Shown piece after piece: positions 1 through 64,000 of a DNA stretch of 64,000 nt. The notes under the pieces are model-generated. The model was not told the origin of the DNA. It worked only from the letters and a program-made list of their open reading frames with translations, and did no database searches. The DNA is from Pseudomonadota bacterium (GTDB taxonomy: Bacteria > Pseudomonadota > Alphaproteobacteria > Acetobacterales > Acetobacteraceae). Position 1 is the stretch's first letter. The number at the start of each line of letters is the position of its first letter. The translations under genes were made by a program, and so were the position numbers. Where the stretch lies: positions 1 to 64,000 of the forward strand of contig JAJXWD010000009.1 in assembly GCA_021781835.1 (NCBI GenBank). Reading direction: 5' to 3'.

Positions 1-60
1 GGGGTGCAGATCGCGCTCAACGGCATCATTCCCGTATTGCACGGGGCGCTGGCCAGATAA
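1..60 (+). CDS. 3' end of an unidentified gene (partial)
   Basis: Frame 1 is open from the first base of the window to a TAA at 58-60 and encodes 19 residues ending VLHGALAR. Nothing in this short tail identifies a family. It lies 49 bases before the MarR gene on the same strand, so it may belong to the same locus. It could also be chance, because high GC keeps frames open. Confidence 0.35.
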   Translation, partial: GVQIALNGIIPVLHGALAR

Positions 61-81
61 TCGCCCGCCGCCCTCGCTAAT

Positions 82-112
82 CATAACGCGGCTTATTATA
101 TAGCCAGTTATG
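82..112. promoter_or_regulatory. Nested dyad over the -10 region and start codon of the MarR gene (candidate autoregulatory operator)
   Basis: CATAAC (82-87) and GGCT (90-93) are mirrored by AGCC (102-105) and GTTATG (107-112), with TATTATAT between them. The outer arm contains the ATG at 110-112. MarR proteins are known to bind such dyads at their own promoters. If TATTAT is the -10 hexamer, transcription would start within a few bases of the ATG, giving a nearly leaderless mRNA. The symmetry is seen directly; the function is inferred. Confidence 0.45.
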
Positions 113-571
113 GAAATCGACTTCGAACAGGATCTCTCGATCCAGCTGCATGATGTCGCGCGCCTGACCCGTGTGGTCGCCGATCGTTGCGCGCGCCTCC
201 AGGGCATGACCCGCGCGCAATGGGTGGTGCTCATCAAGCTCTCGCGCACGCCCGGCCTCACCCAGCGCGAAATGGCCGATGCCCTCGAGATCGAGCCGAT
301 TTCGCTGGCCCGCCTCATCGACAAGCTGCAAGCCGCCGGGCTGGTCGAGCGCCGGGCCGATCTGGCCGACCGGCGCATCTGGCGCCTGCACCTCACCCCC
401 AACGCCGCGCCGGTGCTCGAGGAGATCATGGTCCGGCGCAACCATCTGGTTGATGTCGTGCAAAACGGCATGAGCGCCGAGCTGCGCGCAAGCATGCTGG
501 CCGGGCTCAAACTCATGAAACGCAATCTGGCCGGGCTGCTCGAAGCCACGCCGACCGAGGAGACCGCTTAA
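110..571 (+). CDS. MarR family transcriptional regulator
   Basis: A 153-residue winged-helix regulator of normal MarR length. The recognition region at about residues 48-75 (LTQREMADALEIEPISLARL) is followed by the beta-wing with the family's D-x-R element (ADLADRRIWRLHL, about 85-97) and a C-terminal dimerisation helix. The stop codon overlaps the ATG of the membrane-fusion gene by one base (TAATG), so it is translated together with the EmrA/EmrB-type pump it probably represses, as EmrR does in E. coli. There is no clear Shine-Dalgarno sequence; instead a nested dyad covers the start codon. The ligand is unknown. Confidence 0.9.
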   Translation: MEIDFEQDLSIQLHDVARLTRVVADRCARLQGMTRAQWVVLIKLSRTPGLTQREMADALEIEPISLARLIDKLQAAGLVERRADLADRRIWRLHLTPNAAPVLEEIMVRRNHLVDVVQNGMSAELRASMLAGLKLMKRNLAGLLEATPTEETA

Positions 572-1659
572 TGTCCGAACAGGCCATCCGCCCAGGCAGC
601 ACCGCGCCCAAACCGGCGGGCATCCCTTCGGCGCGCGCGCAAAGCCTGCGCCTGCCGCTCATGCTGGGCGGGGTGGCGGTGGTGGCCCTGGTGGCGGGCG
701 GCATGTGGCTGTTTGGCGGGCGCTATATCGAAACCGACGACGCCTATGTCGATGCCGCCCATGTCGCGCTCTCCACCGATGTCTCGGGTCTGGTGGCGCA
801 GGTTTATGTCACCGATAATGAGCATGTCACCCAGGGTCAGCCTTTGTTCGCGCTCCGCCAGGGCACGTTCGCGGCCAACATCGCCGCCGCCCAGGCCCAG
901 CTCGCCCAGGCCGCGCAGGATGTGGCCGTGCAAAAGCGCGCCTACGCCCAGGCCGTGGCCGAAATCGGCGCCCAAAACGCCGAAATCGCCAAGGACAAGG
1001 CCGATCTCGCCCGCTATGCCTCGGTGGTCGCCAAGGGCGGCGTCACCCGCGAGGTCTATCAGGACGCGCAATTCGCCCTGACCGCCGACCAGGCCAAGCT
1101 CGAGGCCCTGAACAGCGCCGCCGCCGCCGATCTGGCCCGCCTGCAAGGCAACCCCGGCATCGCCCCCCAAGACATCCCCGCCTGGCAGGCCGCCAAGGCC
1201 GCGCTCGACAATGCCCTGATCGCCCAGAAAAACAGCGTGGTCACCGCGCCTTATTCAGGCACGGTCTCCAATGTCGAGGCCCTGCAGCCCGGCATGTTTC
1301 TGCAAGCCGGCCAGGCGGCGTTCGGGCTGGTCTCCGACCAGGATGTGTTCATCACCGCCCAACCCAAGGAAAGCCAGCTCACCTATGTCCGCCCGGGCGA
1401 TGAGGTGGAGATCACCGTCGATGCCTATCCCGGCGAAAGCTGGAAGGGCGAGGTCGAGAGCATCGCGCCCAATTCCGGCGCCGAATTCTCCATCCTGCCG
1501 GCGCAAAACTCCTCGGGCAACTGGGTGAAGGTGGTGCAGCGCGTGCCGGTGCGGATCAAGATCCTCTCCGGCCCAACCGGGCTGATGCTGCGCGCGGGAC
1601 TCAGCGTCGAGGTCAGCATCGACACCCACCATCACCGCGCCCTGTCGGATCTGTTCTGA
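571..1659 (+). CDS. HlyD/EmrA-type membrane fusion protein
   Basis: A 362-residue periplasmic adaptor of a tripartite drug exporter. A cytoplasmic N-terminus of about 27 residues precedes one membrane anchor (about 28-49, VVALVAGGMWLF), followed by the EmrA signature ETDDAYVDAAHVALS (about 53-67), a first lipoyl half, an Ala/Gln-rich coiled-coil hairpin (about 105-200), a second lipoyl half near 225-245 and a beta-barrel domain. It is expected to join the DHA2 transporter encoded next to an outer-membrane channel not seen here. It overlaps both neighbours by a single base, indicating tight co-translation. Substrate is unknown. Confidence 0.92.
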   Translation: MSEQAIRPGSTAPKPAGIPSARAQSLRLPLMLGGVAVVALVAGGMWLFGGRYIETDDAYVDAAHVALSTDVSGLVAQVYVTDNEHVTQGQPLFALRQGTFAANIAAAQAQLAQAAQDVAVQKRAYAQAVAEIGAQNAEIAKDKADLARYASVVAKGGVTREVYQDAQFALTADQAKLEALNSAAAADLARLQGNPGIAPQDIPAWQAAKAALDNALIAQKNSVVTAPYSGTVSNVEALQPGMFLQAGQAAFGLVSDQDVFITAQPKESQLTYVRPGDEVEITVDAYPGESWKGEVESIAPNSGAEFSILPAQNSSGNWVKVVQRVPVRIKILSGPTGLMLRAGLSVEVSIDTHHHRALSDLF

Positions 1660-3203
1660 TGCCGCGCGAGCCCGGCGTTGAGCTTTATGTCAAGCATCGC
1701 GGGCTGGTGGTGCTGTGCCTGATGATCGCCACGCTGATGCAGGCGCTTGATTCCACCATCGCCAATGTCGCGCTGCCTTACATGCAGGGCTCGCTCTCGG
1801 CCTCGTACGATGAGATCACCTGGGTTCTGACCTCCTACGTGGTCATGGCCGCGATCATGACCGCCCCCATCGGCTGGCTGGCGCTGCGCTTTGGGCGCAA
1901 GAATCTGTTCATATTGGCGCTGGCGGGGTTCACCATCACCTCCATGCTGTGCGGGGTGGCGGGCTCACTCACGCAGATCGTGCTCTACCGCCTGGCGCAA
2001 GGCGCGTTTGGCGCGGCGCTGGTGCCGCTCTCGCAATCCACCCTGATGGACATGTACCCCCCCGCCGAGCGCGGCGCCGCCATGGCCCTGTGGGGCATGG
2101 GCGTGATGGTCGGGCCGATCATGGGGCCGACGCTCGGCGGCTATCTCACCGCCGTGTTTGACTGGCGCTACGTGTTCTTCGTCAATTTGCCGTTCGGCAT
2201 CGCGGGCGTGCTGGGGCTGCTGGTGTTTTTGCCAAAAACCCCGCCCCGCCCCGAGGAGCGCTTCGACTGGACGGGCTTTCTCCTGCTGTCGGGCGCGCTG
2301 GCGGCGCTGCAAATCGCGCTCGACCGGGGCGAGGAGCTGGACTGGCTGGGCAGCCCCGTCATCACCGGCTGTTTCGTGGCCGCGGGGCTTGGGTTTTACC
2401 TGTTCGGCGTGCACATGTTCACCGCCAGAAACAGCTTCATCCCGCGTGAGATTTTCAAGGACCGCAATTTTTTCGCTGGCCTGGTCACCATGTTCTCGGT
2501 CGGCATCATTCTGGTCGCCAGCTCGGCGCTGCTCTCGCCCTTCCTCGAATCCCTGGCCAATTATCCGGTGGCCACCGCCGGGCTGCTCATGGCGCCAAGG
2601 GGCATCGGCATTCTCATCACCATGCAGATCGCCGGGCGCCTCACCAACCGCTTCGACCCACGCAAGATGATGCTGCTCGGCTATGTCATGCTGGCCGCCG
2701 CCCTCATCATTCAGGAACGCTGGACGCTCGACACCTCCCAGGGCTGGATGGTGTTCACCATCACCCTGCAGGGCATGGGGCTCGGACTCATTTTCGTGCC
2801 CTTGCAGGTGGTCGCCTTTTACACCATTCCGGGTTCGTTGCGTACCCAGGGCACATCGCTGCTGGCCCTGCAGCGCAATATCGGCTCGGCCATCGGCATT
2901 TCCCTCACCTCGGCGCTGCTCGCCCATATGGGGCAATATGAGCATGCCGTGCTCAGCGCCTATGTCACGCCCTTCGCACGGTCCCTGCAAACGGGCGGCG
3001 CCGTGAGCGCGCTGCTCGCCCCCGCCACCCCGCACGGCGCCGCGCTGCTCAACGCCTTGGTCGATGTGCAGTCCCAGATCATCGCCTATGGCGATGATTA
3101 TAAATTCATGCTGTTCACCGTGCTGCCCGGCGCGCTGTGCATTTTGCTCATGCGCCGCCCGCCCAACCTGCCCACCAGCGCCCCGCCGATGATCCATGAT
3201 TAG
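1659..3203 (+). CDS. DHA2 family MFS drug transporter (EmrB-type)
   Basis: A 514-residue, probably 14-helix proton antiporter of the DHA2 family. It shows the family motif LDSTIANVALP in the first membrane segment (about residues 29-39), motif A in the loop after helix 2 (GWLALRFGRKNL, about 68-79) and the motif C glycines in helix 5 (GVMVGPIMGPTLGGYL, about 148-163). The start overlaps the stop of the adaptor gene (TGATG). With MarR and HlyD partners this is an EmrRAB-like operon, and the likely role is export of hydrophobic compounds or uncouplers. Specificity cannot be read from sequence. Confidence 0.93.
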   Translation: MPREPGVELYVKHRGLVVLCLMIATLMQALDSTIANVALPYMQGSLSASYDEITWVLTSYVVMAAIMTAPIGWLALRFGRKNLFILALAGFTITSMLCGVAGSLTQIVLYRLAQGAFGAALVPLSQSTLMDMYPPAERGAAMALWGMGVMVGPIMGPTLGGYLTAVFDWRYVFFVNLPFGIAGVLGLLVFLPKTPPRPEERFDWTGFLLLSGALAALQIALDRGEELDWLGSPVITGCFVAAGLGFYLFGVHMFTARNSFIPREIFKDRNFFAGLVTMFSVGIILVASSALLSPFLESLANYPVATAGLLMAPRGIGILITMQIAGRLTNRFDPRKMMLLGYVMLAAALIIQERWTLDTSQGWMVFTITLQGMGLGLIFVPLQVVAFYTIPGSLRTQGTSLLALQRNIGSAIGISLTSALLAHMGQYEHAVLSAYVTPFARSLQTGGAVSALLAPATPHGAALLNALVDVQSQIIAYGDDYKFMLFTVLPGALCILLMRRPPNLPTSAPPMIHD

Positions 3204-3290
3204 GGGGGTATAAAAACTTTCAACAATCTCAGCGCATTGACCCGCTGAGCCGGCAAACAATCCGCTCCCAGATCGACAAACCCGCGCACA

Positions 3291-6200
3291 TTGGTTCATG
3301 ATGGCCCCGCACGCCAACCACGGGATGCCCGCCACTTGTCGCCCAATTTGCAAGCCGAGATCCATGCCATCCGCGTGAGCGGGCTGTTTTTTTCCGCCTG
3401 GTATGCCAGCCAGCTGCCCGCGGGGATCGATGGCGTCGAGCATTTTTGCACCCAGGGCTGGCGCGAGGGCGCGCGCCCCAACCCGTATTTCGACCCCGCC
3501 TGGTACCGCACCCGCTACCCCGAGGTGGCCGCCGCCAACATCAACCCGCTGCTGCATTACCTCGCCTTGGGCGACACCGAGGGCCGCGATCCCTCGCCCT
3601 GGTTTCACACCAGCTGGTACCGCGAGACCTACCGCCTTGGCGCCAAGGACCATGCCCTCAAACATTATCTCGAGCGGCGCCTGAGCGGCCAGGTCAACCC
3701 CGTGCCGCTCTTTGATGCCGCCTGGTATCTCGAGGCCAACAAGGATGTCGCCGCCGGCCAGGCCGACCCGTTCGAGCATTTCTGCACCTTCGGCGCGCGC
3801 GAGGGGCGCGACCCCGGCCCGGAATTCGACGTCAAATTCTACACCAACCGCTATGGCGCGCATCTGGGCGGCCAAAACCCCCTGCTCCACTATCTCGCCC
3901 ACCGCGAGACCGGCCTCTTCCTGCCCAAACGCCCAGAGCAGGAAGGGCTGATTCCCGTGGCCGTGAAACGCGCCACCCGCCCCGCCCCGCATTTCGAGGA
4001 GGTGGCCCCCGCCCCCGCCCACGCGCCGCGCCGCGCCCGGCTGCTGGCCTTCTATTTGCCCCAGTTTCACCGCATCCCCGAAAACGACGCCTGGTGGGGC
4101 AAGGGCTTCACCGACTGGACCAACCTCGCCCGCGCCCTGCCCCGCTTCGTCGGCCATCTCCAGCCCCGCGTGCCCCGCGATCTCGGCTTCTACAGCCTCG
4201 ATGACGAGCGCGTGCTGCCCCGCCAGATCGCGCTCGCCAAGGGCGCAGGGCTCGAGGGATTCGTGTTTTACAGCTACTGGTTCAACCGCCAGCCACTCCT
4301 CGAAACCCCGCTCGCGCGCTTCATGGCCGACAAATCGCTCGATTTCGGCTTCTGCGCCATGTGGGCGAACGAAAACTGGACCCGGCGCTGGGACGGGCTG
4401 GAAAACGAGGTGCTGATCGCCCAGGAATACCGGAAGCGCGACGATGACGCCCTCATCGCCCATTTCGCGGCCATGTTCGCCGATTCGCGCTATATCCGCG
4501 TGCAAAACCGCCCGCTGCTCATGCTCTACCGCCCCGGGCTGATCCCCGATGCCCGCGCGCGCATCCGGAAATGGCGTGAAATTTTCAAGACAAACCACCA
4601 GGAAGAGCCGTTGCTGGTGATGGCCCAAAGCCTCTCGGACGAATACGACCCCACACCCTACGGGCTCGATGGCGCGGTCGAGTTTCCACCCCACAAGCTC
4701 AGCCAGTCCACCCCCCGCCTGAACGGCACGCTCGACCTGCTCGACCAGGATTTCGACGCCACCGTGCATGATTACGCCGACATCGCCGAAACCTCGCTGC
4801 GCCTGCCGCCCCCCGCGTTTCCGCTCATCAAAACCATCGTGCCCAGCTGGGACAACGACCCCAGGCGCGAGGGAAAGGGGCTGGTGATTCATGGCTCGAC
4901 CCCCGCCAAATACCAGGATTGGCTGGAAAAACTCATAGACTACAGCAAACAAAACCCGTTTCATGGCGAGCGTGTGCTGTGCGTCAACGCCTGGAATGAA
5001 TGGGCCGAGGGCGCCTATCTCGAGCCCGATCTTCATTCCGGCGGCGCCTATCTCAACGCCACGGCGCGCGCCGTGGTCGCGCATGAGCCCAGCGCCTGCC
5101 CGGCGGGGCTGCTGCTCATCGGCCACGATGCCGCGCCCCACGGCGCGCAGATGCTGCTGCTCAACCTCGCCCGCCAGCTCGCCCGCCGCCATGGCGTTAA
5201 AATCCATGTGCTGCTGCTGGGCGTCGGTCCGCTGCTCGGCCAATATTTCGAGCTGGGCGAAATCACCATCGCCTCTGTCAAATCCATCATCACTGGCCAT
5301 CTCGACCAGTACCGGGCCATGGGCGTCAAGCATGCCATCGTCAATTCGGCGGCATCCGCGCGCGTGGTGCCCTGGCTGGAGGCGCGCGGCATCCGCACCA
5401 CTTTGCTCGTGCACGAACTGCCTCAGGCGCTCAAACATTACAAGCTCGAAATAGAGGCCCGCGCCGGCGCTAAAGCCGCGACCGCCCTTGTGTTTTCCTC
5501 ACGGTTTGGCGCCGAGCGGTTTCTGGCCGCGATCGACACCCCCCGCCCGGACGCCATCATCCTGCCCCAAGGCACGTACCACCCGCCTGGCTTCTCCGCC
5601 GCCGCGCGGGCCAAAATCCGCCAGGAGCTGGGGCTGGACGCGCAAGGCTTCCTCATCCTCGGCATGGGCTATGGCGATGTCCGCAAGGGCTTCGACCTGT
5701 TCCTCCAGCTCGCCCGCCGTCTCGGCGCCAGCCGGGGCGATGTGCATTGCCTCTGGGTTGGCGATATCGAAACGACCCTGCACACCTATCTCGAACCCGA
5801 AATGGCCGTGCTGGCCGGGGCCGGCTATTTCACCCACATCCCCTTTACCGCTCAGCCGGGGGAGTATGTCTGCGCCGCCGACATACTCGCCCTGCCCTCG
5901 CGGGAAGACCCGCTGCCCACCGTTGTGATGGAGGCGCTCTGCGCCGGCACGCCGGTGGTGGCGTTCGAGGGGGCGGGCGGCACGCCCGATCTGCTGCGCG
6001 CCCACCAGGGCGGGCTCAGCGCCCCGCTCGGCGATCTCGACGCCTTCCAGGCCCAGCTCACCCGCCTGCTCGACCACCAAGCCCTCGCCGCCGCCCGCCC
6101 GCGCCTGGCCGGCCAGGGCGCGCGCGCGTTCGATTTCACCGCCTACACAACCCGCCTGCTCCACCTTGCCATGCCCGGGCTCAAAGCCGTTTCGGTCGCG

Positions 6201-7055
6201 GTGCTCAATTATAATTACGCCCGTCACCTGCCCGCGCGGCTAGACAGCATCTTCGCCCAGACGCACCCGGTGCACGAGGTGCTGGTGCTCGATGACGCCT
6301 CGACCGACGCCTCCCTGGCCGCCGCGCGCGACACCGCCGCGCGGGCGGGGCGCGCCATCACGCTCATCGAAAACCCTGAAAATCGCGGCGTGTTCGCGCA
6401 ATGGCGCAAAGCCGCCGAGACCGCCACGGGCGATTATATCTGGCTGGCCGAGGCCGACGACCTCGCCCACCCCACGCTGCTCGCCCGCCTCGCCGCCGCC
6501 ATGGACCAGGCAAACCAGCCCCTGCTGGCCTTCGCGGATTCGCAGGCGATCGACGAGAGCGGCGCCCAGGTGATGCGCGACTATAAATCCTATTACGCCC
6601 AATCCGGCGCGCAAGCCCTGCTGGCCGACGGGGTCTGGCCCGCCCGTGACTTCGCCGCCCATTTCCTCAGCCAGCGCAACCTCATCCCCAATGTCAGCGC
6701 GGTGCTCTGGCGGCGGCACGCGCTGCTCCAGGCGCTCGCCGCCGTGCCCGATCTCGCAAGCTGGCAGCTGGCGGGCGATTGGCGGCTCTACCTGGCCCTG
6801 CTCACCGGCCAGACGGGCGAGATCGCCTATGTGGCGGCGCCCCTCAACATCCATCGCCGCCATGCGGGCGGCCTCACCAGGCGCCTCTCCTCCGCCGATC
6901 ACATTGCCGAGATCGCCCGCGCCCAGGCCTTCGCCGCCCAGGCGCTCGGGCTCGGCGCCGAGGCCCGCGCGGCCCAGGAAACAGACCGCGCCCGCGTGGC
7001 CGAACAGCTCGCCCCCGCGCCCAAGCGCCCTGTTGCCAGACGCCGCAAGGTCTGA
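3291..7055 (+). CDS. Multi-domain glycosyltransferase: WY repeats, WbsX/GH99-like, GT4 and GT2 domains
   Basis: A 1254-residue cytoplasmic polysaccharide enzyme. Residues about 30-210 hold four to five repeats of roughly 50 residues (FDxxWYxxxYxDV...NPLxHYLxxGxxEGRxP). Residues about 253-595 form a WbsX/GH99-like domain (LLAFYLPQFHRIPENDAWWG; NENWTRRWDG; NAWNEWAEG). Residues about 600-960 form a GT4-type glycosyltransferase (GYGDVRKGFDLFLQ; SREDPLPTVVMEALCAGTPV). Residues about 965-1210 form a GT2 domain (VLNYNYARHLPARLDSI; DDASTD; AEADD). It lies upstream of rfbBACD, so rhamnan or O-antigen assembly is plausible. The frame opens after a stop at 3246-3248; the start chosen is TTG 3291, with GTG 3375 as an alternative, and neither has a strong ribosome-binding site. 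Confidence 0.85.
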   Translation: MVHDGPARQPRDARHLSPNLQAEIHAIRVSGLFFSAWYASQLPAGIDGVEHFCTQGWREGARPNPYFDPAWYRTRYPEVAAANINPLLHYLALGDTEGRDPSPWFHTSWYRETYRLGAKDHALKHYLERRLSGQVNPVPLFDAAWYLEANKDVAAGQADPFEHFCTFGAREGRDPGPEFDVKFYTNRYGAHLGGQNPLLHYLAHRETGLFLPKRPEQEGLIPVAVKRATRPAPHFEEVAPAPAHAPRRARLLAFYLPQFHRIPENDAWWGKGFTDWTNLARALPRFVGHLQPRVPRDLGFYSLDDERVLPRQIALAKGAGLEGFVFYSYWFNRQPLLETPLARFMADKSLDFGFCAMWANENWTRRWDGLENEVLIAQEYRKRDDDALIAHFAAMFADSRYIRVQNRPLLMLYRPGLIPDARARIRKWREIFKTNHQEEPLLVMAQSLSDEYDPTPYGLDGAVEFPPHKLSQSTPRLNGTLDLLDQDFDATVHDYADIAETSLRLPPPAFPLIKTIVPSWDNDPRREGKGLVIHGSTPAKYQDWLEKLIDYSKQNPFHGERVLCVNAWNEWAEGAYLEPDLHSGGAYLNATARAVVAHEPSACPAGLLLIGHDAAPHGAQMLLLNLARQLARRHGVKIHVLLLGVGPLLGQYFELGEITIASVKSIITGHLDQYRAMGVKHAIVNSAASARVVPWLEARGIRTTLLVHELPQALKHYKLEIEARAGAKAATALVFSSRFGAERFLAAIDTPRPDAIILPQGTYHPPGFSAAARAKIRQELGLDAQGFLILGMGYGDVRKGFDLFLQLARRLGASRGDVHCLWVGDIETTLHTYLEPEMAVLAGAGYFTHIPFTAQPGEYVCAADILALPSREDPLPTVVMEALCAGTPVVAFEGAGGTPDLLRAHQGGLSAPLGDLDAFQAQLTRLLDHQALAAARPRLAGQGARAFDFTAYTTRLLHLAMPGLKAVSVAVLNYNYARHLPARLDSIFAQTHPVHEVLVLDDASTDASLAAARDTAARAGRAITLIENPENRGVFAQWRKAAETATGDYIWLAEADDLAHPTLLARLAAAMDQANQPLLAFADSQAIDESGAQVMRDYKSYYAQSGAQALLADGVWPARDFAAHFLSQRNLIPNVSAVLWRRHALLQALAAVPDLASWQLAGDWRLYLALLTGQTGEIAYVAAPLNIHRRHAGGLTRRLSSADHIAEIARAQAFAAQALGLGAEARAAQETDRARVAEQLAPAPKRPVARRRKV

Positions 7056-7099
7056 TTGAACACCGGCCATCAAAGCCACCGGCAAGGATCGATTTTCTC

Positions 7100-8155
7100 A
7101 TGCGCATACTTCTTACAGGCGGTTGCGGGTTCATCGGCTCCGCCGTGGTCCGGCGCGCCATCCGGCAGGAGGGCCACGAGGTCGTCACCATCGACAAGAT
7201 GACCTACGCGGCCTCGGAGGATGCGCTGGAAGACGCGCGCCACCACCCCCGCCACACGCTCATCAAGGCCGATATTTGCGACACCCAGGCCATGCGCCAG
7301 GCCTTCGCCGCCCACCAGCCCGATGTGGTGATGCACCTCGCCGCCGAAAGCCATGTCGATCGCTCGATCGACGGGCCCGCCGCCTTTGTGCACACCAACG
7401 TCACCGGCACCTTCTCGCTGCTCGAAGCCGCGCGCGATTATTTCGCCACCCTCACGGATGAGCGGCGCGCGCGCTTCCGTTTCCACCATATCTCGACCGA
7501 TGAGGTGTTTGGCGCGCTCGAAGATAACGACCCGCCCTTCAACGAACACACGCCCTACGATCCGCGCAGCCCCTATTCCGCCTCCAAGGCCGCCTCCGAC
7601 CATCTGGCCCGGGCCTGGATGCACACATATGGCCTGCCGGTGATCGTTTCCAACACCACCAATAATTACGGCTTCTGGCAATTCCCCGAAAAGCTGATCC
7701 CGCTCATCACCCTCAACGCCATTTTGGAAAACCCGCTGCCCGTCTATGGCGCCGGCCACAACACCCGCGACTGGCTGTTTGTGGATGACCATGCCGAGGC
7801 GCTGCTGAAAGTGGTGGCCCAGGGCACGCCCGGCCAGACCTATTGCATCGGCGCCCGCCAGCCCAGGCGCAACATCGATGTGGTCAAAACCATCTGCGCC
7901 ATCGTCGATGAGCTGCTGGGCACCAAAAACGGCGCCCGCGAGCGGTTGATCACCTATGTCACCGACCGGCCGGGCCATGATCACCGTTACGAGATCGACC
8001 CGTCATCGGCCGAGGCGGCGCTCTCCTGGCGCGCCGAACATGATTTCGAGCGCGGCCTGCGCGCCACCATCCAATGGTATCTCGACAACCGCGCCTGGTG
8101 GGAAACCATCCGCGCCAAACGCTATGACGGCCAACGCCTGGGAGGCAACACATGA
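7100..8155 (+). CDS. rfbB: dTDP-glucose 4,6-dehydratase
   Basis: A 351-residue extended short-chain dehydrogenase that converts dTDP-glucose to dTDP-4-keto-6-deoxyglucose, the second step to dTDP-L-rhamnose. It begins with the Rossmann motif [17 protein letters not shown], has [13 protein letters not shown] near residues 80-92, the substrate loop STDEVFGAL (about 133) and the catalytic YSASK (about 158). The frame is open further upstream, but ATG 7100 matches the family start and has AAGGA about 11 bases upstream. Its stop overlaps the start of rfbA by four bases (ATGA). It is the first of four tightly linked rhamnose genes. Confidence 0.96.
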
Positions 8156-9036
8156 TCACCAAGGGCATCATCCTGGCCGGCGGCTCGGGCACGCGCCTGC
8201 ATCCGCTCACCCTCGCCAGCTCCAAGCAATTGCTGCCGGTTTATGACAAACCGATGATTTTCTACCCGCTCTGCACGCTCATGCTGGCGGGCATCCGCGA
8301 TGTGCTGATCATCTCCACCCCCCAGGACCAGCCGCTTTTCCAGCGCCTGTTTCATGATGGCTCTCAGCTCGGCATCCGCATTTCCTATGCCTCCCAACCC
8401 TCGCCAGATGGTCTCGCCCAGGCGTTTCTCATCGGCGAGGACTGGATCGGCGGCGAGCCCTGCGCCCTGGTGCTGGGCGATAACCTGATCCATGGCGACC
8501 ATCTCTCCACCCTGCTGCGCGCCGCCGGCGCGCGCACCGAGGGTGCAACCGTGTTCGCCTATCAGGTGCGCGACCCGGAACGATATGGTGTCGTTACATT
8601 CGATGCCGACGGCAAGGCCATCTCCATCGTCGAGAAGCCCCAAACACCCGAGTCCAACTGGGCCGTCACCGGGCTCTATTTCTACGACCACCGGGTGGTC
8701 GAGTTCGCCAAGCAGGTCAAACCCTCGGGGCGCGGTGAGCTCGAAATCACCGACCTCAACAACATGTACCTGCAGGAAGGCACGCTCAAGGTCGAGCGGC
8801 TGGGCCGCGGCACCGCCTGGCTCGACGCCGGCACCCCCGACAGCCTGCTGCAAGCCGCCACCTTCGTGCAAACCATCCAAAGCCGCCAGGGCAATCTGGT
8901 CGGCAGCCCGTCCGAGGTGGCCTTCCGCATGGGCTATATCTCGGCCGCCCAGCTCATCAGCCGGGCCGACACGGTCGCCAAGACCGAGCTTGGCCGCGTG
9001 CTCAAGGACATCGCCGCCGGAAGCCACCAGCCATGA
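8152..9036 (+). CDS. rfbA: glucose-1-phosphate thymidylyltransferase
   Basis: A 294-residue nucleotidyltransferase that makes dTDP-glucose from dTTP and glucose-1-phosphate, the first and feedback-regulated step of the rhamnose pathway. The signature [11 protein letters not shown] (about residues 9-19) is followed by the conserved Lys of [24 protein letters not shown] (about 109) and [13 protein letters not shown] (about 222) are typical of RmlA. Length is normal. Its ATG overlaps the rfbB stop and its own TGA overlaps the rfbC start, both as ATGA. Confidence 0.97.
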
Positions 9037-9596
9037 ACATCCGCCCCCTGCGCATCCCCGAGGTCAAACTCATCACCCCGCCGAAATTTGGCGATTCACG
9101 CGGCTTTTTTTCCGAAACCTGGAGCGCCGCCAAGCTGCGCGCCCAGGGGTTCGATGAAATTTTCGTGCAAGATAATCACAGCTATTCGGCCACCACCGGC
9201 ACCATTCGCGGGCTGCACTGCCAGGTGGCGCCCTTTGTGCAGGGCAAGCTGGTGCGCGTGGTGCGCGGCGCCATCTGGGATGTCGCCATCGACATACGCC
9301 ACGGCTCGCCCACCTATGGCCAATGGGCGGCGGCCGAGCTTTCGGCCGAGAACTGGGCCCAGCTCTGGATTCCCGGCGGCTTCCTGCACGGTTTTTGCAC
9401 CCTCGCCCCCGATACCGAGGTGATCTACAAAGTCACCGCCGATTACGACAAAGCCTCCGAGCGGGCGGTGATCTGGAACGATCCCGACCTCGCTTTGCCC
9501 TGGCCGGTGGCGCCAGGCACCGAGGCCCTCTCGGACAAAGACAAGCAAGCCCCCAAACTCTCCGCCCTCTCCGAACCCTGGTTCACCTACGCATGA
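9033..9596 (+). CDS. rfbC: dTDP-4-dehydrorhamnose 3,5-epimerase
   Basis: A 187-residue cupin-fold epimerase, normal for RmlC. It inverts C3 and C5 of the keto sugar. The family motif [18 protein letters not shown] (about residues 47-64) contains the catalytic His of RGLHCQ, and [11 protein letters not shown] (about 113-123) contains the substrate-pocket residues. PTYGQW (about 90) is also conserved. It shares four-base ATGA overlaps with rfbA upstream and rfbD downstream, so the four enzymes are likely made in fixed proportion from one mRNA. Confidence 0.97.
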
Positions 9597-10480
9597 TCCT
9601 CATCCTCGGCGCCTCCGGGCAATTGGGCGATGCCCTGGCGAAACTCTGCGCGGCCCAGGGGCTAGACCATGCCGCCCTCGCCCGCCCGGCGGTCGATTTC
9701 GCCCAACCCGAAACCCTGGCCGCCGCCCTGGCCGCCACCAAGCCCGCCTTCGTGGTCAACGCCGCCGCCTACACGGCGGTCGACAAGGCTGAAACCGACG
9801 AGGAAGCGGCCATTACCGGCAACCATACCGGCCCGCTGGCGCTGGCCGAGCTGTGCGCTCGCGCCAATATAGCGCTCATCCATGTCTCGACCGATTATGT
9901 GTTCGACGGCAACAAGGGCGCGCCTTATCTGGAGAGCGACGACACCAGCCCGACCGGCGTTTATGGCCGCACCAAGCGCGATGGCGAGACCGCCATTCTG
10001 GCAACGCCGGCCAAGGCGGTCATTTTGCGTACCGCCTGGGTCTATTCGGCGCATGGCAAAAACTTCGCCCGCACCATGCTCACGGCCGGACGCGGCAATG
10101 CCCAGCTCCGCGTGGTGGCCGACCAGCACGGCACCCCCACCGCCGCCCCAGACCTCGCCGCCGCCATTCTCGCCATCATCGCGCGCATCCGCGAAACCGG
10201 CTGGCGCGCCGAATATCGCGGCATCTTCCACGCCACCAACCAGGGCGAAACCACTTGGCACGGCTTTGCCGCCGCCATTTTCGAGGAAGCCGCCAAACTC
10301 GGCTACCAGCCGCCCCAGCTCATCCCCATCGCCACCGCCGACTGGCCCACCCCCACCCGCCGCCCGCCAGACTCGCGGCTGGACGGCACCCGGCTGCACG
10401 ATGTTTTTGGTGTGCACCTGCCCCCCTGGCGCGAGAGCCTGCCCGGCATCGTCGCGCGCCTGGTGCAAATCACGGCGTGA
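9593..10480 (+). CDS. rfbD: dTDP-4-dehydrorhamnose reductase
   Basis: A 295-residue short-chain dehydrogenase that reduces the 4-keto group to give dTDP-L-rhamnose. It starts [18 protein letters not shown] with the NAD(P) glycine motif, has NAAAYTAVDKAE near residues 58-69, STDYVFDG (about 99) and the catalytic YGRTKRDGE (about 123). The frame continues upstream, but ATG 9593 fits the family start and the ATGA overlap pattern of the operon. It closes the rfbBACD set, with a gap of about 150 bases before the next glycosyltransferase. Confidence 0.96.
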   Translation: MILILGASGQLGDALAKLCAAQGLDHAALARPAVDFAQPETLAAALAATKPAFVVNAAAYTAVDKAETDEEAAITGNHTGPLALAELCARANIALIHVSTDYVFDGNKGAPYLESDDTSPTGVYGRTKRDGETAILATPAKAVILRTAWVYSAHGKNFARTMLTAGRGNAQLRVVADQHGTPTAAPDLAAAILAIIARIRETGWRAEYRGIFHATNQGETTWHGFAAAIFEEAAKLGYQPPQLIPIATADWPTPTRRPPDSRLDGTRLHDVFGVHLPPWRESLPGIVARLVQITA

Positions 10481-10631
10481 GCGCACCGTCCCGCCGCAAA
10501 TTTGGTAATTTGTGCTTCGCAGCAAAATTGGCTTATAAACAACCAGCCGCCAATCCAACTTTTCGACATGGAGCTTCCCCGCTCGTGGCCCCGACCGAAA
10601 CGCTCTCTCCTTCACGTCCGGGCCGTGGCTG

Positions 10632-11651
10632 ATGTCTCACCCCATTCCCGCCCTGGCCAACGCGCCAGTCACCATTCTGCTCTCCACCTTCAACGGCGCC
10701 CTCCATCTCGAGGAACAGCTGGCCAGCCTGTGCGCGCAAACCCTTACAGGTTGGGTGCTTTATTGGCGCGATGATGGCTCGGATGATGCCACCACCGCCA
10801 TCATGACCGCCTTCACCGCCCGGCTGGGGCCCGAGCGTGTTATATGTTCGCCCTCCTCGGGCATGCATATGGGGGCGGCTGTCAGTTTTCTCACCCTGCT
10901 GACGGAAGCCACGAACAGCAATCTCATCGCCTTCGCCGACCAGGACGATGTCTGGCTACCCGGCAAGCTCGCCGCCGCCCAGGCCATGCTGGCCCAGGCC
11001 GGCGACCGCCCGGCGCTTTATTGCGCGCGGCAATATCTGGTCAATGAACGACTGGAAGGCGACAAGCTCTCGGTGCTGCACCGCACCGCCGCGCATTTTC
11101 CCGCCTGCCTCACGCAAAACATCGCCAACGGCAACACGCTGGTGCTCAACCAGGCGGCGGCGGCCCTGGTGGCACAGGCCGGCCGCCCGGCCGGCACGGT
11201 GCATGATTGGTGGAGCTATATCGTCGTCTCGGCTTGCGGCGGCAAGATCCTGTTCGATGAGCGCCCGCAAGTGCTCTACCGCCTGCATAAGGCCAACCTG
11301 ATCGGCCGCCTCCAGCCGCTGCACGAGCGCGCCCTGGCCGCCCTGCGCCGCGGCCCGCAAGCTTACATGACCATGATGCACCGCCACGCCGACATGCTGG
11401 GCGAGCGGCCGGCCAATCTCAGCCCGCAAGCCCGGCGCGACCTGCGGCGAATCCGGGCCGGGCTGCATGGCGGGCTGATCAGCCGGGCCTCGGCGCTCGC
11501 CTGCCCGCGCTTCCGCCGCCGCCTGTTCATCGAAACCCTGCTGTTCCGCGTCTGGTTCATGCTCGCCACCACCCACCGCGCCCATGCGCAAGGCCAGCAC
11601 CACGCGCTGCCCCCGCTGGCCGCCCTGGCCGCCAAGCCCCCGGCCAAATAG
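10632..11651 (+). CDS. Glycosyltransferase family 2 (rhamnosyltransferase-like)
   Basis: A 339-residue GT-A fold enzyme. It has the nucleotide-sugar pocket LLSTFNGALHLEEQLASL (about residues 16-33), RDDGSDDAT (about 46) and the metal-binding stretch FADQDDVWLPGKL (about 98-110). The C-terminal part is basic and amphipathic, suggesting membrane association. It follows the rhamnose operon on the same strand, so L-rhamnosyl transfer to a polysaccharide is a reasonable inference but not proven. The 151-base gap before it contains an AT-richer patch (10495-10545) that could carry its own promoter. A hairpin 10 bases after the stop ends the block. Confidence 0.85.
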   Translation: MSHPIPALANAPVTILLSTFNGALHLEEQLASLCAQTLTGWVLYWRDDGSDDATTAIMTAFTARLGPERVICSPSSGMHMGAAVSFLTLLTEATNSNLIAFADQDDVWLPGKLAAAQAMLAQAGDRPALYCARQYLVNERLEGDKLSVLHRTAAHFPACLTQNIANGNTLVLNQAAAALVAQAGRPAGTVHDWWSYIVVSACGGKILFDERPQVLYRLHKANLIGRLQPLHERALAALRRGPQAYMTMMHRHADMLGERPANLSPQARRDLRRIRAGLHGGLISRASALACPRFRRRLFIETLLFRVWFMLATTHRAHAQGQHHALPPLAALAAKPPAK

Positions 11652-11660
11652 CCCTCATGA

Positions 11661-11696
11661 AAACAGCCACCCAGGGGGGCCCCTGGATGGCTGTTT
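11661..11696. terminator. Bidirectional hairpin terminator between convergent glycosyltransferase genes
   Basis: A 17-base-pair stem with one mismatch and a two-base nominal loop starts AAACAGCCA and ends TGGCTGTTT. It sits between the ends of two converging genes. The A-tract on one side and T-tract on the other allow use from both directions. Confidence 0.75.
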
Positions 11697-11723
11697 CTGG
11701 TCATCGCGCCCAGGGGCGTGTGA

Positions 11724-12476
11724 TTATGCCTCGCGGATATCCTGCCACTCTTCGGTGAAGGGGCGCTTGCGGAAGGTCGCCCAGAAGAAATTCATGGTGT
11801 AGCGCAGGCCGATGGTGAACACGCCCTCGCCCACCAGCCGCCGCCCCGAGGACTGGGCGGGCAGACGGAAGGTGAACTTGACCCGCCCGACCTTGGAGAG
11901 CCGGTTGGCCATGTCGGTATCCTCGCCATAAAACGAGAAGCGGTGGTCGGGGTTGCCGAGCTTCAGCATCGCCGCGCGCAGCACCACGAAATTGCCGCCC
12001 TGGAGCATGGCGCCCACGTTCAGCACATAATGGTTGAACATATAAGCCAGCCAGGCCAGGCGGTAATAGGCGGCCACCACCATGTTCACCTTGGCGGGCA
12101 CGCCGTAATAGACATAAGGCCCCGAGAGGGCGACCAGCGTCTGCCCACGCTCGAACTGGCTCAACACCTCGGAGAGCCAGCCGCGGGGCACCACCGTGTC
12201 GGCGTCGATATTGGCGATCAGCTCGCCGGTGGAATGCTCGAACCCGCACCAACGCGCCTGCACCAGGCCCTTGCGGGGTTCATCGACCACGCGCACCCCC
12301 TCCACGGCCTCGGCGACCGCGCGGGTATTGTCGGTGCTGGCGTTGTTGACCACGATGATCTCCGCCTGCTCGCCCAGCTTCAGCCCCACACGCTCGATCT
12401 CATCGCGGATGGCACGCAGCGACTGCGGCAGCAGAACCTGCTCGTTATAAGCGGGGACGACAAAACTGATCTTCAT
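11724..12476 (-). CDS. Glycosyltransferase family 2
   Basis: A 250-residue GT-A enzyme. It starts MKISFVVPAYNEQVLLPQSL, with VNNASTDNT near residue 44, the DxD-type metal site IDADTVVPRGWLSEVL (about 88-103), and GEDTDMANRL (about 166), typical of acceptor-site catalytic residues. ATG 12476 is preferred over an ATG 15 bases upstream because GGAG lies nine bases before it. There is no transmembrane channel segment, so it is not a cellulose-synthase-type enzyme. It converges on the rhamnose-side glycosyltransferase. Substrate unknown. Confidence 0.85.
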   Translation of the reverse strand: MKISFVVPAYNEQVLLPQSLRAIRDEIERVGLKLGEQAEIIVVNNASTDNTRAVAEAVEGVRVVDEPRKGLVQARWCGFEHSTGELIANIDADTVVPRGWLSEVLSQFERGQTLVALSGPYVYYGVPAKVNMVVAAYYRLAWLAYMFNHYVLNVGAMLQGGNFVVLRAAMLKLGNPDHRFSFYGEDTDMANRLSKVGRVKFTFRLPAQSSGRRLVGEGVFTIGLRYTMNFFWATFRKRPFTEEWQDIREA

Positions 12477-12624
12477 GTGCACAAACTCCACTCGACTCGC
12501 CGTCGTTAAGCTTCCTGCCCTGCTATCAACAGAGCCTTGTCATAAAAGCGAATGACCATTTGGTGACATGTACCCCAAAACCCCCTTTTCCCGCCACCCC
12601 CTTCTGCGTTTTTACCCTCAAGAG

Positions 12625-12653
12625 TTGACAGCCCCGCCTACAATGGGCATACG
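12625..12653 (+). promoter_or_regulatory. Candidate promoter for rpmJ
   Basis: A perfect -35 hexamer TTGACA is at 12625-12630, with CATACG 17 bases downstream as a weak -10. An AT-rich leader (TATTCTAATAC) follows. It is placed in the divergent gap between the glycosyltransferase gene and rpmJ. The -35 match is strong and the -10 poor. Confidence 0.4.
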
Positions 12654-12691
12654 GCGCCACCTATTCTAATACTTTAGTCCTGAGAGCCGTC

Positions 12692-12817
12692 ATGAAGATC
12701 CGTAACTCCCTGAAGTCCGCGAAAGTTCGCGACAAAGACTGCCGCGTCGTCCGCCGCCATGGCCGGGTGTACGTGATCAACAAAAAGAACCCGCGCATGA
12801 AGGCGCGCCAGGGCTAA
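12692..12817 (+). CDS. rpmJ: 50S ribosomal protein L36 (zinc-free C- form)
   Basis: A 41-residue ribosomal protein starting [17 protein letters not shown] and ending NPRMKARQG. It has a single Cys (residue 17) and lacks the CxxC...C...H zinc ribbon of the C+ form, so it is the zinc-independent type normal for alphaproteobacteria and like E. coli YkgO. It stands alone with its own promoter-like sequence and a strong terminator, not in the spc/alpha ribosomal cluster. The Shine-Dalgarno (CTGAGAG about 10 bases upstream) is weak. Confidence 0.93.
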
Positions 12818-12853
12818 CCCCCTCGCAGGTTCACGGCGCCAGGCGCCGCAGGC

Positions 12854-12878
12854 AACCCGGCCTTTGGCCGGGTTTTTT
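12854..12878 (+). terminator. Intrinsic terminator of rpmJ
   Basis: A nine-base-pair stem (AACCCGGCC / GGCCGGGTT) with a TTT loop is followed by four further T residues. It lies 37 bases after the rpmJ stop. Confidence 0.9.
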
Positions 12879-12930
12879 GCATTTACGGCGCCGCGCGGCC
12901 AGCCCAGCCGGGCCAGCCGCGCCGCCTCCA

Positions 12931-13482
12931 TCAGCCCGCCAGCCGGCGCGGCCAAAACATGCCGGCCTTGGCGCGGTAGGCCGCGTAATCGGCCGCCAGG
13001 CTGGAGCGCGCGAATTTCCGCTCCTCTCTTGAGGCGGCATGGGCGTAGAGCGCGGTCATCACCACGGGCGCCGCCCAGCCGGCAAGGCCAGGGCAGGCCA
13101 GCGCCGTGCCCAGCCAAAACAGCACATACGCCAGGTAAAACGGGTGGCGGACATGGCGGTACGGACCGGCTTTGAGCAAAAAGCTCGGCAGGTCGGTGTC
13201 AAAGGCCAAGGTCGGCGGGGTCTGGCGGCTGGCGCGCACGGCCCAGACAAACACCCCAAGCCCGGCCGCGAACAGCCCCACCGCGCCCCCCCACAGCGCG
13301 CCTGCCCCATGGGCGAGACTCCAGAAAAACAGCAGCGCGAATCCGAGCGAGAGCGCGCTGGTCAGCTGCATGCCGCGCGGCATGGCGCCCGTTGAGCGGA
13401 AATGCCCGCGCACCCCCCACGAGAAGGCGACAAAACAGGCGAGACCGGCGAGGCCGGTAACCGAAATGGCGATCTGGCTCAT
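12931..13482 (-). CDS. ICMT/PEMT-family membrane methyltransferase
   Basis: A 183-residue integral membrane protein with four or five hydrophobic segments (about residues 5-20, 40-60, 62-82, 113-127, 130-146). The C-terminal half carries the isoprenylcysteine carboxyl methyltransferase/phospholipid methyltransferase signature: GPYRHVRHPFYLAYVLFWLG (about 106-125), then EERKF (about 152) and YAAYRAKAGMFWP (about 165-177). It would transfer a methyl group from SAM to a lipid-like acceptor at the membrane. Prokaryotes do not generally prenylate proteins, so the acceptor is something else. It starts three bases after the stop of the acyl amino acid synthase gene, so the two form an operon and may act on the same molecule. 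Confidence 0.8.
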   Translation of the reverse strand: MSQIAISVTGLAGLACFVAFSWGVRGHFRSTGAMPRGMQLTSALSLGFALLFFWSLAHGAGALWGGAVGLFAAGLGVFVWAVRASRQTPPTLAFDTDLPSFLLKAGPYRHVRHPFYLAYVLFWLGTALACPGLAGWAAPVVMTALYAHAASREERKFARSSLAADYAAYRAKAGMFWPRRLAG

Positions 13483-13485
13483 GGC

Positions 13486-14220
13486 TCAGCCCTCCACGAA
13501 CACGTTGACGGTTTCACCCCGGAACAGCCCGGCATAAGCCTCCCAGCTCGCGTCATTCATGGCGACGAACGGAATCTCCTCGCATGAGCGGAAATATTTT
13601 TCCCGCGGGCAGGCCATCAGGTTGGTCTCGAACTTCACCCCCGCGTAGCGGCGCGGCCCGGCGACATAACCAAAATGCATGCGCCGGTAGAACGGCGTGT
13701 GGTTACGGCGCACGCAGTTCACCATCATGTCCGTGCCCTGCCCGATGACGAAAAACGACACGAACCGGTAGAGAATGAACACCATCTCGTAGCTGTCGCG
13801 GTAATCGGGGTGGCGCACCAGGCGGTTGATCTCGGCGATCTTGGGCGGGCGGCCATGGGTCACGCGCGCGGCCACCTGCTTCATCTCCTCGGGGAAGATG
13901 CGGGTCGCCGGAATCTCATCGAAGCCTTCGAGGCCGGGCGTGTAATCAAGCGTGCTCAGCCGCATCGAGGCGGCGGGCGTGCCGTCTTTGTAAACCACCA
14001 CACATTGCTGGTTCGGGCGCAGATCGTCGGCGTCCGAAAACAGCCCCTCGGGCTGCGGGTCTATATAGCCGCCCGCCAGATACGAGGCATGGCGGATGGC
14101 ATAGGCATCGCGCCGGGTCTGGTCATCGAGCGCCATGCGCGCGGTGTAACCTTCGGGCACCGGCGCCGCCGCCACCGCCCCGCGCATGATGTTGGTCGTC
14201 ATTGTTTGTAAAGCAGACAT
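13486..14220 (-). CDS. N-acyl amino acid synthase, FeeM-like (LuxI-fold acyltransferase)
   Basis: A 244-residue GNAT/autoinducer-synthase-fold protein of the FeeM group, known to join acyl groups from acyl-ACP to amino acids. Visible family features are YAIRHASYLAGGYIDPQ (about residues 41-57), FSDADDLRPNQ (about 62), ASMRLSTLD (about 83), the acidic/basic core KIAEINRLVRHPDYRDS (about 124-140) and the late PFYRRMHFGYVAGPRRY (about 176-192). An upstream in-frame ATG exists, but ATG 14220 has a perfect AGGAGG at 14226-14231. It is the first gene of an operon with the ICMT-like methyltransferase and is divergent from a c-di-GMP enzyme. The product's chain length and amino acid are unknown. Confidence 0.75.
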   Translation of the reverse strand: MSALQTMTTNIMRGAVAAAPVPEGYTARMALDDQTRRDAYAIRHASYLAGGYIDPQPEGLFSDADDLRPNQQCVVVYKDGTPAASMRLSTLDYTPGLEGFDEIPATRIFPEEMKQVAARVTHGRPPKIAEINRLVRHPDYRDSYEMVFILYRFVSFFVIGQGTDMMVNCVRRNHTPFYRRMHFGYVAGPRRYAGVKFETNLMACPREKYFRSCEEIPFVAMNDASWEAYAGLFRGETVNVFVEG

Positions 14221-14646
14221 TTTGTCCTCCTGATGTTCAACCAAAACAAGAGGAATTTTTAACCATTTCGCGCACGGCGTGCACCATGAATCATCGGCCA
14301 TCTGGCTTCTGTCCCGCGCCACAGGCATAAGTTAAGCTCTTAAAAAACCTTAAGTATTTTTATGAAGCCCTTGTTTTCGGCTCGCCTGACCGCCGCCGCG
14401 CCCCGACGTCTCCGGACTACCCGGGACTTTTCCTAAAGCAAAAAAATGCGTGCCATAGTTGCAGGCAGACGTTAAGGTTGAAGCATCTGAGGCGTGGTTT
14501 GCCCGGGATCGGGTCGACGACTCGCAACCGGCGCCGCCCGGTCGTTACGATTTGGCATTTCGGAGGGGCGGATTTCGGGACATAATTACGGCACCGCGGC
14601 ACGCAAGGCCAGCGGTTTCGCGCTTGGCCAAAAGCTGAAGCGCGCG
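14221..14646. other. Divergent intergenic region between the acyltransferase operon and the GGDEF-EAL gene
   Basis: It holds the Shine-Dalgarno of the acyltransferase gene (14226-14231) and an AT-rich patch at 14325-14365 with the inverted pair CTTAA/TTAAG that is the likeliest promoter region. The last 150 bases are open in frame with the GGDEF-EAL gene (possible GTG start at 14494), but codon composition looks coding only for the final 60 bases or so. No RNA gene was recognised. Confidence 0.4.
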
Positions 14647-16995
14647 ATGGTGCGTATGCGCCAGCTCGCCGGGCTGATCGAGGATGCCCACGTCATGCCC
14701 GGCATCGCCGAGCGGCTGCTGCTCGACCAGGCGACCGATTTTTCCTACCTCATCACCGCCATCTCGCTGCTGGGCCTGAGCACGGCCGGCCTGCTCTACT
14801 GGGATTTCTGGCACAACCCCGGCGACCCGTGGCGTGTCGCCGGCATGGGCGCGGTGCTGTTTTGCTACGCCGCCATCCTGGCCAGCGCGACGCTCTGGAT
14901 CCGCCAGCGCCACCCCACCGCGCGGCGCGCCAAGCGTTACATCACCTTCATGAGCCAGCTGCTCCTGCTGCTCGGCGCCTCCTGGTCGCTGCTGCTCACC
15001 CTGCTGGCCAGCACCGCCCATCCGGCCCAGCTTTCCATGCTCTACGGCGTCATGGTTGGCTGCCTGGCCACGCCGGTCATGGTCTCGCCGGCGCTGTGCG
15101 CGCTGGCCTATTGGCTGCCGGTCTCCATCGGCATTTGCGTGGCGGTGGTCGTCTCGGGCGTGGCCGATAATTTCGCCATCATCGACCTGCTCTCCTTCAT
15201 GCTGCTCACCGGCTTTTGCATCCTCTATCTCAACCGCCGGCTCAATGAGCGCGCCATCGGCGCCATCCGGCTCGAGGAAAACGCCGAAGTCATCAAGCTG
15301 CTGCTGCGCGATTTCGAGGAAAGCGCGTCCGACTGGCTGTGGGAGGCCAACGCCGCCCTCGAGCTGCAACCCGTGAGCCCGCGCCTCTCGCAAGTGGCCC
15401 GGCGCGCGGCCGAAAACTTTACCGGCAAGCTGCCCGCCGCCCTGCTCGGCCCCGTCATCGAGCGCAACGGCACCCCCGACCCCGCCATCGCCCGGCTGAT
15501 GCGCGCCATGGATGAGCGTTCCCCCTTCCGCGATCTGGTCGTGCCCGTCATGGTCGAGGGCGAGCAGCGTTTCTGGTCGCTCACCGGCAAACCCATCCTC
15601 GACAAGCGCGGCCATTTCGCCGGCTATCACGGCGTCGGCTCAGACATTACCGGCCAGCGCCGCCAGCAGGAGCAGATCGCCTTTCTGGCCCGCCATGACA
15701 GCCTGACCAAGCTCCCCAACCGCGTGCTGTTCTCCGAATTGCTGCACGAGGCCTGCACCCATGCCGGGCAGCGCGGCATCGCCCTGCTGTGCCTCGACCT
15801 CGATAATTTCAAGCTCATCAACGACACGCTCGGCCACGCCACGGGCGATGCCGTGCTGGTGGCGGTGGCCGAGCGCCTGAAGGGCGCCATGCGCCAGGGC
15901 GACATCGCGGCGCGCCTCGGGGGCGATGAGTTCGCCGTCATCCTCTACACCAGCGATATCGAGGAGGCGCTCAGCATCGCGGCCCGTATCATCGAGCGCA
16001 TCAGCCGCCCCTACCGGTTCGACGGCCAGCTCGCCCATATCGGCATGTCCATCGGCCTCACCATGGCCCCCAAGGACGGCAAAGCCCCCGGCACGTTGAT
16101 GAAAAACGCCGACCTCGCCCTCTACCGCGCCAAGGCCGAGGGGCGCGGCGTCGCCCGCCTCTACGACCCCGCCATGGACCAGCGCCTGCAAGGCCGGCGC
16201 CAGATGCAGGCGGGCCTGCGCCACGCCCTCGGCGCGGGGGAATTCTACCTCGAATACCAGCCCATCATCGACCTTTCGAGCCGGCGCATCACCGGCGCCG
16301 AGGCGCTCATCCGCTGGCGCTCCCCCGAGCGCGGCCTGGTCAACCCGGCCGAATTCATCCCCATCGCCGAGGAAACGGGGCTGATCAACGACATTGGCGA
16401 CTGGGTGCTGTGCGAGGCCTGCAAAACCGCCGCCACCTGGCCAGCGCCCCTGAGCGTGGCGGTCAATCTCTCGCCGCTGCAATTCCGCGACCCGGCCCTG
16501 ATCGACACCATCAAGGCCGCGCTGCGCGATTCCGGCCTGCCGCCGGAGCGGCTGGAGATCGAAATCGTCGAGTCGGTCATGCTCGAGAGCACCACCCACA
16601 CCGAATACGCCCTCTGGCAGCTGCACGGCCTCGGCGTGCGCATCGCCCTCGATGATTTCGGCACCGGCTATTCCTCGCTTTCCTATCTGCGCCGCTTCCC
16701 CTTCGACAAAATCAAGATCGACCGCTCCTTCATCCGCGACCTCGGCTACGAAAAAGACGACAGCTCGATCATCCTGGCCATCATCGGCCTGGCCGAGCGC
16801 ATGAACATGGTGGTCACCGCCGAGGGGGTCGAGAATGAGGAGCAGCTCGTGCTGCTCAGCGCCTATGGCTGCACCCAGGGGCAAGGGTATTTTTTCCACC
16901 GCCCCCTGCCCGCGCCCCGCTTCCTCGAGGTGTTGCGCGCCAACGAAGCCCCCTTCGCCGCCCCACCCGCCGCCAATGCCGGCACCGTGCTGTAA
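14647..16995 (+). CDS. Membrane-anchored GGDEF-EAL c-di-GMP signalling protein
   Basis: About 782 residues from ATG 14647 (833 if GTG 14494 is used). The N-terminus has five or six membrane segments (LITAISLLGLSTAGLLYW onward), followed by a PAS-like region (ASDWLWEANAALELQ), a diguanylate cyclase domain with intact RLGGDEFAV and an inhibitory I-site RQGD five residues before it, then an EAL domain with GAEALIRW, EIVESVMLE, DDFGTGYSSLSYL, KIKIDRSFI and TAEGVENEEQ. Both catalytic centres look intact, so it may make and break c-di-GMP. The start is uncertain because no candidate has a convincing ribosome-binding site. It is divergent from the FeeM-like operon. Confidence 0.9.
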   Translation: MVRMRQLAGLIEDAHVMPGIAERLLLDQATDFSYLITAISLLGLSTAGLLYWDFWHNPGDPWRVAGMGAVLFCYAAILASATLWIRQRHPTARRAKRYITFMSQLLLLLGASWSLLLTLLASTAHPAQLSMLYGVMVGCLATPVMVSPALCALAYWLPVSIGICVAVVVSGVADNFAIIDLLSFMLLTGFCILYLNRRLNERAIGAIRLEENAEVIKLLLRDFEESASDWLWEANAALELQPVSPRLSQVARRAAENFTGKLPAALLGPVIERNGTPDPAIARLMRAMDERSPFRDLVVPVMVEGEQRFWSLTGKPILDKRGHFAGYHGVGSDITGQRRQQEQIAFLARHDSLTKLPNRVLFSELLHEACTHAGQRGIALLCLDLDNFKLINDTLGHATGDAVLVAVAERLKGAMRQGDIAARLGGDEFAVILYTSDIEEALSIAARIIERISRPYRFDGQLAHIGMSIGLTMAPKDGKAPGTLMKNADLALYRAKAEGRGVARLYDPAMDQRLQGRRQMQAGLRHALGAGEFYLEYQPIIDLSSRRITGAEALIRWRSPERGLVNPAEFIPIAEETGLINDIGDWVLCEACKTAATWPAPLSVAVNLSPLQFRDPALIDTIKAALRDSGLPPERLEIEIVESVMLESTTHTEYALWQLHGLGVRIALDDFGTGYSSLSYLRRFPFDKIKIDRSFIRDLGYEKDDSSIILAIIGLAERMNMVVTAEGVENEEQLVLLSAYGCTQGQGYFFHRPLPAPRFLEVLRANEAPFAAPPAANAGTVL

Positions 16996-17022
16996 AAGCG
17001 GTGAGGACCAGGAAATTCGAGG

Positions 17023-17063
17023 GGGGGTTTTGAAAAAAGCCCCACACCCCTGAAAACTTTTAA
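17023..17063 (+). repeat. Dispersed terminator-like hairpin, copy 1
   Basis: A G-run, TTTTGAAAAAA, then GCCCC forms an imperfect hairpin, followed by the shared tail ACACCCCTGAAAACTTTT. The same layout (hairpin with TTTT-C/G-AAAA core plus CCCC-AAAACTTT tail) recurs near 24.4, 33.6 and 47.1 kb. Here it ends the GGDEF-EAL gene before mutS. Confidence 0.6.
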
Positions 17064-17135
17064 GCATATTAACAGGTTATAAAAAACATCCCGCGCAGTT
17101 TATCGGCCTGCCCCTCTTGGCCGCGCGCGGGCGGC

Positions 17136-19808
17136 ATGGCTAAATGCCGGGTCATGAGTGATGCTACCGGTGCTTCCCCCGCGATGGCCCAATGGTTCGC
17201 CATCAAGGCGCGGCACGAAGACGCGCTGCTGTTCTTCCGCATGGGCGATTTCTACGAGCTGTTCTTCGCCGATGCCCACGCGGCATCCGGCGCGCTCGAC
17301 ATCGCGCTCACCCATCGCGGCCAGCACCAGGGCCAGCCCATCCCCATGTGCGGCGTGCCGGTCTCGCAGGCCGAGACCTACCTCGCCCGCCTCATCCGCC
17401 GCGGCTTCCGGGTCGCCATCGTCGAGCAGCTCGAAGACCCGGCCGAGGCCAAGGCCCGCGGCGCCAAGGGCCCCCTGAAGCGCGACGTGGTGCGCCTCGT
17501 CACGCCTGGCACCCTCACCGAGGATTCGCTCCTCGAGGCCGGGCGCGCCAATTACTGCGCCGCCATCCGCGAGCATGACGGCCGCCTGGGCTTGGCCTGG
17601 GCCGATATTTCCACCGGCCTGTTCGAAACCGAGGCCACCAGCGCCGCCGGGCTGCTCGCCGTGCTCGGCCGCCTCGATGCCGCCGAGATCATTGCCCCCC
17701 CAGAGCTCGAGCTTGGCCCCTTTGCGCCCAAGCGGGTCGATATCAGCCGCATGGCGCTGGCCCTGCCCGCGGGGGAGGAGGGCGCCCGCCGCGCCATCGC
17801 CCATAAATTTCACGCCGCCAGCCTCGAGGCCTTCGGCGATTTCACCGCCCCCGAGGCCCTGGCCGGCGCCACGCTGCTGGCCTATCTCACCGCCACCCAA
17901 ATGGGCGCCGAGCCCCGGCTTTCCCCGCCGGTGAGCGCCGGCATCCAGGGCCGCCTGGCCATGGACGCGGCAACCCGCCAAAGCCTCGAGCTGCTCACCA
18001 GCCGCGCGGGCGAGGAAGCCGGCAGCCTGCTGGCCAGCGTCAAACGCACGGTCAGCGCGGCGGGCGCGCGGCTGCTGGCCAGCTGGGTCAGCGCCCCGCT
18101 TTACAACCTGCCAAGCCTCACCGCCCGCCAGACCGCCTGGCTGGCGCTGCGCGACAGTCCCCGGCTCGATGATCTGCGCGACCAGCTCAAAGGCGCGCCG
18201 GACATGGCCCGCGCCCTCTCGCGCATCGCGCTCGGCCGCGCCTCCCCGCGTGATCTCGCGGCCATCCGCGCGGGGCTCAAGCTGGCGGCTAATCTCGGCC
18301 CCCTGCTGCCCCAAGGCGCGCCGCTGCTCGATGCCGCCTCCCGCCCCCTCACCCCGGCGCCAGATCTTGCCGTCACCCTCGCCCGCGCGCTGGCCGAGCC
18401 CGCGCCGCTCCGCCTTGAAGATGGCGGCGCCATCGCCCCGGGGTTCGATGAAACGCTCGACGCCGAGCGCGCCCTCCGCGACGATACCCGCCAGATCATC
18501 GCCGCCTTCCAGTCCGAGCTGGCGGCGCGCTACAGCGTGCCCAATCTCAAAATCCGCCATCACGCCCAGCTCGGCTATGTGCTCGAAGCTCCAAGCGCCG
18601 CGGTCGAGGGGCTGCGCGCTCACCCTGAGCTGCAACTGCGCCAGGGCATGGCCAATGGCGCGCGCTTCACCCACCCCGAACTGGCCGCCCTCGACCAGCG
18701 CATCACCGAAGCCGCCTTCCGCGCCGGCGCCCGCGAGCGCGAACTGTTCGCCGGGCTGATCCACGAAACCCTCGCCCATGCCCGCGCGCTCGCCGCCTGC
18801 GCCGAGAGCCTCGCCCTCATCGATGTGCTGCAATCCGCCGCCCAGCTCAGCCGCACGGGCCGCTTCGTCTGCCCGGCCCTGTCCGAGGATGAAAGCTTCG
18901 AGATCGAGGCTGGGCGCCATCCGGTGGTCGAGGCCGCGCTTCCCCCTGGTGAGCGTTTCATCCCCAACCACGCCACCCTGTCGGCGCCCCAGCGTCTCAT
19001 GCTGCTCACCGGCCCCAACATGGCGGGCAAATCCACCTATCTGCGCCAAAACGCCCTGCTGGTGGTACTGGCGCAAAGCGGCCTGCCGGTGCCCGCCGCC
19101 GCCATGCGCCTGGGGCTGGTCGACCGGCTGTTCTCGCGGGTCGGCGCCGCCGACGATCTGGCCTCGGGCCGCTCCACCTTCATGGTCGAAATGACCGAAA
19201 CCGCCGCCATCCTCCACCAGGCCGGCCCCAAAAGCTTTGTCATCGTCGATGAAATCGGCCGCGGCACCGGCACGCGCGACGGCCTGGCCATCGCCCAGGC
19301 GGTGCTGGAAACCCTGCACAACGCCAACCGTTCCCGTGCCATATTTGCCACACATTTCCATGAGCTAGTGCAGTTGGCCGAGGCCCTGCCCCGGCTCAAG
19401 CCCTTTACCATGAAGGTGAAGGAATATCGCGGGGAAGTGGTATTCATGCACGAGGTTGTGGAAGGCGCCGCGGCGCGCAGCTGGGGCGTGCATGTGGCCC
19501 GCCTGGCCGGCGTGCCCGAAGCCGTGACCAAACGTGCCGAGACCCTGCTCAAAGCCGCCGAGCGCACCAGCGCCGCCAGCTCGCCGCTGCCGCTGTTCGC
19601 GAGCCTCCCCCTGGCGCCGGAGCCCGCGCCTCCCCCGCCTTCGCCCCTGGCCGAGCAGCTCTTGGCCCTCGACCCCGACGCCCTAACCCCCCGCGAGGCC
19701 CTGGCCCGGCTCTACGAGCTGCGCCAGACCGCGCGCGCCATGCATAGCGCCCCCGCGCAAACGCGCAGCTCGCCTGCGCGAGATGATTTCCAAGCCAAGA
19801 CGGATTGA
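17136..19808 (+). CDS. mutS: DNA mismatch repair protein MutS
   Basis: An 890-residue mismatch recognition ATPase. The N-terminal mismatch-binding Phe-x-Glu is in FFRMGDFYELFF (about residues 33-44). The connector, lever and clamp domains follow, then the ATPase with Walker A TGPNMAGKSTYLRQ (about 626-639), DDLASGRSTFMVEM (about 672-685) and Walker B DEIGRGTGTRDG (about 704-715). The last motif departs from the usual DEIGRGTSTYDG at two positions. ATG 17136 and ATG 17154 are both possible starts. glnD follows within 20 bases. Confidence 0.96.
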   Translation: MAKCRVMSDATGASPAMAQWFAIKARHEDALLFFRMGDFYELFFADAHAASGALDIALTHRGQHQGQPIPMCGVPVSQAETYLARLIRRGFRVAIVEQLEDPAEAKARGAKGPLKRDVVRLVTPGTLTEDSLLEAGRANYCAAIREHDGRLGLAWADISTGLFETEATSAAGLLAVLGRLDAAEIIAPPELELGPFAPKRVDISRMALALPAGEEGARRAIAHKFHAASLEAFGDFTAPEALAGATLLAYLTATQMGAEPRLSPPVSAGIQGRLAMDAATRQSLELLTSRAGEEAGSLLASVKRTVSAAGARLLASWVSAPLYNLPSLTARQTAWLALRDSPRLDDLRDQLKGAPDMARALSRIALGRASPRDLAAIRAGLKLAANLGPLLPQGAPLLDAASRPLTPAPDLAVTLARALAEPAPLRLEDGGAIAPGFDETLDAERALRDDTRQIIAAFQSELAARYSVPNLKIRHHAQLGYVLEAPSAAVEGLRAHPELQLRQGMANGARFTHPELAALDQRITEAAFRAGARERELFAGLIHETLAHARALAACAESLALIDVLQSAAQLSRTGRFVCPALSEDESFEIEAGRHPVVEAALPPGERFIPNHATLSAPQRLMLLTGPNMAGKSTYLRQNALLVVLAQSGLPVPAAAMRLGLVDRLFSRVGAADDLASGRSTFMVEMTETAAILHQAGPKSFVIVDEIGRGTGTRDGLAIAQAVLETLHNANRSRAIFATHFHELVQLAEALPRLKPFTMKVKEYRGEVVFMHEVVEGAAARSWGVHVARLAGVPEAVTKRAETLLKAAERTSAASSPLPLFASLPLAPEPAPPPPSPLAEQLLALDPDALTPREALARLYELRQTARAMHSAPAQTRSSPARDDFQAKTD

Positions 19809-19823
19809 TCTACCTTGTCTGAC

Positions 19824-22595
19824 ATGTCCGACACGACAAAGTCGCCTGAAATCGCCCATGAGCTTGCCCCGCTGCTCGCCGCCCCCGCGCTCCCCCCGCG
19901 TGAAGCCGCGCTTGGCGTCTTCCGCCGCCAGCTCGGGCGGCTGCAAAGCCATGTCCAGCTGCGTTTCGAGAAAGAAGGGCTGAACGGCCTCCAGGCCGCG
20001 CGGCTGCATGCCCGGCTGATGGATGAGCTGGTCTCCGCGCTGCTCGCCTACACCCTCAAATCCGTGCCGCAAGATGCTCGCAACCGCCTGGCCGTGGCGG
20101 CCACCGGCGGCTATGGCCGCGCCACCCTGGCGCCCTTCTCCGATATCGACCTGCTCTTCCTCTATGCCGGCCCGCCCGCCCGCGCGCTCGACCAGGCGGT
20201 TGAGTTCATGCTCTATTTCCTGTGGGATCTGGGGCTCAAGGTCGGCCACGCCACGCGCTCGGTCTCCGAGTGCCTGTCGGAAGCCAAGGGCGATGTCACC
20301 ATCCGCACCTCCCTGCTCGACGCCCGCTGTCTGGCCGGAGACCGCCCGCTTTTCGCCGAATTCCAGACCGCCTTTCGCGCCGATTGCGCGGAAGAGGGAC
20401 CGTCCGAATACATCACCGCCAAACAGGCCGAGCGCGACGCCCGCCACAAGCGGTTTGGCGACACGCCCTTCATGGTCGAGCCCAACGTGAAAGAGGGGCG
20501 CGGCGGCCTGCGTGACCTGCAAACGCTCTATTGGCTGGCGCGCTATGTGTTCAACACCTTCGCCATGTCCGAGCTGGTGGGCAAGGAAGCCCCCGGCGGC
20601 GGCATCCTCACCGAGACCGAGGCCCGCGCCTGCAAGCGCGCCTGGGAATATCTCTGGACCGTGCGCTTCCATCTCCATTACGTCGCCGGCCGCGCCGAGG
20701 AGCGCCTGACCTTCGATTTGCAGCCCGTGGTGGGCGCGCGTATGGGCTATACCCGCCATGGCCGGCAAGATGGCGTCGAGCGTTTCATGCGCCATTATTT
20801 CCTCATGGTGCGCGAGGTGGCGCGTGTCACCGCCGTGTTCGAGCCCGCCCTCATCCGCGCCGCGCTCGGCCCCCCGGCCATCGCCGCCGAAACCGACCGG
20901 GCGCTGATCTCCGAGGGCTTCGTGCTGGCCGACGGCCAGATCCTCTTCGCCCCTGGCCACGATCCCGCCACCGACCCCACCTCCATCTTCCGCATCCTCA
21001 TCGAGGCGCGCGACCGCAAGCTCGAGCTGCACCCCCTGGCCCGGCGCGCCCTCATCCGCTCGGCGCATCTGGGCGCGGAGCTGCGCGGCAACAAGGATGC
21101 CGCCGCCCTGTTCATGAACCTGCTCTGCGGCTCGCACGAGGCCGGGCACGACCCCGAATGCAATTCGGCGGTGTGGATGAGCATCCTCAACGAATCCGGC
21201 ATACTGGGCCGCTACCTGCCAGACTGGCGGCGCATCGTCGGGCAGATGCAGTTCGACACCTATCATGTCTATACGGTCGATGTGCACACCGTGCAGTGCA
21301 TCCGCAACCTCAACACCATCGAGGCCGGATCGCTCAAGGAAATCGCCCCCATCGCGTCCGACCTGATCGGCCAGATCCAGTCCCGACGCGCGCTCTACAT
21401 GGCCATGGTCATGCACGACATCGCCAAGGGCCGCGGCGGCGACCATTCGGTGCTCGGCGCCGAGCTGGCGCTCACCGTCTGCCCCACGCTCGGCCTCTCG
21501 GCCGAGGAGACCGAAATGGTCTCCTGGCTGGTGCTCCACCATCTGCTGCTCTCGCAAACAGCCTTTTCCCGCGACATAGACGACCCCAAAACCATCCTCG
21601 ACCTGGCCGACACCATCCAATCCCCCGAGCGCCTGCGCCTGCTGCTCATCCTCACCGTCGCAGACATCCGCGCCGTCTCCCCGAAAGTGTGGAATGGCTG
21701 GAAGGCGACCCTGCTGCGCGAGCTTTACGCCCGCGTCGCCGAGGTGCTCGAAGGCGGCCTCTCCACCACCGAGCGCGATACCCGCATCGCCCGCGTCAAG
21801 GATGTGGTGGCCGAGCTGCTGGCCGACTGGACGCCCGCCGAGCGCGATGATTTCCTCTCCCTGGGCTACCCCTCCTACTGGCTGGGCTTCGACCCCGAGA
21901 GCATCGAGCGCCATGCCCGCATGATCCGCGATGCCCGCGCCCGCCACGCCCCGCTCACCGTGCAAACCGAGCCCCTGCCCGCCCGCGCGGTGACCGAGGT
22001 GGTGGTCTACACCGCCGACCATGCCGGGTTGTTCTCGCGCATCGCCGGCGCGCTGGCCATTGCCGGCGCCTCCATCGTCGATGCCCGCATCCACACCCTG
22101 ACAGACGGCATGGCCCTCGATACGTTCTGGATCCAAGACGCCATGGGCGGCCCGTTTGACACGCCCCACCGCTTGGCCCGCCTCGCCACCCTCATCGAGC
22201 AGGCTTTGTCCGGCCGGCTGCGCCTGGCCAGCGAAATCCGCAAGGCGACCAGAAGCGTGATGCCCGCCCGCATGCGCGCCATGCACGTGCCGCCCCGCGT
22301 GGTGGTCGATAACCGCGCCTCCAACCGCCACACCGTCATCGAGGTTAATGGCCGCGACCGCCCCGGCCTGCTGCACGATGTCACCGCCGCCATCTCCGAC
22401 GAAGGGCTGCAAATCGCCTCCGCCCATGTCACCACCTACGGCGTGCGCGCGGTGGACGTGTTTTATGTCAAGGACGTGTTCGGCATGAAGGTCGAAAACG
22501 AGCGCAAGCTCTACCAGCTGCGCCAGGCGCTGCTCACCGCCCTCACCCCCACCGCCGAAGACCCGCCCCCCACCGCCAAACGCCCGGCCGCCTGA
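19824..22595 (+). CDS. glnD: [Protein-PII] uridylyltransferase/uridylyl-removing enzyme
   Basis: About 923 residues, full length for the bifunctional nitrogen sensor that uridylylates PII at low glutamine and reverses this at high glutamine. The nucleotidyltransferase site is GGYGRATLAPFSDIDLLFLY (about residues 94-113), with VKEGRGGLRDLQTL later. The HD hydrolase site is MHDIAKGRGGDHS (about 528-540). Two C-terminal ACT domains begin near VVYTADHAGLFSRIAGAL and VNGRDRPGLLHDVTAAI. ATG 19824 is chosen over an in-frame TTG nine bases earlier. One base separates its stop from the next gene's ATG. Confidence 0.95.
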   Translation: MSDTTKSPEIAHELAPLLAAPALPPREAALGVFRRQLGRLQSHVQLRFEKEGLNGLQAARLHARLMDELVSALLAYTLKSVPQDARNRLAVAATGGYGRATLAPFSDIDLLFLYAGPPARALDQAVEFMLYFLWDLGLKVGHATRSVSECLSEAKGDVTIRTSLLDARCLAGDRPLFAEFQTAFRADCAEEGPSEYITAKQAERDARHKRFGDTPFMVEPNVKEGRGGLRDLQTLYWLARYVFNTFAMSELVGKEAPGGGILTETEARACKRAWEYLWTVRFHLHYVAGRAEERLTFDLQPVVGARMGYTRHGRQDGVERFMRHYFLMVREVARVTAVFEPALIRAALGPPAIAAETDRALISEGFVLADGQILFAPGHDPATDPTSIFRILIEARDRKLELHPLARRALIRSAHLGAELRGNKDAAALFMNLLCGSHEAGHDPECNSAVWMSILNESGILGRYLPDWRRIVGQMQFDTYHVYTVDVHTVQCIRNLNTIEAGSLKEIAPIASDLIGQIQSRRALYMAMVMHDIAKGRGGDHSVLGAELALTVCPTLGLSAEETEMVSWLVLHHLLLSQTAFSRDIDDPKTILDLADTIQSPERLRLLLILTVADIRAVSPKVWNGWKATLLRELYARVAEVLEGGLSTTERDTRIARVKDVVAELLADWTPAERDDFLSLGYPSYWLGFDPESIERHARMIRDARARHAPLTVQTEPLPARAVTEVVVYTADHAGLFSRIAGALAIAGASIVDARIHTLTDGMALDTFWIQDAMGGPFDTPHRLARLATLIEQALSGRLRLASEIRKATRSVMPARMRAMHVPPRVVVDNRASNRHTVIEVNGRDRPGLLHDVTAAISDEGLQIASAHVTTYGVRAVDVFYVKDVFGMKVENERKLYQLRQALLTALTPTAEDPPPTAKRPAA

Positions 22596-22596
22596 C

Positions 22597-23028
22597 ATGA
22601 GCGCGGCGAATGGCGCCAAGCCAAGCGGCGCGCGGCGTTTTCCCGTCGCGCGCGCCGGGTTTCTTGCCTGCGCCTTTCTCATTCCCGGCCTCATCGGCAC
22701 GTTTGCCACCTACAGCATCCCCCTCCCCGCGATCGACGAAGCCGCCCAGGCCAGCGCGCTCGAAGGCCTGCTCAGCGCGCCCACCCCGGCCGCCCTGCAA
22801 GCGCGGCTCACCGCCCTGCCCGCCAAGCTCGACCCCGACACCTACGCCCTCATCGCCACTTCCACCCAGCCCCTGCCCGCCCGCGTGGCGGCGGCCAAAG
22901 CCAATATGCGCCGCGAAGTCATCGCCGAGGCCCGGGCCTCGGCCTATAGGGTGCGGCTCATGGTCATCACCATGACCATTCTCGGTGCCTTGTTCGGCAT
23001 CGCCCTGCTAGGACCCGAAAAGCCATGA
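22597..23028 (+). CDS. Hypothetical two-helix inner membrane protein
   Basis: A 143-residue protein not recognised as a known family. Two hydrophobic segments (about residues 22-42, FLACAFLIPGLIGTFATY, and 119-138, LMVITMTILGALFGIALLG) flank a roughly 75-residue Ala-rich, mostly helical loop that would lie in the periplasm if both termini are cytoplasmic. It is locked between glnD (one base away) and puuB (four-base ATGA overlap), so it is almost certainly translated and may serve the amine-oxidising neighbour or nitrogen control. No function is assigned. Confidence 0.75.
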   Translation: MSAANGAKPSGARRFPVARAGFLACAFLIPGLIGTFATYSIPLPAIDEAAQASALEGLLSAPTPAALQARLTALPAKLDPDTYALIATSTQPLPARVAAAKANMRREVIAEARASAYRVRLMVITMTILGALFGIALLGPEKP

Positions 23029-24302
23029 CCGACCACGTCAATTCCTATTACGCCGCCACCGCCAACCGCAAGGACGCCCGCCCGCCGCTGCAAGGCGCCA
23101 TCACCGCCGATGTCTGCGTGATCGGCGCTGGCTTCACCGGCACCAACACCGCGCTCGAGCTGGCCGAGCGGGGGGTCAAAAACATCGTGCTGCTCGAAGC
23201 CGTCAAGGTCGGGTTTGGCGCCTCGGGCCGCAATGGCGGCCAGATCGTCAACGGCTATTCGCGCGACCTCGACGTGATCGCACGCACCTATGGCGAATCG
23301 GCCGGCCGGGTCATCGGCGCCCTCGCCGATACGGGCGGCGACATCATCCGCGCCCGTGTCGCCAAATACGGCATCGCCTGCGCGCTCCAGCACGGCATGC
23401 TCATCACCGGCTTCAACGCCCGCCAGATGCGCGGCTTCGAGCACCACATCAAAACCTGGAACAGCTTCGGCCATGACCAGTTCGAGCTGCTCGAAGGCGC
23501 CGCCGCCCTCAGCCCCCATGTGGTCAGCCAGCGTTACGCCGGCGGCCTGCTCGACAAAAAAGGCGGCCATCTCCACCCGCTCAATCTGGTACAGGGCGAG
23601 GCTGCCGCCTTCGAATCCCTGGGCGGGACCATTTTTGAAAATTCCGCCGTCACCGCGGTCGATCTAACCACCAAAACCGTCAAAACCGCAGAGGGCGAGG
23701 TGCGCGCCAAAACCATCGTGCTGGCGGGCAATGCCTATCTGCACGGCGTGCTGCCCAAGCTCGAAACCCGCATCATGCCGGTCTCCACGCAGGTTATGGC
23801 CACCGAGCCGCTGGGCGCGCTCGCCACCAAACTGCTGCCCTCTGGCGTGTGTGTCGAGGACGCCAATTATTTCCTCGATTATTTCCGCCGCACGCCCGAG
23901 GGGCGGCTCCTCTATGGCGGCGGCGTGGTCTATGGCGGGCAGGATGCCGAGAGCGTCATCGCCAAGATCCGTCCCCTGATGGAAAAAACCTTCCCAGAGC
24001 TCAAGCACGCGCGCATCGATTACGCCTGGAACGGCAATTTCGCCCTCACCCTCACGCGCTTCCCCCAGATCGGCTCACTGGCCCCCGATGTCTATTTCTC
24101 CCACGGCGATTCCGGCCACGGCGTCACCACCACCCATTTGCTGGCCCGCACCTTGGCCGAGGCCATCACCGGCGACCGCGCGGTTTACGAAACCTTCGCC
24201 GCCTTGCCTTATTTCCCCTTCCCCGGCGGGCGGCTGCTGCGCGTGCCGCTCACCATCGCCGGCTCCTGGTGGTACCGCCTGCGCGACCGCCTGGGCGTCT
24301 AA
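23025..24302 (+). CDS. puuB: FAD-dependent gamma-glutamylputrescine oxidase-like enzyme
   Basis: A 425-residue DAO-family flavoprotein matching E. coli PuuB end to end as recalled: N-terminal SYYAATANR, the FAD-binding CVIGAGFTGTNTALELAE (about residues 30-47), GFGASGRNGGQIVNGYSRD (about 64-82), GGHLHPLNLVQGEA (about 180-193), the YGGGVVYGG segment (about 298) and C-terminal YFPFPGGRLLRVP. PuuB oxidises gamma-glutamylputrescine to an aldehyde plus ammonia and peroxide. puuA, puuC and puuD are not nearby, so the amine substrate is inferred only. It ends a run that begins with mutS and is followed by a strong hairpin. Confidence 0.82.
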   Translation: MTDHVNSYYAATANRKDARPPLQGAITADVCVIGAGFTGTNTALELAERGVKNIVLLEAVKVGFGASGRNGGQIVNGYSRDLDVIARTYGESAGRVIGALADTGGDIIRARVAKYGIACALQHGMLITGFNARQMRGFEHHIKTWNSFGHDQFELLEGAAALSPHVVSQRYAGGLLDKKGGHLHPLNLVQGEAAAFESLGGTIFENSAVTAVDLTTKTVKTAEGEVRAKTIVLAGNAYLHGVLPKLETRIMPVSTQVMATEPLGALATKLLPSGVCVEDANYFLDYFRRTPEGRLLYGGGVVYGGQDAESVIAKIRPLMEKTFPELKHARIDYAWNGNFALTLTRFPQIGSLAPDVYFSHGDSGHGVTTTHLLARTLAEAITGDRAVYETFAALPYFPFPGGRLLRVPLTIAGSWWYRLRDRLGV

Positions 24303-24366
24303 CCCGGCTGATGAAAAATCAATAAAAAAAAATCAACAAAAATAAAAAATAGATGTAAAAAAAGAC

Positions 24367-24411
24367 GTGGGGGCTTTTTGTAAAAAGCCCCCACACCCCC
24401 AAAAACTTTCG
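24367..24411. repeat. Dispersed terminator-like hairpin, copy 2
   Basis: A 13-base-pair perfect stem (GTGGGGGCTTTTT / AAAAAGCCCCCAC) with a two-base nominal loop is followed by the family tail ACCCCCAAAAACTTTC. It lies between converging puuB and der and is preceded by a strongly A-rich stretch (24313-24365). Confidence 0.8.
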
Positions 24412-24435
24412 ATGGTTTTTTGGCGTTAAACGCCC

Positions 24436-25779
24436 TCAGTCCTTGTCGGCGTAAGGGTTGGTGGTGCCGCGCAAATACAGCCTGATCGGCACGCCCGGCA
24501 GCTCAAACACCTCACGTAGCGAATTGACCAGATAACGCTGGTAAGTCTCCGGCGTCTGTTCGGCGCGCGTGCCAAACAGCGCAAATGTCGGCGGGCGGGA
24601 TTTGATCTGGGTAATATAGCGCAGCTTCAGCCGCTTGCCGTCCACCAGCGGCGGCGGAAACCTCTCCAGCGCCGCCTCGAACCAGCGATTGAGCTGCGAG
24701 GTGGAAATGCGCGTGTTCCATTTCTCGTAAACCGCGCGCAGGACGGGAAACAGCCTGCCCACCCCCTCGCCGGTCTCGGCCGAAATGGGCACCACGGTAA
24801 TCCCCTTCATCTGGGCCAGCGAAATCGAAATCCGGTCGAGCGCCGCCTTGCGCGCATCGCCCCGGTCATCCACCGCGTCCCATTTGGTCAGCGCAATCAC
24901 ACAGGCCCGCCCCTCGCGCTCAATCAGCCGCGCGATGTGCATATCCTGCTCGCCCACGCCCTGGGTGGCGTCAATCGCCAGCACCACCATCTCGGCGCGC
25001 TTCAGCGCCTCGATCGAGGAGGAGGTGGACATTTTCTCCAGCGCCTCGTCGATCTTGGCCCGCTTGCGCAGTCCGGCCGTGTCCACAATCCGGTATTGCA
25101 GCCCATCGGGGCCGGTAAACTCCGCCGAAACCGCATCGCGCGTCAGCCCGGGCTCCGGCCCGGTAATCATCCGCTCCTCACCGAGCAGATAATTCATCAG
25201 CGTCGATTTGCCGGCATTGGGCCGCCCGACAATGGCCAGATGCAGCGGCTTGTCCTCGCCCTCCGCCGCGTCGCCCTCGGGGGCGTCGGGCAGGCGCGCG
25301 GCAATCTCGCTCATCAGGTCGTAAATACCCTCATTATGCTCGGCCGAAACCGCCGCCGGCTCGCCAAACCCCAGCTCATAGGCTTCAAGCGCATTGGCAA
25401 TGCCGCCCCGCCCCTCGGCCTTGTTGGCAATCACCAGCACCTTGCGCCCAGTGCGGCGCAGCCAGGCGGCAAAATGCCGGTCCTCGGGTATCAGCCCGGC
25501 CTTGGCATCGAACACAAACAGCACCAGATCGGCATTTTCCACCGCATGCGCGGTCGAGGCGCGCATACGCCCAGGCAGCGTGTCGGGCGCGGCTTCCTCC
25601 AGCCCGGCGGTATCCACCACCAGCACCGGGCGCCCACCCATCTCGCACTCGGCTTCCTTGCGGTCGCGCGTTACCCCCGGCGTATCGGCCACCAGCGCCA
25701 AACGCTGGCCGATGAGCCGGTTGAACAAGGTGGATTTGCCGACATTGGGCCGTCCGGCAATGACAATTCTGGGCAACAC
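24436..25779 (-). CDS. der: Ribosome biogenesis GTPase Der (EngA)
   Basis: A 447-residue tandem GTPase essential for 50S assembly. The first G domain has GRPNVGKSTLFNRL (about residues 8-21), DTAGLEE (about 56) and NKAEG (about 119). The second has GRPNAGKSTLMNYLL (about 184-198), DTAGLRKRAKI (about 233) and TKWDAVDD (about 299). A KH-like C-terminal domain (STSQLNRWFEAALERFPPP) completes it. Only two bases separate it from bamB upstream, and the yfgM-bamB-der order is the same as in E. coli. Confidence 0.96.
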   Translation of the reverse strand: MLPRIVIAGRPNVGKSTLFNRLIGQRLALVADTPGVTRDRKEAECEMGGRPVLVVDTAGLEEAAPDTLPGRMRASTAHAVENADLVLFVFDAKAGLIPEDRHFAAWLRRTGRKVLVIANKAEGRGGIANALEAYELGFGEPAAVSAEHNEGIYDLMSEIAARLPDAPEGDAAEGEDKPLHLAIVGRPNAGKSTLMNYLLGEERMITGPEPGLTRDAVSAEFTGPDGLQYRIVDTAGLRKRAKIDEALEKMSTSSSIEALKRAEMVVLAIDATQGVGEQDMHIARLIEREGRACVIALTKWDAVDDRGDARKAALDRISISLAQMKGITVVPISAETGEGVGRLFPVLRAVYEKWNTRISTSQLNRWFEAALERFPPPLVDGKRLKLRYITQIKSRPPTFALFGTRAEQTPETYQRYLVNSLREVFELPGVPIRLYLRGTTNPYADKD

Positions 25780-25781
25780 GG

Positions 25782-27092
25782 TCAGCTATACACCGCAAGC
25801 TCGGCATTGCGCGTGAGCACGGCCAGCAAGCCGTTGGCGGCCACGGGAATGAAATCGGCGGGGCCGTCCAGCTTGGCGGTGCGCGTCACCTGCCCGGCCA
25901 CCGGGTCGATGAGGGCAGCCTCGCCCTGGTCGTTCACCACCACCAGCGCGCCATTGAGCAAAACCGGCCCGGCCCAGACAATCGGGCCTTTCTGGGTCGC
26001 GGGCTTCTTGTAGCGCGGCAGCTCCAGCTTCCAGCTCACCAACCCGTCATCCTCATGAATGGCGAACAAGGTCTGGCGGCTGTCGAGCAGGAACAGGAAC
26101 CCGCCGGCGCTCGCCGGTGTCTGGCCGCCATGGGCGCTGTGCGTCCACACCTTGTTGCCCGAATGCAGATCGACCGCCATGAACGTGCCGCCGAGATTGA
26201 TGGCATACACCACGCCGCCCGCAATCACCGGCGCCGCCACGATATCGGAGAAATCCAGCCCCGAGCCGCCAGTGTCCAGGCTTTGCTCCCAGGCCGGGGT
26301 GCCCGAGGCGGCATCGATGGCCGCGAGCAGCCCGTTCGAGAAGCCGCCCACCACCATGCCCTCGGCATAAGCGGGCGCGCCGCTATTGGCCACCGCCGCC
26401 GTGGAGGGCGTGCCCACCGAGCCCGAAAACCGCCAGCCCGGCGTGCCCGAGGCGGCATCGAACGTCTGCAGCAGATCGTTCAGATCGATCACGGCCACCA
26501 GCCCGCCAGCCACCATCGGCGCCGTGCGGGCGGGGTAATCGAGCGGCTGGCGCCACAAGATCTTGCCGCTGGCGGGGTCGAAGGCCAGCACCTCGCCAAA
26601 GCCGGTGCTGGCATAAAGCGTGCCGCCCGCATAGGCGATGCCCCCGCCCAGATTTTGCGCCGTCACATGCGCGGGGCGGGTCCTGGTGGTCCATAGCCGG
26701 CTGCCATCGGCGGCGGAAACCGCATGCACGGCGGCATCGGCGTCGAAAACAAAAATCCGGTCCCCGGCAATCAGCGGCTGCGCGGTCAATGGCTGGCGAT
26801 AGCCCCCCTCCGCGCCCACATTCACCGTGAAGCGCTTGGCAAAGCCCAGCGGCGCGGCCACGTTGCCAGGCGCGTGGGCGGCATTGCCGAAGCTCTGCGT
26901 CCAGCCATCGAGAGCCATCGGGGCGGGCAGGCTCACGGCCGGCGCATCCACCGCGACATCAAGCGGGTTGCTCGCCGGCATCACCGGCATCTGGTCGCCG
27001 ATAATGGGCGGCTTTGTCTTCGAGCAGGCGGTCAGCAGGCCGAGCAGCATGCTGGCTGTATAGGTACGGCGTCGCATCATGGGCGTATTCAT
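25782..27092 (-). CDS. bamB: Outer membrane assembly lipoprotein BamB-like (PQQ-type beta-propeller)
   Basis: A 436-residue protein with a lipoprotein signal and lipobox LLTAC (Cys near residue 23), then repeated beta-propeller blades with AxDxxxGxxxW motifs (AVSAADGSRLWT, AFDPASGKILWR, TFDAASGTPGWRF, AIDAASGTPAWEQ, AVDLHSGNKVWT). BamB scaffolds the BAM complex that inserts outer-membrane barrels. It overlaps the TPR gene upstream by four bases and is two bases from der. A PQQ-enzyme role is unlikely because no catalytic residues of quinoprotein dehydrogenases are evident. Confidence 0.88.
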   Translation of the reverse strand: MNTPMMRRRTYTASMLLGLLTACSKTKPPIIGDQMPVMPASNPLDVAVDAPAVSLPAPMALDGWTQSFGNAAHAPGNVAAPLGFAKRFTVNVGAEGGYRQPLTAQPLIAGDRIFVFDADAAVHAVSAADGSRLWTTRTRPAHVTAQNLGGGIAYAGGTLYASTGFGEVLAFDPASGKILWRQPLDYPARTAPMVAGGLVAVIDLNDLLQTFDAASGTPGWRFSGSVGTPSTAAVANSGAPAYAEGMVVGGFSNGLLAAIDAASGTPAWEQSLDTGGSGLDFSDIVAAPVIAGGVVYAINLGGTFMAVDLHSGNKVWTHSAHGGQTPASAGGFLFLLDSRQTLFAIHEDDGLVSWKLELPRYKKPATQKGPIVWAGPVLLNGALVVVNDQGEAALIDPVAGQVTRTAKLDGPADFIPVAANGLLAVLTRNAELAVYS

Positions 27093-27754
27093 CCGTTCAG
27101 GCTGGCAAGCAGCCCCTGGGCGCGGTTACGCACGCCGTCCGGGGCGGTGGGGTCGGCGCTGAGCTGCTGCAACAGCGCCTTGGCAAGATCGGGCTTGCCT
27201 TGGTGAAGATAAACCAGCGCCTGCACCTCGCGGGCGAGCGCGTGATAGGGGTTGTCCTGCCCGGTGAGCGGCAAAATGCGCCCGAGCACCACATCGTCGG
27301 GCGCCTGCCCGGCCTGCGATTCGGCCCATAGCAGCGTGGCGATGTCACGCAAGCCCTGGTCGGCCTGGCCATCGGCGCTCACCTGGTTCCACAGGGCCAC
27401 GGCCTGGTCGGCCTGCCCGGCCTGGGCATAGAGCCCGGCGGCGCGCAGCTCGGCCAGCACCTTGTAGCCCTCGGGGGCGGTGGCGGCGAAATCGGCCAGC
27501 CCCTTGGCGGCCGTGCTCGCCTGGTCGGCGCTGATGCCGGCATTTTGCTGATCGACATCCTGGGTCAAGGCGAGATATTGCGCCGCCGCCTGGTTGGCCC
27601 GCGCGGCCTGCCGGCTTTGCCAGACCTGCTGGGCGCCCACGCCCACCAGCACCAGCACGCAGGCCGCCAGCAGATAGCCGCCATACCGCCTGGCCAGCGC
27701 AACGGCCCGGTCGTGGTGCAGCTCCTCGGTTACCTCGTCAAAAATATCGACCAC
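27089..27754 (-). CDS. YfgM-like tetratricopeptide membrane protein
   Basis: A 221-residue protein: a short cytoplasmic N-terminus (VDIFDEVTEELHHDRAVAL), one membrane segment at about residues 26-43 (GYLLAACVLVLVGVGAQQV), then a periplasmic TPR-like helical domain rich in Ala and Gln. In gammaproteobacteria YfgM binds the Sec/PpiD chaperone network and is encoded next to bamB and der, exactly as here. The four-base overlap with bamB supports co-translation. There is no cleavable signal peptide. Confidence 0.83.
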   Translation of the reverse strand: MVDIFDEVTEELHHDRAVALARRYGGYLLAACVLVLVGVGAQQVWQSRQAARANQAAAQYLALTQDVDQQNAGISADQASTAAKGLADFAATAPEGYKVLAELRAAGLYAQAGQADQAVALWNQVSADGQADQGLRDIATLLWAESQAGQAPDDVVLGRILPLTGQDNPYHALAREVQALVYLHQGKPDLAKALLQQLSADPTAPDGVRNRAQGLLASLNG

Positions 27755-27784
27755 GCGTCGGTTCCCCTAATGGCTCGGCCTCTC

Positions 27785-29140
27785 TTAGCCGGGCCCTTCG
27801 CCCTCGGCAATCGCGCGCTCCAGCCGGGCCTTGATGCCCGCCCGCCCGATCAGCCCAAGCAGTGGCGCCATCTCGGGGCCATGGGCCTCGCCGGTCAGCG
27901 CCAGGCGCAAGGGCTGATACAGCCCCTTGCCCTTGGCGTTGGTGGCGGCCGAAATAGCCAGCGTCCAGGCTTTCCAGGCCGGCTGGTCAAATTCGCCGGG
28001 CGGCAGCACATCGAGCGCCGCTTTCAGCACACTCATATCCTCGGGCGCGGGGGCGGGCGCGCTGAAATCGCCTTGCACCACCTCCCACCAGCGGCGCGAT
28101 TCGGTGAGCAGCTCCAAATTCCCCTTCACCGCCTCCCAAAACGCCTCTGTCGCTCCCTCGGGCAGCCGCGCGCACACCTCGGCAAAGCTCAGCCGGTGCA
28201 GCAGCTTGCGGTTCAGCGCCAGCAGCTGCGTGGCATCGAATCGCGGCGGCGAGCGCGAGAAATCGGCAAACGAGAAACTGGCCACCAGCTCGGCCATCGG
28301 CACGGGCGCGGGGTCCTTGCTGGTGCCGAGCCTGGCCAGATACGCCGTGATCGCCCCTGGCTCGATGCCGTCCTTGCGCAAAGAGCGCAGCGAAATCGAG
28401 CCGATGCGTTTCGAAAGCTTCTCGCCCTCACCGCCCGAAATCAGCGGCAGATGCGCGAATTTCGGCAGGCTGGCGCGGGTGATGGCGCGAAACAAGTCAA
28501 TCTGCACCGCCGTATTGGAGACATGATCCTCCCCCCGGATGATATGGCTGATGCCGTGATCGGCATCATCCACCACCGAGGTAAAGGTGTAGAGCGGCGC
28601 GCCATCCGCCCTGATCAGCACCGGGTCCGAGACGGTGGGCAGCCTGATGGTGCGTTCCCCCAGCACCAGATCGGTCCAGGCCACCGCGCCATCCGAGAGC
28701 TTAAAGCGCCAATAAGGCGTCTTGCCGTTGGCCTCGGCGCTGGCGCGCTGCTCGGGCGTCATGCTCAGCGCCGCGCGGTCATATACGGGGGGCAGGCGGC
28801 GCTTGATCAGCGCATTGCGCTTGGCGGCCAGCTCATCCTCATTCTCAAAGCACGGGTAGAGCCGCCCGGCCTTTTTCAGCGCCTCGGCCACCTCCGCATA
28901 GCGCGCCAGCCGGTCGGACTGCCGGGCCGTCTCATCCCAGGCAATGCCGAGCCAGCGCAGATCGTCGTAAATGCCCTGCTCATATTCGGGGCGGCCGCGC
29001 TCATGGTCGGTATCATCGAGCCTGAGCAGAAACGTGCCGCCCATGGCGCGGGCGGCGAGAAAATTGACCAGCGCGGCCCGGGCATTGCCAACATGCAGAT
29101 AACCGGTGGGGCTGGGAGCGAAGCGGACTTTAACCATCAT
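27785..29140 (-). CDS. gltX: Glutamyl-tRNA synthetase
   Basis: A 451-residue class I synthetase. The HIGH-type motif is FAPSPTGYLHVGNARAALVN (about residues 7-26) and the KMSKS-type loop is EKLSKRIGS (about 235). GEDHVSNTAVQIDLFRA (about 201-217) is typical of GluRS. An anticodon-binding helical domain follows. Many alphaproteobacteria carry two GluRS, one of which charges tRNA-Gln for later amidation; sequence reading alone cannot say which this is. ATG 29140 or the adjacent ATG 29137 starts it. It is 30 bases upstream of the yfgM-bamB-der unit on the same strand. Confidence 0.95.
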   Translation of the reverse strand: MMVKVRFAPSPTGYLHVGNARAALVNFLAARAMGGTFLLRLDDTDHERGRPEYEQGIYDDLRWLGIAWDETARQSDRLARYAEVAEALKKAGRLYPCFENEDELAAKRNALIKRRLPPVYDRAALSMTPEQRASAEANGKTPYWRFKLSDGAVAWTDLVLGERTIRLPTVSDPVLIRADGAPLYTFTSVVDDADHGISHIIRGEDHVSNTAVQIDLFRAITRASLPKFAHLPLISGGEGEKLSKRIGSISLRSLRKDGIEPGAITAYLARLGTSKDPAPVPMAELVASFSFADFSRSPPRFDATQLLALNRKLLHRLSFAEVCARLPEGATEAFWEAVKGNLELLTESRRWWEVVQGDFSAPAPAPEDMSVLKAALDVLPPGEFDQPAWKAWTLAISAATNAKGKGLYQPLRLALTGEAHGPEMAPLLGLIGRAGIKARLERAIAEGEGPG

Positions 29141-29190
29141 GCCCGGTTAGCCGATTTGGCCGACCGGGAAAAGATGCGCGCGCCGCCCGC

Positions 29191-30588
29191 TCACAGATCG
29201 GCCACCACACGCTCGATCACATCGGCCCATTCATAGGCAATGGTCTGGCGGTAGAGCTTGAGGCTCGGGTACCAGGGCGAATCCTCGCGCTCCAGCAGCC
29301 AGCGCCAATCCGGCGCCTTGGGCAGCACCACCGAGGCCGGCACGCCAATGGCGCCCGCCACATGCGCCACCGAGGTATCGATCGTCACCAGCCGGTCGAT
29401 ATTTTTCAAAATCGCCATGGTATCAATAAAATCAGCAATCTCCGGCCCCAGATTGACCAGCGGCGCCTGGCCGTAATACCCGCCCACCTGGGCAATCTGG
29501 TCGCCTTTCTGCACGGTCAGCACCACCACATCGTCGCGCGCGAAGAGCGGCGCGAATTGCGTGAGTTTAAGCGTGCGCTTCTTGTCATTCTTGTGGGTCG
29601 GCCGCCCGGCCCACACCAGCCCAATGCGCTTTTTGCCGCGCGGCGCCAGCCGTTCCAGCTTCTCGCCCCATTCCCTCACCAAAGCCTCCGGGGGGGCCAG
29701 ATAGCCGGCCGGGGGAATATTCTCGGTGGTCAGGCCATAGAGCCTGGGCAGGCCGGAGAGCGGGATATAGGCGTCATAGTCCCCGGTATCCTCCCAGCGC
29801 GTGACAATTTTGCCAATCCCCGGCAACTGGCGCAAAATCGGCACCAGATCGCCAGAACAAGCCAGCACCGGCTGCGGGCAAAGCAGCGCCACCCACGGAA
29901 TCAGCCGCCCAAACTGGATGCAATCGCCAAACCCCTGATCCCCGATCACCAGCAGCCGCCCGGGGGGCAGGGCCGAGCCGTCCCATTGCGGCTTGTCGGT
30001 CTTGGGCAGCATGCCCTCGGCCTGCTTGAGCCGGAAGCGCCACTCATAGCTCTCCCAGCCTTCCTTCAGCCGCCCGGCGAGCAGCAGCGCCTCGGCTTTC
30101 TCAAAATGCGCCTCGGGATAATCAGGGTCCAGGGCAATGGCCGCCTCGGCGGCCCGCACCGCCTCATCAAGCTCCAGCCGCTCATAATGAATGAGCGAGA
30201 GGTTGAACAAGGCCCGCGAATCCTGGGGCGCCAGCTCCACCGCCCGCCGGCCTGCCGCCACCGCCTCCTCCAGCCGCCCGGCGCCACGGTAAACCTCGCA
30301 CATATTGCGCGGATAGAGCGCCACCTCCGGGGCGATACGCTGCGCCGCCTCCATGCGCTCAACCGCCTCCTCCAGCCGCCCAAGCCGGTAAGAGACAATG
30401 CCCGCCAGATGCAGAATATGCGGATGCTCGGGCATGGCGGCGAGCATGCGCCGGGCCAGATCGTCGGCCTCGGCCAGCTTGTTGTCCTGCTCCAGCCGGG
30501 CGAGCTTTTCCAGCGCCTCGGAGAGCGGCATCACCTGCGTGCCGGGCGGCGGCGCGGGCTTGGCGGCAGGCTCGGCACTCTCAGACAT
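29191..30588 (-). CDS. TPR protein with glycosyltransferase family 9-like C-terminal domain
   Basis: A 465-residue protein. Residues about 25-190 are TPR repeats (ILHLAGIVSYRLGRLEEAVE; NMCEVYRGAGRLEEAVAAGR; LFNLSLIHYERLELDEAVRA; AHFEKAEALLLAGRLKEGWE). Residues about 205-465 resemble GT9/ADP-heptose transferase-like domains of TPR glycosyltransferases (LLVIGDQGFGDCIQFGRLIP; RIGLVWAGRPTHKNDKKR; LVTIDTSVAHVAGAIG). ATG 30588 is chosen over an ATG 15 bases upstream because GAGGAGG lies just before it. It overlaps the stop of the sulfotransferase gene by eight bases. It probably modifies surface proteins or polysaccharide; the target is unknown. Confidence 0.8.
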   Translation of the reverse strand: MSESAEPAAKPAPPPGTQVMPLSEALEKLARLEQDNKLAEADDLARRMLAAMPEHPHILHLAGIVSYRLGRLEEAVERMEAAQRIAPEVALYPRNMCEVYRGAGRLEEAVAAGRRAVELAPQDSRALFNLSLIHYERLELDEAVRAAEAAIALDPDYPEAHFEKAEALLLAGRLKEGWESYEWRFRLKQAEGMLPKTDKPQWDGSALPPGRLLVIGDQGFGDCIQFGRLIPWVALLCPQPVLACSGDLVPILRQLPGIGKIVTRWEDTGDYDAYIPLSGLPRLYGLTTENIPPAGYLAPPEALVREWGEKLERLAPRGKKRIGLVWAGRPTHKNDKKRTLKLTQFAPLFARDDVVVLTVQKGDQIAQVGGYYGQAPLVNLGPEIADFIDTMAILKNIDRLVTIDTSVAHVAGAIGVPASVVLPKAPDWRWLLEREDSPWYPSLKLYRQTIAYEWADVIERVVADL

Positions 30589-32452
30589 CAAACCCCTCCT
30601 CATAGCCCTGCTCGGCCAGCCAGGGCGTCAGCCGGTCGCGTATTTCGGTGAATAAATCCGGCGCCACACGCTGATAGGCCTTGTAGCGTCCCACACCCCG
30701 CCCATGCAGCGGCGCGCGCAAGGCGGCGTGGGCGGGGCGCGGGTCTGGCAGGCGGGCCTCGTTGGCACGCAGCACGGCCTCATCCGGCAGCTCGCCCGCC
30801 GCCCCGATAAACGCCGCCACCCGCGCCAGCTGCCCGCGCGGATCGGCCACCAATTCCTCATACCGCACCGGCAGATAGCGCAGCGTCAGCTGCGCGCGGT
30901 AATGGCGCAGCATCTCGCTCCACAGCTCGAAATAACGGGCGAGCGCGGGCAGCCCCACCTGGGCGTTGGCCTCCAGCTTGCGGTCCTGGGCCAGGTTGCT
31001 CAGCATCAGGTCATACGGGTGGCGCAGCACATGAATAACCGGCGCCTCGGGAAATAACAGCTTGACCAGCCCCAGATGCCAGACCGTCTCGCCCCCGCGG
31101 TCGGTGATGAATTTAGCCTCGCCCCGCAGCAGCCCGCGCCGGGCCCGGCGGGCCAGATAGAGCGCGCGCAGCTGGTCGGGAATCAGCGCGCCATCGCCCA
31201 CCAGCAGCTCATCGAGCGCCTCGGGGTAATTGGCCGCGCCACCGGCGAAGCGTGTCACCTCCCCGGCCAGCGCCGCCGCCGGATACGCCTCATCCCCCGC
31301 CACAATGCCCGGCACCTGGGCCAGCATCTGCTCCAGCAGCCCCGTGCCCGCGCGCGCAAACCCGAGCAGAAACACCGGCTGCACCGGCGCCCCGCCGGCG
31401 CGAGGCAGCGGCTGGGTGCGCTCGCCGGTAAAATACGCCTTGTGTCCGGCCAGCCGCGCCTCCAGCGGCGCGGGGTCGAAAACCTGGCCGCCGCGCTCGC
31501 GCTGGAGCCGCCTTGCCATGGCGAAATGCGCCAGCGCCTCGGCATGGCGCCCCAGCCGCTCCAGCGCCTGGCCTCTCAGCAGCAATTCGGGCGCCAGCAG
31601 CGGCTCGGGCGCGCCCAGCCGCTCCAGCGCCGCCGCTGGCGCGCCGCCATGCACATCGCCCATCGCGCGCAGCAGCCGCAGCGAGCGGTCCTCGTCCCCG
31701 CCTGCCAGCGCATCGTCCAGGAGTTTCAGCGCATTGTCCCGGTTGCCGCGGGCAAACTCCACCTGCGCGGCGCCCCCCAGGGCGCGGCGGTTATCGGCGC
31801 GCAACGCCAGCGCCCGCTGGTAAAGCGCCGCCGCCTCATCCAGCCGCCCCTGCAATTTCAGGTTCCAGGCCAGATTGGCCAGCACCAGCCCATCCTCCTG
31901 CCCCAAAAGCTGCAAGGCGCGCCGGTAATGGCGCTCCCCGGCCAGCAGGTCGTTGGTCTCGGTCAGGGTCACGGCCATCACATGGTGGGCATTGGCGTCT
32001 TTCGGCGCCGCCTTCACGGCCGCGGCGGCAAAGGGCAGCGCCTCGCCGTGCCGCCCCTGCGCCACCAAATACTGCACAAACTGGCCATTGGCCTGGGCGC
32101 GCACGGCGCCTGGCCCCGGCAGCCCGGCCAGGCGCGCGCCCAGCGCCTCGGCGGCCGGGCCGCGCTTCTGCGCCTTGCGGATTTCATGGAGCACCCGCAG
32201 CGCCAGGCGGTTATTGGGCGCGGCATCGAGCACATTGAGCGCCAGCGCCTCGGCCTGCTCATATTTGCGCTCATTGAACAGCCTGGTCGCCTCGTTGCCC
32301 TGCGGGTCGAGCAGCGCCGCCGCCGCCTCGCCGGGCAGGGCCTGGGGGTCGAGACCGCAACAGCGCAACGTCCGCAAGCCACTGCCGCAAGAACAAAATT
32401 CGCTCACCCGCCCGGCCTCCATTGTCGCTGTCGTTACGCTCTTCCCACTCAC
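30581..32452 (-). CDS. TPR-sulfotransferase fusion with N-terminal SEC-C-like zinc motif
   Basis: A 623-residue protein. Residues 18-34 contain a Cys cluster of SEC-C type ([15 protein letters not shown]). TPR-like helices fill about 50-330. The C-terminal 290 residues form a PAPS-dependent sulfotransferase domain: 5'-phosphosulfate loop-like [17 protein letters not shown] (about 355-371), [19 protein letters not shown] (about 440-458) and the 3'-phosphate element [16 protein letters not shown] (about 462-477). The usual PRSGTT loop reads ARAGTG here. The start is GTG 32452; an ATG 30 bases later is possible. It is co-transcribed with the TPR-GT9 gene. Confidence 0.75.
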
Positions 32453-32591
32453 CTTCTATGACAAACTTCCCCCACCCCGGCAACGCATGCGCGCATCCGC
32501 GCCGAGCTGCGAAACGCTCGCAAACGGGTCTGAAGCCTTGACCGGCAAAACGCCTCGCGCCACATCAGGCCGGATTTTAGAGGAAGACATC

Positions 32592-33548
32592 ATGCGCGAT
32601 TTTTCGCAGCTTTCAGAGCGTGAGGTACTGGCGCTGGCCATTGGCAGCGAGGAGGAGGATGGCCGCATCTACCTCGACATCGCCGAGCGCCTGCGCGACG
32701 ATTACCCCGCCTCCGCGCAGATGTTCACCGAGATGGCGGCCGAGGAGAGCGTGCATCGCCGCCGCCTGCTCGACATCTACCGCGAGAAATTCGGCGAGCA
32801 CATCCCCCTCGTCCGCCGCCAGGATGTGCGCGGCTTCATCAACCGCAAGCCGGTCTGGCAGCTGCCCAAGCCCAGCATCGACGAGATCCGCGCCCTGGCC
32901 GAGAGCATGGAGGTCGAGACCCAGCGTTTCTACCGCACCGCCGCCTCCCGCGCGACCGACGTTTCCATCCGCAAGCTCCTGGGCGATTTGGCCGATGCCG
33001 AGGTTGAGCATGAGCGCCGCGCCGAGCAGGTCGAGGCCGCCAACCTTCCCCTCTCGGTGCGCGACGAGGAAGACGAGCACGCCCGCCGCCAGTTCATGCT
33101 GCAATATATCCAGCCCAGCCTGGTCGGGCTGATGGATGGCTCGATCTCCACCCTCGCCCCCATTTTCGCCGCCGCCTTCTCCACCGGCCGCCCGTTCGAT
33201 GCCTTCCTCGTCGGCGCCGCCGCCTCGCTGGGGGCTGGCATCTCCATGGGCTTCGCCGAGGCCCTGTCCGACGACGGCTCGCTCACCGGCCGCGGCACGC
33301 CCTATATTCGCGGCCTCGTCACCGGCGCCATGACCACGCTGGGCGGCCTGGGCCATACGCTGCCCTTCCTCATCCCCAGCCTGCACGTGGCGCTGCTGGT
33401 GGCCATCATCGTGGTGGCTGTCGAATTGTCGGTGATTTCCTGGATCCGCTGGCGCTTCATGGACACCTCGCCGCTCCGCGCCACCATCCAGGTGGCCTTC
33501 GGCGGCGTGCTGGTCTTCGCCACCGGCGTGCTCATCGGCGCCGGATAG
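32592..33548 (+). CDS. mbfA: Membrane-bound ferritin MbfA (erythrin-like diiron domain fused to VIT1 transporter)
   Basis: A 318-residue protein. The N-terminal ferritin-like domain (about residues 1-160) carries diiron ligands in [14 protein letters not shown] (about 19-32), [13 protein letters not shown] (about 49-61), [13 protein letters not shown] (about 103-115) and [12 protein letters not shown] (about 136-147). The C-terminal domain is a CCC1/VIT1-type transporter with about five membrane segments ([39 protein letters not shown]). In rhizobia MbfA exports iron and protects against peroxide. The frame is open upstream, but ATG 32592 with AGGAAG before it matches the family start. Confidence 0.9.
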
Positions 33549-33551
33549 GTT

Positions 33552-33592
33552 TTGAAAGTTTTTGGTGGGCGCTTTTTTTCAAAAAAAGCGCG
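33552..33592. repeat. Dispersed terminator-like hairpin, copy 3 (reverse orientation)
   Basis: The family tail is seen in reverse (TTGAAAGTTTTTGGTGGG), leading into a perfect 11-base-pair stem GCGCTTTTTTT / AAAAAAAGCGC (33569-33591). It immediately follows mbfA and probably terminates it. Confidence 0.75.
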
Positions 33593-33601
33593 CAAAAAAG
33601 A

Positions 33602-33644
33602 CCAGCCCTTTTTTGAAAAAAAGGGCTGGACCCAAAAAACCTTT
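33602..33644. repeat. Dispersed terminator-like hairpin, copy 4
   Basis: A hairpin CCAGCCCTTTTTT-GA-AAAAAGGGCTGG (33602-33629, with one extra A) is followed by ACCCAAAAAACCTTT, whose last bases run into the stop codon of the XRE-cupin gene. It faces copy 3, giving each of two converging genes its own terminator. Confidence 0.75.
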
Positions 33645-34368
33645 ACTCTTTGCGGGTCTCGCGCGGGTAGGTGATGATCGAGAGATAGGTCATCGGCGTC
33701 ACCACCAGCTTCTCCGGCCCATGGGGCGCCGCCGAATCAAACAACAGCGCATCGCCGGGAACCAGACGATAAGACTGGTCGCCATGCCGGTACACCACCT
33801 CGCCCGAGAGCATGTAGATAAATTCCGTGCCCTCATGCTGAAACGCCGGATAGGCCAAAGCCCCGGTCTCGAGCGTGATCAGATACGGCTCCACCACCAC
33901 ATCCCCGCCCAGGGCCGCGCCCAGCAGGCTGTATTTATGCCCAGCCTTGGTGCCGCGCCGCTCGATCGTCACGCCCGTGCCCGCCTTCACATACGAGCAA
34001 TCGCGCTTTTCCTCGAAGGTCGAGAAAAACGTCGTGATCGGCACATTCAACGCCCCCGCCAGCGCCTGCAGCGAGGCGAGCGAAGGTGAAATCTGTCCGT
34101 TCTCGATTTTCGAAAGCATCCCGCCCGAAAGCCCGGCCGAGGCCGCGAGCTCCGAAACCGTAATCCCCACCCGCCGGCGCAGCTGGCGCACCTGTACGCC
34201 AATCGCCTGTTCCAGCGTCAGATCAGACACCGAGGCCGCCCCCGAGCCGGTGGAGAAATGCTCCGCCAAACCCTCGGGCAACCCCGCCTCGGCCAAGGCT
34301 TCGGGCAGTTTGGCCTTGATCTGCTGCGCGCGGGGCTGCTTCAAACTTGGGCTGCGATGCGTCTTCAT
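33643..34368 (-). CDS. XRE-family regulator with C-terminal cupin sensor domain
   Basis: A 241-residue regulator: an N-terminal basic tail, a helix-turn-helix at about residues 58-112 (VRQLRRRVGITVSELAASAG; SGGMLSKIENGQISPSLASL), and a cupin domain at about 165-235 (HEGTEFIYMLSGEVVYRHGD; VPGDALLFDSAAPHGP). This HTH-cupin class often controls amino acid, polyamine or one-carbon genes and senses small ligands through the cupin. It has an 18-base palindrome (34415-34432) upstream that could be its operator. folD follows upstream on the same strand, with a gap of about 106 bases. Confidence 0.88.
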   Translation of the reverse strand: MKTHRSPSLKQPRAQQIKAKLPEALAEAGLPEGLAEHFSTGSGAASVSDLTLEQAIGVQVRQLRRRVGITVSELAASAGLSGGMLSKIENGQISPSLASLQALAGALNVPITTFFSTFEEKRDCSYVKAGTGVTIERRGTKAGHKYSLLGAALGGDVVVEPYLITLETGALAYPAFQHEGTEFIYMLSGEVVYRHGDQSYRLVPGDALLFDSAAPHGPEKLVVTPMTYLSIITYPRETRKE

Positions 34369-34414
34369 GCTCTCCTCACCCTCTACTTAAGAGCGCACGC
34401 CCCAAAAGGCCAGA

Positions 34415-34432
34415 CATGATTACCAGATCATG
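34415..34432. promoter_or_regulatory. Palindrome upstream of the XRE-cupin gene (candidate operator)
   Basis: CATGAT and ATCATG are separated by six bases, a perfect inverted repeat 47 bases upstream of the regulator's start codon. HTH-cupin regulators commonly bind such sites at their own promoters. The location fits; binding is inferred. Confidence 0.35.
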
Positions 34433-34474
34433 CCAGCCTCTTTACATGGCCGTTAATTTTTGCCTAAAAAATAA

Positions 34475-35338
34475 TCAATTATGGTTATTTTCTAGGCGCT
34501 TATATGCGGTCAGGGTGTTGCGCAGCAAACAGGCAATGGTCATCGGCCCCACCCCGCCGGGCACGGGCGTAATCGCCCCGGCCACGGGCGCCGCGGCGGC
34601 AAACTCCACATCGCCCACCAGCCGGGTCTTGCCCGGCGCTCCCCCCGCGACTCGGTTGATGCCAACATCGATCACCACCGCGCCCGGCTTCACCCAATCG
34701 CCCTTCACCATCTCGGGCCGCCCCACCGCCGCCACCAAAATATCGGCCGTGCGGCAAAGGGCGGGCAAATCGCGGGTCTTGGAGTGAGCAATGGTCACGG
34801 TGCAGTTTTTTTGCAGCAGCATCTGCGCCACCGGCTTGCCCACCAAATGCGAGCGCCCGATCACCACCGCGTTCAGCCCGGTCATGTCGGGAATCAGGCT
34901 CTCGAGCAGCAAGATACAGCCGAGCGGCGTGCAGGGCACCAGCCCGGGCAGCCCGGCGGCCAGGCGCCCGGCATTCACCACCGTCAGCCCGTCCACGTCC
35001 TTTTCGGGCGAGATGGCGGCAATCACATGCTCGGCGTCGAGATGCCTGGGCAGCGGCAGCTGCACCAAAATGCCATGCACCGCGGGGTCGGCATTCAGCC
35101 GCGCCACCAGCGCCTCCAGCTCGCCTTGCGTGGTTTCGGCGGGCAGGCGGTGCTCAAAGGATACCATGCCCACCTCCACCGTCTGGCGGGCCTTGTTGGC
35201 CACATAGACTTTCGAGGCCGGGTCCTCCCCCACCAGCACCACGGCGAGGCCGGGCTTGTGGGCCAACCCCGCCACCTCGGCGGCAATGGTCTCACGCAAT
35301 CGGGCGGCAAACGCCTTGCCATCGATGATCTGGCTCAT
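34475..35338 (-). CDS. folD: Methylene-THF dehydrogenase/methenyl-THF cyclohydrolase
   Basis: A 287-residue bifunctional one-carbon enzyme interconverting methylene-, methenyl- and 10-formyl-tetrahydrofolate. Motifs include the catalytic-Lys region [15 protein letters not shown] (about residues 44-58), [14 protein letters not shown] (about 96), [16 protein letters not shown] (about 115-130), [12 protein letters not shown] (about 138-149) and [17 protein letters not shown] (about 160-176). The C-terminus (RLENNHN) is encoded by unusually AT-rich sequence. It lies downstream of purU on the same strand, so FolD and PurU could together turn C1-folate into formate and free THF. Confidence 0.96.
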
Positions 35339-35397
35339 GTCTCTCCAAGCTCCTGCGGCGGCCCTTCTATAAGCGCCTCGCGCCCGGCAACAAGAGG

Positions 35398-36258
35398 TCA
35401 GCTGGCAAACACCACCGTCTTGGTGCCGTTCAATATCACGCGGTTCTCCAGCTGGTAGCGCACCGCGCGGGCCAGCACCCGGCGCTCTATGTCGCGTCCC
35501 TTGCGCACCAGATCATCGGGGGTATCGGCGTGCGAAATCCGCTCCACATCCTGCTCGATGATCGGCCCCTCATCCAGATCGGCGGTCACGTAATGGGCGG
35601 TGGCGCCAATCAGTTTCACGCCCTTGGCATGGGCCTGGTGGTACGGCTTGGCGCCCTTGAAGCCGGGCAGAAAGGAATGGTGGATATTGATGCACCGCCC
35701 CGAGAGTTTCTGGGCCAGCGCGTCCGACAAAATTTGCATATAGCGCGCCAGCACCACCAGATCGGCCCGGCTCTCCTTCACAATCCGCCAGATCTCCGCC
35801 TCCTGCTCCATCTTGGTCGAGCGGGTGATGGGCAGATGGTGAAACGGCATGTCCCCGAAATCGAGCCCGTTCAGCGCCTCGCGCGGGTGGTTCGAGATCA
35901 CCCCCACCGGCATCATCTCCAGCTCGCCGATCCGCCAGCGATACAGCAGGTCCTCCAGGCAATGGTCGAATTTCGAAACCAGCAGCAGCACGCGCTGGGG
36001 CATGCCCTGGTCGTGGATCGCCCAGTTAAAGCCAAACTCCCCGGCAATGGGCGCAAACCCCTCGCGCACCGCGCCAAGCGTCACCGCCCCCAGCAGGTCA
36101 AAGCCGATGCGGGCGAAAAACTTGCCGGTCTCGGCATCGTCAAATTGCTGCGCCTCGCGTATGTCGGCGCCTTGCTGAAACAAATAGGTCGAGACGGCGG
36201 CAACAATCCCCGGGCGGTTGAGGCAGGAGAGGGTCAGGACAAACTGGGCTTTCGACAT
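35398..36258 (-). CDS. purU: Formyltetrahydrofolate deformylase
   Basis: A 286-residue enzyme releasing formate from 10-formyl-THF. An N-terminal ACT domain ([20 protein letters not shown], about residues 5-24) precedes a formyltransferase-fold catalytic domain with the Asn/His/Asp set in ISNHPREAL (about 130), [20 protein letters not shown] (about 205-224) and [13 protein letters not shown] (about 238-250). ATG 36258 is preferred to an ATG 57 bases upstream because GAGG lies seven bases before it and the family begins here. A dispersed repeat starts about 45 bases upstream, so its promoter lies in or beyond the repeat. Confidence 0.94.
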
Positions 36259-36303
36259 TTTGGCGCCTCGGTGAAGCTGGAGTTGCAAAGCTGGTAGCGC
36301 GGG

Positions 36304-36395
36304 AGACGTTGTCACGCACCCGCTCTATATCTTGTTCTGGCGATCAATTTCATTGGTTTAGCTTGAGCTTGTCGACTCCCTCTAAACCAATATCG
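36304..36395 (+). repeat. Dispersed repeat, copy A
   Basis: It consists of a GACGTTGTCACGCACCCGCT half-palindrome, 13 unmatched bases, CGATCAATTTCAT, then TGGTTTAGCTTG and a distal TCTAAACCAATAT that can pair with it. Bases 36344-36395 match copy B (44571-44622) at about 42 of 52 positions by eye, and the ACGCACCCGCTCTA and CGATCAATTTCAT blocks match copy C exactly in inverted orientation. Confidence 0.75.
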
Positions 36396-36420
36396 ATCTA
36401 GCGCGCGCACCGCGCCGCCT

Positions 36421-36720
36421 TCAACCTCGGGCGCGGCAATGGCGCTCGGCGGCCAGCAGCGCAGCGTGCAGCACCCCGGCATAAGAGTGCCCGCAGGCCA
36501 GCGCAATCGGCCCCAGGCTTGGGCTTTGCGCCGCCGAGGACATCCCGCCCTGCTCTTGCCCCGCCTCCAGCTGTGCCTTTTCTGGCCGCACATGGGCACC
36601 GGCGCGCATCACCTCGCCCGCCCTCACCAGCCGCAGCCCCACCAGCGCGGGCCGCGCCCCAGCGCCTCGCGCTGGACATCGGAGTGGTAGATGTTGCGCC
36701 CGAGATTGCCACTCCGCCAT
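36421..36720 (-). pseudogene. Decayed C-terminal remnant of a GcvT/aminomethyltransferase-fold gene
   Basis: The minus strand from about 36660 to 36480 reads ALVGLRLVRAGEVMRAGAHV, then SSAAQSPSLGPIALAC, the pattern of the C-terminal barrel of GcvT-like folate enzymes (LVGL..., R-x-GA-V, TSA-SP-LG-IALA). Upstream in another frame is NLGRNIYHSDVQREALGRGP, which would join it only after a frameshift. There is no start and no N-terminal domain; the fragment is cut off close to the DUF2147 gene and ends at repeat copy A. I read it as a truncated, frameshifted pseudogene. The exact parent subfamily is uncertain. Confidence 0.45.
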
Positions 36721-36743
36721 CCGCTCACGGCCGCGGCCTCACT

Positions 36744-37232
36744 TCAGGTACAAGGGGGAAGCGGGGCGGCCGGGCGTTTCCAGATTTCGGAGCGGCCGAG
36801 CAGCGGGATGCCGATATAGCCGCGCACCGCCAGCGTGCCGTCTCCGGGCAGGGACATCTGGGATTTATAGGTCTTGCCGCCCTCGGGGTCGTAGATCCAG
36901 CCGCCGCCCCAGGAAGCCGGGCCGGTGGGAACGAAATTGCCCAGAATCGGCAGACCGCACAGCAGCCGGTTTTGCAGCGCGGGGTTGGGGTTGTGCACGT
37001 CGGTCTTTTTTTGGCCCTGGGGGGTGAGGGGGTTACGCAGCCATTCGATCTTGCCGCACAGATCGGCGCCACAGGGGGCGATGAGGATGCCGGCCTTGCC
37101 TGAGCCATCGACCCACCAGCCGGTGGGGCTGACCGCCGCGCTTTGCGCCATAACCTTGGTGGCGGGCAGGAACAGCAACAGGCACAGCAGGGCGCCCGCC
37201 GCGGCACGGTTTATGAAATTTTGTGCAGACAC
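36744..37232 (-). CDS. DUF2147 family secreted protein
   Basis: About 162 residues from GTG 37232 (179 if TTG 37283 is used). A Sec signal peptide (AGALLCLLLFLPATKVMAQ) precedes the DUF2147 pattern: GWWVDGSGKAGILIAPCG, LCGKIEWLRNP, NPALQNRLLCGLPILGNF, GGGWIYDPEGGKTYKSQMSL, and GYIGIPLLGRSEIW. The two Cys of APCGADLCGK are conserved in the family and may form a disulfide. Function of the family is unknown; it is periplasmic. The GTG start gives a cleaner signal peptide and has GGGAG upstream. It is divergent from the FadL-type porin. Confidence 0.82.
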   Translation of the reverse strand: MSAQNFINRAAAGALLCLLLFLPATKVMAQSAAVSPTGWWVDGSGKAGILIAPCGADLCGKIEWLRNPLTPQGQKKTDVHNPNPALQNRLLCGLPILGNFVPTGPASWGGGWIYDPEGGKTYKSQMSLPGDGTLAVRGYIGIPLLGRSEIWKRPAAPLPPCT

Positions 37233-37267
37233 TTGTCTTATTACTCCCTTTTTCGTATTTAATATTC

Positions 37268-37281
37268 CGTATACGTCAACC
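37268..37281 (+). promoter_or_regulatory. CGTATAnGTnAA motif upstream of the FadL-type gene (candidate MerR operator 1)
   Basis: CGTATACGTCAACC at this site matches CGTATAGGTTAAGG before the MerR gene (38710-38723) at 10 of 14 positions. It lies 74 bases upstream of the porin start in the AT-rich divergent gap. Shared control by the MerR protein is inferred. Confidence 0.35.
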
Positions 37282-37354
37282 AATAACCGATATTAAAGCC
37301 GTAAGAAAGAGGTGGCGCGACGCATGGCGCCGAATTCACAAGGGGGAAACAGAG

Positions 37355-38647
37355 ATGCGTACAGAAAAACTTGGCCTGCGCAGGGCGCTTTTAACCGGAG
37401 TGGCCGGGTTCGCTGCGATATTGGCCAGCGCGCAGACGGCCCAGGCTTCGGGGTTTGGGCTGCGGGAAGGCAATGCCGACTGGCTCGGCACGGCCTTTGC
37501 CGGTGACGAGGCCAAAGCCTACGACGCTTCAACCGTATGGTCCAACCCCGCCGGCATGGCGCTGCTCAACCAGAACGAGTTCGAGGGCGGGGTCAGCATG
37601 ATCGCGCCTTATATCAAGTTCCACGGCTCGGCCACCGACCCGACCACGGCGCCGGTTACGGGCACGCAGGGCGGCAACGACATTGCCCCGGCGGCCAGCG
37701 GCGCGCTGTTTGGCGTTTATGTGCTCAACCCCGACTGGCGGCTGGGATTTTCGCTGACCGCGCCTTATGGCGAGCGCACCGCCTATCCGTTCAACTGGGT
37801 CGGCAAATATCAAAGCCTGGTCTCCTCGATCACCGACATCAATCTGGGGCTGGCGCTGTCCTACAAGGTCAATCCTAATTTTTCGATCGGGTTCGGGCCG
37901 AATTTCGACTATTTCCAGGCACGCCTGACCCAGGGGCTCTATACGGGTGTCAATTCGCTCTATGGCACCCCGGTTGCCCAGATCAAGGGCAACTCCATCG
38001 GGGTTGGGTATAATGTCGGCGCGCTCTACCAGTTCGACGACGGCACCAGGCTCGGCATCGATTACCGCTCGCGCATCCGCCACAGCATTTACGGCGCGCA
38101 GACCATTGGCGCCCAGGCGGCCTATGGCGGCGCGTTCACGCCTTATGACTCGGCGGCCACCACCTCAATCACCCTGCCCGATTCCGCGAGCATTGCGCTC
38201 TATAAGCAGGTGACCGACCAGCTCGCCCTGATGGGCACCGTGCAGTGGACGGAATGGTCGCTGTTCAAGTCTCTGGCGGTGACGGTGACGAACGGCACGG
38301 GCAATACCACCATTGTCGAGAATTACCGCGATACCTGGATGGCCGCGATCGGCGCCAATTATCAGCTGACCGACCGGATCATGCTCCAGACCGGCTTTGC
38401 CTATGACGAATCGCCCGTGACCGCGGCCTACCGCACCACGCGCGTGCCCGATGCCAACCATTACGATGTGGGTGTTGGCGTGCAATACAAGTTGACTCCC
38501 AACGCAACCATCGCGGCGGCCTATGGGCACGTGTTCACGCCTGGCGGCTCGATCCACAATTCCGCGTCAGCGGCCGCTGGTGCGATTACCGGCAATTATG
38601 ACCTCTCGGACAACAGCGCCACGGTGGGCGTGGATGTGAAATTCTGA
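37355..38647 (+). CDS. FadL/OmpP1/TodX family outer membrane hydrocarbon transporter
   Basis: A 430-residue outer-membrane barrel. The signal peptide (LLTGVAGFAAILASAQTAQA) is followed by the FadL N-terminal hatch SGFGLREGNADWLGTAFAG (about residues 32-50) and DASTVWSNPAGMALL (about 57-71), the NPA element typical of the family. Barrel strands alternate to the end, and the C-terminus NSATVGVDVKF ends in Phe as BAM substrates do. It takes up long-chain fatty acids or other hydrophobics. ATG 37355 has AGGGGG eight bases upstream. A beta-oxidation operon follows, which supports a fatty acid role. Confidence 0.92.
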   Translation: MRTEKLGLRRALLTGVAGFAAILASAQTAQASGFGLREGNADWLGTAFAGDEAKAYDASTVWSNPAGMALLNQNEFEGGVSMIAPYIKFHGSATDPTTAPVTGTQGGNDIAPAASGALFGVYVLNPDWRLGFSLTAPYGERTAYPFNWVGKYQSLVSSITDINLGLALSYKVNPNFSIGFGPNFDYFQARLTQGLYTGVNSLYGTPVAQIKGNSIGVGYNVGALYQFDDGTRLGIDYRSRIRHSIYGAQTIGAQAAYGGAFTPYDSAATTSITLPDSASIALYKQVTDQLALMGTVQWTEWSLFKSLAVTVTNGTGNTTIVENYRDTWMAAIGANYQLTDRIMLQTGFAYDESPVTAAYRTTRVPDANHYDVGVGVQYKLTPNATIAAAYGHVFTPGGSIHNSASAAAGAITGNYDLSDNSATVGVDVKF

Positions 38648-38657
38648 GGATGGCCGG

Positions 38658-38691
38658 TCTCCCGGCCGGGGCAACCGGCCGGGAGAAAAAA
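38658..38691 (+). terminator. Intrinsic terminator of the FadL-type gene
   Basis: A 12-base-pair perfect stem (TCTCCCGGCCGG / CCGGCCGGGAGA) with loop GGCAA is followed by AAAAAATTTTT. It begins 10 bases after the stop codon. Confidence 0.8.
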
Positions 38692-38706
38692 TTTTTGGCT
38701 TTTAGA

Positions 38707-38723
38707 TAACGTATAGGTTAAGG
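38707..38723 (+). promoter_or_regulatory. Palindromic MerR-type operator candidate upstream of the fad operon (operator 2)
   Basis: TAACGTATAGGTTA (38707-38720) is a 14-base inverted repeat with one mismatched pair. MerR proteins bind such dyads in the spacer of their target promoters. It lies 58 bases before the MerR gene and resembles the site before the FadL-type gene. Confidence 0.4.
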
Positions 38724-38781
38724 TGCGACCTGAAAACTGAACCACAAAGCCCGCACGGGCCAGAACGCTAGGGGAGCAGAG

Positions 38782-39177
38782 ATGGCGGCGCAAGACAGGC
38801 TTTATACCGTGACACAGCTGGGCACAGAGCTTGGCGTGACCGCGCGCACGCTGCGCTTTTATGAGGATAAGGGCCTGATCTCGCCCAAGCGCGCGGGCAC
38901 CACGCGCATTTACACCCAGCGCGACCGTGGCCGGATGATCTTGATTTTGCGCGGCAAGCGGCTGGGCTTCAGCCTGCGCGAGATCAAGGAATATTTGGAG
39001 CTTTATGACGCCGACCCGAGCATGAGCCAGCAAAACCGGGCGCTGCTCAAGGCCGTGCGCGCGCGCATAAAACTGCTCGAGGACCAGCGCGTGGCGCTGG
39101 AGCTGACACTGGATGAATTGAGAACCATCGAGGCGCAGGTTGAGGGAATTTTAACCCACCAGCCGGCCCAGACGTAA
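38782..39177 (+). CDS. MerR family regulator of the beta-oxidation operon
   Basis: A 131-residue MerR protein. The N-terminal winged helix reads YTVTQLGTELGVTARTLRFY (about residues 11-30), then EDKGLISPKRAGTTRIYTQR, followed by a dimerisation coiled coil with RGKRLGFSLREIKEYLELYD (about 58-77). There is no Cys-based metal site, so it is not a metal or superoxide sensor. It is the first gene of a cluster with thiolase, FadN-like and acyl-CoA dehydrogenase genes; MerR relatives such as LiuR regulate acyl-CoA catabolism, so an acyl-CoA or pathway ligand is inferred. Confidence 0.88.
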   Translation: MAAQDRLYTVTQLGTELGVTARTLRFYEDKGLISPKRAGTTRIYTQRDRGRMILILRGKRLGFSLREIKEYLELYDADPSMSQQNRALLKAVRARIKLLEDQRVALELTLDELRTIEAQVEGILTHQPAQT

Positions 39178-39224
39178 ATGCCCGCGCCCGAGGGCGCGCG
39201 GACCGCAATTTTTAGGAGAGTTTC

Positions 39225-40361
39225 ATGCAACATACCGTGATCGCGGGCTATGTCCGCTCCCCCTTTACCCTGGCGGCCAAGGGCGCGCTGGCGCGCGTGC
39301 GGCCAGATGATCTGGCGGCGCAGGTGGTGGCCGCGCTGGTGGCGCGCACCCAGGTGGCGGCCGCGGATATCGAGGCGCTGATCATGGGCTGCGCCTTTCC
39401 CGAAGGCGAGCAGGGCTTGAACATCGCGCGGCTGGTGGGGCTGCATGCCGGGCTGCCGCAAAGCGTGGCTGGGTATACGGTCAATCAGTTCTGCGGCTCC
39501 TCGATGCAGGCGGTGCATATCGCGGCCGGGCATATCGCCACCGGCGCGGGCGAGGTGTTTATCGCCGCCGGGGTCGAGAGCATGAGCCGTGTGCCGATGG
39601 GCGGCTTCAACACCATGCCCAACCGGGCGCTGATTGAGAAAGTGCCCGCGGCCTATATGGGCATGGGCGAGACGGCCGAGAATGTGGCGGCGCGCTGGAA
39701 CATTTCGCGCGTTGAGCAGGAGGCGTTTGCGGTGACCAGCCAGCAAAAGGCGGCGGCGGCGATGGCGGACGGGCGGCTGGCCGGCGAGATTGCCCCGATT
39801 GAGAGCAAGACGGGCATTGTGGACCAGGATGGCTGCCCGCGCCCCGATACCACCGCCGAGACGCTGGCCGGGCTCAAACCCGCCTTTAGCGCCAGCGGCA
39901 CGGTGACGGCGGGCACGTCATCGCCGCTCACCGATGGGGCTTCGGCGGTGCTGGTGTGTTCGGAGGCTTATGCGGCGAAGCACGGGCTGCCGGTGCTGGC
40001 GCGGGTGAAGGCCTATGCCTCGGCCGGATGCGCGCCCGAGATTATGGGCATTGGCCCGGTGGCCGCGACCAAGAAGGCGCTGGCGCGCGCGGGGCTGAGC
40101 ATGGGCGATATCGACGTGGTGGAGCTGAACGAGGCGTTTGCCTCGCAGGCGCTCGCCTGCATGCGCGATTTGGGGATTGACCCGGCCAAGGTGAATTTGG
40201 ATGGCGGCGCCATTGCGCTGGGCCACCCGCTGGGCGCCACCGGCGCGCGCATTACCGGCAAGGCGGCCAGCCTGCTGGCGCGCGTGGGCGGCAAATATGC
40301 GCTGGCCACGCAATGCATTGGCGGCGGCCAGGGCATTGCCACCATTTTGGAGCGGGTGTGA
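39225..40361 (+). CDS. Acetyl-CoA acyltransferase (thiolase, FadA-like)
   Basis: A 378-residue thiolase cleaving 3-ketoacyl-CoA. The nucleophilic Cys lies in VNQFCGSSMQAVHIAAGHI (Cys near residue 88), GMGETAENVA near 145 is typical, the His is in GGAIALGHPLGATGARI (about 328-344), and the second catalytic Cys is in CIGGGQGIA (about 366). AGGAG is nine bases before the ATG. Its stop TGA shares a base with the ATG of the fusion enzyme gene. It catalyses the last step of the fatty acid cycle encoded here. Confidence 0.94.
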   Translation: MQHTVIAGYVRSPFTLAAKGALARVRPDDLAAQVVAALVARTQVAAADIEALIMGCAFPEGEQGLNIARLVGLHAGLPQSVAGYTVNQFCGSSMQAVHIAAGHIATGAGEVFIAAGVESMSRVPMGGFNTMPNRALIEKVPAAYMGMGETAENVAARWNISRVEQEAFAVTSQQKAAAAMADGRLAGEIAPIESKTGIVDQDGCPRPDTTAETLAGLKPAFSASGTVTAGTSSPLTDGASAVLVCSEAYAAKHGLPVLARVKAYASAGCAPEIMGIGPVAATKKALARAGLSMGDIDVVELNEAFASQALACMRDLGIDPAKVNLDGGAIALGHPLGATGARITGKAASLLARVGGKYALATQCIGGGQGIATILERV

Positions 40362-42658
40362 TGGCCATGTTCAACAAGATTGCCGTGATTGGCGCCGGCA
40401 CCATGGGCGCCCAGATTGCCGCGCACTGTGCCAATGCCGGCGCGGAGGTGCTGCTGCTTGATATTGTGCCCCCGGGAGCGGCCAACCGCAACGCGCTGGC
40501 CGAGGGCGCGCTGGCCAAGCTGCGCAAGACCGAGCCGGCGGCGTTTATGTCGGACGACGCGGGCAAGCGCGTGAGCGTTGGCAATATCGAGGATGATTTG
40601 TGGAAGCTCGCCGAGAGCGACTGGATTGTGGAAGCCATTATCGAGCGGCTGGATTTGAAGCAGGCGCTTTATGGCAAGATCGACGCGGTGATGAAGGAGG
40701 GCGCGGTGGTGTCTTCGAACACCTCGACCATTCCGTTGAGCGCGCTCACCGCGGGAGTGAGCGAGCGGTTCCGGCGCGGGTTCTGCATTACGCATTTCTT
40801 CAATCCGCCGCGCTATATGCGGCTGCTGGAGCTGGTGAGCGCGCCCGAGACCGATAAGGCGCGCGTGGACGATTTGGCCCGGTTTATTGATGTGCGGCTG
40901 GGCAAGAGCGTGGTGCGGGCGAAAGACAGCCCCGGCTTTATCGCCAACCGGCTGGGCGTTTACTGGCTGCAGGGCGCGGTGGTGGAGGCGGCCAAGGCTG
41001 GGCTCGATGTGGAGGTGGCGGATGCGCTGATCGGCCGGCCGTTTGGTATCCCCAAGACCGGGGTGTTTGGGCTTGTCGATCTGGTGGGGCTGGATTTGAT
41101 GCCTCACATTAATGCCAGCCTCGCCGCCACCCTGCCCGCTGACGATGCGTTTCATGCGTTGAATGTGAAGCTGCCGGTGATCGAGAGGATGATCGCGGGG
41201 GGGTATACGGGGCGCAAGGGCAAAGGCGGGTTTTATGCCCGTGGCGCCGATAAGAGCCGGGTGGCGATCGATCTTATCAGCGGCGAATACCGGCCGGTGC
41301 GCAAGCCCGACGTGGCGGAAGCCAAGGCGCGCGACCTGAAGGTGATTTTTGAAGGCACAACCCCCGAGGCCAGATATGGCGCCACCGTGATGGGGCGCAC
41401 GCTGGCTTATGCGGCCTCGCTCATTCCCACGGCCGCCGAGCGGATCACCGATATCGATGAGGCGATGAAGCTTGGCTATAACTGGGCGAAGGGGCCGTTT
41501 GAGCTGATCGACCAGCTTGGCGCCGGGTGGTTTGCCGGCTGGCTGGAACGCCAGGGCATGACCGTGCCGCCCGTGCTGGAGGCCGCGCGGGGCAAGAGAT
41601 TTTACGAGGTGCGGGACGGCCGGCTGCTGGCGCTGCACGAGGGCGCGCTGACCCCGGTGACGCGCCCAGACGGCGTGCTGCTGCTCGCAGACATTAAGCG
41701 CGCGCAGAAGCCCTTGCTGAAAAACGCCTCGGCGGCGTTGTGGGACATTGGCGATGGGGTGGAATGTTTCGAATTCACCTCGAAGAGCAATTCGCTCGAT
41801 CTGGCCATTATGGAGTTGTTGGGTCAGGCGATCGCGCGGCGGCCCAAGGCGCTGGTTATTCATAATGAGGGGCGGAATTTCTCGGTGGGCGCCAATCTGG
41901 GGCTGGCTTTGCTGGCCGCCAACGTGGCGGCGTGGAGCGAGATCGAGACGCTGATCAAGACCGGGCAGGAGACCTATAAGGCCCTGAAATACGCGCCCTT
42001 CCCCGTGGTGGCCGCGCCGAGCGGCATGGCGCTGGGCGGCGGGTGCGAGATTTTGCTGCACGCGGACGCCATTCAGGCCCATGCCGAGCTTTATGCCGGG
42101 CTGGTGGAGGCCGGCGTGGGGCTGATTCCGGGATGGGGCGGCTGCAAGGAGATGCTGGCGCGCTTTGGCGCCCATAAGCGCCTGCCGCGCGGCCCGATGC
42201 CGGGGCCGGTGAAGGTGTTTGAGATGATCTCGACCGCTTATGTCTCGAAATCGGCCGCGCAGGCACAGGCCGCGCTGATTTTGCGCGAGGGCGATGAGGT
42301 GACCATGAACCGCGACCGGCTGCTGTTTGACGCCAAGCAAAAGGCGCTGGCCCTGGCGGAAAATTATACCCCGCCCGAGCCGCCGAAATTCCGGCTGCCC
42401 GGCGAGGCCGGGGCGGCGGCTTTTGGGCTGGCGGTGCGCGATTTTCACGCCAAGGGCATGGCCACGGAGTACGACGTGGTGGTGGCCGGTGAGCTGGGCA
42501 CCATCCTCTCGGGCGGCACCGCCGACCCGACCGAGGAGGTGGATGAGGATTTTGTGCTGGCGCTGGAACGGGCCGGTTTCATGCGGCTGGTGAAGCGCGA
42601 GGGCACGCTCGCGCGCGTCGAGCACATGCTCACCGCCGGCAAGCCGCTGCGCAATTAA
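40361..42658 (+). CDS. 3-hydroxyacyl-CoA dehydrogenase/enoyl-CoA hydratase fusion, FadN-like
   Basis: A 765-residue bifunctional enzyme. The NAD-binding dehydrogenase comes first: KIAVIGAGTMGAQIAAHCAN (about residues 5-24), SSNTSTIPLSAL, and the catalytic His in CITHFFNPPRYMRLLELV. A second HAD domain follows (GYTGRKGKGGFYA). The crotonase domain comes last (about 490-690) with NFSVGANLGLALL and AAPSGMALGGGCEILLHADA. This order is reversed relative to E. coli FadB and matches Bacillus FadN. The hydratase loop Glu region reads LVEAGVGLIPGWGGCKEM. It starts one base inside the thiolase stop. Confidence 0.93.
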   Translation: MAMFNKIAVIGAGTMGAQIAAHCANAGAEVLLLDIVPPGAANRNALAEGALAKLRKTEPAAFMSDDAGKRVSVGNIEDDLWKLAESDWIVEAIIERLDLKQALYGKIDAVMKEGAVVSSNTSTIPLSALTAGVSERFRRGFCITHFFNPPRYMRLLELVSAPETDKARVDDLARFIDVRLGKSVVRAKDSPGFIANRLGVYWLQGAVVEAAKAGLDVEVADALIGRPFGIPKTGVFGLVDLVGLDLMPHINASLAATLPADDAFHALNVKLPVIERMIAGGYTGRKGKGGFYARGADKSRVAIDLISGEYRPVRKPDVAEAKARDLKVIFEGTTPEARYGATVMGRTLAYAASLIPTAAERITDIDEAMKLGYNWAKGPFELIDQLGAGWFAGWLERQGMTVPPVLEAARGKRFYEVRDGRLLALHEGALTPVTRPDGVLLLADIKRAQKPLLKNASAALWDIGDGVECFEFTSKSNSLDLAIMELLGQAIARRPKALVIHNEGRNFSVGANLGLALLAANVAAWSEIETLIKTGQETYKALKYAPFPVVAAPSGMALGGGCEILLHADAIQAHAELYAGLVEAGVGLIPGWGGCKEMLARFGAHKRLPRGPMPGPVKVFEMISTAYVSKSAAQAQAALILREGDEVTMNRDRLLFDAKQKALALAENYTPPEPPKFRLPGEAGAAAFGLAVRDFHAKGMATEYDVVVAGELGTILSGGTADPTEEVDEDFVLALERAGFMRLVKREGTLARVEHMLTAGKPLRN

Positions 42659-42670
42659 AGGAGCGAGAAA

Positions 42671-44452
42671 ATGCAAACCTACAAGGCCCCGCTGCGCGAT
42701 ATGAAATTCGTGCTGCACGAGCTGATGAACGAGGCGCCGCTGCCGGGGCATGAGGAATTTACCCCTGAGCTGGTGGATTCGATTTTGGAGGAAGCCGGGA
42801 AATTTTGCGCCGAGCAGTTGCTGCCGCTCAATGCCAGCGGCGATTTGGAAGGCTGCGCGATTGAGAACGGCGTGGTGCGCACGCCGGCCGGGTTTAAGGC
42901 GGCTTATGACGCCTTTAACGAAGGCGGCTGGGGCGGGCTGGAAGCGGCGCCGGAATTTGGCGGCCAGGGCGCGCCGGCCACGCTCGCCAAGCTGGTGGAG
43001 GAGATGATCTGCGCCACCAATATCTCGTTTGGCATGTATCCCGGCCTGACGCAGGGCGCGGTGCGGGCGCTGGAGATTCATGGCACCGAGGCACAGAAGG
43101 CGCTGTATCTGCCCAAGATGATCTCGGGCCAGTGGTCGGGCACCATGTGCCTGACCGAGCCCCATTGCGGCACGGATCTGGGGCTGGTGCGCACCAAGGC
43201 GGTGGCGCAGGCGGATGGCTCTTACCGCATTACCGGGGCGAAGATCTTCATCTCGGCGGGGGAGCATGATCTCTCGGAGAACATCATTCACCTCGTGCTG
43301 GCGCGCGCGCCGGATGCGCCGCCTGGCATTAAAGGCATTTCGCTGTTCGTGGTGCCGAAATTGCTGCCCGATGCCGCCGGCGAGGCTGGGGCCGGCAATG
43401 GGGTTTCGTGCGCGGCGATCGAGCATAAGCTTGGGATCAAGGCCTCGAGCACCTGCCAGATGAATTTCGACGATGCCCAGGGCTGGCTGGTGGGGCAGCT
43501 CAACCGCGGCATGCAGGCGATGTTTGTGATGATGAACGCCGCCCGGCTGGGCGTGGCCACCCAGGGGCTCGGCATTGCCGAGGCGGCGTATCAAGGCGCC
43601 GTGCTTTATGCCAAGGAGCGCTTGCAGGGGCGCGCGCTCTCGGGCGCGAAATATCCGGAGAAGGCGGCCGACCCGATTATCGTGCACCCCGATGTGCGGC
43701 GCATGCTGCTGACCATGCGCGCTTATGTGGAGGGCTCGCGGGCGCTGGGCATGTGGGTGGCGCGCCGGCTGGATGAGGCGAACCACGAGCGGGACGAAGC
43801 CAAAAAAGCCGAAGCCGAGGAGTTTGTGGCCCTGCTGACCCCGGTGGTGAAGGCGTTTTTCACCGATGCCGGGTTTGAATGCGCCTCGCTGGCGGTGCAG
43901 GTTTATGGCGGGCATGGCTATATACGCGACCACGGCATGGAGCAGCTGCTGCGCGATGCCCGCATTGCCATGATTTATGAGGGCACCAACGGCGTGCAGG
44001 CGTTGGATTTGGTGGGGCGCAAGATGCCGGCGAATTTTGGCCGCGGCCTGCGGCGGTTTTTTCATCCGGTGGCGGCGTTTATCGAGGAGAATAAGGGCCA
44101 TCCGGTATTGGGCCGGGCGGTGGGCGGCTTTGGCAAGGCCTTTGGCGCCTTGCAGCTGGCGACGTTTTTCATCGCCGAGAAGGCGCTGGCGGATGCCGAG
44201 GAGGCGGGCGCGGCGGCCACCGATTATCTGCGCCTGTTCGGGCTGGTGGCGCTGGGCTTCATGTGGCTGAAGATGATGAAGCTGGCGCTGGAAAAACTGC
44301 CCGATGCCGGGGTGGATGCGCCGTTTTACCAGGCCAAGCTCTCGACCGGACGGTTTTATCTGGAGCGGATGCTGCCGCAGGTGGGGGCTTTGCTGGCGGT
44401 GATCAAGGCCGGCAAGGGCGCGCTGATGGAACTGCCCGAAGAACTGTTCTGA
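42671..44452 (+). CDS. Acyl-CoA dehydrogenase with C-terminal extension (FadE/DmdC-like)
   Basis: A 593-residue flavoprotein that introduces the first double bond in acyl-CoA. It has GGQGAPATLAKLVEEMICAT (about residues 97-116), the FAD-binding TMCLTEPHCGTDLGLVRTKA (about 158-177), ITGAKIFISAGEHDL and the catalytic-Glu loop MIYEGTNGVQALDLVGRK (about 436-453). The extra C-terminal domain places it in the approximately 590-residue group that includes methylmercaptopropionyl-CoA dehydrogenase DmdC; general fatty acid use is favoured by the operon. GGAG is five bases before the ATG. It ends the fad operon before a clear terminator. Confidence 0.92.
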   Translation: MQTYKAPLRDMKFVLHELMNEAPLPGHEEFTPELVDSILEEAGKFCAEQLLPLNASGDLEGCAIENGVVRTPAGFKAAYDAFNEGGWGGLEAAPEFGGQGAPATLAKLVEEMICATNISFGMYPGLTQGAVRALEIHGTEAQKALYLPKMISGQWSGTMCLTEPHCGTDLGLVRTKAVAQADGSYRITGAKIFISAGEHDLSENIIHLVLARAPDAPPGIKGISLFVVPKLLPDAAGEAGAGNGVSCAAIEHKLGIKASSTCQMNFDDAQGWLVGQLNRGMQAMFVMMNAARLGVATQGLGIAEAAYQGAVLYAKERLQGRALSGAKYPEKAADPIIVHPDVRRMLLTMRAYVEGSRALGMWVARRLDEANHERDEAKKAEAEEFVALLTPVVKAFFTDAGFECASLAVQVYGGHGYIRDHGMEQLLRDARIAMIYEGTNGVQALDLVGRKMPANFGRGLRRFFHPVAAFIEENKGHPVLGRAVGGFGKAFGALQLATFFIAEKALADAEEAGAAATDYLRLFGLVALGFMWLKMMKLALEKLPDAGVDAPFYQAKLSTGRFYLERMLPQVGALLAVIKAGKGALMELPEELF

Positions 44453-44468
44453 TGCTTTTGGGTGCCTG

Positions 44469-44499
44469 AAAAAAGCCTCCCCTGCGGGAGGCTTTTTTT
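44469..44499 (+). terminator. Intrinsic terminator of the fad operon
   Basis: The stem AAAAAAGCCTCCC / GGGAGGCTTTTTT has a CTGC loop and a T-tract. It lies 17 bases after the acyl-CoA dehydrogenase stop and could work in both directions. Confidence 0.9.
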
Positions 44500-44570
44500 G
44501 TTTGCGCCGGGGTGATGTGGATTGCGCGGCGGGTGGGGTTAGGCCACCGTCCAGGGGGCTGATTTGGTGT

Positions 44571-44622
44571 TCAATTTCATTGGTTCAGCTTGTGTCTTCC
44601 GGCTCAATCTAAACCAATATTG
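44571..44622 (+). repeat. Dispersed repeat, copy B (overlaps the 3' end of cmk)
   Basis: It reads TCAATTTCATTGGTTCAGCT, ending in TCTAAACCAATATTG, and the same length (52 bases) in copy A is about 81 percent identical by eye. The ATTGGTT and AACCAAT ends can pair. The last five sense codons and the stop of cmk lie inside it. Confidence 0.75.
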
Positions 44623-45245
44623 CGCTCGGTGGTTTTGGCGCGCACCAGCTTGAGGGCGGTGGCGAAGGCTTCATCGGCGTCGAGGGTGGTGGTGTCGATC
44701 AGCAGGGCGTCAGGGGCCTGGATGAGGGGGGCGCTGGCGCGGGTGCGGTCGGCTTCGTCGCGCGCCTCGACATCGGCGATGACGGCGGCGAAATCCGCCT
44801 CCTCGCCGCGCGCCTGGAACTCCAGCCAGCGGCGCCGGGCGCGGGCCTGCACGGAGGCGGTGACGAAGAGTTTCACATCCGCCTTGGGGAAGATGATGGT
44901 GCCGATGTCGCGGCCATCGAGCACGGCGCCGTGCCGGCCGCCGAAATTGCGCTGAAACTCCAGCAAGGCCTGGCGCACGGCGGGCAGCGAGGCGACCTGG
45001 GAGGCGGCTTTGGAGGTTTCGGCGTCTCGGAGATCGGGGCGGGCAAAATCAGCCTGGGTGAGGCTTCGCGCGGCCAGAAGGGCGGCCTGCTCATCGGCCG
45101 GGTCGGCGTTTGCCTCCAGCACGCGCTTGGCGGTGGCGCGGTAGAGCAGGCCGGTATCGAGGTAGGGCAGGCCAAGCTCGGCGGCCAGGCGCTTGGCCAG
45201 CGTGCCTTTGCCGGCGGCGGCCGGGCCATCGATGGCGATGATCAT
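44604..45245 (-). CDS. cmk: Cytidylate kinase
   Basis: A 213-residue P-loop kinase phosphorylating CMP and dCMP. Walker A is IAIDGPAAAGKGTLAKRLA (about residues 3-21), with YLDTGLLYRATA (about 29-40), LDGRDIGTIIFPKADVKLFV (about 113-132) and TASVQARARRRWLE (about 133-146). Its ATG overlaps the aroA stop (ATGA). The final residues NIGLD and the stop codon are contributed by dispersed repeat copy B, so the native C-terminus was probably replaced. rpsA, which usually follows cmk in alphaproteobacteria, is absent here. Confidence 0.95.
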   Translation of the reverse strand: MIIAIDGPAAAGKGTLAKRLAAELGLPYLDTGLLYRATAKRVLEANADPADEQAALLAARSLTQADFARPDLRDAETSKAASQVASLPAVRQALLEFQRNFGGRHGAVLDGRDIGTIIFPKADVKLFVTASVQARARRRWLEFQARGEEADFAAVIADVEARDEADRTRASAPLIQAPDALLIDTTTLDADEAFATALKLVRAKTTERNIGLD

Positions 45246-46576
45246 TGGGCGGAGAGTCCGGCGCCGAGGCTTTGCATGAGGGGCACGAAGCCGGGGAAGG
45301 AGGTATCGATGAAGCTGGCATCATCGATACGGACGGGCTGGGTGGAGGCCTGGCCCAGCACCAGGGCGCTCATGGCCAGGCGATGATCCATGTGGGTTTC
45401 GACCACGCCGCCGCCGGGCAGGCCGCCAGTGCCGTGGATGATCAGGTCATCGCCCTCGATTTCGACGCGCGCGCCGTTGACGCTGAGCAGGGCGGCGGTG
45501 GCGGAGAGGCGGTCGCTTTCCTTGACGCGCAACTCGGACAGGCCGCGCAGGCGCGACGTGCCCTGGGCGAAGGCGCACAGCACGGCGAGGATGGGGTATT
45601 CATCGATCATCGAGGGGGCGCGCTCGGGCGGGACATCGACCGCCTTGAGGGTGGTGTGGATGGCGATGAGGTCGCCCACCGGCTCGCCGCCCTGGGTGCG
45701 GGCATTTTGCACGGGCAGGCTGGCGCCCATTTCACGCAATGTCTCGAACAGGCCAGCGCGCAGCGGGTTGAGGCCAACGCCCCGCACCGTGACCTGCGAG
45801 CCGGGCACCAAGAGCGCGGCGGCCACGGGAAAGGCGGCGGAGGACGGGTCACCGGGAACCACCACGTCGGCGGCGCACAGCTCGGGCTGGCCCCAGAGCT
45901 TGATGCCCCTGCCCCGCCCCACGCGCTCGACCTCGACGCGCGCGCCGAAATGGCGGAGCATGTTCTCGGAATGATCGCGGGTGGGTTCGGGCTCTTCGAC
46001 CTCGGTGACGCCGCGGGCATTCAGCCCGGCCAGCAGCACGGCGGATTTGACCTGGGCGGAGGCGACCGGCAGGCGATAGCTGAGCGGCATGGATTCGCGC
46101 GCCCCCCGGATGGTGAGCGGCAGGCGGTTGCCCGCGCGGGCGAGAAACTGCGCGCCGGTTTGCTTCAAGGGCTCGATGACGCGGGCCATGGGGCGTTTAC
46201 GCAGCGAGGCATCGCCGGTCATGACGGCGTAAAGCTCGTGGGAGGCGAGGATGCCGGCGAGCAGGCGGGCGGCGGTGCCGGAATTGCCCATGTCGAGCAC
46301 GTCTTCGGGCTCGGTGAGGGCGCCGATGCCGCGCCCCGAGACCAGCCAGTCATCGCCATCACGCGAGATTTCGGCGCCCAGGGCCGCCATGGCGGCGGCG
46401 GTGCGCAGCACGTCCTCGCCGGTGAGCAGGCCGGTGATGCGGGTTTGCCCGACCGCCAGCGCGCCGAACATGAGGGCGCGGTGGCTGATGGATTTGTCAC
46501 CCGGGACGGAGATGGTGCCGGTGAGCGGGCGGGAGGGCTTGGCGCTGGCGTACGGGCGGGGGGATGGGGCGTTCAT
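45242..46576 (-). CDS. aroA: 3-phosphoshikimate 1-carboxyvinyltransferase (EPSP synthase)
   Basis: A 444-residue shikimate pathway enzyme joining PEP and shikimate-3-phosphate. Motifs include SVPGDKSISHRALMFGALAV (about residues 23-42), DMGNSGTAARLLAG (about 95-108), DASLRKRPMARVIEPL (about 122-137), DPSSAAFPVAAALLVPGS (about 246) and the Asp/Glu region ELRVKESDRLSATA (about 350-363). The frame is open to 46657, but ATG 46576 fits family length and alignment of the N-terminus. It is followed directly by cmk and is divergent from the FYDLN-acid gene, a standard alphaproteobacterial arrangement. Confidence 0.95.
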   Translation of the reverse strand: MNAPSPRPYASAKPSRPLTGTISVPGDKSISHRALMFGALAVGQTRITGLLTGEDVLRTAAAMAALGAEISRDGDDWLVSGRGIGALTEPEDVLDMGNSGTAARLLAGILASHELYAVMTGDASLRKRPMARVIEPLKQTGAQFLARAGNRLPLTIRGARESMPLSYRLPVASAQVKSAVLLAGLNARGVTEVEEPEPTRDHSENMLRHFGARVEVERVGRGRGIKLWGQPELCAADVVVPGDPSSAAFPVAAALLVPGSQVTVRGVGLNPLRAGLFETLREMGASLPVQNARTQGGEPVGDLIAIHTTLKAVDVPPERAPSMIDEYPILAVLCAFAQGTSRLRGLSELRVKESDRLSATAALLSVNGARVEIEGDDLIIHGTGGLPGGGVVETHMDHRLAMSALVLGQASTQPVRIDDASFIDTSFPGFVPLMQSLGAGLSAQ

Positions 46577-46698
46577 GGCCCCGCCGATTAGCACGGCTGA
46601 GCGGCTTTGCCATAGAGTGAAGGCAAGAGGTTTGACAGGAAAGGCGCGCCGTGGCATCGCCCCGGCCTTGAGTGAATTGATTTGGACCTGAGGGTGAC

Positions 46699-47025
46699 AT
46701 GGCGAAACCGGAACTTGGTGAAAAACATACCTGCGTCTCTTGCGGCACGCGGTTTTTCGACCTCGGCAAGGAGCCGGCGGTGTGCCCGAAATGCGGGGTG
46801 GAGCAACCCGCCGAGCAGCCGCGCCTGAAGCGCGCCGCGCCGCTGCCCGAGGAGCAGAAGAAGACCGCCAAGCCCGAGATCGACGCGGATGATATTGACG
46901 TCGAGGTGCCCGATGATGGCGACGACGAGGATATTCTGGAAGATACCGATGACCTCGACGATGGCGCGGACGTGATTGACGCCGATATCGACGTGCAGCC
47001 CGAGGGCGGCGAGGACGAACGGTAA
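46699..47025 (+). CDS. TIGR02300/FYDLN-acid family protein
   Basis: A 108-residue protein: an N-terminal zinc-ribbon-like CxxC...CxxC unit (CVSCGTRFFDLGKEPAVCPKC, Cys near 12, 15, 29 and 32) with FFDLGK in place of the FYDLNK hallmark, then a strongly acidic, disordered tail rich in Asp and Glu (about 60-108). The family has no known function; its constant place next to aroA in alphaproteobacteria identifies it. GAGGGTGAC lies before the ATG. Three successive hairpins follow the gene. Confidence 0.92.
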   Translation: MAKPELGEKHTCVSCGTRFFDLGKEPAVCPKCGVEQPAEQPRLKRAAPLPEEQKKTAKPEIDADDIDVEVPDDGDDEDILEDTDDLDDGADVIDADIDVQPEGGEDER

Positions 47026-47031
47026 GGGTTT

Positions 47032-47073
47032 TAAACGTTTTTTGGGTGCCGCCTTTTTTTCAAAAAAGGCGGC
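47032..47073. repeat. Dispersed terminator-like hairpin, copy 5 (reverse orientation)
   Basis: A reverse tail (TTTTAAACGTTTTTTGGGT) leads into GCCGCCTTTTTT-TC-AAAAAAGGCGGC (47048-47073). It lies just after the FYDLN-acid gene. Confidence 0.75.
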
Positions 47074-47080
47074 GTCTTCC

Positions 47081-47123
47081 GCAACAAAAAAGCCCCCCGG
47101 AAACCGGGGGGCTTTTTTGTTGC
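47081..47123. terminator. Strong bidirectional terminator between FYDLN-acid and semialdehyde dehydrogenase genes
   Basis: A perfect 20-base-pair stem with an AAA loop runs from GCAACAAAAAAGCC to GGCTTTTTTGTTGC. A and T tracts on both arms allow use in both directions. Confidence 0.9.
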
Positions 47124-47130
47124 GGAGCAC

Positions 47131-47176
47131 GTGGGGCCTTTTTGAAAAAAGGCCCCACACCCCCAAAAACTTTTAA
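47131..47176. repeat. Dispersed terminator-like hairpin, copy 6
   Basis: The stem GTGGGGCCTTTTT-GA-AAAAAGGCCCCAC (47131-47158, one extra A) is followed by the exact family tail ACCCCCAAAAACTTTT. It is adjacent to the 3' end of the dehydrogenase gene on the opposite strand. Confidence 0.8.
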
Positions 47177-47179
47177 AAT

Positions 47180-48613
47180 TTAGGCGCCGGCCTGGGTGAC
47201 GAACTTGGTCACCAGATAAGGCTCAAGGCCTTCGGCGCCGCCCTCGGAGCCGTAGCCGGAATCCTTGACGCCTCCGAACGGGGTTTCGGGCAGGGCCAGG
47301 CCGTGATGGTTGATCGCCACCATGCCCGATTCCAGCTCGGACGCCAGCGCCGTGGCGGTTTTGGTGTTGCGCGTATAGGCATAGGCCGCCAAGCCGTAGG
47401 GCAGACGGTTGGCCTCGGAGATCACGTCCTCGAAGGTCTGGAAGGGACGGAAGATGGCGACCGGGCCGAACGGCTCCTCGTTCATCAGGCGGGCGTCCAT
47501 CGGCACGTCGGCGATGGCGGTGGGCTCGAAGAAATAGCCCTTGTTGCCCGCGCGCTTGCCGCCCGTGCGCACCGTCGCGCCCTTTTGCACGGCATCGCCG
47601 ATCAGGGCTTCCATGGCCGCCACGCGGCGGTCATTGGCGAGCGGGCCCATGGTGGTGTCGGGCTCCAGGCCGTTGCCGAGCTTGAGCGCCTCGCACTTGG
47701 CGACGAACTTGCCCAGGAACTCCTCGTACACGCCTTCCTGCACCAGAAAGCGCGTGGGGGCGACGCAGACCTGGCCGGCATTGCGGAACTTGTTGGCGGC
47801 CAGAATGGTCGCCGCGCTGTCGAGGTCGGCGTCGTTGAAGACGATGGCGGGGGCGTGGCCGCCGAGTTCCATGGTCGCGCGCTTCATGTGCTTGCCGGCC
47901 AGCGCGGCCAGATGCTTGCCGATGACGGTGGAGCCGGTGAAGGAGATCTTGCGGATGGTCGGGTGCGGGATGAGGTACTCGGAGATTTGCGCCGGCACAC
48001 CGAACACCAGCTGCACGGTGCCGTAGGGCACGCCGGCATCGATGTAGGCACGCACCAGCTCGGCGCAGGAGGCCGGGGTTTCCTCGGGCCCCTTGAGGAT
48101 GAAGGCACAGCCCGCCGCCAGGGCGGCGGAGATTTTGCGCACGGCCTGGCTCATGGGGAAGTTCCAGGGCGTGAAGCCCGCCACCACGCCCACCGGCTCG
48201 CGGAGCGAGAGCTGATAGACGCCGGGCACGCGGTTGGGGATGACGCGGCCATAGGCGCGGCGGCCTTCCTCGGCGAACCAATCGACCACATCGGCCGAGC
48301 CCAGGATCTCGATCTTGGCTTCGCCCACCGGCTTGCCCTGCTCCATGGTCATCAGGCGCGCGATATGGTCGGCGCGCTCGCGGATGAGGTCGGCGGCGCG
48401 GCGCATGATCTTGCTGCGCTCATAGGCGGTCATCTTGCGCCAGGTGGCGAAGCCCTTGGCGGCGGCGTCCAGGGCGGCGTCGAGGTCGGGGATCTCGGCG
48501 TGGGCGAGCGTGCCGATCACCTCTTCGGTGGCGGGGTTGATGACGTCGAGCGTCTTGCCGCTTTTGGCGTCGCACCACTGGTCGCCGATGAATAATTGCA
48601 CGTTCTGGTACAT
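47180..48613 (-). CDS. gabD: NAD(P)-dependent succinate-semialdehyde dehydrogenase family protein
   Basis: A 477-residue aldehyde dehydrogenase. Landmarks are [20 protein letters not shown] (about residues 147-166), [11 protein letters not shown] (about 223), the catalytic Glu in MELGGHAP (about 250), the nucleophile Cys in [12 protein letters not shown] (about 284) and [13 protein letters not shown] (about 382). AGGAGG lies just before the ATG. It is downstream of an omega-aminotransferase on the same strand, so it likely oxidises the semialdehyde that enzyme makes. GABA to succinate is the usual pairing, but a ketoglutarate- or malonate-semialdehyde role cannot be excluded. Confidence 0.85.
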
Positions 48614-48677
48614 TGGTTCCTCCTGGAAGCGACGGGCCAGATGAGCGGCCCGCCTGATTAAAATGGGGCTGTGCCGC

Positions 48678-50000
48678 TCAGCTCTCCGAGATGACGCGGC
48701 GCATGGTTTCGATCATCTCGCTGATCTGGTCGGGCGTGGCGGCGAAGGGGGGGGCCAGCACGATGGATTCGCCGGCCGCGCGCAACACGAGCCCCTGCTC
48801 GAAAGCCCGGCGCAGGATGCGGAAGCCGCGCTCGCCGGGGTTGCCCTTGGGCGCCACCTGCACGGCGCCCAGCAGGCCATGGCCACGGGTATCGACGACA
48901 TCGGGCAGGGATTTGCAGGCGGCGATCTGCGCGAGGAAGGCCGGGCTCAACGCGCGCACACGGGCGAAACTGTCTTCCTCGCGGTAGATTTTGAGGGTGG
49001 CGAGCGCGGCCGCCACCGCCGCCGGGTGCGCCGAATAGGTATAGCCGTGATAGAATTCGACGGAATTTTCGGGCGCGGCATCGAGGATGGTTTGCTGGAT
49101 ATCCTCGCGCACGGCCACCGCCGCCATGGGGATGGAGGCGTTGTTGATCGCCTTGGCCATGGTGATGAGGTCGGGGGTGACGCCGAAGGTTTGGGCGGCG
49201 AAGGCGTGGCCGGTGCGGCCAAAGCCGGTGATGACCTCATCGAAGATGAGCAGGATGCCGTGTTTGGTGCAGATGTCGCGCAGGCGCTGGAGATAGCCCT
49301 TGGGCGGCACCAGGATGCCCGTGGAGCCGGCGACGGGCTCGACGATGCAGGCGGCGATGGTATCGGCGCCGTGAAGCTGGACGAAACGCTCCAGATCATC
49401 GGCGAGGTCGGCGCCGTGCTCGCCCTCGCCCATCTGGAACAAATTTTCCTTGATGTGGGTGTGGCGCAGATGCGCGACGCCGGGCAGGCCGACGCCGAAG
49501 GATTTGCGGTTATTGACCATGCCGCCGACCGACCAGCCGCCAAAGCCAACACCGTGATAGCCGCGCTCGCGGCCAATGAAACGCTGGCGCGCGCCCTCGC
49601 CGCGGACGCGGTGATATTGCAGGGCGACTTTCAGGGCGGTGTCGACCGCCTCGGAGCCGCTGTTGGTGAACAGGATGCGGTTGAGGCCGGGCGGTGTGAG
49701 GGCGGCGATTTGGGTGGCCAGATCGAACGCCACCGGCACGCCATATTGGAAGGGCGGCGCGTAATCGAGCGTTTCCATCTGGCGGTAGACGGCATCGCGG
49801 ATCTCAGGCCGGCCATGGCCGAGGGGGATGCAATAGAGGCCGGAGGAACCATCGAGCAGTTTATCTCCTTGAGGTGTAAAATAATAAACACCTTCGGCGC
49901 GGGAGATGAGGCGGGGCTGCTCGTGGAACTGGCGGTTGGCCGTGAAGGGCATCCAATGATTGGCTAGCGGCGCGTTGCTGCCGTGGGCGACGACGTTCAT
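48678..50000 (-). CDS. Omega-amino acid:pyruvate aminotransferase (class III)
   Basis: A 440-residue PLP enzyme. It shows [20 protein letters not shown] at the N-terminus (typical of beta-alanine:pyruvate transaminases), [19 protein letters not shown] (about residues 49-67), [20 protein letters not shown] (about 111-130), [13 protein letters not shown], the PLP-binding [13 protein letters not shown] (about 252-264) and Lys in [15 protein letters not shown] (about 281-295). ATG 50000 has AAGGAG eight bases upstream. It would transfer an omega-amino group from beta-alanine, GABA or a related amine to pyruvate. The partner dehydrogenase is 64 bases downstream. Confidence 0.88.
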
Positions 50001-50170
50001 GGTACACTCCTTCACATCAGGGAGATTACTATTTTAAACACCTCATGTCAGCTATTTCTTTGCGGGCGCGCATGAACGGCCCGCATGGCGGGCAGAACGG
50101 CGCGGGCTTGGAGGAAGCGACAGAGCCTGCGCCGTATTTGATCTGATTTTGGCTGCCCCGTCACCCTTGC

Positions 50171-51070
50171 TCAGGCACATGCCTGGGTGATGACGGGCGC
50201 AAGGGCGCGGTATTCGGCGATGCGGGCGGAGCCGGGGCGCCAGGCGAGCGAGAGGGTGCGCCAGCCGCCGGCACCTTCGAGGGGGCGCAGCTCGACGCCC
50301 GTGCCCTCGGTGAGCCCAGCCTGGATGGCGAGGCGGGGCACCAGCGTGACGCCTAAACCGCCAGCCACCATTTGGATGAGGGTGTGCAGCGAGGTGGCGG
50401 CGAAGCGGGTTTCGCGGGTGGAGGTGTTGCAGACGGCGAGCACCTGGTCGCGCAGGCAGTGGCCATCTTCGAGAAGCAGGAACTGCTCGGCGGCGAGCGC
50501 CGCCGGGGCGAGGCCGGCGCGGGCCGCCAGCGGATGGCCGGGCGGCAGGGCGGCCAGGAATTCATCCTGCACGAGGGGCAGCGTCTCGGCGCCGCCGGAG
50601 ACGCAGGGTTCGGCCAGGATGAGCAGGTCGAGCTGGCCGTCTTCGAGCTGGGCGGTCAGGCGCTCGGTCTGGTCCTCACGCAAATAAAGCTTGAGGCCGG
50701 GGAAGCCGGCGCGCAGCCGCGGCATGAGGCGGGGCAGCAGGAACGGGCCGATGGTGGGGATGAGCCCCAGACGCAGCGGGCCAGACATAGGGGCGCGGGC
50801 GGCATCGGCGGCTTCGGCCACCTGGGCCAGGGCCGCCAGGGCGGCGCGGGCTTTTTCGACCAGCTCCTGGCCCAGCGGGGTGAAGACGGCGTGCTTGGGG
50901 GCGGAACGGTCGAGGATTTGCGCGTCCAGCCCGCGCTCGAGCGCCAAGATGCCCGCCGAGAGCGTGCTTTGCGAGACCGCGCAGCTCGACGCCGCGCGGG
51001 AGAAATGCCCCGTCTCGGCGAGCGAGACGAGGTAGCGGAGCTGCTGGGGCGTGGGCAGATAGGCGGCCAT
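50171..51070 (-). CDS. oxyR: OxyR-like LysR family peroxide-responsive regulator
   Basis: A 299-residue LysR regulator. The N-terminal HTH reads LRYLVSLAETGHFSRAASSC and AVSQSTLSAGILALERGL (about residues 11-48). The effector domain has the OxyR-type region LLLEDGHCLRDQVLAVC (about 196-212), whose two Cys are spaced as the redox pair of OxyR. Its ATG overlaps the ahpF stop by one base (TGATG), so it is translated from the ahpCF transcript. The frame extends upstream inside ahpF, but ATG 51070 fits the family start. Peroxide sensing is inferred from the Cys pair and the context. Confidence 0.88.
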   Translation of the reverse strand: MAAYLPTPQQLRYLVSLAETGHFSRAASSCAVSQSTLSAGILALERGLDAQILDRSAPKHAVFTPLGQELVEKARAALAALAQVAEAADAARAPMSGPLRLGLIPTIGPFLLPRLMPRLRAGFPGLKLYLREDQTERLTAQLEDGQLDLLILAEPCVSGGAETLPLVQDEFLAALPPGHPLAARAGLAPAALAAEQFLLLEDGHCLRDQVLAVCNTSTRETRFAATSLHTLIQMVAGGLGVTLVPRLAIQAGLTEGTGVELRPLEGAGGWRTLSLAWRPGSARIAEYRALAPVITQACA

Positions 51071-52635
51071 CAGGCCACGGGGGTTTGGCGGATGAGATAA
51101 TCGAACGCCGACAAGGCCGCCTTGGCCCCCTCGCCCGCCGCGATGATGATTTGCTTGTAGGGCACGGTGGTGGCGTCTCCGGCCGCGAAAATGCCCGGCT
51201 GGGAGGTTTCGTTGCGCGGGTTGACCTCGATCTCGCCACGGGGGCTGAGGGCGATGGTGTCTTTGAGGAAGTCTGAGTTGGGGACCAGGCCGATCTGCAC
51301 GAAAATGCCCGCGAGGTCGATCCGGCGGGTCTCGCTGGTTGTGCGGTTCTGGTAGGAGAGGCCGGTGACCTTGTCGCCATCGCCATGCACCTCGGTGGTG
51401 AGGGCGGAGACGATGATGGTGACGTTGGGCAGGCTCTTGAGCTTGGCTTGCAGCACGGCGTCCGCCCGCAGCTGGTGGTCGAACTCGATGAGGGTGACGT
51501 GGGCGGTGATGCCGGCGAGGTCGATGGCGGCCTCGACCCCTGAATTGCCGCCGCCGATGACCGCGACCGGCTTGGCCTTGAAGAGCGGGCCATCGCAATG
51601 CGGGCAGTAGGCGACGCCCTTGGTGCGGTATTCGGCTTCGCCCGGCACGCCCATGGAGCGCCAGCGGGCGCCGGGGGACAGAACCACGGACTTGGCCTTG
51701 ACCGCCGCGCCCGAGGCCAGTTGCACCTCGAACAGCCCGCCCTGCTCGTTGGGGGGTACGACGCGCTGGGCGCGCTGGCCTTTCATGATGTCGACGCCGT
51801 AATCGCGGGTGTGGGCCTCGAGGGCGGCGGCGAGCTTGGGGCCTTCGGTGTGGGAGACGGAGATGAAATTCTCGATCGCCATGGTGTCGAGCACCTGGCC
51901 GCCGAAACGCTCGGCGACCACGCCGGTGTTGATGCCCTTGCGCGCGGCATAAATGGCCGCCGCCGCGCCGGCCGGGCCGCCGCCGACCACCAGCACATCG
52001 AACACCGCCTTTTTGGCGATGATTTCGGCGGCACGGGCCAGGGCGCCGCTATCGAGCTTGGCGAGGATTTGCTCGAGGCTCATGCTGCCGGCGCCGAACT
52101 CGGCGCCGTTGAGCTTGATGGTGGGCACGGCGAGGATTTTCTCGGCCTCGACTTCTGCCTGGAAGGCCGCGCCATCGACCGCAATGTGGCGGATGTTGGG
52201 GTTGAGCACGGCCAGCACGTTGAAGGCCTGCACGACCTCGGGGCAGACCTGGCAGGACTGCGAGAAATAGGTGGTGAAATGATAGTCGCCAGGCAGCGCC
52301 TTGATCTGTTCGATCAGTTCCGGCTCGATTTTGGGCGCCACGCCGCCGGTTTGCAGCAGGGCCAGGATGAGGGAGGTGAATTCATGCCCCATGGGCAGGC
52401 CGGCGAAGCGTATGCCGTGAGCGGCGCCTTCGCGGATGATCTCGAAGGAGGGCTTGCGGGGGTCATCGCCATCGACCCGCAGCGTGATGCGGGGGGATTG
52501 GGCGGCGATGTCTTCGAGCAGGCCGCGCATCTCCATGGACAGCGCCCCTTCATCGAGCGTGGCGACCAGGGTGATGTTTTCGGTCATGCGGGCGAGATAG
52601 GCCTGCAACTGGCCCTTGAGGCTGTTGTCCAACAT
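51070..52635 (-). CDS. ahpF: Alkyl hydroperoxide reductase subunit F
   Basis: A 521-residue NADH-dependent flavoprotein that reduces AhpC. The N-terminal double thioredoxin-like domain has the redox pair [10 protein letters not shown] (about residues 126-135). The FAD domain begins [20 protein letters not shown] (about 211-230), the second CxxC is [10 protein letters not shown] (about 344-353), the NADH site is [18 protein letters not shown] (about 360-377) and the C-terminal [18 protein letters not shown] closes the FAD pocket. ATG 52635 has AGGGA upstream. It follows ahpC by 95 bases and is directly coupled to the oxyR-like gene. Confidence 0.96.
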
Positions 52636-52730
52636 GGGGTGTCCCTGATGTTTACCAGTTTGGGGCGCGGGCTGAGAGGCTCGAAGCCGGGCGCCGGGGG
52701 TGGCTGGCCCTTGCGGGCCAGCCGGGAGGG

Positions 52731-53294
52731 TTAGATTTTGCCGACCAGATCGAGCGAGGGGGCGAGGGTCTTCTCGCCTTCCTTCCACTTGGCGGGGCAG
52801 ACCTCGCCAGGGTGGGCGGCGACATACTGCACGGCCTTGATCTTGCGCAGCAGCTCCTTGGCGTCGCGGCCAACGCCGCCGGCGCTGATTTCGACGGTCT
52901 GGATGGTGCCGTGCGGGTCGACGATGAAGGTGCCGCGGTCAGCCAGGCCGGCCGCTTCGATGAGCACGTCGAAATTACGCGAGATCGCGTGGGTCGGGTC
53001 GCCGACCATGACGTAGTTGATCTTCTTCACGGCGGCCGAGGTGTCGTGCCAGGCTTTGTGGGAGAAATGCGTGTCGGTCGAGACGGCGTAAATTTCGACG
53101 CCCAGCTTCTGGAATTCGGCGTAATGATCGGCGAGGTCTTCGAGCTCGGTGGGGCAGACGAAGGTGAAGTCGGCGGGGTAGAAGAACACCACCGACCACT
53201 TGCCCTTCAGGCTGGCCTCGGTGACATCGATGAACTTGCCGGCCTGGAAGGCTTTGGCGGCAAAAGGCTTAACTTCCGTGTTGATCAACGACAT
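52731..53294 (-). CDS. ahpC: Alkyl hydroperoxide reductase subunit C (peroxiredoxin)
   Basis: A 187-residue typical 2-Cys peroxiredoxin. The peroxidatic Cys is in [20 protein letters not shown] (Cys near residue 47), [15 protein letters not shown] follows (about 86-100), and the resolving Cys is in [13 protein letters not shown] (about 165). It detoxifies hydrogen peroxide, organic peroxides and peroxynitrite using AhpF. GGAGGAG lies just before the ATG. The upstream 100 bases contain an ATCG-N7-CGAT dyad that could bind the OxyR-like regulator encoded at the end of the same operon. Confidence 0.97.
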
Positions 53295-53383
53295 GAATTA
53301 CTCCTCCGAGTGGTTTGGTCTCAACGGGGGTGGTTCTATCGGGATTTGCCTGATCGGGGAAATTGAATTTTTCGGCTTGGATG

Positions 53384-53398
53384 ATCGATTGAGACGAT
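53384..53398 (-). promoter_or_regulatory. ATCG-N7-CGAT dyad upstream of ahpC (candidate OxyR half-operator)
   Basis: A perfect ATCG/CGAT pair with seven-base spacing lies 90 bases upstream of ahpC. OxyR sites are tandem four-base elements spaced by seven bases, and only one good pair is present, so the assignment is weak. Confidence 0.3.
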
Positions 53399-53534
53399 AG
53401 ATCCCCCCTGCCCTGTTCGCTGCAACCAGCGTGGGCAGCGGCCTAAATGGGCAAAAATTTTTGCGGGCTGCGAGGCGCGCGCCACCGCTCCAAGCGCGCC
53501 GAGCAGGGGGCTTTTTTAAAAAAGTCTCCTGCGT

Positions 53535-53579
53535 GCCATTAAAAAACCCGCCCTCTTGAGGGCGGGTTGTTTTAATGGC
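53535..53579 (-). terminator. Intrinsic terminator of the sdh operon
   Basis: A stem of about 20 pairs (GCCATTAAAA...CCCGCCCTC / GAGGGCGGG...TTTTAATGGC), read on the minus strand, ends GGGCGGGTTTTTTAA. It lies about 85 bases beyond the sdhB stop and before the ahpC promoter region. Confidence 0.85.
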
Positions 53580-53662
53580 TTGAGGGTGTGAGGGCGTTTT
53601 TGCCCTCTCCCGCGCGGGGCGCCTCGCAGCCCCTCAAAACTTTTACACCTTGGGCCGAGGCG

Positions 53663-54445
53663 TTAGCCCTGGCGCTCCAGCATCATCTGCTTGACCTTGC
53701 CGATGGCTTTCGCCGGGTTGAGGCCCTTGGGGCAGGTCTGGGTGCAGTTCATGATGGTGTGGCAGCGATAGAGCTTGAAGGGGTCCTCCAAGGCGTCCAG
53801 GCGCTTGCCGGTGGCCTCGTCGCGCGAATCGGCGATCCAGCGATAGGCGGCCATGAGCACGGCGGGGCCGAGATAGCGGTCGCCGTTCCACCAATAGCTG
53901 GGGCACGAGGTGGAGCAGCAGAAGCACAGGATGCACTCCCACAGACCATCGAGCTCGGCGCGCTCTTCCTTGGACTGCAGACGCTCGGCGTCCGGCGGCG
54001 GGGCGGTTTCGGCTTGCAGCCAGGGCTCGATGGAGCGGTACTGCGCGTAGGGCTGCGACAGGTCGGGCACCAGGTCCTTGACCACCGGCATGTGCGGCAG
54101 CGGGTGGATGGTGACGTCGCCCTTCACTTCCTCAATGGGCTTGAGGCAGGCGAGCGTGTTGGCGCCGTCGATGTTCATGGCGCACGAGCCGCAGATGCCT
54201 TCGCGGCAGGAACGGCGGAAGGTGAGCGTTGAGTCGACCTCGTTCTTGATCTTGACGATCGCGTCGAGGACCATGGGACCGCATTTGTCGAGGTCGATCT
54301 CGTAAGTGTCCATGACGGGGTTTTTGCCGTCGTCCGGGTTCCAGCGATAGACCTTGAACGCCTTGACGCGCTTGGCGCCGGCGGGGGCCTTGTAGGTCGT
54401 GCCCTCGCCGATGACGGAGTTCTTAGGAAGGTTGAATTCAGCCAT
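53663..54445 (-). CDS. sdhB: Succinate dehydrogenase iron-sulfur subunit
   Basis: A 260-residue complex II subunit carrying three clusters: the [2Fe-2S] ligands in [17 protein letters not shown] (about residues 74-90) with a later Cys in NTLACLK, the [4Fe-4S] ligands in [16 protein letters not shown] (about 164-179), and the [3Fe-4S] ligands in [17 protein letters not shown] (about 229-245). It passes electrons from the SdhA flavin to quinone at SdhCD. It is the last gene of sdhCDAB, 21 bases after sdhA, and is followed by a terminator. Confidence 0.97.
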
Positions 54446-54466
54446 TTGTCAGCTCCTCCGCTTTCC

Positions 54467-56278
54467 TTAGTAAACGCGCTTCTTGGGCGGGAAGACCGAC
54501 ACTTCGTTGGTCAGTGTCTGCATCTTCACCGGGCGATAGGTGAGATCGACCTTGCCGTCCTCATGCACATGGGCGACCGTGTGCTTCATCCAGTTGGCAT
54601 CGTCACGGTCGGGGAAGTCGTCGTGCGCCTGGGCGCCGCGGCTTTCCTTGCGGGCTTCGGCGCCGACGATGGTGGCGGTGGCGTTGCCGAGCAGGTTTTG
54701 CAGCTCCAGCGCCTCGACGAGGTCGGAGTTCCAGATCAGCGAGCGGTCGGCCACCTTCATGTCGCTCATGGCGCCCCACAGCTTGGAGACCTTGTCGACA
54801 CCTTCGGTGAGGGAGGCCGAGTTGCGGAACACCGCCGCGTGGCCCTGCATGGCGCGCTGGAGCTGGTCGCGCAGCTCGGCCACCGGGGTGGCGCCGTTGG
54901 CGTGGCGGGTTTTGTCGAAGCGGGCGAGCGAGGCCTCGCCGGCGTTGGCGGGCAGCGGGGCCTGGGTGGCGCCGGGCTTCACGGTCTCGGCGGCGCGGTG
55001 GGCGGCGGCGCGACCGAACACCACGAGGTCGAGCAGCGAATTGGTGCCCAGGCGGTTGGCGCCGTGCACCGACACGCAGGCGGCTTCGCCGACCGCCATC
55101 AGGCCGGGAACCACGGCGTCGGGGTTGTCGGCGGTGGGGCGGAGCACCTCGGCCTTATAGTTGGTCGGGATGCCGCCCATGTTATAGTGCACGGTGGGCA
55201 GAACCGGGATCGGCTCCTTGGTCACATCGACGCCCGCGAACACGCGCGCGGTCTCGGAGATGCCGGGCAGGCGCTCGTGCAAAATATCGGCGCCGAGATG
55301 CTCGAGATGGAGCAGGATGTGGTCCTTGTTCGGGCCCACGCCGCGGCCTTCGTTGATCTCGATGGTCATCGAGCGGGACACGACGTCACGCGAGGCGAGG
55401 TCCTTGGCCGTGGGGGCGTAACGCTCCATGAAGCGCTCGCCCTCGGCATTGGTGAGGTAGCCGCCTTCGCCGCGCGCGCCCTCGGTGATGAGGCAGCCGG
55501 CGGGGAAGATGCCGGTGGGGTGGAACTGCACGAACTCCATGTCCTGCACCGGCAGGCCGGCGCGGATGACCATGCCGCCGCCGTCACCCGTGCAGGTGTG
55601 GGCGGAGGTGCAAGACAGCCAAGCGCGGCCATAGCCGCCAGTCGCCAGCACCACGGTCTGGGCGCGGAAACGGTGGATGGAGCCGTCTTCCAGGCACCAG
55701 GCCATGACGCCGCGGCAGGCGCCTTCATCGTCCATGATGAGGTCGAGGGCGAAATATTCGACGAAAAACTCGACCTCGTGCTTCAGGCTCTGCTGATAGA
55801 GCGTGTGGAGCATGGCGTGGCCGGTACGGTCGGCGGCGGCGCAGGCGCGCATGGCCGGCTCCTTGCCGTAATCCTTCATGTGGCCGCCGAAGGGACGCTG
55901 GTAGATCTTGCCGTCCTCGGTGCGCGAGAAGGGCATGCCGTAATGCTCAAGCTCGCGGATGGCGGGGATGGCCTCGCGGCACATATATTCAATGGCGTCC
56001 TGGTCGCCCAGCCAGTCCGACCCTTTCACGGTGTCGTACATGTGCCAGCGCCAGTCATCCTCGCCCATGTTGCCCAGAGCAGCCGAGATGCCGCCCTGCG
56101 CCGCCACGGTGTGCGAGCGGGTGGGGAACACCTTGGTGATGCAGGCGGTTTTGAGGCCAGCCGCGCCCATGCCGAGCGTGGTGCGCAGGCCCGAGCCGCC
56201 GGCGCCGACGACCACGACATCGTAGGTGTGGTCGATGACATTGTAAGCCCCGAAGGCGGGCTTCGAAATCGCGTTCAT
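54467..56278 (-). CDS. sdhA: Succinate dehydrogenase flavoprotein subunit
   Basis: A 603-residue flavoprotein oxidising succinate to fumarate in the TCA cycle. The FAD-binding motif is [20 protein letters not shown] (about residues 23-42), the covalent flavin His is in [18 protein letters not shown] (about 52-69), the active-site region is [20 protein letters not shown] (about 256-275) with [19 protein letters not shown] (about 291-309), and [13 protein letters not shown] binds substrate (about 371). The length is typical. It is 16 bases downstream of sdhD and 21 bases upstream of sdhB. Confidence 0.98.
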
Positions 56279-56294
56279 GAGAGCGTTATCCCCT

Positions 56295-56696
56295 TCAGAG
56301 AGCGAGCTTGAGGATGGAGACGACCGAAAGCAGACCCAGCAGGATCACGCCGGCCTTGACGATGAAGGTGAGCGCGAGGCGCTGCGCGTCGGGGCGGACA
56401 TAGTCTTCGATGACCACCGTCAGGCCCAGGCCGATATGGTGATAAAGCGTGACCGCGAAGGCGATGAACAGCACCGCGTTCCAGGGCAGCGCCATGTAGG
56501 CGGCAATGCCCGCGGCGTCGGCATGGCCAAGCGCCACCACCGAAAACACCACATAAAGCGTGAGCGGAATGAGCGCGACCGCGGAGACACGCTCGGCCCA
56601 CCAGTGCGCCGAACCGGTTTTGGCGGCGCCCAGGCCCTTGGCACGGCCCAGCGGCGAGCGGCGGATATGAACGGAGGGGTTGGGGTTGCTGCTCAT
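56295..56696 (-). CDS. sdhD: Succinate dehydrogenase membrane anchor subunit D
   Basis: A 133-residue membrane anchor with three helices (about residues 37-57, [20 protein letters not shown]; 68-92; 110-131). HRGW-like anchor features appear as [18 protein letters not shown] near the first helix, and the histidines of [16 protein letters not shown] (about 85-100) fit haem/quinone ligation. With SdhC it binds haem b and ubiquinone. The frame extends upstream across sdhC, but ATG 56696 fits the operon spacing of four bases after the sdhC stop. Confidence 0.93.
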
Positions 56697-56700
56697 GATC

Positions 56701-57135
56701 TCACCACACCAGATAAGCGGCGACCACGGTGACCGCGGCCAGGATGACGGAGCCGGCGATGACCAGCTTGCCCGAACGGTGCATGTCGGGCAGTTCGAAG
56801 CCCTTGCCCGCGTCCCACGCCAGATGGCGCAGGCCGTTGAGGAAATGGTACCACAGCGCCCAGCTGAAGCCGGCCAGCACCAGCAGCCCGATGAGGGAGC
56901 CATAAACCGCCTGAACCACGGAGAGCACCGAGTCGCCCGCGGCGGCGGCGGCCAGCCAGATGGTGAGGAACAATGCCCCCGCGCTCAAGGCCACGCCCGT
57001 GATGCGGTGCATGATTGAGGTGCCCGACGAGATGCGGACCATGTTATAGGCTTGCAGATGCGGCGAAAGCGGCCGGCGGACCAGCTTCCCTTCCGAGTTG
57101 CGCCCTACCATCAGGGCTTCGCGGACATCCTTCAT
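56701..57135 (-). CDS. sdhC: Succinate dehydrogenase cytochrome b556 subunit
   Basis: A 144-residue anchor with the signature RPLSPHLQAYNMVRISSGTS (about residues 21-40) and the haem ligand His in SIMHRITGVALSAGALFLTI (about 40-59). HFLNGLRHLAWDAG (about 94-107) is the second family signature, followed by a third membrane helix at the C-terminus. ATG 57135 has AAAGG seven bases upstream and matches family length; an in-frame start 72 bases further upstream is less likely. It heads the sdhCDAB operon. Confidence 0.95.
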   Translation of the reverse strand: MKDVREALMVGRNSEGKLVRRPLSPHLQAYNMVRISSGTSIMHRITGVALSAGALFLTIWLAAAAAGDSVLSVVQAVYGSLIGLLVLAGFSWALWYHFLNGLRHLAWDAGKGFELPDMHRSGKLVIAGSVILAAVTVVAAYLVW

Positions 57136-57178
57136 GGAAAACCTTTCAGTGTGGCCGTTACACGCAATTTTGTGCAGG

Positions 57179-57207
57179 TGCTTAGTCCCCGGTTTGGCCG
57201 AGGTCAA
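57179..57207 (-). promoter_or_regulatory. Candidate promoter of the sdhCDAB operon
   Basis: On the minus strand TTGACC (57207-57202) and TAAGCA (57184-57179) are separated by 17 bases, and the start codon of sdhC lies 44 bases further on. It is a fair match to a housekeeping promoter. Confidence 0.4.
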
Positions 57208-57249
57208 CGCCGGTGCCAGGATGGGACAGGCAAAAAATTTCGCCCCCGC

Positions 57250-57897
57250 TCAGGGGGTGAGACGGAACAGGGTGACCTCGCGGAAATCCCCGTCCTCCAA
57301 TTCCCGCGAGGTCGGCACTTTATAGGTGGCGAGCCGCTCACCCGGCGACTGGGGGCGGTATTTGCGGCCCGGATCGCCCATGATGACCGGAATTTTCGCA
57401 GAGCAGGCGCGTAGCCAGGGCATGATGTGGGCGGTCATCGGCGCCTCGTAACAGACATCGCCGACGAGGATGATGTCCCATTCGGGCGGGTGGCCGACCA
57501 GATCCGCGATGCGGGGGGTAACGGCAAGATTGTTCAGCTCGGCATTGAGCGAGATGGCGGCGCCGGCGAGCGGGTCGATGTCGGCGGCCTCGACATAAGC
57601 GGCGCCGGCGCGGGCGGCGGCGAGCGCGGCCAGACCGCCGCCGGCCGCGAAATCCAGCACGCGCAGGCCGCGCACCAGCGCGGGATGGGTGGTGATGTGG
57701 CGGGCCAGAGCCTCGGAGCCGGGCCAGGAAAAGGCCCAGAAAGGCGGCGCCAGATTATGCGCGGCGAGGAAGCCTTCGGTCGCCTGCCACAGCGGGGTGA
57801 TTTCGGAGGCCAGGTACAAACGCAACTCGGGCACCAGGGCGGAGTGCCCGGGCGCCAGATGGCCGCGGATGAAAGCTGGCAGGCTCGACGGAACCAT
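57250..57897 (-). CDS. Class I SAM methyltransferase, EtfB-lysine-methyltransferase (METTL20)-like
   Basis: A 215-residue methyltransferase. The N-terminus (FIRGHLAPGHSALVPELRLY, then SEITPLWQATEG) and PPFWAFSWPGSEALARHI (about residues 51-68) are typical of the METTL20/EtfB-KMT group. The SAM-binding motif is VLDFAAGGGLAALAAARAGA (about 80-99), with AADIDPLAGAAISLNAELNN next, VGDVCYE (about 145) and GDPGRKYRP (about 174). The bacterial group is known to methylate lysines of electron-transfer flavoprotein beta. It lies upstream of sdhC, about 115 bases away, on the same strand. Confidence 0.82.
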   Translation of the reverse strand: MVPSSLPAFIRGHLAPGHSALVPELRLYLASEITPLWQATEGFLAAHNLAPPFWAFSWPGSEALARHITTHPALVRGLRVLDFAAGGGLAALAAARAGAAYVEAADIDPLAGAAISLNAELNNLAVTPRIADLVGHPPEWDIILVGDVCYEAPMTAHIMPWLRACSAKIPVIMGDPGRKYRPQSPGERLATYKVPTSRELEDGDFREVTLFRLTP

Positions 57898-57935
57898 GGG
57901 CGGGCCGCGCCGCGCGGGCGGCGCGGGCGTGAGGC

Positions 57936-58190
57936 TTAGAGGGCGAGCTGGCGGAATTTCTTGCGCGGGGCGCTGGCGTAGGGATCAACCGCCGGCAGAT
58001 TCGACTCGGACAATTCATCGAGCAGACGCTCGATGCGCAGGCGCTCATGAGCCTGGGCGGCCCAGCGCGCGGCCAACGGCCACAGCACGATGGTTGCCTG
58101 CATGAGCAGGGCCACTAGGCCGGCACCGGTCCGGCCATCGGCGAAAAATTTCGCGCAGGGAAAAATTTTGTCCATTTTGAACGACGGCAT
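57936..58190 (-). CDS. Hypothetical small single-helix membrane protein
   Basis: About 84 residues from ATG 58190; ATG 58220 and ATG 58175 are alternatives. It has one hydrophobic segment (about residues 20-40, GLVALLMQATIVLWPLAARW) and a charged C-terminal helix (HERLRIERLLDELSES) ending in a basic PRKKFRQLAL tail. No family is recognised. It precedes the methyltransferase gene on the same strand by 38 bases. Codon composition is like the neighbours in the C-terminal two thirds and AT-richer before that, so the start is uncertain. Confidence 0.55.
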   Translation of the reverse strand: MPSFKMDKIFPCAKFFADGRTGAGLVALLMQATIVLWPLAARWAAQAHERLRIERLLDELSESNLPAVDPYASAPRKKFRQLAL

Positions 58191-58220
58191 TTCGGCAAAT
58201 CCCTCAAGGCGGCAATGCAA

Positions 58221-58883
58221 GTTTGTCGCAACAACTCATCTCAAGTCAAGATAATTACCAGATGGAATCCCAGCTTTTCATAGACTTATCGTCGAGAGTT
58301 GGAAAGGCGTGGCCTACGGCAGAGATGCAGTCAAAAAATCAATGGGTTACAGAGTTTTTTTGAAGCAGGTCGACACAAACCTTTCCCTAAATCAACGATA
58401 AACTTCTAAATAATGATCAAGCTTCAACCCGTTCCGATAAATTTTCTATAGACCATTGGGACGGCAAAGCCACGCCCGCCCCTGAAATGTGAGCAAACTG
58501 TCATTTTAACCCTCAGTCAACAATAAATTTATTGTGAAACCCGACGGCACGCCGGCCGGGGGCTTTATAAACATAAAGTTATTATTTCGATGTAGGATAA
58601 TTTTCTCGATGTAGATCAAAGCCCTGAACTAAATCTTGCGGAGATTACGGCAATCCCATGCACCACCCAAGATTTAACAAGCACCCTTATGCATGTGCAA
58701 AAACCAAGGCTTTAGGCCGATTCCCGGTGCATTTGGCGAGACCGCGCGGCTAAAACATGCATTTGCACTTCAGCTATGCCCTGCCAACATACGGCTGGAC
58801 GAGGTGGTCTCGGAAGCCTTGATGCCGGAAAAATACCGGCCGGGCCGGCAAAAACCGGCCAGACCTGTACCAAATTGACACGC
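58221..58883. other. AT-rich gene-poor region with FNR-like box
   Basis: About 660 bases are clearly richer in A and T than the rest of the window, with stops in all frames except short chance frames. It holds two TCGATGTAG copies 20 bases apart (58587-58595 and 58606-58614), the second forming TCGATGTAGATCAA, one mismatch from the FNR/CRP-type consensus TTGAT-N4-ATCAA. GGCCGG/CCGGCC hairpin-forming pairs lie near 58850. It could be a regulatory island, an unrecognised small RNA locus, or remnant foreign DNA. No tRNA signature was seen. Confidence 0.4.
58606..58619. promoter_or_regulatory. FNR/ANR-like box
   Basis: TCGATGTAGATCAA differs at one position from the FNR consensus TTGAT-N4-ATCAA. 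A partial copy (TCGATGTAGGATAA) lies 19-20 bases upstream. No recognised gene starts within 250 bases, so the target is unclear. Confidence 0.35.
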
Positions 58884-59141
58884 TCAGGACCGCGCGGCGG
58901 CCAGCTCCGACTCCAGCGCCGCCACGCGGGCTTCCAGCGCCTCGGCCTGGGCGCGGGCCTTGGAGGCCAGCTCGGCCATGGCGTCGAACTCCTCGCGCTT
59001 CACGAGGTCGAGCCGGCGCACCACCTCCTCGGCGCGGGCGCGGGCCAGGGAGCCCAGCTCCTCGCGCAGGCCGGCCAAGGCCGAAATGGCCCCACCGGCG
59101 ACACCGGCCAGGTCATCGAAGAATTTCGGGCGATCATTCAT
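58884..59141 (-). CDS. ubiK: Accessory factor UbiK-like / BMFP family protein
   Basis: An 85-residue protein of the BMFP family. The N-terminus RPKFFDDLAGVAGGAISALAG (two short amphipathic helices, no long membrane segment) is followed by a coiled-coil trimerisation helix (RREELGSLARARAEEVVRRL to the end) with LVKREEFDAM, the family's core motif (about residues 46-55). UbiK aids ubiquinone biosynthesis; older work calls the family membrane fusogenic. ATG 59141 gives the family length. It is divergent from hldD/lgt, a common alphaproteobacterial arrangement. Confidence 0.85.
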   Translation of the reverse strand: MNDRPKFFDDLAGVAGGAISALAGLREELGSLARARAEEVVRRLDLVKREEFDAMAELASKARAQAEALEARVAALESELAAARS

Positions 59142-59189
59142 CACGGGGGGGCCTTCTCTGTTGGTCTCAACCTTCATATAACCCCGGTC

Positions 59190-60173
59190 ATGATACTGGT
59201 CACGGGTGGCGCTGGGTTTATTGGGTCCAATCTGCACGCGGCGCTGACCGCCGACGGGCAGGAGGTGGTGGTGGCCGACTGGCTTGGCCATGACGGGCAA
59301 AAATGGCGCAATCTTGCCAATCACCCGCCCGCGCAGCTGATCGCGCCCGAGCAGATCGAGGCGTTTCTTGAGCATGACATGCGCGTGACCGCCATTGTGC
59401 ATCTGGGCGCGATCTCGGAAACCACCGCGACGGATGGCGATCTGGTGTGGCACACCAATGTCACCCTCTCGCAAAAGCTCTGGCATTGGTGCGCCGAGCG
59501 GCGGGTGCGGTTTATTTATGCCTCCTCGGCCGCCACCTACGGCAACGGCGCCCGCGGGTTTGACGATGATTTTTCCCTGCCCGCGCTCAAAACACTGAAG
59601 CCGCTCAATTTATACGGCTGGAGCAAGCACGCTTTTGATCTGTGGGTGGCCACCCAGGCGGCCGAGCACGCCAAGATGCCGCCCAACTGGGCGGGGGTTA
59701 AGTTTTTCAACGTCTATGGCCCGAACGAGTACCATAAGGGCAAGATGATCTCGGTGGTGAAGGTGAAGCATGACGAGGTGCGCCAGGGCTTGGCGCCCCG
59801 GCTGTTCCGCTCGGACCACCCCGAGATTGCCGACGGCCAGCAGGCGCGCGACTTTATTTATATCGACGATGTGGTGGCGGCGCTGAAATTTTTGCTCACC
59901 GCGCCGGATTTGCGGGGGATTTACAACCTCGGCACCGGCGTGCCCCGCTCTTATGCCGACCTCGCCGCCGCCGTGTGCCGGGCCAACGGGGCGGAACCCC
60001 GGATCGAGTTCATAGACATGCCCGCGAATTTGCGCGGGCAGTACCAAAGCTATACGGCCGCGCGCATGGACCGGTTGACGGGGCTTGGCTTCAACCACCG
60101 CTTCCATACCCTTGAAGAAGGGGTGGAGGCCTATATCCGAAACCATTTGCTCAAAGCGGATCCTTATCTGTGA
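59190..60173 (+). CDS. hldD: ADP-L-glycero-D-manno-heptose 6-epimerase
   Basis: A 327-residue extended SDR that makes ADP-L-glycero-heptose for the LPS inner core. The NADP motif MILVTGGAGFIGSNLHAAL is at the N-terminus, with VHLGAISETTATDGDLVWHT (about residues 69-88), YASSAATYGNGA (about 110), the catalytic YGWSKHAFD (about 138), KFFNVYGPNEYHKGKMISVV (about 171-190) and DFIYIDDVVAALKFLL (about 222). The frame is open far upstream, but ATG 59190 is the family start. Its stop overlaps the GTG of lgt by three bases. Confidence 0.93.
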   Translation: MILVTGGAGFIGSNLHAALTADGQEVVVADWLGHDGQKWRNLANHPPAQLIAPEQIEAFLEHDMRVTAIVHLGAISETTATDGDLVWHTNVTLSQKLWHWCAERRVRFIYASSAATYGNGARGFDDDFSLPALKTLKPLNLYGWSKHAFDLWVATQAAEHAKMPPNWAGVKFFNVYGPNEYHKGKMISVVKVKHDEVRQGLAPRLFRSDHPEIADGQQARDFIYIDDVVAALKFLLTAPDLRGIYNLGTGVPRSYADLAAAVCRANGAEPRIEFIDMPANLRGQYQSYTAARMDRLTGLGFNHRFHTLEEGVEAYIRNHLLKADPYL

Positions 60174-60997
60174 AGGTTATCAACTGGCCCGATTTCTCGC
60201 CGGTGCTGTTCAGCATCGGTCCTTTTGCCGTGCATTATTATGCATTGGCCTATATCACCGGCTTGCTGCTGGGCTGGTGGCTGGCGCGCAAGCTGGTGGG
60301 CATGGCCCCCATGGCCGCAACACCCGCGCAGGTGGATGATTTTCTCACCTGGGCGGTGCTGGGCGTGCTGGTCGGCGGGCGGCTGGGCTATGTGATTTTT
60401 TACCAGAGCCATTTTGAGAGCTGGGGGCATATGCTCACCCACCCGATCGACATCATCGCGGTGTGGCGGGGCGGCATGGCCTCGCATGGCGGGTTTATCG
60501 GCGTCACCGTCGCCATCATCTGGTTTTCGCTCAAGAACAAGCTCGATATGTTCAAGTTTGGCGACCGGGTGGCGGTGTGCGTGCCGATCGGGCTGTTTTT
60601 GGGGCGAATCGCCAATTTCATCAATGGCGAGCTGTGGGGGCGGGTGGCCGATGCCGGCTCGAAATTCCCCTTGCTGGTGATTTTTCCGCAATCGGGAACA
60701 TTGGCCCCGCGCTACCCCTCGGAATTGATCGAGGCGGCGACCGAGGGGCTGATCCTGTTCATCGTGATGATCAGCGCCGTGCAAAGCGCCAGGCTGCGGG
60801 AAAAACCCGGCTTCCTGGCCGGGCTGTTTCTTGTCCTTTACGGGGTGGCGCGGATTTTTTCGGAATGTTTCCGCGAGCCGGACAGTTTTCTGGGATTTTT
60901 GCCCTTTCACACCACCATGGGGCAGATTCTCTCGGTGCCGGTGATGATCGGCGGCGCGTATCTGATCTGGCGGAGCGGGCGTGAACGCACGGCCTGA
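60170..60997 (+). CDS. lgt: Prolipoprotein diacylglyceryl transferase
   Basis: A 275-residue seven-helix inner-membrane enzyme that adds diacylglycerol to lipobox cysteines. Conserved parts are the HYYALAYITGLLLGWWLARK helix (about residues 22-41), GGRLGYVIFYQ (about 68-78), the substrate loop WRGGMASHGGFIGV (about 99-112) with its His, the Lgt signature GRIANFINGELWGR (about 144-157) and RYPSEL (about 180). It starts with GTG 60170 inside the hldD stop. It overlaps the MidA-like gene by 17 bases. Lipoproteins in this window (BamB-like, 62632 gene) are its substrates. Confidence 0.96.
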   Translation: MKVINWPDFSPVLFSIGPFAVHYYALAYITGLLLGWWLARKLVGMAPMAATPAQVDDFLTWAVLGVLVGGRLGYVIFYQSHFESWGHMLTHPIDIIAVWRGGMASHGGFIGVTVAIIWFSLKNKLDMFKFGDRVAVCVPIGLFLGRIANFINGELWGRVADAGSKFPLLVIFPQSGTLAPRYPSELIEAATEGLILFIVMISAVQSARLREKPGFLAGLFLVLYGVARIFSECFREPDSFLGFLPFHTTMGQILSVPVMIGGAYLIWRSGRERTA

Positions 60998-61907
60998 ACG
61001 GTTCGATGCCTTCATGGCGCGGGCCAATGCGGCCTATTACGCCACCCATGACCCGTTTGCCGATTTTGTCACCGGGCCGGAACTGACCCAGGTGTTTGGC
61101 GAGCTGCTGGGAGCCTGGGCCAAATATGTCTGGCAGGTGATGGGCGCGCCCGAGGATGTGATCCTGGCCGAGGCTGGGCCCGGGCGCGGCGTGCTGATGG
61201 CCGACGCGCTGCGCGCTTGGCCCATGCGCAATGTGCATTTTATTGAAAGCTCGCCCAGGCTGCGGGCCGAGCAGCGGGCGCGCGTGCCGTTTGCCACCTG
61301 GCATGAGCGGCTGGAAACCCTGCCCCCGGGGCCGATGATAATGCTGGCCAATGAGTTTTTGGACGCGCTGCCGGTGCGCCAGTTTGTGCGGCGCGAGAGC
61401 GGCTGGTGTGAGCGGTTTGTGCGCGCGGGCGCGCTGGTGGATTTGCCGAGCGATTATGACCTGCCCGACGATCCGGTGGGCAGCGTGCGGGAGGTGAATG
61501 AGGGCGCGCTGGCGTTTGTGCGGGCGCTGGCCGCGCGCGGGGCGGTGGGGCTGTTTATTGATTACGGACCGATGGAGTCGGGGGCGGGCGACTCGGTGCA
61601 GGCGATCCGCGCCGGGCACTATGCCGACCCGCTGGCCGCGCCGGGCGAGGCCGATATTACCGCCCATGTCGATTTTGGCGCCCTCAAGCGCGCCGCGCAC
61701 GCCCAGGGGCCGGTGAAGCAGAACCGGTTTTTGAGCGCGCTGGGGCTGTTTGAGCGCACCGACCGGCTGGCCCAGGCCAACCCCGCCAAGGCCCAGCCTT
61801 TGCGCCAAAGCGCCCACCGCCTGACCGAGCCCGAGGCCATGGGCAGCCTGTTCAAGGTGCTGTGCGTGTGCCCGCCTGAATTTCCCACCCTGCCGGGGTT
61901 TGAATGA
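60981..61907 (+). CDS. MidA/NDUFAF7-like SAM-dependent methyltransferase
   Basis: A 308-residue protein of the MidA family, whose mitochondrial member NDUFAF7 dimethylates an arginine of complex I subunit NDUFS2. Visible are YYATHDPFADFVTGPELTQV (about residues 18-37), the SAM motif LAEAGPGRGVLMADAL (about 61-76), HFIESSPRLRAEQ (about 87), ANEFLDALPVRQFV (about 117-130), GLFIDYGP (about 190) and DITAHVDFGALKRAA (about 226-240). It starts with GTG 60981 inside lgt and its end overlaps pgeF by four bases. It is somewhat shorter than typical members at the N-terminus. Confidence 0.87.
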   Translation: MNARPERFDAFMARANAAYYATHDPFADFVTGPELTQVFGELLGAWAKYVWQVMGAPEDVILAEAGPGRGVLMADALRAWPMRNVHFIESSPRLRAEQRARVPFATWHERLETLPPGPMIMLANEFLDALPVRQFVRRESGWCERFVRAGALVDLPSDYDLPDDPVGSVREVNEGALAFVRALAARGAVGLFIDYGPMESGAGDSVQAIRAGHYADPLAAPGEADITAHVDFGALKRAAHAQGPVKQNRFLSALGLFERTDRLAQANPAKAQPLRQSAHRLTEPEAMGSLFKVLCVCPPEFPTLPGFE

Positions 61908-62641
61908 CCGAATTCCTGACCGCTCCCCTGCCCGCCCGCCATGGGTTTTTTACCCGCCGGGGCGGGGTTTCGCGGGGGTTTTACGCCAGCCTGAATGGCT
62001 CGTTTTCATCGGACGATCCGGCGCTGGTGCGCGAGAACCGCGCCCGCGTGGCCGCCGCCCTGGGCGGTGACGCGGGCAAGCTGCTGGGCGTAAAGCAGGT
62101 GCATGGGCCAGAGGTGGCCCGCGTGACCGCGCCCTGGGCCGAAGGCGACGGGCCGCGGGCGGATGCCATGGTGACACGCCTGCCCGGGCTGATGCTGGGG
62201 ATTATCACCGCCGATTGCGCGCCGGTGCTGTTTGCCAGCGCCAATGGCGTGGTGGGGGCGGCGCATGCGGGCTGGCGGGGCGCGGTGGGCGGCGTGCTGG
62301 AGGCGACGGTGAGTGCCATGCGGGCGCTGGGCGCCGAGGAGATTTGCGCCGCCATCGGCCCGTGCATTCATCAGCCGAGCTATGAGGTGGGCGCGGATTT
62401 GCGCGATGAAGTGCTGGCGGAGGGCGCGGCGGATGAGCGGTTTTTCGCTGCCGGGCGGCCCGGACATTGGTGGTTTGATTTGCCCGGCTATTGCCTGGCC
62501 AGGCTAACCCGCGCGGGCGTGGCCGCGCGGTCTCTTGGCGTGGATACCTGCGCCGATGAGGACCGGTTCTTCTCCTACCGGCGCAAATCCCTGCGTGGCG
62601 AGCCCGTGACCGGGCATCAGATTTCGGTGATATGCTCATGA
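61904..62641 (+). CDS. pgeF: Peptidoglycan editing factor PgeF / purine nucleoside phosphorylase (YfiH, DUF152)
   Basis: A 245-residue multi-copper-oxidase-like fold enzyme. Signature parts are HGFFTRRGGVSRGFYASLNG (about residues 13-32), KQVHGPEV (about 63), ADAMVTRLPGLMLGIITADC (about 84-103, with the metal Cys), AAHAGWRGAVGGVLEATVSA (about 118-137, metal His) and GPCIHQPSYEVG (about 153-164). Homologues remove wrong amino acids from muropeptides and/or phosphorolyse purine nucleosides. It starts in the stop of the MidA-like gene and overlaps the lipoprotein gene by ten bases. Confidence 0.94.
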   Translation: MTEFLTAPLPARHGFFTRRGGVSRGFYASLNGSFSSDDPALVRENRARVAAALGGDAGKLLGVKQVHGPEVARVTAPWAEGDGPRADAMVTRLPGLMLGIITADCAPVLFASANGVVGAAHAGWRGAVGGVLEATVSAMRALGAEEICAAIGPCIHQPSYEVGADLRDEVLAEGAADERFFAAGRPGHWWFDLPGYCLARLTRAGVAARSLGVDTCADEDRFFSYRRKSLRGEPVTGHQISVICS

Positions 62642-63516
62642 AGAAACTTGCCGCCGCCCTGCCCTTTTTGCTGCTGGCCGCGTGCGGCACGGCGCCGCAG
62701 CCATTTTTGGGCAAGCCCGGCGCGGTGGGCGCCAAGCTGGCCCAGCCGCCGGCGCCCGTGCTGTTCATTCCCGCCCCCCAGCATGCCGGGCTGAGCCAAG
62801 CCGGCGCGCAAGCCTATGCGCAAGCCCTGGCCAGCGCCCTGAGCGCCCAGGACGTGCCCGCCGTGCCCGGGCCGGTGCAGGGGCAGAACTGGCATCTCGA
62901 GGTTTCGGCCAGCGACCTGAGCGGCGAGATGACGCCGCATTTTGCCATCGAGGGGCCGGACGGCAAGGATTATGGCGATGTCACCGGCGCGCCACAGCCG
63001 GAGGCGCAATGGGTGACCGCGAGCCCGGCTTTGCTGAACGCCAGCGCCACCCTCGATGCCGCGACGCTGGAGCAGAGGCTGACCCAGATCAACGCCGCCA
63101 TTCAGCAAAGCAACCCCGAATCTCTGGAAAACCGCACGCCGCGCGTGCTGGTGGGGCGGGTGACCGGTGCGCCGGGCGATGGCGACCAATCCCTGGCTTA
63201 CGATCTAGGCCGCTATCTGCCCTCGCCCGACCTGGAAGTGACCCAAACCCCGGCACTGGCGGATTTTACGGTGAATGCCACCGTGAAGACCAAGCCCGAT
63301 GCCGGCGGGCAGACGATGGTGGAGCTGGACTGGGTGGTGAAGGACCGCAATGGCCGGGTGACCGGGCAGGTGACGCAACTCCATGACCTGAACCTCGCCG
63401 ACATCACGCCTTATTGGGGGGATGTGGCGGCGGCGGCGGCGCAGGAGGCGGCGAGCGGCGTGCAGGATGTGGTGAGCAACGCCGTGCTCAAAAAGGCCAA
63501 GATTCCGGCGCAATAA
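62632..63516 (+). CDS. Hypothetical lipoprotein
   Basis: A 294-residue protein with a lipoprotein signal: MLMKKLAAALPFLLLAACG, lipobox LAAC with Cys near residue 18. The mature part has no recognised domain; it is rich in Ala, Gln and Pro and predicted to alternate strands and helices. Start is ATG 62632 or ATG 62638. It overlaps pgeF by ten bases and closes the hldD-lgt-MidA-pgeF run, so it is likely expressed with envelope genes and processed by Lgt. It may be an outer-membrane or periplasmic accessory protein; I assign no function. Confidence 0.8.
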   Translation: MLMKKLAAALPFLLLAACGTAPQPFLGKPGAVGAKLAQPPAPVLFIPAPQHAGLSQAGAQAYAQALASALSAQDVPAVPGPVQGQNWHLEVSASDLSGEMTPHFAIEGPDGKDYGDVTGAPQPEAQWVTASPALLNASATLDAATLEQRLTQINAAIQQSNPESLENRTPRVLVGRVTGAPGDGDQSLAYDLGRYLPSPDLEVTQTPALADFTVNATVKTKPDAGGQTMVELDWVVKDRNGRVTGQVTQLHDLNLADITPYWGDVAAAAAQEAASGVQDVVSNAVLKKAKIPAQ

Positions 63517-63582
63517 CGCGCCCCCGCGCGGGGCTTGGATGATGATTGGGGTGGATTGAAGCCAGCGGCCGCAAGCCAGCCC

Positions 63583-63641
63583 ATGAAATTGATCGTTAAA
63601 ATATAACTAGAGCGGGTGCGTCATAACGCATCCCGCTCTAG
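63583..63641 (-). repeat. Dispersed repeat, copy C, with long palindrome
   Basis: On the minus strand it has ACGCACCCGCTCTA, 12 bases, then CGATCAATTTCAT, the same blocks as copy A in inverted orientation. The palindrome CTAGAGCGGGTGCGT...ACGCATCCCGCTCTAG fills 63607-63641 with a CATA loop and one bulged T. It lies between converging genes and contains the stop codon of the DUF486 gene. Confidence 0.75.
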
Positions 63642-63976
63642 AATTCATGGAAGGCGAAGAACGCCGCCAGGCCCAGGAAGCCGAAGGCGACGATCTGATT
63701 CCATTTGATCGCCTCGCCCAGATAATAGGTGGAAAATACCGCGAACACGGCGAGGGTGATGACCTCTTGCATGGTTTTGAGCTGCGCGGCCGAATAGACC
63801 GTGTAGCCGATGCGGTTGGCGGGCACGGCCAGGCAATATTCGAAAAACGCCAGCCCCCAGCTGATGGGAATGACCAGCCAGAGCGGGGTGCCGGGGAATT
63901 TGAGCTGCCCGTACCAGGCGAAGGTCATGAACACGTTGGAACATGCCAGCAGCAGGATGGGCGCGAGGGCACGCAC
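63638..63976 (-). CDS. DUF486 family small membrane protein (DMT-like)
   Basis: 112 residues with four membrane helices. It matches the DUF486 pattern: ILLLACSNVFMTFAWYGQLK (about residues 7-26), ISWGLAFFEYCLAVPANRIG (about 38-57), LKTMQEVITLAVFAVFSTYY (about 66-85) and a final helix ending FFAFHEF. The family resembles half-size drug/metabolite transporters; the function is unknown. The start taken is GTG 63976, but the frame stays open to the window edge, so a few more residues are possible. Its TAG stop is the first codon of the palindrome of repeat copy C. Confidence 0.88.
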   Translation of the reverse strand: MRALAPILLLACSNVFMTFAWYGQLKFPGTPLWLVIPISWGLAFFEYCLAVPANRIGYTVYSAAQLKTMQEVITLAVFAVFSTYYLGEAIKWNQIVAFGFLGLAAFFAFHEF

Positions 63977-64000
63977 GGTTGGCGAGGCGCTGAGGATTTC

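Follow-up and report, generated by a model that had tools for sequence, protein, structure and literature searches.

A conserved locus of Acetobacteraceae combining a FeeM-like N-acyl amino acid synthase, an ICMT-like methyltransferase and a membrane GGDEF-EAL protein: a possible lipid signal module

Introduction

N-acyl amino acid synthases of the FeeM/NAS type (PF21926), which have the same profile and fold as the synthase described here, were reported to be encoded alone, within a pathway cluster, beside PEP-CTERM systems or beside tyrosine-tailoring genes, and also to be fused with a PilZ domain, as far as the available parts of two publications go (PMC4897644, PMC12479983). Their physiological function is described there as not clear (PMC4897644). 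Unlike these known enzymes, the synthase of our locus is accompanied by an ICMT-like enzyme and a GGDEF-EAL protein. In the open-licence literature the NAS-PilZ fusion was the sole tie found between FeeM/NAS enzymes and c-di-GMP or GGDEF proteins, and for the combination of NAS, methyl ester and methyltransferase only the work on stieleriacines was found.

Methyl esters of N-acyl amino acids (NAMEs), the predicted product class of this locus, are known from chemistry. N-acylglycine methyl esters are made by Loktanella isolates F13, F14 and D3, which differ from the sequenced strains of L. salsilacus; according to the available text these esters are regarded as native compounds, since methanol was not used (PMC6296433). 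The accessible part of a later account states that genes for NAME synthesis were not known as of 2024 and that these compounds have no part in AHL signalling (PMC11580390). Among open-licence papers on methyl ester compounds no gene work was found by title or by the beginning of the abstract, and nothing was found there on the chemistry of such lipids in Acidocella. Thus NAMEs represent a chemistry without genes, whereas the Acidocella module is known from genes alone and has in addition a c-di-GMP partner.

The closest working precedent for the gene arrangement is the RpfF/RpfR system of BDSF, where a signal synthase using acyl-ACP is encoded beside a PAS-GGDEF-EAL protein, as outlined in the available sections of PMC6361424. 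RpfR carries a soluble N-terminal FI domain instead of the hydrophobic N-terminus with multiple transmembrane segments found in our protein, and, unlike our locus, the system includes no methyltransferase. RpfF itself has a crotonase fold and is unrelated to FeeM. The PhcB/PhcS system of Ralstonia is similar in another respect, since its signal, 3-OH MAME, is a fatty methyl ester formed by a methyltransferase (PMC8578825, available part). It involves no N-acyl amino acid, however, and its receptor is a histidine kinase. PhcB also belongs to a methyltransferase class different from that of the enzyme considered here.

Results

Identity of the two adjacent genes

The window, that is the whole analysed stretch of 64,000 nucleotides (contig JAJXWD010000009.1), comes from the genome of an acid-loving Acidocella of the family Acetobacteraceae. 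The first-pass annotation had described in it two genes, coding for a FeeM-like synthase and an ICMT-like methyltransferase and separated by three bases. Both open reading frames were found by their coordinates exactly in this arrangement, on the minus strand (Table 1), with the TGA codon of the synthase gene at 13486-13488 and the ATG of the methyltransferase gene at 13480-13482. They had also been placed behind one strong Shine-Dalgarno sequence. The AGGAGG of the synthase gene is present, but the methyltransferase gene has its own GGAGGG within the last codons of feeM, so that this part of the description is not quite right.

Table 1. Features of the locus and the evidence for them
Feature	Coordinates	Strand	Description and evidence
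ICMT/PEMT-superfamily integral-membrane methyltransferase	12931..13482	-	183 aa; Pfam, VIA-align, alignment A2
FeeM-family N-acyl amino acid synthase	13486..14220	-	244 aa; GNAT / autoinducer-synthase fold; Pfam and AlphaFold model
Divergent intergenic region between the FeeM and GGDEF-EAL genes	14221..14646	.	both promoters presumed inside; sequence
Shine-Dalgarno AGGAGG of the FeeM gene	14226..14231	-	5 bases 5' of ATG; sequence
Membrane PAS-GGDEF-EAL protein	14647..16995	+	782 aa from ATG 14647; longer GTG start 14494 possible; Pfam PAS_4, GGDEF, EAL
N-terminal membrane domain, putative sensor	14701..15327	+	209 aa; simple hydropathy gives five TM segments; alignment A4
PAS domain	15322..15663	+	PF08448 8.3e-6, residues 277-390 of the ORF from 14494
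GGDEF domain	15688..16146	+	PF00990 2.3e-44
EAL domain	16216..16905	+	PF00563 1.6e-73

The product of the first gene, which starts with ATG at 14220 and stops at 13486, scored 98.5 bits with PF21926 against the cut-off of 27 (E 4.4e-28), and no further Pfam family was registered up to E 1. Its start is backed by many relatives, whose matches open with M at the same residue. In the AlphaFold model (mean pLDDT 82.2) the six best PDB matches were chains of FeeM itself (2g0b; TM 0.80-0.84 by target length), and the AHL synthase EsaI took rank 12. The FeeM-like identity is therefore well founded. The position of the catalytic residue is less certain: according to the available text of PMC4897644 it is Glu95 in FeeM and Glu103 in Nas354, while in the profile alignment the conserved E130 of our protein falls against an Asp located few residues past Glu95 of 2g0b, with low identity and unsure register.

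The second protein passed the Pfam cut-offs of PEMT (1.5e-8, 35.5 bits versus 25) and ICMT (2.2e-5, 25.2 bits versus 24) and matched DUF1295 (1.5e-5). Its AlphaFold model (mean pLDDT 81.8) was best superimposed by VIA-align on Ma-ICMT (4a2n; Z 12.5, 167 aligned residues, rmsd 3.6). A Z value just under 13 for a helical model is only suggestive by itself, but 4a2n and ICMT were also recovered in the profile search; Foldseek alone gave nothing significant for this model (best E 0.9). Fold and C-terminal motifs are shared with ICMT, and the RHPxY and EE motifs are kept in relatives (alignment A2). The ICMT-like assignment made from the letters alone has thus been upheld, with the reservation that the protein gained 36 bits with NF040696, the equivalog model of protein-S-isoprenylcysteine O-methyltransferase, where a true member requires 160. 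We consider the identities of both genes as established at this level.

Conservation of the pair in Acetobacteraceae

Further searches were made with profiles A1 (FeeM), A2 (methyltransferase), A3 (refined FeeM), A4 (membrane domain) and gg (GGDEF), which were built from loci like those found. Presence of the genes at such loci is partly a matter of construction, and what is informative is their linkage, the lack of matches at other places and the distance between high and low scores.

In the same genus a FeeM homologue was present in 33 of 37 genomes, the own one included, and in 29 of these 33 the coordinates place the methyltransferase directly downstream. Two culturable species, A. aminolytica and A. 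aromatica, are among the carriers of the locus. Of the other four, in G022 the contig ends 80 bases past feeM, G023 and G029 have no methyltransferase at that place, and G004 bears two distant FeeM copies, both without it and one cut by the contig end. Over 299 Acetobacteraceae genomes A1 matched in 35, belonging to 16 of 102 genera. These matches make 48 rows and 47 distinct places, one gene being split across frames, of which 46 were examined; G699:C33 was left out, and its contig gave no match to A4. At the 46 places the methyltransferase (A2, at least 60 bits) was adjacent in 24 cases, 3.2 kb away in one, degraded in one and absent in 20.

The reverse search in the same 299 genomes gave 27 methyltransferase matches of at least 120 bits, and the next best one had only 48.6 bits. 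As many as 25 of the 27 adjoin FeeM; one is 3.2 kb away from it (G681) and one has no FeeM (G601). Included in the 25 is G686, whose divergent FeeM, found with profile A3, is placed after the methyltransferase and where no GGDEF gene occurs in the 9 kb of sequence around the pair. G601, a genome of the same genus, has kept both the methyltransferase and the GGDEF-EAL gene, with no FeeM left in the stretch separating them (L185:2700-3300). Lack of conservation in relatives had been named beforehand as an outcome that would speak against the pairing; by both counts the adjacency is conserved, and this linkage is established. Comparison of 25/27 with 20/46 indicates that within Acetobacteraceae the methyltransferase is more dependent on FeeM than FeeM is on the methyltransferase. 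Inside this family, and not beyond it, the methyltransferase subfamily occurs almost exclusively at FeeM loci.

The available part of a 2021 survey of Acetobacteraceae type strains reports NasY homologues in three Acidiphilium strains only (PMC8776678), and the broader FeeM set found here is therefore absent from that survey. The FeeM gene was also seen on three Acidiphilium plasmid records. In one of them (L227, A. multivorum plasmid NZ_CP041717.1) its neighbours are a response regulator and a winged-helix protein encoded divergently, and neither the methyltransferase nor the GGDEF-EAL gene adjoins it. At nine loci outside Acidocella (L199:5128-5391, L200:6601-6819, L203, L210, L211, L212, L186, L216 and L217) a small conserved protein, mostly of 73-102 aa (range 73-187), is encoded divergently just upstream of FeeM. 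It has a motif like SRSYWHGWRNG..D.G...PD.AQ and gave no Pfam match for the two members scanned. We considered it as an acyl carrier protein and rejected this idea, as its sequence has no DSL motif, the mark of such carriers.

The membrane GGDEF-EAL protein as a constant partner

In the first-pass annotation the divergent GGDEF-EAL neighbour was mentioned as a side remark. The neighbour does exist, with GGDEF and EALIRW motifs intact, but its value was underestimated, since it turned out to be the most constant partner of FeeM. In 41 of the 46 places FeeM has a membrane PAS-GGDEF protein (gg, at least 150 bits) no more than 1.1 kb away, also where the locus is devoid of the methyltransferase. 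Two of the five exceptions are cut by contig ends, and in one of them (L213) the membrane domain is visible at the contig edge; the other three, which have no GGDEF protein, are among the weakest FeeM matches. Seven EAL genes were found in the 2.9 Mb of the own genome; with about 2,800 genes assumed for it, chance adjacency is estimated as <1% per locus.

Of the 41 partners, 36 are full-length proteins with both GGDEF and EAL; the one of G675, divided close to its end, brings those with EAL to 37, and the other four, all from genus g294, are without EAL. At these loci (L285, L287, L292 and L293) the protein ends after GGDEF and would thus only make c-di-GMP. In each of the 38 aligned proteins longer than 600 aa there is a GGDEF and an EAL-type motif. 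The GGDEF gene and FeeM point away from each other in Acidocella, as they do at 13 of the 17 methyltransferase-less loci having GGDEF (the locus with degraded methyltransferase excluded); at the remaining loci with the methyltransferase, except G681, the GGDEF gene lies 3' of the two genes in the same direction. In three genomes of two genera (G477, G524 and G620) one open reading frame comprises methyltransferase, membrane domain, PAS, GGDEF and EAL. The methyltransferase part of these fusions is just under the Pfam cut-offs in the two frames scanned and scores 162-195 bits with A2, and we take the fusion as established.

No Pfam family matches the 209-aa membrane domain convincingly. Profile A4, searched in 80 selected Acetobacteraceae genomes, matched in 19 of 19 with FeeM, which is largely by construction because most alignment rows come from them, in G601, which has the methyltransferase only, and in one of 59 without FeeM (G442, 47 bits); it did not match in G686. 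Inside FeeM or methyltransferase loci lie 27 of its 31 matches, and this near-confinement of the domain is established as well. In genomes with several copies, pairwise distances agree better under the true FeeM-GGDEF pairing than under most swaps made inside a genome: out of 768 arrangements 22 were equal or better, a number that counts the true pairing itself. Two or three modules of FeeM and GGDEF per genome were observed in G645, G567, G512, G610, G699, G437, G620 and G524, as if there were parallel signals. The module is therefore larger than first described and consists of FeeM, an optional ICMT-like methyltransferase and a membrane PAS-GGDEF(-EAL) protein.

Related genes in other families

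The Pfam model of FeeM gave matches in 99 of 385 genomes of the class, many near or below the cut-off, while refined profile A3 retained 11 of 385, only 3 of them above 200 bits; the other Pfam matches, probably distant acyltransferases, were set aside. Outside Acetobacteraceae, too, FeeM adjoins a GGDEF-EAL gene, namely in G397 (locus L204), which belongs to a different family of the class, and on plasmids of Shinella and Rhizobium tumorigenes (L230, L231), where the N-terminal part of the partner proteins has no match to A4.

The methyltransferase of the window (P0001) matched 16 plasmid records, 14 of them from Rhizobium/Neorhizobium. On plasmids of Loktanella salsilacus the two places covering at least 80% of the query overlap the start of a FeeM gene by 4 bp, so this species has a homologous gene pair, whose methyltransferase matches A2 with 101 bits (4e-30). 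After the pair come one gene and a TetR regulator, and then export genes of the HlyD and MFS types (L225:8512-11264), through which the ester might leave the cell. In 325 Rhodobacteraceae genomes (324 genera) FeeM exceeded 110 bits in six, with the methyltransferase adjoining in two, G715 and G836. Both of these, Loktanella and also G686 have the gene order methyltransferase, then FeeM. The occurrence of the pair in 2 of 325 agrees with the reported restriction of NAMEs to few genera. No GGDEF-EAL gene was found at the six Rhodobacteraceae FeeM loci in about 5-6 kb seen on either side, nor is there such a neighbour at the Loktanella locus. The Loktanella genes may be considered as candidate NAME genes, with the reservation that NAME production is known from strains other than the sequenced ones.

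The methyltransferases of Rhizobium and Neorhizobium plasmids score 133-140 bits with A2, which is above Loktanella, and at three loci (L228, L312 and L313) neither FeeM nor the GGDEF gene of the module is found within about 5 kb. Outside Acetobacteraceae, consequently, the methyltransferase also works without FeeM. In L228 and L312, which are annotated, it is divergent beside an alpha/beta hydrolase gene, so that perhaps a methyl ester is made and cleaved there. On the Deinococcus actinosclerus plasmid CP029776.1 (L232) a distant FeeM homologue stands 3' of a fatty acid desaturase gene, and one gene past it there is a gene annotated as chemotaxis protein CheR; possibly it is another cluster for tailoring of acyl amino acids.

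Discussion

According to the explanation that we prefer, and to which we give slightly less than an even chance, the three genes form a lipid-signal module, where FeeM and the methyltransferase make an ester of the NAME class and the GGDEF-EAL protein perceives it, changing the level of c-di-GMP. As family and fold suggest, FeeM would acylate an amino acid at its amine, taking the fatty acyl chain from acyl-ACP. The membrane ICMT-like enzyme would then use SAM to methylate the free carboxylate, yielding a neutral and diffusible N-acyl amino acid methyl ester, a step to which the fold of the enzyme, its linkage with FeeM and the Loktanella parallel all point. Finally, the membrane domain or PAS of the GGDEF-EAL protein may perceive this lipid in or near the membrane and through c-di-GMP affect attachment or biofilm behaviour, for which the linkage, the fusion with the methyltransferase and the RpfF/RpfR precedent argue. 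At loci without the methyltransferase the free N-acyl amino acid would be the signal. Where the methyltransferase is present the ester is the probable product, and the signalling role of the module is plausible.

Several observations count against this explanation: the 20 of 46 FeeM places without the methyltransferase, rhizobial methyltransferases without FeeM, Rhodobacteraceae pairs without GGDEF and with the methyltransferase placed first, the methyltransferase being present at only two of six strong Rhodobacteraceae FeeM loci, the difference between Loktanella producers and sequenced strains, the four of 41 partners without EAL, the lack of clear conservation of FeeM Glu95 at the aligned place, and the report that NAMEs are outside AHL signalling. 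The ester itself had been proposed in the first-pass annotation, and this idea gains from the conserved pairing and from Loktanella. It is nevertheless only partly supported, because product and acceptor are only predicted, because FeeM so often occurs without the methyltransferase and the rhizobial enzymes without FeeM, and because the GGDEF gene is the steadier partner.

It is conceivable, though we find it unlikely, that the pair does make a lipid and the GGDEF-EAL protein controls enzyme activity or the local state of the membrane instead of sensing, so that lipid production would be regulated by c-di-GMP. NAS enzymes fused to the c-di-GMP-binding PilZ domain have been described (PMC4897644, available part), a precedent that supports coupling of NAS with c-di-GMP and leaves its direction either way; the N-terminal domain of RpfR also restrains RpfF, as the accessible text of PMC6361424 has it, and fusion of the methyltransferase with GGDEF-EAL suits enzyme control as well as sensing. 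On the other hand, when the FeeM and methyltransferase proteins of the window were compared with Pfam and NCBIfam, neither PilZ nor any further domain binding c-di-GMP was revealed, and the partner has an extra membrane input domain almost exclusive to the module loci. The constancy of this partner in 41 of 46 places and its near-exclusive membrane domain would stay unexplained if N-acyl amino acids served as surfactants, antibiotics or membrane lipids, with the methyltransferase tailoring or detoxifying them and signalling being incidental, so that we regard this alternative as distinctly improbable. It draws on the available reports that N-acyltyrosines made by NAS are surfactants with antibiotic activity (PMC4897644) and that N-acyl tyrosine acids inhibited some bacteria, methyl esters being generally inactive (PMC12479983), which would fit self-protection by the methyltransferase; export genes near the Loktanella operon are in line with it.

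The acceptor of the methyltransferase may also be different, for instance a phospholipid amine, a thiol, another lipid or a protein, in which case the enzyme would be only co-regulated with FeeM. PEMT is its best Pfam match, several acceptors are found within the wider fold class, and the rhizobial relatives (133-140 bits), beside an alpha/beta hydrolase gene where annotated, manage without FeeM. We believe this to be rather improbable in view of 25 strong Acetobacteraceae matches out of 27 adjoining FeeM and of the association recurring in Rhodobacteraceae. Most doubtful of all, and in our opinion very improbable, is an acyl-homoserine lactone synthase using SAM as amine donor, with the methyltransferase acting on something else. 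The family does keep a R/Y/D/D/R/E/R pattern (profile A3), which we take to be like that of LuxI, and the Loktanella relative is annotated as AHL synthase. This relative, however, barely passes Autoind_synth PF00765 (24.6 bits with the cut-off of 24) and has 129.9 bits with FeeM, the synthase of the window gave no match to PF00765 up to E 1 together with its 98.5 bits for FeeM, and its best fold match is 2g0b, with EsaI at rank 12.

If the lipid-signal module exists as we propose, one may go further and suppose that in some lineages ester-forming enzyme and receptor are united in one protein, and that the NAME genes missing so far in the Roseobacter group code for enzymes of these two types; we put this forward as a rather doubtful, yet possible, extension. 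The locus offers two candidate genes of synthesis and a candidate receptor with c-di-GMP as a readout, and, if the proposal is true, a role for N-acyl amino acid synthases would be found. It suggests a lipid signalling module not described so far and candidate genes for a known class of compounds.
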